The translations under genes and the position numbers were made by a program. 32,893 bases of DNA, taken from NCBI RefSeq assembly GCF_001968985.1, contig NZ_MOEN01000017.1:1-32893 (forward strand), read 5' to 3'. Shown here in pieces: positions 1 to 32,893 of the stretch (within the stretch, counting starts at the first letter, position 1; the number at the start of each line of letters is the position of its first letter). The stretch comes from Desulfurobacterium indicum. GTDB taxonomy: Bacteria > Aquificota > Aquificia > Desulfurobacteriales > Desulfurobacteriaceae. The notes under the pieces are model-generated. The model worked only from the letters and a program-made list of their open reading frames with translations. It was not told the DNA's origin and searched no databases.

Positions 1-1
1 T

Positions 2-49
2 GAGGCTAAGGAAGAACTTCAGGATATGTTCTCCAGGAGGTACTCCTAA
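2..49 (+). CDS. IS256-family transposase, last 15 codons only
   Basis: The frame beginning at base 2 encodes EAKEELQDMFSRRYS followed by TAA at 47-49, two bases before the terminal repeat. A transposase stop close to the inverted repeat is the normal layout for IS256 elements. The catalytic DDE core is outside the window, so the family is inferred from the flanking repeat rather than from the protein. An identical tail occurs in reverse at the other end of the window. Confidence 0.6.
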   Translation, partial: EAKEELQDMFSRRYS

Positions 50-66
50 TGGTTTACACAAAATTA

Positions 67-72
67 TTGACA
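67..72 (+). promoter_or_regulatory. Outward-facing TTGACA -35 hexamer in the IS end
   Basis: A perfect -35 consensus lies at 67-72 inside the terminal repeat and points into the window, towards pstC. IS256-type elements are known to create hybrid promoters when a -10 falls at the right distance. Here the best partner at 17 bp spacing is TTTGAT (90-95), which is poor, so activity is doubtful. The same hexamer at 32822-32827 points into the window from the other end. Confidence 0.25.
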
Positions 73-77
73 CAACC

Positions 78-349
78 TCAAAATTTAATTTTGATTTTTG
101 GGAGTAGCATACAATAGAGCTTTCATAACAAATCTACCGACTCTTTTTGCAAAGTCAAAGCAAAGGGTATGCTATAGAGAAATGAGGAATAACTCTGATA
201 GCACTATGGAAAAAACAAAGTGTATAACAAACAATACTTTGATTACTTGGCATAAAAGCACTTTTTTCTTAACATTTAGCGCATAGAATTTTATAAAGCG
301 ACTTGATATACTATTCATGCAGGAAAGCTTATTGTCCAAGAGAGGATAG
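78..349. other. Non-coding gap between IS end and pstC
   Basis: This stretch of about 270 bases is AT-rich. Both strands give only short frames with no recognisable protein, and I see no PstS fragment. A TATACT-like -10 occurs at 307-312 but has no good -35, and no clear Pho box is visible. The ribosome-binding site of pstC (GAGAGGA) lies just before 350. Confidence 0.5.
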
Positions 350-1288
350 ATGAAAGGAAAAGGCAAGCTTTACTTAGGCGATAGGGTGTTTCAGATATTA
401 GCTTTTTTATCAACATTAATAATTGTTGTATCTCTTTTTGCTATTGGTATAACGCTATACAAAGAAGCTGCTCCTGCCATTCATAAATTTGGGATTATTA
501 ACTTTATAAAATCTCCTAATTGGAATCCACCAATGGATGAATTTGGTGGACTACCAGCAATCTATGGAACAATTGTCAGTACTATTATTTCTATTGTTCT
601 TTCAGTTCCCGTAGCAATTGGAATTGCTATCTTTTTAACAGAAATAGCTCCAAACAGACTAAAATCACCAATCGGTATAGCAATAGAGCTTTTGGCAGCA
701 ATTCCGAGTATTATCTACGGTATGTGGGGGCTTTTCTATTTTGCTCCAGTAGTTAGAGACTACATCCAACCTGTAATACACGCCACACTTGGCAAACTTC
801 CCATCGTTGGCCCTTGGTTTTCCGGATTCACTCCCGGAATAGGATTGTTCACAGCCTCTTTAGTTCTTGCTGTTATGATTCTACCTTTTACCGCGGCAAT
901 AGCAAGAGACTCTTTTAATATGGTTCCACCTATTTTGAAGGAATCGGCCTATGCGTTAGGTGCGACAAAGTGGGACGTGATGAAGGATGTTGTTCTGCCC
1001 TATGCAAAGCTTGGGGTAATTGGCGGTATTATCCTATCTCTGGGTAGAGCCATGGGAGAAACCATGGCGGTAACTTTTGTAATGGGAAATCAGCCAGTAA
1101 TTCCGCAATCGATACTTCAACCTGCCACATCAATTACGGTAACTCTGGCAAATGAATTTGCTGAAGCGGACACGAAGATATATCTGTCAAGCCTATTCCT
1201 GCTTGCTCTTATTCTGTTTGTTATGAGTTTTATCGTGATAGCTATAGGAAAGTTTCTCTTCCTCAAGAAAGTTGAGAGAGGTAAATAG
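350..1288 (+). CDS. pstC: Phosphate ABC transporter permease PstC
   Basis: This is one of the two membrane permeases of the high-affinity phosphate importer PstSCAB. The 312-residue product is of normal length with about six hydrophobic segments. It carries the ABC-permease EAA-loop signature near residues 200-240, including SAYALGATKWDVM and GRAMGETMAV, which docks on PstB. The ATG at 350 follows a GAGAGGA ribosome-binding site. The stop overlaps the GTG of pstA by one base, so the two are translationally coupled. The phosphate-binding protein gene pstS, usually immediately upstream, is absent: the preceding DNA is a short gap and then an IS end. The assignment as PstC rather than PstA rests on length, order and the GETMAV motif. 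Confidence 0.93.
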   Translation: MKGKGKLYLGDRVFQILAFLSTLIIVVSLFAIGITLYKEAAPAIHKFGIINFIKSPNWNPPMDEFGGLPAIYGTIVSTIISIVLSVPVAIGIAIFLTEIAPNRLKSPIGIAIELLAAIPSIIYGMWGLFYFAPVVRDYIQPVIHATLGKLPIVGPWFSGFTPGIGLFTASLVLAVMILPFTAAIARDSFNMVPPILKESAYALGATKWDVMKDVVLPYAKLGVIGGIILSLGRAMGETMAVTFVMGNQPVIPQSILQPATSITVTLANEFAEADTKIYLSSLFLLALILFVMSFIVIAIGKFLFLKKVERGK

Positions 1289-2130
1289 TGGACGCTTTTA
1301 AAAGGAGAAAAATCGTTAACAACATTGTTCTTATATTTTCAACATTTGCGGCAATATTTGGGATATTATGGCTTATTTGGATACTGGGAACTCTAATATA
1401 TAAAGGCGGTTCCACTCTTTCGTGGGAAGTGTTCGTCGGAAATCCTCCTGCACCAGGGGACAATACTGGCGGATTGAAACATGCAATAATAGGGCAATTT
1501 CTAATAGTTTCCATTGCTGTTGTAATTGGTGTTCCAATAGGTATTCTTGCTGGGACTTTCCTTTCCGAATACGGGAAAAATAGCAGACTTGCAAACATCG
1601 TAAGAGATATCTCTGATATCTTAATGAGTGTTCCTTCTATAGTTATAGGTACATTTGTTTATGCCATTTTGGTTGAACCTTTCGGACACTTTATGGGTAT
1701 TTCCGGTTCCGTAGCACTCGCAATTATGATGCTTCCTATAATAGTTAGGACAACTGACGATATGCTAAACATGGTTCCGGGGGAGCTGAGAGAAGCAGCA
1801 TATGCTCTCGGTGCCACCAAGTCGAAAGTAATTACATCGGTTGTTTATAAAGGTGCCATAACGGGTATCATAACAGGTGTAATACTTGCTGTTGCAAGGA
1901 TTGGTGGAGAAACGGCCCCACTTCTCTTTACATCTTTTAACAACAACTTCCTAACGTATAATGTCTTCCAACCTATGGCATCACTTACTGTAACAATGTA
2001 TGATTATGCAATGAGTCCTTATCAATATTGGCAAAAACTTGCCTGGGCAGCAGCCATAATACTTACATTCGGTGTTCTTGCTTTAAACTTGATAGGTCGT
2101 GCCATAGCAAAATGGAAATTTAAAAAATAG
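1288..2130 (+). CDS. pstA: Phosphate ABC transporter permease PstA
   Basis: The second permease of the phosphate importer forms the membrane channel with PstC. The product has 280 residues and about six membrane spans. Its EAA loop (AAYALGATKSKVI) is followed by VARIGGETAPLLFTSF, the PstA form of the GET motif. Translation starts at GTG 1288-1290, overlapping the pstC stop by one base, with GAGAGG a few bases upstream; no ATG in this frame is better placed. A 15-base gap with GGAGGT leads into pstB. Confidence 0.93.
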   Translation: MDAFKRRKIVNNIVLIFSTFAAIFGILWLIWILGTLIYKGGSTLSWEVFVGNPPAPGDNTGGLKHAIIGQFLIVSIAVVIGVPIGILAGTFLSEYGKNSRLANIVRDISDILMSVPSIVIGTFVYAILVEPFGHFMGISGSVALAIMMLPIIVRTTDDMLNMVPGELREAAYALGATKSKVITSVVYKGAITGIITGVILAVARIGGETAPLLFTSFNNNFLTYNVFQPMASLTVTMYDYAMSPYQYWQKLAWAAAIILTFGVLALNLIGRAIAKWKFKK

Positions 2131-2145
2131 TAACCGGAGGTCATT

Positions 2146-2925
2146 TTGAGTTATATAGCTGATATAACAGAACCGGCAAAAATAGAAGTTAAAAATTTGA
2201 ACTTTTACTACGGTGACAAACATGCTCTTAAAAACATCTCGTTCAAAGTGCCAGAGCTAAAAGTTACAGCACTTATCGGACCTTCCGGATGTGGGAAAAC
2301 AACATTGTTAAGGTGTTTTAACAGGATGCATGACCTTTATCCTGGGAACAGATATGAAGGAGAAATAATTTTTGACGGAATAAACATTCTGGACAAAAAT
2401 ATAGACCTTATAAGATTAAGAAGCCGTGTCGGTATGGTTTTCCAGAAGCCTACTGCATTTCCGATGAGTATATTCGATAACGTAGCCTACGGTTTGAAGC
2501 TGAAAGGAATAAAAAATAAAACAGAACTTGCTGACAGAGTTGAAAAAGCATTAAAAGATGCTGCTCTGTGGGAAGAGGTAAAGGACAGACTAAACCAACC
2601 TGCGTCCGGACTTTCCGGTGGACAGCAGCAAAGGTTATGTATAGCAAGAGCAATAGCCGTTGAACCAGAAGTTCTGCTATTTGACGAACCAACATCGGCA
2701 CTTGACCCTATTTCAACTATGAAAATTGAGGAACTTATAGCCTCACTCAGGGGAAGATTGACAATTCTTATAGTAACTCATAATATGCAACAAGCTGCAA
2801 GAGTTTCTGATTACACTGCATTTATGTATATGGGAGAGCTTATTGAATTTAATAAGACAGATCAAATATTTGTTAAACCTCACGAAAAACTCACCGAAGA
2901 TTATATTACTGGACGTTTCGGTTAA
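2146..2925 (+). CDS. pstB: Phosphate ABC transporter ATP-binding protein PstB
   Basis: This ATPase energises phosphate import through PstCA. The 259-residue product has Walker A GPSGCGKT at residues 45-52, the signature LSGGQ at 156-160, Walker B LLFDEP at 177-182 and the switch histidine at 212. The PstB-typical ALDP and THNMQQAAR segments are intact. The start is TTG 2146-2148, well placed behind GGAGGT; the annotation-preferred ATG codons lie too far inside. It is the last gene of the cluster: a hairpin terminator follows and no phoU is seen, so the usual negative regulator of the Pho response must be elsewhere or missing. Confidence 0.95.
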
Positions 2926-2929
2926 TTTT

Positions 2930-2951
2930 AAAAAGGCGTGTGTCTTTTTTT
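2930..2951 (+). terminator. Rho-independent terminator after pstB
   Basis: The bases AAAAAGGC (2930-2937) pair with GTCTTTTT (2942-2949) around a GTGT loop, including one G-U pair, and the T-run continues to 2951. The hairpin is A/T-heavy and so of moderate strength, but its place five bases after the pstB stop supports it as the end of the pst transcript. Confidence 0.55.
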
Positions 2952-2967
2952 AAAACTTTAATGAAAG

Positions 2968-2996
2968 TTGCACTTTTAGAAAACAATAAATATATT
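2968..2996 (+). promoter_or_regulatory. Sigma-70-type promoter for the SdhC-like gene
   Basis: TTGCAC at 2968-2973 and TATATT at 2991-2996 are separated by exactly 17 bases, 36 bases before the start codon at 3032. Together with the terminator just upstream, this makes the small membrane-protein gene an independent transcription unit. Confidence 0.5.
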
Positions 2997-3031
2997 TATA
3001 TTCGCAGTATAGATTAATTACGGAGATTCTC

Positions 3032-3331
3032 ATGAGAGCCGAAAAATTTTTTTATTCTCTTCACATGATTACAGCTATAATTATTCCTGTTTTTGTTTTG
3101 ATTCACCTGCTTGTAATGCATACACCTTTTTCGTTTGCATATGCTCTGTATCCTTCTTGTCCGTATGCCTTCTGCCTTTTCGTAACAGCAATGGTTTATC
3201 ACGGTATGTATGGAATACGAGGATGGTTTGTTGAAAAAATGGGACAGATAAAGATAGCTGATATTGCATTTGTCATTATAGGTGTTTTTTTATGCATCCT
3301 CCTTAATGGTTCAATTTTAGGATACTGGTAA
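3032..3331 (+). CDS. Orphan SdhC/SdhD-like cytochrome b membrane anchor
   Basis: This 99-residue protein has three hydrophobic segments (about residues 11-30, 42-58 and 75-95). It resembles the membrane anchors of succinate dehydrogenase/fumarate reductase: a first helix with HMI and later histidines (H11, H25, H30) and the phrase YHGMYGIRGWFVE at 57-69, which matches the anchor family's H-G-x-x-G-x-R segment. In that family such histidines bind haem b and quinone. No flavoprotein or iron-sulfur subunit genes are nearby, so its partner is unknown. The ATG is preceded by ACGGAGA. The family call is by motif and shape only; a small unrelated membrane protein remains possible. Confidence 0.55.
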   Translation: MRAEKFFYSLHMITAIIIPVFVLIHLLVMHTPFSFAYALYPSCPYAFCLFVTAMVYHGMYGIRGWFVEKMGQIKIADIAFVIIGVFLCILLNGSILGYW

Positions 3332-3472
3332 TTATATTTTTGGAATCTTAATGTCATATTTCTTTATTTTATAATCTATTTGCTTTAGTATTATTCCTAA
3401 TAGGCGTGCTGCTTTTGTTAGCAATATCCAATCTTTTTTAAATCATCTTGGTAGTATTTCATCAATTTCCAT
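3332..3472 (-). pseudogene. Remnant of a sigma-54 activator C-terminus (Fis-type HTH)
   Basis: On the minus strand one frame ending in TAA at 3332-3334 reads LLTKAARLLGI...YKIKKYDIKI. This matches the C-terminal Fis-like DNA-binding helix-turn-helix of NtrC-family regulators, whose usual form is TKAARLLGIS..TLYYKIKKYGI. The same frame continues upstream with a MEIDEILPR segment, then an in-frame TGA interrupts it. Nothing of the AAA+ domain is left. It abuts the stop of the SdhC-like gene tail to tail. I call it a decayed 3' gene fragment; the match is by eye and short. Confidence 0.5.
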
Positions 3473-3540
3473 AGATTTTAGAAGTTGAAAAGGCCACTAA
3501 AGAAAAAGGTTACCATGAGAGACACAAAACTCTCTAATAG

Positions 3541-3768
3541 ATGGTAAGAGAGATACTAAAAGAATTTACAAAACAACTTTTGAAAAGATAATTCTGGAAG
3601 AAATGGAAATGTATCCTGAGGAAAATACCCATGCAAGAAGGTAATACTTACTACGAATCTCTCAAGGAGATATTTTCTGGAACCAATTTTCAGCATTTTC
3701 CTGAGGAAAAGGAATGTTATGAGGTTACTTTGATATTCGCTGAAGGAAATGATAATTTATGTTCATAG
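3541..3768 (+). pseudogene. Decayed N-terminal fragment of an IS256-family transposase
   Basis: Joining frames gives MVREILKEFTKQL (frame from 3541), then FEKIILEEMEMYPEENTHAR (frame from 3579), then NTYYESLKEIFSG back in the first frame from 3643, ending with TAG at 3766-3768. This order resembles the N-terminal part of Mutator/IS256 transposases, which have an acidic EExE helix followed by R-N-G-Y-Y-x-R-S-L-K-T-x-x-G. At least two frameshifts and an in-frame TAA break it, and the catalytic domain is missing. The DNA between 3480 and 3541 may hold further debris (VEKATKEKG). The bases 3769-3860 hold nothing I recognise. Confidence 0.5.
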
Positions 3769-3860
3769 GTTCTACCTTTATTTTGTCGATTATCAATGTT
3801 GCAGATTAAAAATTACGTAACAATCCATTTAGTTAATAGCAATTTAGGAAAAATATTGAA

Positions 3861-3895
3861 TAAAAAAGCCCCTCCTTTGAAAGGGGCTTTTTTTA
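3861..3895 (-). terminator. Terminator of the argG-tig operon
   Basis: GCCCC at 3868-3872 pairs with GGGGC at 3883-3887, flanked by A-run and T-run tracts (AAAAAA before, TTTTTTT after), so it can work in both directions. It ends one base before the tig stop codon and is the natural terminator of the minus-strand operon. Confidence 0.8.
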
Positions 3896-5224
3896 TTAAG
3901 AGGAAATTTGCTCTGCCGGATTTGAAGATTCATCTTTCTTATTCTCTTCAGTAGCTTCCATTTCTTCAATTTCAGCAAGCTCAATAAGCTTATCTAGAGC
4001 TTTCTGTCTCAAAACATCCTGTCTTACCATCGGGAGAAGGCCTCTCTCTTCAAGAGACTGCCTTGCAAGAACGGTATCTCCGCCGAAAGCCATATCGGCT
4101 AGCCTTTCTATTTCTTTTTCTACATCTTCATCTGTTACTTCCAGTCCTTCAAGTTCAGCTACCTTTTCAAGTAAAAGTTTAACCTTAACAGTTTTTTCTG
4201 CCGTAGGTTTAACCATTTCTGCTATTGTTTGCGGAGAAATCTGCTTAACATCAACGCCGAACTGAGCTAATCTCATTATCTGATTCTCAGCCTGAGCCTG
4301 AATCTCCATCTTAAGCAGAGATATAGGAACAGGAATCTCTACCTTTTTAAGAAGTTCTTCTATTATCTTATCTTCAACTTCTTCCTGCTGCCTGTCAGCT
4401 TCCGCCTTTTCAAGATCTTCTCTGATTTTTTTCTTGAGATCTTCTACAGACTCGGCTCCAAACTTTCTGGCAAATTCGTCATTAAGCTCGGGAAGTTTTT
4501 TAGCTTTAACAGATAAAATTTTAAACTTAAGAGTAATGTTCTTTCCGGCTGCATCACCATACTTTTCGTCTTCGGCAGCTTTAAAAGAAACTTCTCCCTC
4601 ATCTCCTTTCTTTTTACCTATCAAGGCTTCATCTACTTCAGGCCACAACTGATTTTCACCTATAACGGCAACAACACTACCACTATTTTCATTACCATCA
4701 ATAACTGCAGTATATTCAAGCTCAACAAGGTCGCCTTTCTCTATAGGTCTGTCAACTTCTTCAAACTTTGCTTCCCTGTTTAAAAGAGACTCCACAACCT
4801 TATCAACATCTTCGTCCGTTATCTTCCTTACTGTTTTAGTGACCTTAATACTTTCGTAATCTTCCGGCTTAATATCTATTTCCGGTTTAACTTCAAAAAC
4901 AATAACACAATCAAGCGCATTGTTCTTATCATCAAAATTAAGTTCCTCTATCAAAGGTTCAGATATTACGGTCAAACCTACATCTTTTATAGCTTTGTCA
5001 AGTTCCTCAGGAACAAGAGCTCTAACAAGATTTTCTTCTATGAGATCTTTATACTGCTTTTTTATTATGTTTATAGGTGCTTTCCCGGGTCTGAAACCTG
5101 GAATCTTCGCACTTTTCCTTATCTCTTTACAAATTGCGTTAACTTCCTTCTCAACTCTCTCAGGCTCAAAAGACATTTTAGCCTCGTAAACAACTCCCTC
5201 TCTCTTATTTAACGTGCAAGCCAT
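3896..5224 (-). CDS. tig: Trigger factor, ribosome-associated chaperone
   Basis: Trigger factor binds nascent chains at the ribosome exit tunnel. The product is 442 residues, normal for the family. The N-terminal ribosome-binding domain carries the signature GFRPGKAP at residues 43-50. The middle FKBP-type domain starts near 160 (KGDLVELEYTAVIDG) and a helical C-terminal substrate-cradle domain extends to about 420. The tail is acidic and low-complexity. The ATG at 5224-5222 has AAGGAGG eight bases upstream. It follows argG by 13 bases and precedes a strong terminator, so it is probably co-transcribed with argG; this pairing replaces the common tig-clpP context. Confidence 0.97.
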   Translation of the reverse strand: MACTLNKREGVVYEAKMSFEPERVEKEVNAICKEIRKSAKIPGFRPGKAPINIIKKQYKDLIEENLVRALVPEELDKAIKDVGLTVISEPLIEELNFDDKNNALDCVIVFEVKPEIDIKPEDYESIKVTKTVRKITDEDVDKVVESLLNREAKFEEVDRPIEKGDLVELEYTAVIDGNENSGSVVAVIGENQLWPEVDEALIGKKKGDEGEVSFKAAEDEKYGDAAGKNITLKFKILSVKAKKLPELNDEFARKFGAESVEDLKKKIREDLEKAEADRQQEEVEDKIIEELLKKVEIPVPISLLKMEIQAQAENQIMRLAQFGVDVKQISPQTIAEMVKPTAEKTVKVKLLLEKVAELEGLEVTDEDVEKEIERLADMAFGGDTVLARQSLEERGLLPMVRQDVLRQKALDKLIELAEIEEMEATEENKKDESSNPAEQISS

Positions 5225-5237
5225 CTATAATTCCTCC

Positions 5238-6452
5238 TTAAGATTTTCTTCTAACTCTTCCGGCAACTTTTAAAGGCAAACTCCATACTTTCGTAAATGC
5301 AGCACCTGCCTTATGATCAAACGCATCTTTTGGACTGTATGTCGCCAGATCTTCAAGGTACATAGAATTCTCGGCATTCCTTCCTACAACAGTAGCGTTT
5401 CCTTTGTAAAGTTTAAATCTCACCTTACCCGTTATAAGCTTTGCGATGTTGTTATTAAAAGCATCAAGAGACTCTCTCAATGTAGTAAACCATAAACCGT
5501 TATAAACAACCTCTGCGTAAGGATGTCTGACGTGAGTAATCTTATAGTGATACGTAAATCTGTCAAGGACAACACTTTCCAGCTCATCATAAGCTCTTAT
5601 AAGTATAAGTCCGGCAGGAGATTCATAAACCTCTCTCGTTTTGATTCCCACCAGTCTGTTTTCAACCATATCTATTCTTCCAAACCCGTGTTTTCCGGCA
5701 ATTTCATTTAAATCCCATACAAGTTTCCAAAGCTCGGAATAGTTTTTACCGTTAATGGCAATCGGTATTCCTTCTTTGAATTCAATCTCTACATACTCTG
5801 GTTCATCAGGCGCTTTAAGTGGAGATACTGTAAGGACAAAGGCGTCTTCTGGAGGTTCTGTTTCAAGATCCTCAAGAGGACCAGACTCTATCGCAACCCC
5901 CCATAAGTTTCTGTCATAAGAATAAGGTTTTTCCTTTGTGGCTACAACTGGAATTCCATGTTTTGCGGCATATTCAATCTCTTCGTTTCTTGATTTAAAC
6001 TCCCACTCTCTAACAGGTGCAAGAACTTCAATATCAGGATCAAGTGCCCAGACAGAAGCTTCAAATCTTACCTGGTCGTTTCCTTTTCCGGTTGAACCGT
6101 GAGCAACGTAATCCGCACCAACTTTATGAGCAAGTTCAACAAGTTTTTTGGCTATGAGAGGTCTTGATAGAGCGGAAAGCAAAGGATATTTACCCTCATA
6201 AAGAGCACCTGCTCTCATCAAAGGCATACAGTATTCCCTTACAAACTCTTCTTTAATATCATCTATAACCGCCTCAACAGCACCAGCCATTTTTGCCTTT
6301 GGTTCTATTTCGGAAAGTTCTTCACCCTGTCCCACATCTGCCGTGTAAGTTATAACCTCAAATCCCCTATCTGTCAGCCATCTTACTATTACAGACGTAT
6401 CAAGGCCACCTGAATAAGCCAGAACTACTCTCTTTCCCACAATCGCCTCCAT
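5238..6452 (-). CDS. argG: Argininosuccinate synthase
   Basis: ArgG joins citrulline and aspartate with ATP in arginine synthesis. The 404-residue product has the N-type PP-loop AYSGGLDTS at residues 12-20 and the family signature GSTGKGNDQVRFE at about 120-132, with full-length synthetase and C-terminal domains. The listed start is the ATG at 6452, which lacks a ribosome-binding site. The GTG four codons in (6440-6438) sits five bases behind GGAGG and gives MGKRVVLAYSGG, closer to the family N-terminus, so it is probably the real start. A TATAAA box at 6480-6475 on this strand could be the -10, but its -35 is poor. The promoter region is shared with the divergent tRNA. Confidence 0.97.
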   Translation of the reverse strand: MEAIVGKRVVLAYSGGLDTSVIVRWLTDRGFEVITYTADVGQGEELSEIEPKAKMAGAVEAVIDDIKEEFVREYCMPLMRAGALYEGKYPLLSALSRPLIAKKLVELAHKVGADYVAHGSTGKGNDQVRFEASVWALDPDIEVLAPVREWEFKSRNEEIEYAAKHGIPVVATKEKPYSYDRNLWGVAIESGPLEDLETEPPEDAFVLTVSPLKAPDEPEYVEIEFKEGIPIAINGKNYSELWKLVWDLNEIAGKHGFGRIDMVENRLVGIKTREVYESPAGLILIRAYDELESVVLDRFTYHYKITHVRHPYAEVVYNGLWFTTLRESLDAFNNNIAKLITGKVRFKLYKGNATVVGRNAENSMYLEDLATYSPKDAFDHKAGAAFTKVWSLPLKVAGRVRRKS

Positions 6453-6489
6453 AATTCAATGGTAGATGGTGAATTTTATACAAAATTCG

Positions 6490-6518
6490 TTGACATTTAA
6501 AGGCAGAATATCTATATT
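6490..6518 (+). promoter_or_regulatory. Promoter of tRNA(CAT)-tilS unit
   Basis: A consensus TTGACA at 6490-6495 and TATATT at 6513-6518 are separated by 17 bases. The tRNA begins 18 bases after the -10, leaving a short 5' leader. It is the best promoter match in the window and faces away from argG. Confidence 0.75.
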
Positions 6519-6535
6519 TGAAGCCATCAAAAAGT

Positions 6536-6612
6536 GGCGACGTGGCTCAGGTGGTTAGAGCGGGCGGCTCATACCCGCCAGGTCGGTGGTTCGACTCCAC
6601 CCGTCGCCACCA
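6536..6612 (+). tRNA. tRNA with CAT anticodon (elongator Met, or Ile2)
   Basis: A complete 77-base cloverleaf with encoded CCA: acceptor GGCGACG/CGTCGCC, D stem GCTC/GAGC, anticodon stem GGCGG/CCGCC with loop CTCATAC, T stem GGTGG/CCACC and discriminator A. The G1-C72 pair and absence of three consecutive G-C pairs next to the anticodon loop exclude initiator tRNA. Acceptor bases 5-7 (A, C, G) match elongator tRNA-Met, whereas C29-G41 and U12-A23 also fit tRNA-Ile2, whose C34 becomes lysidine by TilS. The tilS gene starts 21 bases downstream. I lean to elongator Met but cannot decide. Confidence 0.93.
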
Positions 6613-6633
6613 AATATCCTTCCGTCAGGAATA

Positions 6634-7971
6634 ATGAAAATAGAAGAGAAAGTCCTCTCTACCATTAAAAGGTTTTCTCTACTAAAACCTAACGAAACTG
6701 TTCTCTGTGCCGTTTCCGGAGGACCTGATTCGATTGCCCTGCTCCACATACTAAAAGCGCTATCCAAAAGATTAAAAGTCAACCTCCATGCTGCTCATTT
6801 CAATCACGGTCTGAGAGATTCCGAAGCTGATGAAGATGAAAATTTTGTAAAAAGCATCTGCAAAGAATTATTCATACCTCTCATCGTAGGCAAAGAAAAT
6901 ATCAAAAAACTGTCAGGTGGGAAAAATATAGAAGCTGTTGCTAGAAAAGAGAGATACAGTTTCTTACAGGAAACCGCGAAAAAGATAAAAGCTGATAAAA
7001 TAGCTCTCGGACATACCGCTTCCGACCTGTGTGAAACCGTTATTTTCAATATGACAAAAGGGAGTGGAATAAAAGGATTAAGAGGATTTCTTCCAAAGAG
7101 GAAAAACATAATAAGACCTCTCTTTGAAGTGTCCAGGGAGGAAGTTGAAAACTATCTAAAAAACCACAATATTCCGTTTAGAATAGATTCTTCGAATTTC
7201 AATATAAAATTTTCAAGGAATTTAATAAGATTGAAAGTGATACCCTACCTTAAGAAAATAAATCCGTCACTGGAAGAAACTATTTTAAGAGAAACACAAA
7301 CACTAAGAGAACTGGAAGAATTTATCACAGAAACCGTAAACTCAATTCTGAAGAATTGTATTCTAACTCAAAACACCTTCTCAATACAACTAGAAAATCT
7401 ACTTCCACTGCATTCCTTCATTAAAAAAGCCGTTATTCAGGAAGCATTTCTAAAACTTACAGGAGAATCATTAAATACAAAAAAATTAAGTGCCGTAATT
7501 AACCTGCTGAAAAGCCATAAAAGTGGCAGTATTGACCTTAAAAACTCTTTCAAAGCTATAAAAACACAAGATGTTCTTATAATTAAAAAAGAAGAAAAAC
7601 AGCAAGTTCATTTCAAGATTCCCATAGTAACAATTCCTTCTGAAATAGAAACACCTTCTGGAACTTTCAAATTTGAAAACACCAAAGATGGAGATTTCGT
7701 ATTCCCTGAAGATGAACTAAAAAAAGGATTGTTCATAAAAACAAGAGAAGGTGGAGAGTGGTTATCACTTCCTTTTGGAAGGAAAAAGCTAAAAAAATTC
7801 TTAAACGAGAAAAAAATTCCGTTTCATCTGAGAAACAGAATACCTCTGCTTACAACAGACGAAAATGAAGTGATATGGATTCCAGGTCTCTACAAAAAAA
7901 CATATATTAAGGAAAGCAAAAGAAAAGTATTCGTGAGGTATGAAGGTGGAATTAAAGATTTTGATAAATGA
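6634..7971 (+). CDS. tilS: tRNA(Ile)-lysidine synthase
   Basis: TilS attaches lysine to C34 of tRNA-Ile(CAU), switching both codon reading (AUG to AUA) and charging identity; it is essential in most bacteria. The 446-residue product has the PP-loop SGGPDS at residues 28-33, the HAAHFNHGLR segment typical of TilS, and the C-terminal substrate-binding domain (GEWLSLPFGRKKLKKFL region). The ATG at 6634 is preferred because an upstream in-frame start at 6586 would lie inside the tRNA gene; a weak AGGA precedes it. It ends inside hpt (32-base overlap). The tilS-hpt-ftsH order is conserved widely in bacteria. Confidence 0.95.
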   Translation: MKIEEKVLSTIKRFSLLKPNETVLCAVSGGPDSIALLHILKALSKRLKVNLHAAHFNHGLRDSEADEDENFVKSICKELFIPLIVGKENIKKLSGGKNIEAVARKERYSFLQETAKKIKADKIALGHTASDLCETVIFNMTKGSGIKGLRGFLPKRKNIIRPLFEVSREEVENYLKNHNIPFRIDSSNFNIKFSRNLIRLKVIPYLKKINPSLEETILRETQTLRELEEFITETVNSILKNCILTQNTFSIQLENLLPLHSFIKKAVIQEAFLKLTGESLNTKKLSAVINLLKSHKSGSIDLKNSFKAIKTQDVLIIKKEEKQQVHFKIPIVTIPSEIETPSGTFKFENTKDGDFVFPEDELKKGLFIKTREGGEWLSLPFGRKKLKKFLNEKKIPFHLRNRIPLLTTDENEVIWIPGLYKKTYIKESKRKVFVRYEGGIKDFDK

Positions 7972-8455
7972 GAACGAACTGAAAGAGAGATTAAAAACAC
8001 TGGGAAGAGAAATTTCCGAAGCCTTCAATGGTGAAAAAGTAACAGCTGTGTGTATATTAAAAGGTGCTTTCATGTTTACAGCTGACCTTATAAGAGAAAT
8101 GGAAACAGAAGTAGAAGTTGAATTTATGAGAATTAAAAGCTACGACGGTATGAAAAAGAAAGTCGATAAACTCCTTTATGATGTGGAATGCGACATAAAA
8201 GGTAAGAACGTGCTGATCATAGATGATATACTTGATACTGGCGGTTCTCTAAAATTTGCGACGAAAGAACTGAGGAAGAGGAAACCGGCGCGGATGAAAA
8301 CCTGCGTCCTACTTGAAAAAGAAAGGAAAAAAGACTTTAAAGCAGACTTTGTAGGATTTAAAATACCTGATAAGTTTGTTGTCGGATACGGACTCGATAT
8401 AAATGAATTATATAGAGACTTACCCTACATTGCAGTAGTAGAAAACAACAACTGA
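7940..8455 (+). CDS. hpt: Hypoxanthine phosphoribosyltransferase
   Basis: This purine-salvage enzyme makes IMP (and usually GMP) from hypoxanthine or guanine and PRPP. The 171-residue product has the PRPP-binding motif VLIIDDILDTGGSL at residues 91-104 and the CILKGAFMFTADL segment that supplies the pyrophosphate loop. The ATG at 7940 overlaps the tilS end by 32 bases and sits only two bases behind GTGAGG. The GTG at 7946 has better spacing to the same site, so the start could be two codons later. It lies 10 bases ahead of ftsH in a single transcript. Confidence 0.94.
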   Translation: MKVELKILINENELKERLKTLGREISEAFNGEKVTAVCILKGAFMFTADLIREMETEVEVEFMRIKSYDGMKKKVDKLLYDVECDIKGKNVLIIDDILDTGGSLKFATKELRKRKPARMKTCVLLEKERKKDFKADFVGFKIPDKFVVGYGLDINELYRDLPYIAVVENNN

Positions 8456-8465
8456 GGAGTGTAAG

Positions 8466-10352
8466 ATGAATCGGTTTCAGGATATTTTGAAAAGCGTAGC
8501 ATTATGGATAACAATAGCCCTTATTATGATAATAGCTTTCAACTTTTTCAGTTCCCCTCAATTTACAAGGAAAAACATTCCGTTTTCCACATTCCTCCAG
8601 GAAGTTGAAAAAGGTGAAGTTAAAAAAGTAACAATAAAAGGGCAGCAAATCACAGGCGTTACAAAAGAGGGAAAGGAATTTGAAACATACGCACCTTACT
8701 ATCCTGATCTCGTTAAACAACTGACAGAAAAGAAGGTTGAAATAAACGTTAAGCCGGAAGAAGGGAGTCCCTGGTATATAACGGTTTTGGTATCCTGGCT
8801 CCCGATGATATTCCTAATTGTTATATGGATAAGCATGATGAGACAGATGAACGCAGGAGGAAGTAAAGCTCTCTCTTTTGCGAAAAGTAGGGCGAAGATA
8901 TTCATAGACAACAAGCCTAAAGTAACATTCAAAGACGTTGCAGGCATTGACGAAATTAAAGAAGAAGTGGCGGAAATCGTTGAATTCCTGAGAAATCCAA
9001 AAAAATACCAGCAACTTGGTGGAAAAATTCCAAAAGGCATCCTCTTAGCAGGAGCTCCTGGGACAGGTAAAACATTGCTTGCAAAAGCAATAGCAGGCGA
9101 AGCTAACGTTCCATTCCTCTCCGTCAGTGGTTCAGAATTCGTAGAAATGTTTGTTGGTGTAGGTGCATCAAGGGTAAGAGATCTCTTCGATCAGGCAAAG
9201 AAAAACGCTCCGTGTATAGTATTTATCGACGAAATTGACGCGGTCGGAAGAAAAAGAGGTGCAGGATTCACAGGCGGGCATGACGAAAGAGAACAAACGC
9301 TTAACCAGCTACTTGTAGAAATGGACGGTTTTGAAAGTAACGAAGGAATCATCGTAATTGGTGCAACAAACAGACCGGACATTCTTGATAGAGCATTGCT
9401 AAGGCCCGGAAGATTTGACAGACAGATCTATGTTCCTCTTCCTGATGTAAAAGGAAGACTTGAAATCCTGAAAATTCACACAAGGAACAAACCTCTTGCG
9501 GAAGACGTTGACCTTGAAGTTATCGCCCGTTCAACACCAGGATTCTCAGGAGCTGATCTTGCAAATATAGTTAATGAAGCAGCGCTAATAGCAGCCAGAA
9601 AAGGGCATGGGAAGATAATGATGGAAGACTTTGAAGAAGCAAAAGATAAAGTGACAATGGGAATTGAAAGAAAGAGCATGGTTCTAAGTGAGAGGGAAAA
9701 GATAACAACTGCTTACCACGAAGCTGGCCATACACTTGTAGCAAAACTCCTGCCAAATGCAGATAGAGTCCACAAAGTAACGATAATACCCCGCGGAAAA
9801 GCTCTTGGAATCACGCAACAGTTACCGGAAGACGACAAATACACTTACACCAAAGAATACCTCCTTGACAAACTGTGTGTTCTCTTCGGAGGAAGGGTGG
9901 CTGAAGAAGTAGCCCTTGGAACAATCTCAACAGGTGCCGGCAACGACATAGAGAGAGCTACTGAAATTGCAAGAAAGATGGTTGCAGAGTGGGGAATGAG
10001 CGACAAAATAGGCCCCATTGCCATAAAGATGAAAGAGCAGTTAGGTGAGCCTACCGAAATAGTAAGTGAAGATCTCAAAAGACTTGTTGATAAAGAAGTT
10101 AAAAGAATAGTTACCGAAACTTACCAGAAAGCAAAAGAACTGATAACGAACAACTTAGAAAAACTTGAAAACCTTGCTAAAGCTCTTCTTGAAAGGGAAA
10201 CTTTAACCGGTGAAGAGATAGATCTTGCGATGAACGGAGAACTCAAAAACGACAAAAAACCACCCGAAAATCCGGCACCACCACAAAATAGTGATAAAAA
10301 AGAAGGGGAAAGAGACATACCACCGGGATTCAACCCTCAACTTGAAATGTAG
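8466..10352 (+). CDS. ftsH: ATP-dependent zinc metalloprotease FtsH
   Basis: FtsH is a membrane-anchored AAA+ protease that degrades damaged membrane proteins and regulatory proteins. The 628-residue product has two membrane spans (about residues 11-28 and 104-124) enclosing an extracytoplasmic domain. Further motifs are Walker A GAPGTGKT at 196-203, pore-loop MFVGVG at 228-233, Walker B VFIDEID at 252-258, the second region of homology ending in [10 protein letters not shown] at 311-320, and the zinc site HEAGH at 418-422. The C-terminal tail is proline-rich and variable. GAGGAG overlaps the hpt stop and sets the start. Confidence 0.98.
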
Positions 10353-10362
10353 TGGAGGAAAA

Positions 10363-10923
10363 GTGATAGATAAGGAAAGAATAAAAAAAGCTGTAAGAGA
10401 AATCCTGATTGCTATCGGAGAAGATCCGGACAGAGAAGGGCTGAAAGATACACCAAAACGTGTTGCTAACATGTATGAAGAAATCTTAGCCGGTTATGAA
10501 GACTCTCCAGAAAACCACTCGGTCCTGTTCAGCGAAAAGTATGATGAAATGATAATCGTTAAAGACATTCCTTTTTTTTCAATGTGCGAACATCACATGC
10601 TTCCGTTTTTCGGAAAGATACACATAGCCTACATACCGAGTGAAGAAAAGGTAACAGGTCTCTCAAAACTCGCCAGAATAGCTGATGTTTACGCAAAGAG
10701 ACTCCAGCTTCAGGAAAGAATGACGGAACAGATCGCCGATGCCATCATGGAAAAGTTCAATGCAAAAGGTGTAATGGTAATTGTTGAGGCTCAGCATCTT
10801 TGCATGATAATGAGAGGAGCTAAAAAGCCAGGCTCATTTACCATTACGAGTGCAATTAAAGGTATATTAAGAAACGAGCCTACAAGAACTGAAGCACTAT
10901 TTTTAATAAAGGATAGGAAATGA
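10363..10923 (+). CDS. folE: GTP cyclohydrolase I
   Basis: FolE converts GTP to 7,8-dihydroneopterin triphosphate, the first step of folate synthesis (and of queuosine precursors in some bacteria). I start it at GTG 10363, four bases after GGAGG and eleven after the ftsH stop, giving 186 residues and the usual N-terminus; an in-frame ATG at 10291 would lie inside ftsH. The zinc site is intact: C75 and H78 in [10 protein letters not shown] and C147 in AQHLCM. It overlaps the next gene by four bases (ATGA). Confidence 0.96.
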
Positions 10924-11726
10924 AAAGACTACTGTTAGCAGTAATACCTGCAGTAATAACATCTTCCTGTATAACAGGCACTCCTCAGGAGAAGGGAAAA
11001 CCAGCAATAGCTCCACCTATTCAGGAAACTCAAGTTTTATCAAGGAAGGAAAAGGCTGAAGGATTCTATAAAATAGGTGTCTCTTATCTGCAACTCGGAG
11101 ACATTCCCCTTGCACTTAAATACCTTTTTAAGGCAAAAGATTTAAATCCAGATGATCCAAAAATTTATAACATGATAGGGTATACGTTTTATGTTAGAGG
11201 TGACACAAAATCAGCAATAAAATATATACATAAAGCTCTTGATATTGATTCTAACTTTTCTGAAGCCTACATGAATTTAGCAACAATAGCTGAAGGCGAA
11301 GGTAATTTAAAAGAGGCAAAAAAATATTATCTTAAAGCACTTTCCAATCCTTTATTCCTAAAACCAGAAGTTGCTTACTATAAACTGGCACTAATAGAAG
11401 AAAAGGAAGGAAATCTTAAAAAAGCTCAGAGATACCTTAACCTTGCCATAAGAAACAATCTTGATTTTGCACCTGCTTACGTAAAACTTGGTGAAATCCT
11501 TCAAAAGGAAGGAAGAATAGAAGATGCAAAACTTCTCTATTATCAGATAATAAAACGCTTTCCTAACATACAGGAGGTTTACTATCGCCTTGGCATTATC
11601 TATTTAAATGAAAAAAATATACCACTTGCAAAAAAATTCCTGATAAAATGTTATAAATTAAATCCCGACTCAAAATGGGGCATAAAAGCTCAAGAGGTGA
11701 TAGTAAAGTATGGCTTTAAAGAATAA
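10920..11726 (+). CDS. TPR-repeat lipoprotein, PilF/PilW-like
   Basis: The 268-residue product begins with a lipoprotein signal peptide: KR, a hydrophobic core and TSSC with the lipidated cysteine at residue 17. About six tetratricopeptide repeats fill residues 50-260, for example [19 protein letters not shown] and [18 protein letters not shown] lipoproteins of this size include PilF/PilW, which assemble the type IV pilus secretin, but the repeats alone do not fix the role. The start overlaps the folE stop by four bases, so it belongs to the same transcript. It overlaps the following unknown gene by 17 bases, suggesting the two envelope proteins are made together. Confidence 0.75.
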
Positions 11727-12513
11727 ACTTTTAATAGTCATAGGAATATTTACAGGTATAATAGTTGCATTTATTGCGGCTGTTTTTCTGTTTCTATATA
11801 AACCTTCATTTTTTCTTTCACTTATATTCGGAAAAGAAGAAATTCCAATTGTTAAAAAAGAAGAAAACACCACTCTGACGCAAAAAGAGCTTTACAGACT
11901 TGAAGAAGTTGTTACAAAGAATTTAGTAGAAATCAAAGAAGGGATAGCCCTTCATCCCGCTGTTGTTTTAAAGGTTACACAGAATGGAAATCAAACAGAT
12001 GCTTATATACTAACGATATCAGAACTTGAATGGCCCTTTATAAAAACTTTAATAAGAGGAGGCATAACACTTGATAAAGTAAAACAGGTTTACAAGTGTG
12101 GCAATATTTACCTTATAGACTATGACATAACAGGTATGTGGGTTCCATCTGTGAAAGCCGGACCTTTTATTGATAAAGGAGTTATTGTTCCGGGAATAGA
12201 CAACGGAGAACCTATAATAATGCCATTTTACGGAAATTGCACGCAAACTTCAGGATTAGTTTTCAATAACTTTGGAGATTTTGCCGGCGTATGCGTTACA
12301 GGAAAATTTGTTCCTTCAGATTTTATCGAAACTCTAAATCCATCAACATGTATTCCTCTCCTTCATCCTGAAAATGAAACAGAGAATGCCACAGGAAGCG
12401 TAACAAATTCAACAACCGCCACTGTCCCAACATTAAACAGGACAAACATCACTACAGGAAATAATATTACACAAAACGGAACAACGAACCAGGATTCCAC
12501 AGAAGAAAAATAA
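11710..12513 (+). CDS. Membrane-anchored protein of unknown function with sequon-rich tail
   Basis: I do not recognise this 267-residue protein. Residues about 6-30 form one hydrophobic segment, so it is probably an N-terminally anchored extracytoplasmic protein. Residues 60-215 form a compact domain with four cysteines (YKCGN, GNCTQ, GVCVTG, STCIP) and a SGLVFNNFGDFAGVCVTGKF stretch that faintly recalls the C-terminal strands of trypsin-fold proteins, though no catalytic triad is visible. The last 45 residues are Asn/Thr/Ser-rich and contain seven N-x-T triplets. It overlaps the TPR lipoprotein gene by 17 bases; GAGGTGA lies about eleven bases before the ATG. Confidence 0.7.
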   Translation: MALKNKLLIVIGIFTGIIVAFIAAVFLFLYKPSFFLSLIFGKEEIPIVKKEENTTLTQKELYRLEEVVTKNLVEIKEGIALHPAVVLKVTQNGNQTDAYILTISELEWPFIKTLIRGGITLDKVKQVYKCGNIYLIDYDITGMWVPSVKAGPFIDKGVIVPGIDNGEPIIMPFYGNCTQTSGLVFNNFGDFAGVCVTGKFVPSDFIETLNPSTCIPLLHPENETENATGSVTNSTTATVPTLNRTNITTGNNITQNGTTNQDSTEEK

Positions 12514-12547
12514 TATAATAATTTACACATCCTATTGAGGAATATTT

Positions 12548-13450
12548 ATGAAAAGCTTTGAGAAAGACATTGAGTATTTTGAAAGCTTAATATCTGAAGG
12601 AGAAATATTAGAAGCCACCGAATTTGGACTTAAATTACTAAACAAATACCCCGACAATTCAGTACTTCTGGATAAAGTTGTAGATTTCCTTTTCAAGGTG
12701 GGAAAAGGGAAAAACGCAATTAACCTTATATTGTCTCTGTCTCAAAAGAAGCTAAAAGAAGGTTACATTGAAAGTGCAGAATCACTTCTAAAAAAAGGAT
12801 TAAAGTATGAACCCTATAATATTAGAATCAGGAAACTGCTATCACTAATATACGAAGAGAAGGGACTTTTGTATGAAAGTTTCAGAATAATCTTTGAAGG
12901 ATGGAAAAATTGCCGGAATATTCAGGAAAAAAACGAAATGCGGAAAGAGATGATACTGAAACTTGAAAAACTAATAAGCACGGCAGAAGAGCTCAAGAAA
13001 AAAAATGTAGAAAATTTACTTATCTATTTTGCCAACCTCGCCCGAAAAACATTAAAAGCTGATAGATGCAGCCTATACCTTTTTAACAATAAAAAAAACG
13101 AACTATGGACAAAATTGGCTCACGGTGTAGAAAAGATAATTATCCCGGCCGATAGAGGGTTTGCAGGATATACGTTCAAAACCGGTACCCCGGTTATATC
13201 AAACAATCCATATGATGATAAAAGATTCTACAGGGATATAGACCAACAAACAGGTTACAGGACAGAAAACATAGCCACGGTGCCGATGTTCGGGAAAAAT
13301 GAGAAAGTAATCGGCGTATTTCAGGCGTTGAACAAAAAGGGAGGATTCTCCAGGGATGATGTTGCATTTCTATCATTCTTGGCAGAATATTTTGCCACAA
13401 TAATAGATGATTTTAACTTTGAAAAGAACTTGCAACAGAACACCAATTGA
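12548..13450 (+). CDS. TPR-GAF domain protein, putative intracellular sensor
   Basis: The 300-residue product has an N-terminal helical part of TPR/HAT character (about residues 1-135). A GAF domain follows at about 145-290, recognised from RCSLYLFN, GFAGYTFKTGTPVISNNPY and VPMF....VIGVFQALNKKGGFSRDD. The order resembles cyclic-nucleotide-binding GAF modules of phosphodiesterases. There is no output domain (no kinase, GGDEF or HD), so it probably acts through a protein partner held by the helical repeats. GAGGAA precedes the ATG. A TATAAT at 12514-12519 could be a -10, but without a good -35. The ligand is unknown. Confidence 0.8.
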   Translation: MKSFEKDIEYFESLISEGEILEATEFGLKLLNKYPDNSVLLDKVVDFLFKVGKGKNAINLILSLSQKKLKEGYIESAESLLKKGLKYEPYNIRIRKLLSLIYEEKGLLYESFRIIFEGWKNCRNIQEKNEMRKEMILKLEKLISTAEELKKKNVENLLIYFANLARKTLKADRCSLYLFNNKKNELWTKLAHGVEKIIIPADRGFAGYTFKTGTPVISNNPYDDKRFYRDIDQQTGYRTENIATVPMFGKNEKVIGVFQALNKKGGFSRDDVAFLSFLAEYFATIIDDFNFEKNLQQNTN

Positions 13451-13457
13451 ATATATT
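13430..13457 (+). promoter_or_regulatory. Promoter of tRNA-Arg(ACG)
   Basis: TTGCAA at 13430-13435 and TATATT at 13452-13457 have a 16-base spacer, and the tRNA begins 16 bases after the -10. The -35 lies inside the end of the TPR-GAF gene. The layout matches those in front of the other two tRNAs. Confidence 0.5.
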
Positions 13458-13472
13458 TTAGCTTTGACTAAC

Positions 13473-13549
13473 GCGCCCGTAGCTCAACTGGATAGAGCGT
13501 GGGACTACGGATCCCAAGGTTGCGGGTTCGACTCCTGCCGGGCGCGCCA
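13473..13549 (+). tRNA. tRNA-Arg(ACG)
   Basis: A complete 77-base cloverleaf with encoded CCA: acceptor GCGCCCG/CGGGCGC, D stem GCTC/GAGC, anticodon stem TGGGA/TCCCA with loop CTACGGA (anticodon ACG), T stem GCGGG/CCTGC with one G-U pair, and discriminator G. The D loop has A after GG, the A20 identity base of bacterial arginine tRNAs. A34 of this tRNA is the substrate of TadA, whose gene is the next one downstream. Confidence 0.97.
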
Positions 13550-13619
13550 CTTCTCATCCCTTTCCTTTGAACCTTATCAATCATAAATTTTCTCCAAATC
13601 CCCCTAAAAGGAATCTATA

Positions 13620-14096
13620 ATGAAAAGTGACGTTGTATTTATACTTGAAGCACTAAAAGAAGCAGAAAAGGCATACAGATATGGGGAGGTTCCCATAGGT
13701 GCTGTGATTGTAAAAGATAACCAAATTATAGGAAGAGGCTTTAACCGAAAAGAATTTCTCCAAAAACCGACAGCCCATGCAGAAATCATTGCTATAGAGG
13801 AAGCTTCAAGAAAATTAAATTCCTGGAGATTAAATGATTGCACGTTATACTCAACGGTAGAGCCGTGCATAATGTGCTGCGGTGCCATAATTCAGGCAAG
13901 AGTAAAAAAGGTGGTCTATTCTGTACCGGATCCAAAATTTGGCGGGATTGAAAGCCTGTTTTCAACGCTTTCCCATCCGAAAGCAAACCATCAGGTTGAA
14001 ACGGTAAAGATTTACATCCCGGAAGTGGAAACGTTGATGAAAGATTTCTTCAAAAATTTAAGAGAGAAAAAAATGGGTATAATTTCTAACCGATGA
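13620..14096 (+). CDS. tadA: tRNA-specific adenosine deaminase (A34 to inosine)
   Basis: TadA deaminates the wobble adenosine of tRNA-Arg(ACG) to inosine so that one tRNA reads CGU, CGC and CGA. The 158-residue product has the zinc-deaminase motifs HAE at 53-55 (E55 shuttles the proton) and PCIMC at 82-86, with the TadA-typical NSWRLNDCTLY and DPKFGG stretches. AAAGGAAT precedes the ATG. The gene lies 70 bases after the gene for its own substrate tRNA, probably on the same transcript. A bacterial guanine or cytosine deaminase is less likely given these motifs and length. Confidence 0.95.
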   Translation: MKSDVVFILEALKEAEKAYRYGEVPIGAVIVKDNQIIGRGFNRKEFLQKPTAHAEIIAIEEASRKLNSWRLNDCTLYSTVEPCIMCCGAIIQARVKKVVYSVPDPKFGGIESLFSTLSHPKANHQVETVKIYIPEVETLMKDFFKNLREKKMGIISNR

Positions 14097-14127
14097 AATA
14101 AAAAATTTAAAACAAAAGGAGGCCGCT

Positions 14128-15288
14128 TTGAAACCGATTAAAACGAGACTGCTGACTCCGGGACCTACAATAGTTCCCGAAAGGGTTCTTCAGGCGATGT
14201 CAACTCACACGCTATACCACCGCTCTCCGGAATTTAAAACCATTTTCTCTGAAACAATAGAAAGACTTAAGAGGTTTTTCAGAACTGAAAGAGACACGCT
14301 CGTTCTGACCGCTTCCGGAACAGGTGCAATGGAAGCAGCCGTTGCCAACCTGTTCGCTCCCGGTGACAGCGCCGTTGTCGTGGTAGGCGGAAAGTTCGGA
14401 AAAAGGTGGAAAGAGCTCTGCGAAGCGTTTGGCGTCAAACCTGTAGTAATAGAACTTGAATGGGGAAAAGCGGTAAAGGTTGAAGATATAAAGGAAGCAA
14501 TAGAGAAAAACCCAAACGTAAAGGGTGTTTTTATCCAGATATGCGAAACATCAACAGGTGTTTACAACGATGTAAGGGCGATAGGTGAAATTACATCAAA
14601 ATATGATGATGTGATATTAGTTGCCGATGGTATAACGGCCTTTGGAGTTTACGACATCCCAGTTGATGACTGGAATATAGACGTTGCTATAACAGGTTCC
14701 CAAAAAGCTCTAATGACACCGCCCGGGCTTGCCGTCATTTCTCTTAACGAAAAGGCTAAAAAGCGTCTGGAAAGGGAAAGGAGTGTTTACTACTTTGACC
14801 TTGCAAAAGAGATTAAAAATCAGGCAAAGGGGCAAACTGCATACACACCAGCTGTAAATCTTATAGTGGGACTAAATGAAGCGCTAAAAATGATAGAGGA
14901 AGAAGGACTTGAAAATGTTGCCGAAAGGCACCGCATACTGGCAATGTGTGCAAGAGAAGGAATAAAAGCCTTAGGACTTGAACTTTTATCAGAAGTGCCG
15001 GCAAACGGAGTAACAGCTGTAAAGGTTCCTGAAGGTATAGACGGACAGAAGCTCGTTTCATGGATAAGGGAAAAGTTCGGAATCGTCATAGCTGGTGGAC
15101 AGGATCACCTAAAAGGAAAAATATTCAGACTCTCTCACATGGGATACGTTGACATCTTTGATCTCTTAACAGAACTTGAAGCTGTCGAATTTGCCCTGAC
15201 AAGGATGGGATACAGGATAGAGTATGGAATATCTGTGAAAGCAGCAATGGATACATTTATAAGAGCCGTTCATAAAAGACCAGTTTAA
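14128..15288 (+). CDS. Class V aminotransferase, serine/alanine-glyoxylate type
   Basis: This pyridoxal-phosphate enzyme of 386 residues belongs to the serine-pyruvate/alanine-glyoxylate aminotransferase family. The N-terminal LLTPGPTIVPERVL and YHRSPEF segments, VLTASGTGAMEAA (about 59-71) and the Schiff-base lysine K193 in GSQKALMTPPGLA are all present. Members also include phosphoserine-type and soluble hydrogenase 42-kDa proteins, so the exact amino donor is uncertain; in autotrophs a role in glyoxylate/glycine-serine interconversion is common. The start is TTG 14128-14130, placed six bases behind AAAGGAGG. A TATAAT-like box lies at 14078-14083 inside tadA. A hairpin after its stop is shared with the convergent DUF39 gene. 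Confidence 0.88.
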   Translation: MKPIKTRLLTPGPTIVPERVLQAMSTHTLYHRSPEFKTIFSETIERLKRFFRTERDTLVLTASGTGAMEAAVANLFAPGDSAVVVVGGKFGKRWKELCEAFGVKPVVIELEWGKAVKVEDIKEAIEKNPNVKGVFIQICETSTGVYNDVRAIGEITSKYDDVILVADGITAFGVYDIPVDDWNIDVAITGSQKALMTPPGLAVISLNEKAKKRLERERSVYYFDLAKEIKNQAKGQTAYTPAVNLIVGLNEALKMIEEEGLENVAERHRILAMCAREGIKALGLELLSEVPANGVTAVKVPEGIDGQKLVSWIREKFGIVIAGGQDHLKGKIFRLSHMGYVDIFDLLTELEAVEFALTRMGYRIEYGISVKAAMDTFIRAVHKRPV

Positions 15289-15295
15289 CAACAAA

Positions 15296-15311
15296 GGGGC
15301 TTTGGAGCCCC
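15296..15311. terminator. Bidirectional terminator between aminotransferase and DUF39 genes
   Basis: GGGGCT (15296-15301) pairs perfectly with AGCCCC (15306-15311) around a TTGG loop. On the minus strand it is followed by a TTTGTTGTT tract, and on the plus strand by ATATCATTTT. It lies between convergent stop codons at 15288 and 15315 and can end both transcripts. Confidence 0.7.
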
Positions 15312-15314
15312 ATA

Positions 15315-16529
15315 TCATTTTCTCTCCTCATACTCAATCTTTACATCCGGCTTTGGCGCCGGAAGTCTTTCTGCAGGCCTTGAAATTTCAAACCTCCCCT
15401 CTTTTATCCACTCCTTCAGAATGTTTGCTATCTCCCTTGCTTTGTAGTAGGAAGAGAGAGGACAGGTTTGAATCTTTTTGCCGTTTATCTCTATCTGTCC
15501 CTTCCTCAAGTCACCGTAATTAACATAAGCTATCGGATTAACCGCTTCACCGCTTGGATAATCGGAGGAGTAGTCATAAACAGGTGCTAGTATTTCGGAA
15601 TCTTTAACGGAAGTGTAAAAAGCTATTCTCTCATTAAGTATAGGTATGGGAATCCCGATCCCGACAAAGAGAGAAACACCATAGCCAATAATTGAAGCAG
15701 CCCTTATGAAATTGGTGCTCATCTGCTTCATGTCGCCGACAGTCATTATGGTACCGCTTCCCTCAACGGGCTGTCCTTTCTTTGTTCTCCTTACACCGAA
15801 TGGTGCATGCTGAGTTCCATGAAACGCAATATATCCAATGCCACCGCCCAGGAATATCCGCGTCCCGATACCTATTGTTTCAAAAAACGGATCATTGAGA
15901 AGCGGGCTCAACTGTCCGGCACTTGAGTATGTGGCATTTCCCATGTTTGGACGAAGTATTCCCATATAAGTATAAATCGTTCTGGAAGATTTATTAACTG
16001 CAACGTTATAGTTCTGATAGCAGTTCCTTGGATTGCACAAAATAGCGTCTCGCACGGTTTTTATGTTAATAATTTTTTTGATTTCTCTCCTTGGATAACA
16101 ATCTGTGCCGTAAGCATAGGCTTCAAGCTCTATATCCTCACCTGCTATCAATTCTTCGATAACGTGTGCACCACCGTACTCAAACCTACCAGGATAAACC
16201 TCGTTTCGAGGATCATTTTCAGGAAGGGCACTTGCTCCAATATAAAGATCAACAGCAGCAAGGGCACCATAGGCAGGAACACCATTAAGGTAGATCTCTT
16301 CCATCTTCATTTTAGGCCTTGTATGACCTACATTTAAAAAGGCACCGGATGAACACATCGCACCAAATGTTCCTGTAGTAACGACATCCACTTCTTCGGC
16401 TGCCTTTACAACGCCCATTTCTTCAACAATTTCAATCATCTCTTCGGCGGTTACAACAACCGCTTCGCCCTGCCTTATTTTTTCGTTTATCTCTTCATAG
16501 GTTTTATTAACCTTAAACTGTTCTTCCAT
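15315..16529 (-). CDS. DUF39 homocysteine synthase (sulfide plus aspartate semialdehyde)
   Basis: DUF39 proteins of methanogens and sulfur-metabolising bacteria are required to make homocysteine directly from aspartate semialdehyde and sulfide, bypassing O-acylhomoserine. The 404-residue product fits the family: TTGTFGAMCSSGAFLNVGH (about 51-69, with C59), YGTDCYPRREI (C144) and the FHGTQHAPFGVRRT stretch. No fused CBS domains are present. I start it at ATG 16529, ten bases behind GGAGAAG and 13 bases after the rimO stop; a longer frame from 16583 would overlap rimO and lacks a site. It is the last gene of the dapA operon, which also uses aspartate semialdehyde. Confidence 0.85.
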   Translation of the reverse strand: MEEQFKVNKTYEEINEKIRQGEAVVVTAEEMIEIVEEMGVVKAAEEVDVVTTGTFGAMCSSGAFLNVGHTRPKMKMEEIYLNGVPAYGALAAVDLYIGASALPENDPRNEVYPGRFEYGGAHVIEELIAGEDIELEAYAYGTDCYPRREIKKIINIKTVRDAILCNPRNCYQNYNVAVNKSSRTIYTYMGILRPNMGNATYSSAGQLSPLLNDPFFETIGIGTRIFLGGGIGYIAFHGTQHAPFGVRRTKKGQPVEGSGTIMTVGDMKQMSTNFIRAASIIGYGVSLFVGIGIPIPILNERIAFYTSVKDSEILAPVYDYSSDYPSGEAVNPIAYVNYGDLRKGQIEINGKKIQTCPLSSYYKAREIANILKEWIKEGRFEISRPAERLPAPKPDVKIEYEERK

Positions 16530-16542
16530 GTTTCTTCTCCAT

Positions 16543-17838
16543 TTACTCAATCGGTTCGGCGATAAGGTCAACATTACTGGCAAGTGCGGTTATTTTTGCA
16601 TCTACAAACGTTCCAGGGGGATAATTACCCTTTAAGTAAACTATTCCGTCCACTTCGTACGCATTTCTATAGCCTCTTGCCTCAACATAACCTTCCATAT
16701 CGTCAGCCGGACCGTCAACGATAAGTCTCATCTCTTTCCCGATAAATTTTCTGTTATTCTCTTCAAAAATAGAATACTGAACTTCTTCTAAAAGGTTGAG
16801 CCTTGAATCTTTAACATCTTCTGGGAGATCTCCCATATTATAGGCAGCTGTTCCCTCTTCACTTGAATATTTGAAAAAACCAACCCAATCAAGTTTTTTC
16901 TCTTTCAAAAATTCAACAAGCTTTTCAAAATCCTCTTCCGTCTCAGAAGGAAAGCCTACAATAAACGTGCTCCTCAATGCAACATCGGGAATCCTTGTTC
17001 TTATCTTATCTATAAGTTCATCTATATATTTGCGAAAATATTTTCTTCCCATTGAAAGCAAAACCTTATCCGTAACATGCTGAAACGGAACATCAAGATA
17101 GTGAAGAACTTTTTTGCTATCAGCAATATAATCTATCAACTCATCGGTAATGTGAGATGGATAGGTGTACATAAGTCTTATCCACTCAATTCCTTCAACC
17201 GTTTCAAGCTTTTTCAAAAGCTTCAGCAAACCGTTTTTCTCCTTCTTATCCATACCGTAGGCAGTTGTATCCTGAGCTATAATGTAAAGTTCTTTAACGC
17301 CTTTCTCGGCAAGAAACCTTGCCTCTTCAATAATCTCTTCCTCTGGACGACTCCTGTAAGGCCCCCTTATAAGGGGAATAGCGCAGTAGGTACAGTTGTT
17401 TGAACATCCTTCAGCAATCTTAAGATAGGCTATATGGGAAGGCGTAAGAATATGCCTGTAAAGAAATGGTTTTTCAGGTTGAAACTGTCTATCAAGTATC
17501 TTATCAACACTCCTCTCAAGTTCGTCAACACCTATAAAAACATCTACTTCTGGAAGCTCTTTTTTAAGTTCATCTCTGTATCTCTGATAGAGACATCCCG
17601 CAACAACAACCTTTTTCTCAGGATCTCTTTTCTTCTCTTCTATGGCCGTTAGTATCTCGTCTATGGATTCTTCCTTGGCAGGTGTTATAAATCCGCAGGT
17701 ATTAACGATAATGATGTCCGCATCCTCAAGGTTATCAACAAAAAGCACATCTCCTGTAGCCTTTAAAAGACCTACTATATGCTCGGTATCAACCAGATTT
17801 TTGGGACATCCAAGACTTATAACGGCAACCTTTTTCAT
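16543..17838 (-). CDS. rimO: Ribosomal protein S12 methylthiotransferase
   Basis: RimO is a radical-SAM enzyme that adds a methylthio group to a conserved aspartate of ribosomal protein S12. The 431-residue product has the N-terminal UPF0004 domain opening SLGCPKNLVDTE, with cluster cysteines C11, C48 and C82, the radical-SAM motif CSNNCTYC (C145, C149, C152) and a C-terminal TRAM-like segment. The CPKNLVD form separates RimO from MiaB, which modifies tRNA. The ATG overlaps the hisA stop by four bases. Confidence 0.95.
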   Translation of the reverse strand: MKKVAVISLGCPKNLVDTEHIVGLLKATGDVLFVDNLEDADIIIVNTCGFITPAKEESIDEILTAIEEKKRDPEKKVVVAGCLYQRYRDELKKELPEVDVFIGVDELERSVDKILDRQFQPEKPFLYRHILTPSHIAYLKIAEGCSNNCTYCAIPLIRGPYRSRPEEEIIEEARFLAEKGVKELYIIAQDTTAYGMDKKEKNGLLKLLKKLETVEGIEWIRLMYTYPSHITDELIDYIADSKKVLHYLDVPFQHVTDKVLLSMGRKYFRKYIDELIDKIRTRIPDVALRSTFIVGFPSETEEDFEKLVEFLKEKKLDWVGFFKYSSEEGTAAYNMGDLPEDVKDSRLNLLEEVQYSIFEENNRKFIGKEMRLIVDGPADDMEGYVEARGYRNAYEVDGIVYLKGNYPPGTFVDAKITALASNVDLIAEPIE

Positions 17839-18563
17839 AAATCACCTTTCAGCTTTTTTATAACCGATTCAAAATCTATCGCACCCTCGTAAAGTGCCTT
17901 TCCCGTAATAGCACCAACCACATTCGGAATTCTGGAAAGACGAATAACATCATCTTCCGTAGCAATACCGCCGGAAGCTATAACAGGCTTCCTAACACTC
18001 TTTGCAAAGTTAGAAACTTCTTCAAAGTTTGGTCCCTCAAGAGTTCCGTCTCTTGAAATATCGGTGTAAACAAATCCCCAGATAGAGAGACTCTCGTACC
18101 TTTTAGCAAAATCAACCGCTTTTAGATCCGTTTTCTCCACCCATCCCCTCGTTGTCATAAAACCGTCTTTGGCATCAACGCCTAAAACCACGCCGCCCGG
18201 AAAAGATTCAACCATCTCAAGGAAAAGTTCTGGATTTTCAACAGCAACAGTTCCAAGGATAATTCTGTCAATACCTATATCTTTTAAAGCCTTTACGGCA
18301 TCTATGGTTCTGACTCCTCCACCAAATTGAACAGGAATGGAAAGCCTTTTAATAATTTCTTCAACTATCCTGATATTTGCCGGAACACCGTTAAAAGCTC
18401 CGTCAAGATCAACAACATGAAGCCTTGTTGCACCTTTGTCCTGCCACAACATTGCCGCATCAACAGGATTGTCAAAGTATTCCTTTATCGCATCGGCCCT
18501 TCCCTTGTAGAGCCTTACACACTTACCACCTTTTATGTCAACTGCAGGAATAAGTTCAAACAT
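17835..18563 (-). CDS. hisA: ProFAR isomerase
   Basis: HisA (1-(5-phosphoribosyl)-5-[(5-phosphoribosylamino)methylideneamino]imidazole-4-carboxamide isomerase) catalyses the Amadori rearrangement in histidine synthesis. The 242-residue beta-alpha barrel has the catalytic aspartate pair D9 (PAVDIKGGKCVRLYKG) and D130 (VDAKDG) and phosphate-binding GGGVR and SGGI segments. HisA rather than HisF is indicated by VDIKGG and VRLYKG. It is separated from the other his genes; only hisZ, on the divergent side, is in the window. It starts ten bases after dapB. Confidence 0.96.
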   Translation of the reverse strand: MFELIPAVDIKGGKCVRLYKGRADAIKEYFDNPVDAAMLWQDKGATRLHVVDLDGAFNGVPANIRIVEEIIKRLSIPVQFGGGVRTIDAVKALKDIGIDRIILGTVAVENPELFLEMVESFPGGVVLGVDAKDGFMTTRGWVEKTDLKAVDFAKRYESLSIWGFVYTDISRDGTLEGPNFEEVSNFAKSVRKPVIASGGIATEDDVIRLSRIPNVVGAITGKALYEGAIDFESVIKKLKGDL

Positions 18564-18573
18564 CTATCCTCCC

Positions 18574-19356
18574 TTAAATACCAAGAATATCGAACATAGT
18601 GTAAAGACCTGCTGGTCTTCCATAAATCCACTTTGCAGCTTCAACAGCACCTTTAGCAAAAGTCTCTCTGCTTGTGGCTCTGTGGGTTAGCTCTATCCTC
18701 TCACCGGGAGCGGCAAAAAAGACCGTATGGTCTCCAACCACATCTCCCATCCTGGCTGCAAGGATACCTATCTCTTCAGGTTTCCTCTCTCCGACAAAAC
18801 CTTTCCTACCGTAAACAGCAACGTCTTCAAGCCTTCTACCAATTGCCTCTGCTATAACTTCAGCGAGTCTCATAGCGGTTCCAGAAGGTGCATCCTTTTT
18901 AAATCTGTGATGGATTTCAAAAATCTCTATGTCATAACCTTTATTCTTCAACGCTTTTGCAACTTCACCGACGAATTTAAAGAGTATGTTCACCCCGAGG
19001 CTCATATTCGGTGAAAAGACTATCGGAATATCTCGGGCTGCTTTCTTTATCTCTTCAATTTCTTCGGGTTTAAATCCGGTCGTCCCTATAACAAGTGCAA
19101 CATTATTCTTTTTGGCTTCTTTTAACAATTCAAGAGTAGCAGACGGAACAGTAAAATCTATTACCACATCAGGTTTATTGGAAATTTCGGAAAGTGATGA
19201 AACAAACACAAGTTTATCATCAAAAGATTTCCCTATAAGTGGGGAACCCGGTTTCTCAAGAACTCCAGCAAGTTCCATGTTATCTTCAGCCTTAATAAGA
19301 GAAGAAATCAGCCTTCCCATTCTTCCGTTGGCACCGTTAACCGCCACTTTTACCAT
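18574..19356 (-). CDS. dapB: 4-hydroxy-tetrahydrodipicolinate reductase
   Basis: DapB makes tetrahydrodipicolinate in the diaminopimelate/lysine route, the step after DapA. The 260-residue product begins with the Rossmann motif VNGANGRMGR and has the catalytic/substrate motif EIHHRFKKDAPSGTA, with the C-terminal GDHTVFFAAPGERIEL stretch typical of the family. I place the start at ATG 19356-19354, four bases behind GAGGTG; the preceding in-frame TTG at 19359 is less well spaced. The start overlaps the globin-PsiE stop by one base, so the two are translationally coupled. Confidence 0.96.
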   Translation of the reverse strand: MVKVAVNGANGRMGRLISSLIKAEDNMELAGVLEKPGSPLIGKSFDDKLVFVSSLSEISNKPDVVIDFTVPSATLELLKEAKKNNVALVIGTTGFKPEEIEEIKKAARDIPIVFSPNMSLGVNILFKFVGEVAKALKNKGYDIEIFEIHHRFKKDAPSGTAMRLAEVIAEAIGRRLEDVAVYGRKGFVGERKPEEIGILAARMGDVVGDHTVFFAAPGERIELTHRATSRETFAKGAVEAAKWIYGRPAGLYTMFDILGI

Positions 19357-20288
19357 CAATCACCTCTCTTATACTCAAACCATTTAACAATACCGTAAAC
19401 AATACCAAGAATAAGAATCAACGCACCTATACCAAGTTTAAACGAAACAGGTTTCGTATGTTCAAGGGAAAGAACAAGTGCTTCACGAATAGTAGCTGCA
19501 AGGGCAACACTAACAAATGCACTGACTGCAAGTTCTCCACCCATCATGAATTTTATCTCACTGTTTAGGAGTTCTAAAACAGTCCAAAGAATAAGTAGAT
19601 CACCAAGGGCAGATATGAGACCGTGAGAAAGATCTCCGTGGAAGAAATGGATAACATCCATAACAAAGAGACCTGCTACCACAATGCCAAGAACCATTAA
19701 ACCCAGAATAATTGCAACATCCATAACAAAGGCAAACTTTTTGGTGAACCTTATAACAAACTTCTCGGCAGGATCAGCTTCAATAAATGTTCTCATTTCA
19801 TGATCTATGTAGAAAGAAAGCATAACAGAAAGATGAAGGTCAAGAAGTTTTGAGAGGGAACGGGTATATTCCTCTATAAGAGTGCACCCTTCTCCTTTCT
19901 GTTCAACAAGCACTTTAACAATTCTCTTAGTGCAAAAACGCCTCACAAAGTTCATCATAGCAACGATAAGATTTGTAGGGATTCCGAGGTCAGCATGAAC
20001 CTTGGCAATTCTCAGTATGTAAGTGAGATACTCTGAATCGTACTTACCCGAAAAGAGTTGCTCATACCAGTGAATAACTTCATCCTTTATCTTTTTAAAA
20101 TCATCTTCCGAAATGTATTTTGAAGCCTCATCATACTTCAAAAGCTGGTTGAAAAAAGCTTCTGCAAATTCATCCTTAAAAGAGATAAGCATATGACCAA
20201 TTTCTTTAAGGTTATCGACATCCTTTTTCCGAAGCTCAAACTGATAGAGGAGACGCTCCATATCTGAATAACTTATCTGAACACCCAT
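19356..20288 (-). CDS. Protoglobin-like sensor fused to a PsiE-type four-helix membrane domain
   Basis: The 310-residue protein has a soluble N-terminal domain (about 1-165) resembling the globin of globin-coupled sensors: an all-helical run with ILRIAKVHADLGIPTNLIV at 91-109, in which H98 matches the proximal haem ligand (usual form I-x-x-V-H-x-R-I-G-L-P). The C-terminal part (about 185-305) has four hydrophobic segments and resembles the PsiE (phosphate-starvation-inducible) family. Such a protein would sense O2, NO or redox at the membrane, with an unknown output. It sits between dapA (zero-base gap) and dapB (one-base overlap), in an otherwise metabolic operon. Both domain calls are by eye. 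Confidence 0.7.
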   Translation of the reverse strand: MGVQISYSDMERLLYQFELRKKDVDNLKEIGHMLISFKDEFAEAFFNQLLKYDEASKYISEDDFKKIKDEVIHWYEQLFSGKYDSEYLTYILRIAKVHADLGIPTNLIVAMMNFVRRFCTKRIVKVLVEQKGEGCTLIEEYTRSLSKLLDLHLSVMLSFYIDHEMRTFIEADPAEKFVIRFTKKFAFVMDVAIILGLMVLGIVVAGLFVMDVIHFFHGDLSHGLISALGDLLILWTVLELLNSEIKFMMGGELAVSAFVSVALAATIREALVLSLEHTKPVSFKLGIGALILILGIVYGIVKWFEYKRGD

Positions 20289-21161
20289 TTAGAGCACCCC
20301 CTTCTCTTTTAAGACTTTTCTTATAATCTCTTCTTTCTCCGGCGTTGTCAGACAGAGAGGTAATCTGAACTCCTTCTCCATTCTTCCCATCATTGAAAGA
20401 GCCGTTTTAACAGGAATAGGATTGGTATCAACAAACATCGTTTTGTGAAGAGGATAAAGCTCTAAATGGAGCTTCCTTGCCTCATCAATATTGCCTTTTA
20501 CAAAGGCTCTATACATTTTTACCATTCTATCTGGGACAATGTTTGCCGTAACAGAAATTACACCTTTTCCACCAACGGCAAGCAACGGATAAAACGTAAG
20601 ATCATCACCTGATAGAACCTCTATTTTATCACCACAAAGGTTAACAATTTCGGTTGCGACATTCGTACTTCCTGTAGCCTCTTTAATTGCAACAACGTTT
20701 TCTATAACTGACAACCTTGCAACCGTTTCCGGTAGCATGTTAACCCCAGTTCTACCAGGAACGTTGTATAGAACAATTGGGATATCCACGGCTTCAGCAA
20801 TTGCCTTAAAATGACGATAAAGACCTTCCTGATTAGGCTTATTGTAGTAAGGTGTAATAAGGAGTGCTCCATCAGCACCCGCTTCTTTTGCGTAAGCTGT
20901 AAGCTCTATCGCTTCCTTGGTAGAGTTAGAACCTGTACCAGCTATAACTTTGGCTCTTCCTTTTACCTGATCAATGGTAATAGCTATAACCTCTTCATGC
21001 TCTTCATAGGAAAGAGTGGCGGATTCCCCTGTCGTTCCACAGGGAACGATACCGTTCACACCGCTTTCTATAAGAAACTCTATATGCTCCCTCAACGCCT
21101 TTTCATCAACCTTTCCATCTTTAAAAGGTGTAGGTATGGCAACATATATTCCTTCAAACAT
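20289..21161 (-). CDS. dapA: 4-hydroxy-tetrahydrodipicolinate synthase
   Basis: DapA condenses aspartate semialdehyde and pyruvate, the committed step of lysine and diaminopimelate synthesis. The 290-residue barrel has GTTGES at 42-47, the catalytic tyrosine in LYNVPGRTG (Y132, R137) and the Schiff-base lysine K160 in AIKEATG. GAGGCGG precedes the ATG. It is the first gene of a six-gene minus-strand operon (dapA, globin-PsiE, dapB, hisA, rimO, DUF39). The 100-base leader is too short for a lysine riboswitch and shows only an AT-rich TATATAA box on this strand. Confidence 0.97.
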   Translation of the reverse strand: MFEGIYVAIPTPFKDGKVDEKALREHIEFLIESGVNGIVPCGTTGESATLSYEEHEEVIAITIDQVKGRAKVIAGTGSNSTKEAIELTAYAKEAGADGALLITPYYNKPNQEGLYRHFKAIAEAVDIPIVLYNVPGRTGVNMLPETVARLSVIENVVAIKEATGSTNVATEIVNLCGDKIEVLSGDDLTFYPLLAVGGKGVISVTANIVPDRMVKMYRAFVKGNIDEARKLHLELYPLHKTMFVDTNPIPVKTALSMMGRMEKEFRLPLCLTTPEKEEIIRKVLKEKGVL

Positions 21162-21194
21162 TACCGCCTCTGAAAATTAAAGCTTACTGGAATT

Positions 21195-21221
21195 TTAACA
21201 AATATGGAGTTTTTATATAAT
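21195..21221 (+). promoter_or_regulatory. Promoter of thrC-hisZ-purA
   Basis: TTAACA at 21195-21200 (five of six matches) and a perfect TATAAT at 21216-21221 have a 15-base spacer, short but usable. The transcript would begin about 40 bases before thrC. It lies in the divergent region shared with dapA. Confidence 0.45.
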
Positions 21222-21265
21222 TCACTTCTGGAGCTAAATGGCCTTTAAAACGGAGGTATAATTAG

Positions 21266-22327
21266 ATGAAACTGTGGAGAGGAGTAATAGAAGAATTCAG
21301 AGAATTTCTACCTGTAACGGAAAAGACACCGGTTATAACACTAAGAGAAGGAAACACCCCTTTAATAGAAGCGGATAACTTAGCTACCGCAATCAATCCC
21401 GACATTAAAATATACCTCAAATATGAAGGGCTGAACCCGACAGGCTCTTTTAAAGACAGAGGAATGACCATGGCTGTCTCAAAAGCCATGGAAGACGGAG
21501 CAAAAGCGGTAATATGTGCCTCTACCGGAAACACGTCTGCTGCAGCCGCAGCGTATGCTGCCAAAGCAGGTATAAAGGCGGTAGTTTTAATCCCTGAAGG
21601 GAAAATAGCCCTCGGAAAACTATCCCAGGCAGTTATGTATGGTGCCGAAGTAATCCAAATAAAAGGAAACTTCGACGAAGCTCTTGATATAGTGAGAGAT
21701 ATAGGGGGAGATTATCCCATAACAATTGTAAACTCAATCAACCCCTACAGACTTCAAGGACAAAAGACAGCCGCTTTTGAAATATGTGAACAACTCGGGA
21801 AAGCACCTGATTTTCATTTTATCCCTGTCGGTAACGCAGGTAACATAACAGCTTATTGGATGGGATACAAAGAATACTTCGAAGCAGGTAAAGTTAACTC
21901 AAAGCCAAAGATGTGCGGCTGGCAGGCAGCAGGTGCAGCACCAATCGTTCTTGGACATCCTGTTAAAAATCCCGAAACGATAGCAACAGCTATTCGTATA
22001 GGAAATCCAGCCAGTTGGGAGGGAGCTGTAAATGCAGCGAAAGAATCTGGCGGTTTCATAGATATGGTAACTGACGAAGAGATTCTTGAAGCGTACAGAT
22101 TGGTTGCAAGAACGGAAGGTATATTCTGCGAACCTGCCTCTGCAGCATCAATAGCAGGCGTAATCAAAGCCAACAGAGAGAAAAAACTTTTTTCAAAAGG
22201 TGATGTTATTGTCTGCACGTTAACTGGCCACGGTCTTAAAGATCCCGATACGGCTATGTCAATGGGTGTAAAACCGGTTACATTACCTGCTGATGAGAGA
22301 GAGATAGTTAAATATTTAGGATTTTAA
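21266..22327 (+). CDS. thrC: Threonine synthase
   Basis: ThrC turns O-phosphohomoserine into threonine with pyridoxal phosphate. The 353-residue product belongs to the short (bacterial/archaeal) class. The cofactor lysine is K63 in [12 protein letters not shown], and the phosphate-cradle glycines lie in PVGNAGNIT (about 190-198). GGAGGT is seven bases before the ATG. It starts a plus-strand operon divergent from the dapA operon and is 23 bases ahead of hisZ. Confidence 0.96.
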
Positions 22328-22350
22328 AATCTTTAAATTAAGGATGTAAA

Positions 22351-23628
22351 ATGAGAGAAACTGAAATTCCAAGAGGATTTAAAACACATCTGCCTAAAGA
22401 AGCCCTTGAAATAGGTCACATTTTTAAGAAAATGGAGGGCATTGCACAGCAGTGGGGCTACCTTCCTGTTGTCCCACCCACAATAGAGTACCTTGCAACA
22501 TTTAAAAAGATAGATGAGCAGTTTGAAGAACTTGCCTTCAAACTTGTTGATAAACAGACCGGAAAACTGATATCTGTTCGTCCAGACTTTACGCCACAAA
22601 TTGCAAGAATAGTAGCAGCATCCTTTAAAAACGAGGAACCTCCGTTCAGGTTTTACTATAAAGGAAGTATTTTCAGGGATACCAAGGGAAGCCGGGAATT
22701 TCCTCAATTTGGATTTGAGCTTATCGGCGTAAATGATATAGAAGCTGATGCAGAAGTAGTAAGCATAATCGTTGATATACTGAAAAATTTAGGACTTAAA
22801 TCCTTCCAAATAGACATAGGACATGTTGAATTTATAGATGGTGTATTGGAGGAGCTCAATATAGAAAAAGAAAGTAAAATAAAGTTCATAAAGCTCCTAT
22901 CACACAAAGATCTATCCGGCATAGAAATATTTATGGATGAAAACAACCTGGAGGCAAGCAAGAGAGAAAAGATAGAAGAACTCCTAGAACTTTACGGAAA
23001 AGCGGAGATTCTTGATAGAGCACTTGAAATATTTGGCAATGAAAAAGCAAAAAGAGCAGTAAACACACTTAAAGAAATGTTTGAAATCTTAAAGACTTAC
23101 GGCTTTGAAGAAAATATAATTTTTGATCTATCAGAGAGAAGAGGAATGAAATACCATAGTGGAATAACGTTTGAAATCTTCCATCCTCTATTCGGTATAT
23201 CTCTCGGAAACGGCGGAAGATACGACAGTTTGGTGAAAAGTTTCGGAAGAAACCTACCTGCTACTGGAGCAGCAATCAGAATAGACCACATTTATCAACT
23301 TGTAAAAAGAAAAGAGACCCTCAATCTGCAACTGCCATCCGACATTTATATAATAGATATGAAGAAGGAACTCAGGAAAGCCTACGAAGTAGCAAAACTG
23401 CTCAGGAAACAAGGATATAACGTTGCAAGGGATATAGTTAAAAGACCGGTTGAAGCCTCACTAGAAGTAGCCTTTAACAAAGGATTCAAATATGCTATAG
23501 TCCTCAATCCCCAGGGTGAAAATAATCGAGTGATCGTTACAGGACGAAATACCAGAAAAGTGATTGAAGAAGGTAGAACAATTGAGGAAACTGTTAGCAA
23601 GATAATAGAAAGTCTGGAGGAACATTAA
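22351..23628 (+). CDS. hisZ: ATP phosphoribosyltransferase regulatory subunit HisZ
   Basis: HisZ is a histidyl-tRNA-synthetase paralogue that forms a complex with short-form HisG and mediates histidine feedback. The 425-residue product has class II synthetase motif 2 (FYYKGSIFRDTKGSREFPQFG) and motif 3 (GNGGRYDS). The histidine-binding loop reads RGMKYHSGITFE instead of the RGLDYYTG of true HisRS, which favours HisZ. A C-terminal domain of about 100 residues (from SDIYIIDMKKELRKAYEVAK) looks like the anticodon-binding fold, which many HisZ proteins lack. The stop overlaps the purA ATG by one base. hisG is not in the window, so a divergent HisRS remains a small possibility. Confidence 0.85.
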   Translation: MRETEIPRGFKTHLPKEALEIGHIFKKMEGIAQQWGYLPVVPPTIEYLATFKKIDEQFEELAFKLVDKQTGKLISVRPDFTPQIARIVAASFKNEEPPFRFYYKGSIFRDTKGSREFPQFGFELIGVNDIEADAEVVSIIVDILKNLGLKSFQIDIGHVEFIDGVLEELNIEKESKIKFIKLLSHKDLSGIEIFMDENNLEASKREKIEELLELYGKAEILDRALEIFGNEKAKRAVNTLKEMFEILKTYGFEENIIFDLSERRGMKYHSGITFEIFHPLFGISLGNGGRYDSLVKSFGRNLPATGAAIRIDHIYQLVKRKETLNLQLPSDIYIIDMKKELRKAYEVAKLLRKQGYNVARDIVKRPVEASLEVAFNKGFKYAIVLNPQGENNRVIVTGRNTRKVIEEGRTIEETVSKIIESLEEH

Positions 23629-24917
23629 TGGCAACACTTGGAATAGTGGGCACCCAGTGGGGTGACGAAGGTAAAGGAAAAATAGTAGATATCCTTTCGG
23701 ACAAAGCAGATATAATTGCAAGGTTTCAGGGCGGAAACAACGCCGGGCATACAGTAGTAATAAGCGGAAACAAATACGTTCTCCATCTGCTTCCGTCCGG
23801 TATTCTTCACGATGAAAAAATATGTGTTCTCGGAAACGGAATGGTAATCGACCTTGAAGCTCTCATAAATGAAGTGGAATTTATAAAACGTGTCGGAAAA
23901 CCGGTAGATGGAAGAATTCTTCTATCTGAAAGAGCACATATAATACTTCCCTACCATAAGCAGCTTGATGCAGCCTCAGAAATGAAAAAAGGTAACGGTT
24001 CAATAGGCACAACATTAAAAGGTATAGGTCCTGCATACAGAGACAAAGCCGGAAGGATGGGCATAAGAATTGCTGACCTTAAAAACCCCGAAACCTTTAA
24101 GAGAAGACTTGTAGAAAATATTAAAGAAAAAAGCATAATTCTTAAATATGTTTATGGTTATGAACCCGACTTGAACGCCGATGAGATATACACATCAACC
24201 ATGCGTGCCTTTGAAAAACTTGAACCTTTTGTGGCCGATACAATATCCTTTTTAAATAGAGCCATTGACGAAGGAAAAAATGTCCTGTTTGAAGGTGCTC
24301 AGGCAACACTTCTTGACATAGATGCCGGAACATATCCATTTGTTACATCTTCAAACTCTTCAGCTTTAGGTATAGCTTCTGGAACAGGTATCAGTCCAAA
24401 AAAAGTTCAAAAAATAGCCGGAATTGCAAAAGCTTACACAACGAGAGTGGGAAGCGGCCCTTTTCCTACAGAACTTGGCTGTCAGTTAGGAGAACTATTA
24501 AGAGCAAGGGGACACGAATACGGCTCAACAACCGGAAGACCAAGACGCTGCGGCTGGTTGGACCTTGTTGCCGTTAAATATTCAACCATAGTTAACGACC
24601 TTGATTCCCTTGTAATCACAAAACTTGACGTTCTCGATGCATTTGAAGAGATAAAAATATGTGTTGGATATAAACTGGATGGAAAAACCATTAGTAACTT
24701 TCCGTCAACAGTTGAAGAACTTGAACTTGTAGAACCGATTTACAAAACATTACCGGGATGGCATACGGAAACTACACAGATACAGGAATTTGATAAACTT
24801 CCAGAAAACGCTAAAAAGTTTATAAACTTCATTGAAGAATATGTTGGCATTCCTGTATCTTTTGTCTCTACAGGACCTCAGAGAAGTGAAATTATATGCA
24901 GAACACCTCTGTGGTAG
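23628..24917 (+). CDS. purA: Adenylosuccinate synthetase
   Basis: PurA makes adenylosuccinate from IMP, aspartate and GTP, the first committed step to AMP. The 429-residue product has the phosphate loop GDEGKGK at 12-18 (D13 catalytic), NNAGHT with H41, and the IMP-loop segments GIGPAY and TRVGSGPFPTE. The ATG shares one base with the hisZ stop. Histidine synthesis consumes ATP and returns AICAR to purines, which may explain the pairing with hisZ. Confidence 0.97.
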   Translation: MATLGIVGTQWGDEGKGKIVDILSDKADIIARFQGGNNAGHTVVISGNKYVLHLLPSGILHDEKICVLGNGMVIDLEALINEVEFIKRVGKPVDGRILLSERAHIILPYHKQLDAASEMKKGNGSIGTTLKGIGPAYRDKAGRMGIRIADLKNPETFKRRLVENIKEKSIILKYVYGYEPDLNADEIYTSTMRAFEKLEPFVADTISFLNRAIDEGKNVLFEGAQATLLDIDAGTYPFVTSSNSSALGIASGTGISPKKVQKIAGIAKAYTTRVGSGPFPTELGCQLGELLRARGHEYGSTTGRPRRCGWLDLVAVKYSTIVNDLDSLVITKLDVLDAFEEIKICVGYKLDGKTISNFPSTVEELELVEPIYKTLPGWHTETTQIQEFDKLPENAKKFINFIEEYVGIPVSFVSTGPQRSEIICRTPLW

Positions 24918-24918
24918 G

Positions 24919-24946
24919 TTGAATTTAACCTAAAAGTAGCTATATT
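24919..24946 (+). promoter_or_regulatory. Promoter of tRNA-Arg(CCT)
   Basis: TTGAAT at 24919-24924 and TATATT at 24941-24946 have a 16-base spacer, and the tRNA begins 20 bases after the -10. A short inverted repeat, AGGTT/AACCT (24916-24931), overlaps the -35 but has no T-run, so it is not a convincing purA terminator. Confidence 0.55.
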
Positions 24947-24965
24947 TTCTTAAAAATAAAGTGCT

Positions 24966-25042
24966 GCGCCCGTAGCTCAGTAGGATAGAGCGCGAGATTC
25001 CTAATCTCGAGGTCGCAGGTTCGATCCCTGCCGGGCGCGCCA
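24966..25042 (+). tRNA. tRNA-Arg(CCT)
   Basis: A complete 77-base cloverleaf with encoded CCA: acceptor GCGCCCG/CGGGCGC, D stem GCTC/GAGC, anticodon stem CGAGA/TCTCG with loop TTCCTAA (anticodon CCT), T stem GCAGG/CCTGC and discriminator G. A20 is present. Its acceptor stem is identical to that of tRNA-Arg(ACG) at 13473, pointing to shared ancestry or strong constraint. It reads AGG codons. Confidence 0.97.
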
Positions 25043-25148
25043 CTTTCTTAAAAAGTCAGGATTATTTACTCTCAAACCTTCCAAACCTTTAAAAAGCGAA
25101 AATTATGAGATTTTAATATTCGATTATAACCTATTGGTTCCATTATTC

Positions 25149-25171
25149 AGCCTCACGGTTATTGGCTTTTT
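25149..25171 (+). terminator. Weak hairpin and T-run after tRNA-Arg(CCT)
   Basis: AGCC (25149-25152) can pair with GGCT (25164-25167) over an 11-base loop, followed by TTTTT to 25171. The stem is only four pairs, so it is at best a weak terminator for the tRNA transcript. Confidence 0.25.
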
Positions 25172-25188
25172 AAAAAAATTTTTTTAAA
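25169..25188. repeat. 20-bp perfect A/T palindrome, likely curved DNA
   Basis: TTT, seven A, seven T and AAA form a perfect 20-base palindrome. It lies about 14 bases upstream of the proposed -35 of the Xre-type regulator gene, where an UP-element-like or curved A-tract could act. The remaining bases of the 25043-25318 gap hold no frame or RNA that I recognise. Confidence 0.6.
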
Positions 25189-25201
25189 TTTACGTTGCAT
25201 A

Positions 25202-25230
25202 TTGGAACAACGGAAACAAATGATTATAAA
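25202..25230 (+). promoter_or_regulatory. Promoter of the Xre-type regulator gene
   Basis: TTGGAA at 25202-25207 and TATAAA at 25225-25230 have a 17-base spacer. The predicted start lies about 80 bases before the gene, leaving an untranslated leader with no obvious structure. Confidence 0.45.
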
Positions 25231-25318
25231 TACGAATGAGTTTCAATAAACAAAATGAGAGCTTTGGCAAAGAAACAAATAAGATGGAAGAAATAAATAC
25301 AAGCACAGGGAAGGCTTT

Positions 25319-25870
25319 ATGGAAAAGTTTGATCCTTTAAAACTTAAGAAATTAAGAAAGAAAAAAAATTTAACACAAGAAGAGCTTGCAGAGATTTTAG
25401 GAGTTCATCCGGTAAGTTATGCAAGATGGGAATCGGGACAGAGAGAACCTAAAGCCGAATACGTCATAAGGCTAGCAAAAATACTCGGGACATCTCCAGA
25501 GTACTTCTTCAAAGAAGAGAAAAATATGGAGTATAAAACAAAAAAAATAGACCTTCCTAATCATCCTAACGGAAATATACCGTATCAAGTGTTATGGATA
25601 GAAATAAACGAAGACCTGTGCAATGTTGTAAAAGCCGGTGATGTTCTATTGGTAGCCAAAGTTCCTCTTAAATCTTTAAAAAATGGAGAAAAAATTCTTG
25701 TATCAAGAAATGGTAAAAGAGAAATAAGGCGATACTTTTTGAAAGAAAATACTGTATTCTTGATTCCAATGAATGATTCTGAAGAAATAATAATTTTGGA
25801 CAGAGAGAAAGCTTCAGAAATGGAAAAGCACATGTATTTAATTCTTGGGAAATACCAACCGCTAAGATAA
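25319..25870 (+). CDS. Xre-family regulator with S24/LexA-like C-terminal domain
   Basis: The 183-residue product has a Cro/CI-type helix-turn-helix at about residues 10-64 (LRKKKNLTQEELAEILGVHP, then YARWESGQREP). The C-terminal half has the shape of the S24/LexA fold: NVVKAGDVLLVAKVP matches the segment after the nucleophile. However, the usual serine of S-M-x-P is not there and the lysine region reads KREIRRYF, so self-cleavage looks impossible. CI-like proteins often regulate prophage or stress genes, but no phage genes are nearby. AGGGAAGG precedes the ATG. It stands alone after a tRNA and ahead of the HD-GYP gene, with separate promoters. Confidence 0.8.
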   Translation: MEKFDPLKLKKLRKKKNLTQEELAEILGVHPVSYARWESGQREPKAEYVIRLAKILGTSPEYFFKEEKNMEYKTKKIDLPNHPNGNIPYQVLWIEINEDLCNVVKAGDVLLVAKVPLKSLKNGEKILVSRNGKREIRRYFLKENTVFLIPMNDSEEIIILDREKASEMEKHMYLILGKYQPLR

Positions 25871-25940
25871 AAAACACCTACTACTACCTGATGGTTAATT
25901 TAAGAAATTAAAATTAAATTCTTAAATTTAATTATTATTA

Positions 25941-25968
25941 TTTCCAATCTGCAAATAAGAGGTATAAT
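25941..25968 (+). promoter_or_regulatory. Promoter of the HD-GYP gene
   Basis: TTTCCA at 25941-25946 and a perfect TATAAT at 25963-25968 have a 16-base spacer. The transcript would begin near 25975, about 27 bases before the start codon. The preceding 60 bases are strongly A/T-rich. Confidence 0.5.
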
Positions 25969-26001
25969 GCAAAATATAAACTGAAATGGGGGATACTTGA
26001 A

Positions 26002-27327
26002 ATGGTGGCGCTTGGTCAAACTATTGATATATCAAAATTTCTACTAGCAATATCCTCAATGAACGGTCTCTCAGATCCGGCAATAAACAATCACAATTAC
26101 AGGGTGGCTTTCCTCTCTTATCTTATAGGAAAAGAGATAAGCTTTTCAAATGAATTTCTTTACAATCTTCTAGTCTCCGGACTGCTTCACGATATAGGAC
26201 TTCTACTCGTTCACATAAGCGAAGATATAGCTCTTTTAAAAAACCCTTCAGAAAAAGAGACAAAGAAAATTCACCTCCATGCGGAAGTAGGATATGAACT
26301 TTTAAAAAAATTTCCCTATTTTTCAAAAATAGCTAAAATTGTTAAGTATCATCATTATTCTTATCAAGAAGCAATATCAAGTCCACATATTCCATTTAGC
26401 GCAGCTATAGTAAATCTGGCAGACAGAATAGACATCTTTATAATAAACAATGCAGATCCTGAAGAGCCTTATTCAAATATATCCAAAGTATTGCCAAAAC
26501 TTGAAAAATTCCTTAATAGGCAGAAAGGAAAAACCTTTAGTCCGAAGCTGGTAGATCTGTTTCTCAATAAAATTTCTCACCAGGAAGCCTTCTGGTATGA
26601 AATACTAAATGAGGAATGTTTGAAAGAAACACTGGAATACTTATTAAAAAGCTTCGATAACAAGCTTCCGTCAGAAGCCTTTTATGACCTTTCACAAATT
26701 CTGGCTTACTTAATTGACTTTAAAAGCCCTTTTACAGCCACTCACTCTTCTGGAGTAGCTCAAACAGCTGTCTCACTTGCCAGTTTCTTTAAATTCACAT
26801 CTCCAGACTTAAAAAAAATAAAAATAGCAGGACTTTTACACGACATAGGAAAAGTGGCAATACCGCTAAACATACTAGAAAAACAGGGAAAGCTAACGGA
26901 AGAAGAATTTAACGTAATGAAATCCCATGTTTTTTATAGCTACAAAATCATATCACGACTGAATGTTGATAACGACATAATAGAATGGGCTTCCTATCAC
27001 CATGAAACCCTTGATGGAACAGGATACCCTTTTAGACTTGCAGCTAAGGAACTTTCACTCGGATCAAGGGTAATGGCCGTGGCAGATATATTTACAGCCT
27101 TAAGAGAAGATAGGCCCTATAAAAAAGGACTTCCCCCGGAAAGAGCCGTCTCTATAATAGAAGAGCTTGCCCAAAAGAACAAGTTAGATAAAAGAGTTGT
27201 TAAAATATTGAAAGGAAACCTTAGTAATATAAGTATGCAGGTCGAAGAATCTCAAAAACGGGCGAAAGAACTCTACCAAGATTTAAGAAGCATAGTAGCC
27301 ATGTATAAAGAACCAAAAAACTTGTAG
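26002..27327 (+). CDS. Tandem HD / HD-GYP protein, putative cyclic-di-GMP phosphodiesterase
   Basis: The 441-residue protein has two HD-type metal-dependent hydrolase modules. The first (about 25-210) has LLHDIG with H63-D64, then HLHAEVG and KYHHYS, but no GYP motif. The second (about 235-415) is a full HD-GYP: LLHDIGKVAIP with H280-D281, KSHVFYSYKII, SYHHETLDGTGYPFRL (HHE 333-335, DGTGYP 338-343) and the VMAVADIFTALREDRPYKKG stretch. HD-GYP domains hydrolyse cyclic-di-GMP to pGpG or GMP. No receiver, PAS or membrane segment is present, so the first module may serve as regulator or dimer partner. GGGGGA lies eight bases before the ATG. No cyclase gene is in the window. Confidence 0.88.
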   Translation: MVALGQTIDISKFLLAISSMNGLSDPAINNHNYRVAFLSYLIGKEISFSNEFLYNLLVSGLLHDIGLLLVHISEDIALLKNPSEKETKKIHLHAEVGYELLKKFPYFSKIAKIVKYHHYSYQEAISSPHIPFSAAIVNLADRIDIFIINNADPEEPYSNISKVLPKLEKFLNRQKGKTFSPKLVDLFLNKISHQEAFWYEILNEECLKETLEYLLKSFDNKLPSEAFYDLSQILAYLIDFKSPFTATHSSGVAQTAVSLASFFKFTSPDLKKIKIAGLLHDIGKVAIPLNILEKQGKLTEEEFNVMKSHVFYSYKIISRLNVDNDIIEWASYHHETLDGTGYPFRLAAKELSLGSRVMAVADIFTALREDRPYKKGLPPERAVSIIEELAQKNKLDKRVVKILKGNLSNISMQVEESQKRAKELYQDLRSIVAMYKEPKNL

Positions 27328-27368
27328 ATCAAGTTCCTTCATCAAGGGATAACCCGGTTATAAATTTT

Positions 27369-27377
27369 TGCTATAAT
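27369..27377 (+). promoter_or_regulatory. Extended -10 promoter of the glutamate synthase operon
   Basis: TGC directly precedes a perfect TATAAT (27372-27377), giving an extended -10; there is no good -35 at 16-18 bases. The leader to the first start codon is about 43 bases with GGAGG near its end. Confidence 0.5.
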
Positions 27378-27426
27378 ACCTTCCACCTTTTGCTTTCTCC
27401 TTTTATCGTTTTTTCGGAGGTTAAAG

Positions 27427-28944
27427 ATGCTTTTTAAAAAACCACAGGTTGCATTTTATCCCTTCATGGTTTTAAGGGATCCTGACAGATGTGTGAAATG
27501 TAAATCCTGCGTTGACCAATGCACGTTTGACGCAACCTACTATGACGAAGATTACGACAGGATCTTAAATCGTAATGAAAACTGCGTTAATTGTAAAAGA
27601 TGTGAAGCTTTTTGTCCGACAGATGCCATAAAAGTGGTTCCCAATCCTTCAACATTTCATCCTGACGCCAACTGGACACCTGAAGCAATCAGGGATATTC
27701 ATGTTCAGATGCTTACCGGTGCAGTAATCCTTACATCCACAGGAAACGACAAACCTTACAGAAACTACTTTGACCACCTTCTTCTTGATGCATGTCAGGT
27801 AACGAACCCATCAATTGACCCATTAAGAGAACCAATGGAACTAAAAACCTTCTTGGGAAGGAAACCTGACAAGTTAGAATTTGAAGAAGACGAAATATCC
27901 ATAAAAACAACTATTGGAAAACAACTTAAACTCGAAATACCTGTTCTATTCTCTGCAATGTCATACGGTTCTATCAATCTTAACCTTCAAAAAGCAATGG
28001 CAATGGCAGCAGAAGAAAACGGGACATACTGGAACACTGGAGAAGGCGGACTCCACAGAAGTCTTAGAAAATATAAAAATTGCACAATTGTGCAGGTAGC
28101 GTCAGGAAGATTCGGAGTTGACATAAACTATCTTGAAACTTCAGCGGCAATTGAAATCAAAATTGGACAGGGTGCTAAACCGGGAATTGGTGGACACCTA
28201 CCAGGTGAAAAGGTAAACGAAGGGATTGCAGAAACAAGAATGATTCCGGTTGGTGCAGACGCTATCTCTCCGGCACCTCACCATGACATATACTCTATTG
28301 AAGACTTAAGACAGCTAATTTATGCACTCAAAGAGGCGACAAACTACGAAAAACCCGTATCTGTAAAAATCGCAGCCGTTCATAACGTTGCCGCAATTGC
28401 AACCGGTATTGCCCATGCAGGAGCAGACATCATAGCAATAGACGGTTTCCGTGGTGGAACAGGTGCGACACCGAAATCTTTGAGAGATTATGTTGGTATT
28501 CCAATAGAGCTTGCAATTGCTGCTGTCGACGATAGACTCAGGAAAGAAGGTTTGAGAAATAACGTATCCCTGATAGCCGCAGGAGGTTTCAGAAATCCTA
28601 TAGATGTATTAAAAGCAATAGCCCTCGGAGCTGATGCTGTTTACATAGGAACCGTTGCACTTCTTGCAGCTGGATGCACACAGTGTCAACAATGCCACAC
28701 CGGTAGATGTGCATGGGGTATTACAACAAACGACCCGAAGCTTGCAAAGAGGCTAAATCCCGATATAGTTGCTGAAAATCTGTCAAACCTTTTAAGAGCG
28801 TGGAAACATGACATCAAAGAGATGTTGGGCGCTATGGGAATTAATGCCATTGAAAGTATAAAGGGCAACAGACTAAGGCTTAGAAGTATAGGCCTGACAG
28901 AACAGGAAAACAAAATCCTGGGCGTTCTGCCCGCTGGAATGTAA
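27427..28944 (+). CDS. Archaeal-type glutamate synthase, FMN/Fe-S core subunit
   Basis: This subunit carries the synthase site that makes glutamate from 2-oxoglutarate and ammonia. The 505-residue product has two [4Fe-4S] ferredoxin motifs at the N-terminus (C22, C25, C28, C32 and C53, C56, C59, C63). An FMN-binding (beta-alpha)8 domain follows (about 150-450), with SAMSYGSIN, EGGLH, GQGAKPGIGGHLPG, SPAPHHDIYSIEDL and DGFRGGTGA. A C-terminal cysteine cluster (C418, C421, C424, C429) matches the 3Fe-4S site of GltB. In classical bacterial GltB this domain is fused to the amidotransferase and GXGXG domains; here those are separate genes 30721-32654. GGAGG lies seven bases before the ATG. Confidence 0.92.
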   Translation: MLFKKPQVAFYPFMVLRDPDRCVKCKSCVDQCTFDATYYDEDYDRILNRNENCVNCKRCEAFCPTDAIKVVPNPSTFHPDANWTPEAIRDIHVQMLTGAVILTSTGNDKPYRNYFDHLLLDACQVTNPSIDPLREPMELKTFLGRKPDKLEFEEDEISIKTTIGKQLKLEIPVLFSAMSYGSINLNLQKAMAMAAEENGTYWNTGEGGLHRSLRKYKNCTIVQVASGRFGVDINYLETSAAIEIKIGQGAKPGIGGHLPGEKVNEGIAETRMIPVGADAISPAPHHDIYSIEDLRQLIYALKEATNYEKPVSVKIAAVHNVAAIATGIAHAGADIIAIDGFRGGTGATPKSLRDYVGIPIELAIAAVDDRLRKEGLRNNVSLIAAGGFRNPIDVLKAIALGADAVYIGTVALLAAGCTQCQQCHTGRCAWGITTNDPKLAKRLNPDIVAENLSNLLRAWKHDIKEMLGAMGINAIESIKGNRLRLRSIGLTEQENKILGVLPAGM

Positions 28945-28955
28945 GGGGAGAGACC

Positions 28956-29423
28956 ATGGAGCAGAAACAGCAAAATAAAAAGAGAAGAAACCTTTACAAG
29001 GTTTATCCCATAGAGGAAAACTGTATCTCATGCAGGTATTGTGAAGTTGCCTGCACTATGGTTCACAGTGAATCAAAAGACCCCATTAAGGCCTATAAAC
29101 TTGAAGATCTTTTGCCAAGACCAACCGTCGAGGTAGAGGGTCCCGTTTCCATATCTGTGATGTGCAGACACTGTAAACACCCGTTTTGCCTTGACGCCTG
29201 CATATCAGGTGCTATCTGGCAGGATAAAAACGGTGCTGTTCACCTTGACGAAGATGTGTGCGTTGGATGCTGGAGCTGTGTTTTAGTGTGTCCTTTCGGT
29301 GCAGTTCATCCACATCTTAATAAAAGACACTCTTTAAAGTGTGACCTCTGTGAAGGAAGAGATTTCCCCGCATGTGTTGAAGCATGTCCAAACAGAGCGC
29401 TCGTTTACGACAGGGAGAGGTGA
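28956..29423 (+). CDS. HydN/DmsB-type four-cluster ferredoxin subunit
   Basis: The 155-residue soluble protein has four cysteine groups able to hold four [4Fe-4S] clusters: CISCRYCEVAC, CRHCKHPFCLDAC, CVGCWSCVLVCP and CDLCEGRDFPACVEACP. This matches electron-transfer subunits of the DmsB/HydN family. In this operon it probably passes electrons between the pyridine-nucleotide reductase encoded next and the FMN/Fe-S core subunit. GGGGAGAG precedes the ATG, and the next gene begins two bases after its stop. Confidence 0.88.
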   Translation: MEQKQQNKKRRNLYKVYPIEENCISCRYCEVACTMVHSESKDPIKAYKLEDLLPRPTVEVEGPVSISVMCRHCKHPFCLDACISGAIWQDKNGAVHLDEDVCVGCWSCVLVCPFGAVHPHLNKRHSLKCDLCEGRDFPACVEACPNRALVYDRER

Positions 29424-29425
29424 GA

Positions 29426-30724
29426 ATGAAATATGTAATAGTAGGCAACAGTGCTGCAGCAGTGGGCTGTATAAATGGTATTAGAAAAGTTGATAAGGAA
29501 GGCGAAATAACAGTTATCACCTACGAAAAGGAAGGTTGCTACTCAAAGCCAATGATAGCCGATATTCTCGTTGACCTTCCTGAAGAGAAACTAATCTACA
29601 AAGATAAAAAATTCTTTGAACAGAAAAACGTAAGAGTGTTACTTGGAACAAAGGTAATAAAGATTGATCCAGAGAAGAGAGAAGTTGTTCTTGACACTGG
29701 AATAGCTGAAAACTACGACAAACTTTTAATCTCTACAGGTGCAAAACCGTTTGTACCGCCAATCAAAGGCAGTGAAAAAGAAGGCGTCTTCACATTTACA
29801 GAGCTATCAAAAGCAAAAGCCGCAAAAGAGTATATAACAAAAAATGGCGTCAAAGATGTTGTTGTAATTGGCTCAGGTTTTATAGGTCTTGAAGTTGCCT
29901 ATTTCTTAAGAAAGAAAGGAATAAACGTTTACGTTATAGAACTTCTCAACAAGGTACTTGGAAAAGCGCTTGACAACAGGGGCTCTGAAATCGTAGAGAA
30001 AATAATGAGAGATATCGGTATAAACTTCTTTTTTGAAGATACTATAGAAGAAATCCTTGGAAATGAGAAAGTAGAAAGCGTAAAACTTAAATCCGGAAAA
30101 ATTATTAATGCTGAAATGGTAATTGTTGCAATAGGTGTTAGACCGAACACGGAACTTGCCCAAACGGCAGAAATAAAAGTAAACCGTGGCATCGACACAA
30201 ATCTGTTCATGGAAACATCCATTCCAGATATATATGCTGCCGGAGACTGTGTAGAAAACATAGACATTACAGACAACACAAAGAAAAACCTTCCACTTTT
30301 TCCCCTCGCCTTTGAACAGGGACTTGTTGCCGGACTTAATATGGCTGGAAAGAAGATGAAATATCTGGGCGGACTTCCTCTCAACTCACTAAAATTCCTT
30401 GAAGAGGTTCCGGTCCTCAACGCAGGCATCGTGGAACCGCCAGACTCAACATACGAAGTCCTTGTAAACGATAGGTTTGAAAAGAGGGGATACTACCGAA
30501 AAGCTATAATTAAAGATAACCGCCTTGTAGGCTTTGTTGCCATAGGAGAGGTTGACCGCGTCGGTATTCTCACAGGTATTATCAGACAGAAGCTTGACGT
30601 ATCAACATTTAAAGAAAAGCTAATTGACATAGACTTTGGTCTTGTTCACCTTCCAAAGAATTGGAGAGAGGCAAGAATCCAGCAAGATAAAACAGGCTAT
30701 AACGACTGGAGGCCCGAAGAATGA
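29426..30724 (+). CDS. FAD/NAD(P)H oxidoreductase subunit of glutamate synthase
   Basis: The 432-residue protein belongs to the NADH oxidase/NirB-like pyridine-nucleotide disulfide oxidoreductase family. It has an FAD-binding N-terminus (VIVGNSAAAVG), STGAKPFVPP, an NAD(P)-binding Rossmann segment VVVIGSGFIGLEVAYFLRKK at about 150-170 and the second FAD motif IYAAGDCVE. I start it at ATG 29426, seven bases behind GAGAGG; a longer frame from 29384 would overlap the ferredoxin gene. It replaces the classical GltD small subunit as the electron entry point. Its stop overlaps the next gene's start by four bases. Confidence 0.88.
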   Translation: MKYVIVGNSAAAVGCINGIRKVDKEGEITVITYEKEGCYSKPMIADILVDLPEEKLIYKDKKFFEQKNVRVLLGTKVIKIDPEKREVVLDTGIAENYDKLLISTGAKPFVPPIKGSEKEGVFTFTELSKAKAAKEYITKNGVKDVVVIGSGFIGLEVAYFLRKKGINVYVIELLNKVLGKALDNRGSEIVEKIMRDIGINFFFEDTIEEILGNEKVESVKLKSGKIINAEMVIVAIGVRPNTELAQTAEIKVNRGIDTNLFMETSIPDIYAAGDCVENIDITDNTKKNLPLFPLAFEQGLVAGLNMAGKKMKYLGGLPLNSLKFLEEVPVLNAGIVEPPDSTYEVLVNDRFEKRGYYRKAIIKDNRLVGFVAIGEVDRVGILTGIIRQKLDVSTFKEKLIDIDFGLVHLPKNWREARIQQDKTGYNDWRPEE

Positions 30725-31839
30725 TGAGTTATTCTGAAATGTCTGGCTGCGGTCTCGCAGGTTTTATTAACAGAGACGGAAAAAGAGTCTCTGGAAAAGA
30801 TATCTTTGACTCTATAACATCTATGAAAGAACGTGGGAACGGTATGGGTGCCGGCTACGCCGCATACGGCATTTATCCAGACATGGCCGAATATTACGCG
30901 TTTCACGTTATGATGGACAGCATGGACATAGCAACCGAAATTACGGCTGTTTTAAATAGATTTTTCCACATTGTCAAAAGCGAAATGATACCCACAAAGA
31001 GCGTCCCATCTCTCTACAAAAAGACAACTCCCCCTGTATTTTACAGATACTTTGTAACACCGAGAGAGGATGTAAAACTTCCCCTTGAAACAGAAGAAGA
31101 TATGGTTGTAAGAGCTGTAATGACTATCAACGAAAATGTAAAAGGTGCCTACGTAATCTCCAGCGGTAAAAACATGGGGGCTTTCAAAGGCGTGGGTGAA
31201 CCGGACGAAATTGGTGAATTCTTTGAGATAGACAGTTACAAAGGATACATATGGATAGCTCATACCCGTTTTCCGACAAACACTCCAGGTTGGTGGGGAG
31301 GTGCCCATCCATTTACGCTACTCGATTGGTCAATAGTCCACAATGGAGAGATAACCTCTTACGGAACAAACAAAAGGTATGTTGAAATGTATGGTTATAA
31401 GTGCACGCTACTCACCGATACAGAAGTTGCAGCTTACATCTTTGACCTTCTCTTTAGAAAACACAAACTCCCGATAAAGGCAACTCTAATGGCAATTGCT
31501 GCACCCTTCTGGAAAGACATTGAATACCTGAAAAAGAAAAAGCTTAACAAAGTTGCAGAAATGGCTAAAAAAATAAGAGAAATCTACTCGTCTGCAATGT
31601 TAAACGGACCATTCGCAATGCTCTTTGCCTACAAAGACGGTCTCATAGGATTCAACGACAGGATAAAACTTCGTCCTTTCGTTGCGGCAATTAACGGTGA
31701 TACCGTATACATGGCAAGTGAAGAGTCAGCTATAAAGGTTATCTGCAAAAATCCAGAAAAGGTATGGATGCCAAGAGCTGGGGAACCAGTTATCGCGCTC
31801 ATGAACTACTGTAAAGACGGCATCTGCCACCCAGGATAA
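30721..31839 (+). CDS. Glutamate synthase class II amidotransferase subunit
   Basis: This subunit hydrolyses glutamine to release ammonia for the synthase core. The 372-residue product is a class II (N-terminal nucleophile) glutamine amidotransferase matching the GltB amidotransferase domain. It has SGCGLAGFINRDG at the N-terminus, RGNGMGAGYAAYG, the substrate-binding AHTRFPTNTPGWWGGAHPF and HNGEITSYG. The presumed nucleophile is C10, so residues 1-9 would have to be removed as a short propeptide, as known for GltB and PurF. GGAGG lies eight bases before the first of two ATG codons. Confidence 0.9.
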   Translation: MMSYSEMSGCGLAGFINRDGKRVSGKDIFDSITSMKERGNGMGAGYAAYGIYPDMAEYYAFHVMMDSMDIATEITAVLNRFFHIVKSEMIPTKSVPSLYKKTTPPVFYRYFVTPREDVKLPLETEEDMVVRAVMTINENVKGAYVISSGKNMGAFKGVGEPDEIGEFFEIDSYKGYIWIAHTRFPTNTPGWWGGAHPFTLLDWSIVHNGEITSYGTNKRYVEMYGYKCTLLTDTEVAAYIFDLLFRKHKLPIKATLMAIAAPFWKDIEYLKKKKLNKVAEMAKKIREIYSSAMLNGPFAMLFAYKDGLIGFNDRIKLRPFVAAINGDTVYMASEESAIKVICKNPEKVWMPRAGEPVIALMNYCKDGICHPG

Positions 31840-31859
31840 CATCTTAAAGAGGTAGGAAA

Positions 31860-32654
31860 ATGGAAGTTAAACAGCTTAACGAAACAACCTATGAGATAAA
31901 GTGTGGGACAACCCACTACAAAATCGTTAATGCAAAGATAAAAGAGTTAGTTAAAAACGGTGCTGAAAAGATAATACTCAGAGAAGTTTACGGACAGAGG
32001 TACATAGGAACGGGAATAAAAGAACCTGTAAAAATAGAGATTCACGGAACTGCTGGAAATGACCTTGGAATATTCCTTTACAATCCGAAGATTGAAGTTT
32101 TCGGAAATGCCCAGGACTGCGTCGGCAACACAATGATGAAAGGAGAAATCGTCGTAAGAGGCCACGCTGGTGATGTTTGTGGATATGGAATGAGAGGCGG
32201 GAAAGTCTATATAGAAGGAGACGTGGGTTATAGAGTCGGCATACACATGAAAGGATACAAAGAGTTTGTCCCAACATTCATCATAGGTGGAAAAGCTGGA
32301 AATTTCTTCGGTGAATACATGGCAGGTGGGAAACTCATATTGCTTGGACTCAACAGAAAAAGCAGTGAAGATATCGTAGGTGATTACTGTGCTACAGGAA
32401 TGCACGGTGGCATTATATATGTTAGAGGTGAAGTGCCTAAAAGATATCTCGGTAAAGAGGTGAAAATTTTCGAAATAGATGACAAGGATAGGGAGATACT
32501 TGAAACAGAACTTAAAGGCTTTGCTAAAGCGTTCAATTTGAGCGTTGAAGAGATAATGTCAGAACCTTTTACAAAAATTGTTCCCGTAAGCGCAAGACCT
32601 TACGGAAGAATGTACGCCCACAGATGGGGAATAGCAAGCGGAATAATAAAATAA
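31860..32654 (+). CDS. Glutamate synthase GXGXG-domain subunit
   Basis: The 264-residue product corresponds to the C-terminal right-handed beta-helix (GXGXG) domain of GltB. It shows repeated glycine-rich turns such as GTAGNDLGIFL, GNAQDCVGNTMMKG, GHAGDVCGYGMRGG and GEYMAGGKLILLG. In the fused enzyme this domain is structural and helps form the ammonia tunnel. It is the last gene of the operon and is followed six bases later by a strong hairpin terminator. GAGGTAGG precedes the ATG. Confidence 0.9.
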   Translation: MEVKQLNETTYEIKCGTTHYKIVNAKIKELVKNGAEKIILREVYGQRYIGTGIKEPVKIEIHGTAGNDLGIFLYNPKIEVFGNAQDCVGNTMMKGEIVVRGHAGDVCGYGMRGGKVYIEGDVGYRVGIHMKGYKEFVPTFIIGGKAGNFFGEYMAGGKLILLGLNRKSSEDIVGDYCATGMHGGIIYVRGEVPKRYLGKEVKIFEIDDKDREILETELKGFAKAFNLSVEEIMSEPFTKIVPVSARPYGRMYAHRWGIASGIIK

Positions 32655-32659
32655 AATTT

Positions 32660-32689
32660 CCCCTCACTGATGTGAGGGGCGTTTGTTTA
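32660..32689 (+). terminator. Terminator of the glutamate synthase operon
   Basis: CCCCTCAC (32660-32667) pairs perfectly with GTGAGGGG (32672-32679) around a TGAT loop, followed by a T-rich GTTTGTTTAT. The stem is eight pairs and GC-rich. On the other strand it is followed by AAATTTTATTTT, so it could also stop transcripts coming from the IS side. Confidence 0.85.
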
Positions 32690-32755
32690 TTCAATTAATA
32701 CAAATATCCTTACCACTTCCTTAACGAGGTCTGGTAAAGTCTTTTGCGGTTCCAT
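32687..32755 (-). pseudogene. 22-codon frame, possible transposase N-terminal scrap
   Basis: A short minus-strand frame (ATG at 32755, TAA at 32689-32687) encodes MEPQKTLPDLVKEVVRIFVL plus two residues. It has a strong purine-rich site (GGAAGGAAGGAAGG) upstream. The LVKEVVRIF pattern recalls MVREILKEF in the IS256 remnant at 3541, so it may be the start of an older, truncated transposase. It could equally be chance. The rest of 32756-32816 shows no feature beyond the purine-rich tract. Confidence 0.25.
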
Positions 32756-32816
32756 TTTTGCCTTCCTTCCTTCCTGCCTCTCTTACTGTTTATCATACAA
32801 AGTTACCCCATTCCTC

Positions 32817-32893
32817 GGTTGTGTCAATAATTTTGTGTAAACCATTAGGAGTACCTCCTGGAGAACATATCCTGAAGTTCTTCCTTAGCCTCA
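32817..32893 (-). mobile_element. IS256-like insertion sequence, right end (partial, inverted copy)
   Basis: This is the exact reverse complement of 1-77: terminal repeat first (32817 to about 32843), then the C-terminal codons of the transposase reading outward on the minus strand. The copy at 1-77 and this one have the same right end facing into the window, so the two elements are in opposite orientation. Confidence 0.75.
32845..32892 (-). CDS. IS256-family transposase, last 15 codons only (second copy)
   Basis: The same 15-residue C-terminus (EAKEELQDMFSRRYS, then TAA at 32847-32845) as at 2-49, encoded on the minus strand and running off the window's right edge. The two copies are identical over this stretch, consistent with recent transposition or with one collapsed repeat shared by both ends. 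Confidence 0.6.
   Translation of the reverse strand, partial: EAKEELQDMFSRRYS

Follow-up and report, generated by a model that had tools for sequence, protein, structure and literature searches.

A globin joined to a PsiE membrane domain

The genome of Desulfurobacterium indicum carries, between dapA and dapB, a gene for a sensor-type globin fused to a PsiE membrane domain. This raises the questions of what such a protein would sense, what it would act on and whether its neighbours bear on its function. We analysed a stretch of 32,893 nucleotides (contig NZ_MOEN01000017.1, positions 1 to 32,893; assembly GCF_001968985.1), hereafter the window.

The fusion gene occupies positions 19356..20288 of the minus strand and encodes 310 aa from an ATG start. 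The dapA gene (20289..21161, minus strand; PF00701, E=2e-104) lies directly upstream with a 0-base gap, its last base adjoining the ATG of the fusion. On the other side is dapB (18574..19356 from its ATG, minus strand; PF05173/PF01113). Read directly from the sequence, the TGA of the fusion (19358-19356) and the dapB ATG (19356-19354) have one base in common, TGATG. The ORF prediction started dapB at a TTG at 19359, just upstream of this ATG. A preliminary description of the locus had reported this packing together with a globin-PsiE fusion and a candidate proximal histidine. The sequence confirms the packing, the Pfam matches and the GsGCS alignment presented below confirm the fusion and the histidine, and the description proved right in every detail of 19356-20288 that could be checked.

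The profile search found one Protoglobin and one PsiE domain only in the window genome, both in this gene. In same-genus species pairs, the dN/dS was about 0.05-0.09 for the globin and PsiE domains alike. These values indicate that globin-PsiE is a living gene and rule out a pseudogene. From 15315 to 21161 on the minus strand, dapA, the fusion gene, dapB, hisA, rimO and a homocysteine-biosynthesis (HcyBio) gene stand head to tail, almost gapless, and they are probably a single operon of mixed housekeeping genes.

The globin domain and its haem pocket

The architecture of the protein follows directly from Pfam. Protoglobin (PF11563) matched residues 8-165 (19794..20267, minus strand) with a score of 71.9 bits (cut-off 25, E=7.9e-20), and PsiE (PF06146) matched residues 193-303 (19380..19712, minus strand) with 63.7 bits (cut-off 23.9, E=2.4e-17). 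NCBIfam gave no match for the window protein. The nearest solved sequences in a PDB sequence search were GsGCS (2w31, the closest, E=1e-13), an anti-anti-sigma-factor globin protein (7o0i) and AfGcHK. The full-length AlphaFold model is of moderate confidence only (mean pLDDT 76.9, pTM 0.50). Its globin part was compared with the PDB by Foldseek and matched AfGcHK (TM 0.90), GsGCS (TM 0.89) and then HemAT, with a range of 0.84-0.90. Profile search and structure prediction thus both agreed with the preliminary description, with matches to the two profiles and a globin fold as in known sensor globins.

Three pocket positions, all encoded on the minus strand, were compared with 2w31. H98 (19995..19997) pairs with His93 (F8), V71 (20076..20078) with His66 (E11) and F46 (20151..20153) with Tyr40 (B10). 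The numbering of 2w31 was obtained by counting along the alignment, and its His66(E11) matches the assignment in PMC4476040. H98 also pairs with the proximal His of AfGcHK, and both pairings lie in ungapped stretches, so that by alignment H98 is a sound candidate for the proximal histidine. Because V71 occupies E11, the window protein has no bis-histidyl coordination through this position. The protein has several features of the globin-coupled sensors (GCSs), namely an N-terminal Protoglobin-type domain, HisF8 and, in PsiE, a putative C-terminal output domain in the same chain. The absence of HisF8, a trait of the RsbR type, is not found here. The distal TyrB10, which is usual in O2-sensing GCSs but not strictly defining, is replaced by F46, whereas 44 of the 54 homologues have Tyr in this column. 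In EcGReg of E. coli, the distal Tyr43 (TyrB10) stabilises bound O2 (PMC5549716).

The PsiE membrane domain

Hydropathy places four membrane segments at residues ~187-212, 222-241, 253-271 and 284-302, and the helices of the models agree. The linker has five Lys/Arg residues ahead of TM1 and the C-terminal tail has three; taken with the hydropathy, this suggests that both termini are cytoplasmic. The core of the domain (D190, G229, E239, F258, A262-A265, I267 and R268) is invariant in 57 sequences. A profile alignment to E. coli PsiE (E=8e-5) placed Glu, Lys and Arg at the corresponding core positions. The Glu aligns with the acidic E239 (19572..19574, minus strand) and the Arg with the basic R268 (19485..19487, minus strand), which lies inside TM3 in the motif FVxxALAAxIR. 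The polar core of PsiE is therefore conserved.

A model of the PsiE domain (mean pLDDT 83) had no significant fold relative in the PDB or in BFVD (viral folds), and a literature search, made largely without subscription papers, found nothing relevant on globin together with PsiE. With no solved fold match and no globin-PsiE paper found, the earlier statement that this output has no known mechanism stands. A PsiE is also expressed from the heat-resistance locus of E. coli (PMC7010813).

Distribution and descent of the fusion

By protein search, 97 of 136 Aquificota genomes had matches. Both domains were present in about 74, a figure counted by hand from the spans of two-domain matches, and these belong to four of the five families. 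Pfam profiles found PsiE in all 57 aligned members and Protoglobin in 54. The tree of the 54 fusions splits cleanly by family, as vertical inheritance would predict. Judged from these sequences, the fusion is old, ancestral in Aquificota and vertically inherited. No fusion spanning both domains was found in plasmids and phages.

The two domains have diverged at different rates, with an identity between the window genus and other Desulfurobacteriaceae of 80% in PsiE and 47% in the globin. They are also separable. In several Aquificaceae (g14), PsiE-only proteins of 142-144 aa occupy the site of the full fusion of G046, flanked on both sides by the same genes (L070 vs. L075-L077). Either the globin half was lost in these bacteria or it was never gained there. 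Since PsiE persists without the globin and evolves more slowly, we suggest PsiE as the working part and the globin as a tunable, losable regulator.

Two further observations concern the globins of the phylum. In other Desulfurobacteriaceae genera (L020-L033, L078-L081), about 30 extra residues, often with a CDP motif, lie between globin helices G and H; the insert falls between window residues 130 and 137 and is absent from the window genus. In addition, several Aquificaceae have separate open frames of 830-900 aa with a globin-like N-terminus (G016:C183, G006:C72, G009:C1:299437 and others), which are perhaps other globin-coupled sensors.

Apparent repeated erosion of the sensor pocket

The preliminary description had made the conservation of H98 among orthologues one of its conditions. 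The column held His in 48 of 54 homologues, and to that extent the expectation was borne out. It failed in family f5, where all six members examined (L042-L047) have Phe in an ungapped stretch. The f5 genomes have ferrochelatase despite Phe at F8, so an absence of haem synthesis is not supported as the cause of the loss. In the AhbD profile search, no genome at all reached the curated cut-off. Given that f5 retains the fusion without HisF8, the globin can be useful or tolerated without standard haem ligation.

The window genus differs in another way. Three of its species have the gene, and all three keep H98, but B10 is Phe in the window protein and Ser and Leu in the other two. Oxygen had been named among the possible signals, and these replacements weaken that suggestion for the window genus. 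Moreover, H106/Y107, which are common in the family, are N/L in this genus. From these substitutions, the gas-sensing pocket may be eroding in the window genus, and the losses of TyrB10 and H106/Y107 may reflect fading rather than retuned sensing.

One species of the same genus (G126) has no gene between dapA and dapB, and the short spacer that separates them (L084 2278-2334) still holds a 3' remnant of the fusion. In a comparison with G124 over 52 bases, the dapB start among them, the identity is 86.5%, and the remnant translates as KYKRGE as against FEYKRGD in the window. A remnant in this position indicates that the fusion gene was deleted from the operon. Protoglobin and PsiE were found nowhere else in G126, a single assembly that is 85% complete, and this result rests on one contig.

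A proposed mechanism and its closest rivals

The explanation that we favour, with moderate confidence, is that the window protein is a membrane-tethered globin-coupled sensor that acts in cis on a PsiE membrane effector. In this organism, its ligand specificity would be altered or its haem sensing would be fading. The N-terminal sensor globin would lie in the cytoplasm and bind haem through H98, presumably as a dimer. The H helix and the long helical linker (helix 173-217 in the model) would relay the state of the globin in cis to the four-helix PsiE effector and so control it. As for the ligand, NO, CO or redox state would be likelier than stable O2 binding, the loss of TyrB10 and the Val at E11 making O2 the less likely candidate. 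The position in the dap operon would be incidental and provide steady co-expression with housekeeping genes. Ferrochelatase in the genome counts in favour of a sensor, since tetrapyrrole metallation is thereby available. Points against it are the loss of TyrB10 and of H106/Y107 in the window genus, the absence of the gene from G126, the loss of HisF8 in f5 and the moderate confidence of the model.

Several of these points would equally fit a globin that, in the window genus, has turned or is turning into a regulatory domain with little or no haem, like that of B. subtilis RsbR. It would then respond to another cue, or serve as a dimerisation or stability module for PsiE. We regard this as possible, although clearly less probable than a haem-based sensor. 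It would account for the replacements at B10 and at H106/Y107, for the Phe at F8 in six of six f5 members whose genomes still have ferrochelatase and for the deletion in G126, and it agrees with a sub-threshold Rsbr_N match in some other family members. However, H98 is kept in all three window-genus species with the gene, the globin is under purifying selection as strong as the dN/dS given above, and the Protoglobin scores remain high.

The globin could instead be a membrane-anchored enzyme for the detoxification of NO or of O2/ROS, with PsiE mainly as an anchor or electron-transfer partner. The Desulfurobacteriaceae are known for anaerobic growth, which counts for this explanation. So do two reports that protoglobins react in vitro with NO and O2 as well as with reactive nitrogen species (PMC4020757, PMC3680402). 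On the other hand, PsiE is more conserved than the globin and persists alone, the opposite of what a passive anchor would do, and no partner gene recurs beside the fusion in its various contexts. We therefore consider an enzyme improbable.

Gene order and the lysine and phosphate pathways

The preliminary description had also proposed to follow the conservation of the dapA-globin-dapB order. Eighteen Desulfurobacteriaceae genomes carry the gene with both sides assembled, and every one of them has this order, which is kept throughout the family but nowhere else examined. G119 and G130 gave no globin-PsiE match, but both assemblies are incomplete and the dapB match is missing too. In G115 (L099 3659-5537), two genes are inserted between dapA and globin-PsiE; judged by eye, one encodes a DNA methyltransferase with a TSPPYW motif and the other its partner of 206 aa. 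The 18 conserved loci would favour a protein that acts jointly with dapA and dapB to regulate the supply of lysine/diaminopimelate or of the cell wall. In contrast, the f3, f4 and f5 fusions adjoin unrelated housekeeping genes, for example secA-, pyrH-, folE- and cysS-like genes as identified by sequence inspection rather than by profile search, G126 has dapA-dapB without the fusion, and the inserted genes separate dapA from the globin in G115. The order is limited to Desulfurobacteriaceae and is therefore a family-level trait that offers no evidence of a lysine function. The unrelated neighbours outside this family and the G126 locus lead us to reject a functional tie to dapA/dapB, and we hold regulation of lysine supply to be very unlikely.

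Slighter still is the chance that globin-PsiE connects the gas or redox state with phosphate starvation, an idea raised in the preliminary description and encouraged by the domain name. It is also encouraged by an older study that described E. coli psiE as controlled by PhoB and CRP (Kim et al. 2000, as cited in PMC4415409). It is weakened by a conflicting PhoB mapping, which found neither PhoB binding nor PhoB-dependent regulation at E. coli psiE and places it outside the Pho regulon (PMC10294691), and by the recurrent neighbours inspected, among which no phosphate gene was recognised.

Implications and comparison with known systems

PsiE is a widespread membrane family, and its fusion to a sensor of known chemistry could offer a gas switch with which PsiE might be probed. 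The natural variants without the haem ligand, without the sensor or without the gene also aid the question of what PsiE does. The fusion would, in addition, bring a membrane effector to the outputs described for globin-coupled sensors. As a broader and doubtful proposal, the globin-PsiE proteins of Aquificota might form a class of their own among globin sensors with a membrane output, ancestral to the phylum. PsiE would then be a four-helix pore or transporter gated by the ligand state of the haem. Haem sensing would have disappeared on at least one occasion (f5), and the sensor or the gene would have been discarded elsewhere. If this were true, the phylum would hold a natural range of PsiE forms, from those gated by gas to those without gating.

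Full-length GsGCS likewise ends in a membrane domain without an assigned function, and a membrane-output GCS is therefore not a new kind. GsGCS is like the window protein in being the closest solved sequence, a near-best fold match and a bearer of HisF8 at the same position. It differs in having His at E11 and Tyr at B10, where the window protein has Val and Phe, and its haem is bis-histidyl with the E11 His (PMC4476040). AfGcHK (PDB 5ohe/5ohf), the best globin fold match, has the same proximal His; unlike the window protein, its aligned B10 is Tyr and its output is a histidine kinase. HemAT, EcGReg/DosC and BpeGReg likewise combine an N-terminal sensor-globin fold with a C-terminal output in cis, but HemAT and the globin-coupled diguanylate cyclases have soluble signalling outputs, whereas the output here is a four-TM PsiE. 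E. coli PsiE has the same domain (PF06146) with the common Glu/Lys/Arg positions, but it is only 136 aa long and has no sensor globin. Finally, the N-terminal globin of B. subtilis RsbR has lost HisF8 and haem and is still a regulator (PMC4476040). The f5 proteins may likewise have lost HisF8 and haem yet stayed regulatory, whereas the window protein retains H98 and is joined to PsiE rather than to the STAS-domain output with which RsbR acts in the stressosome.
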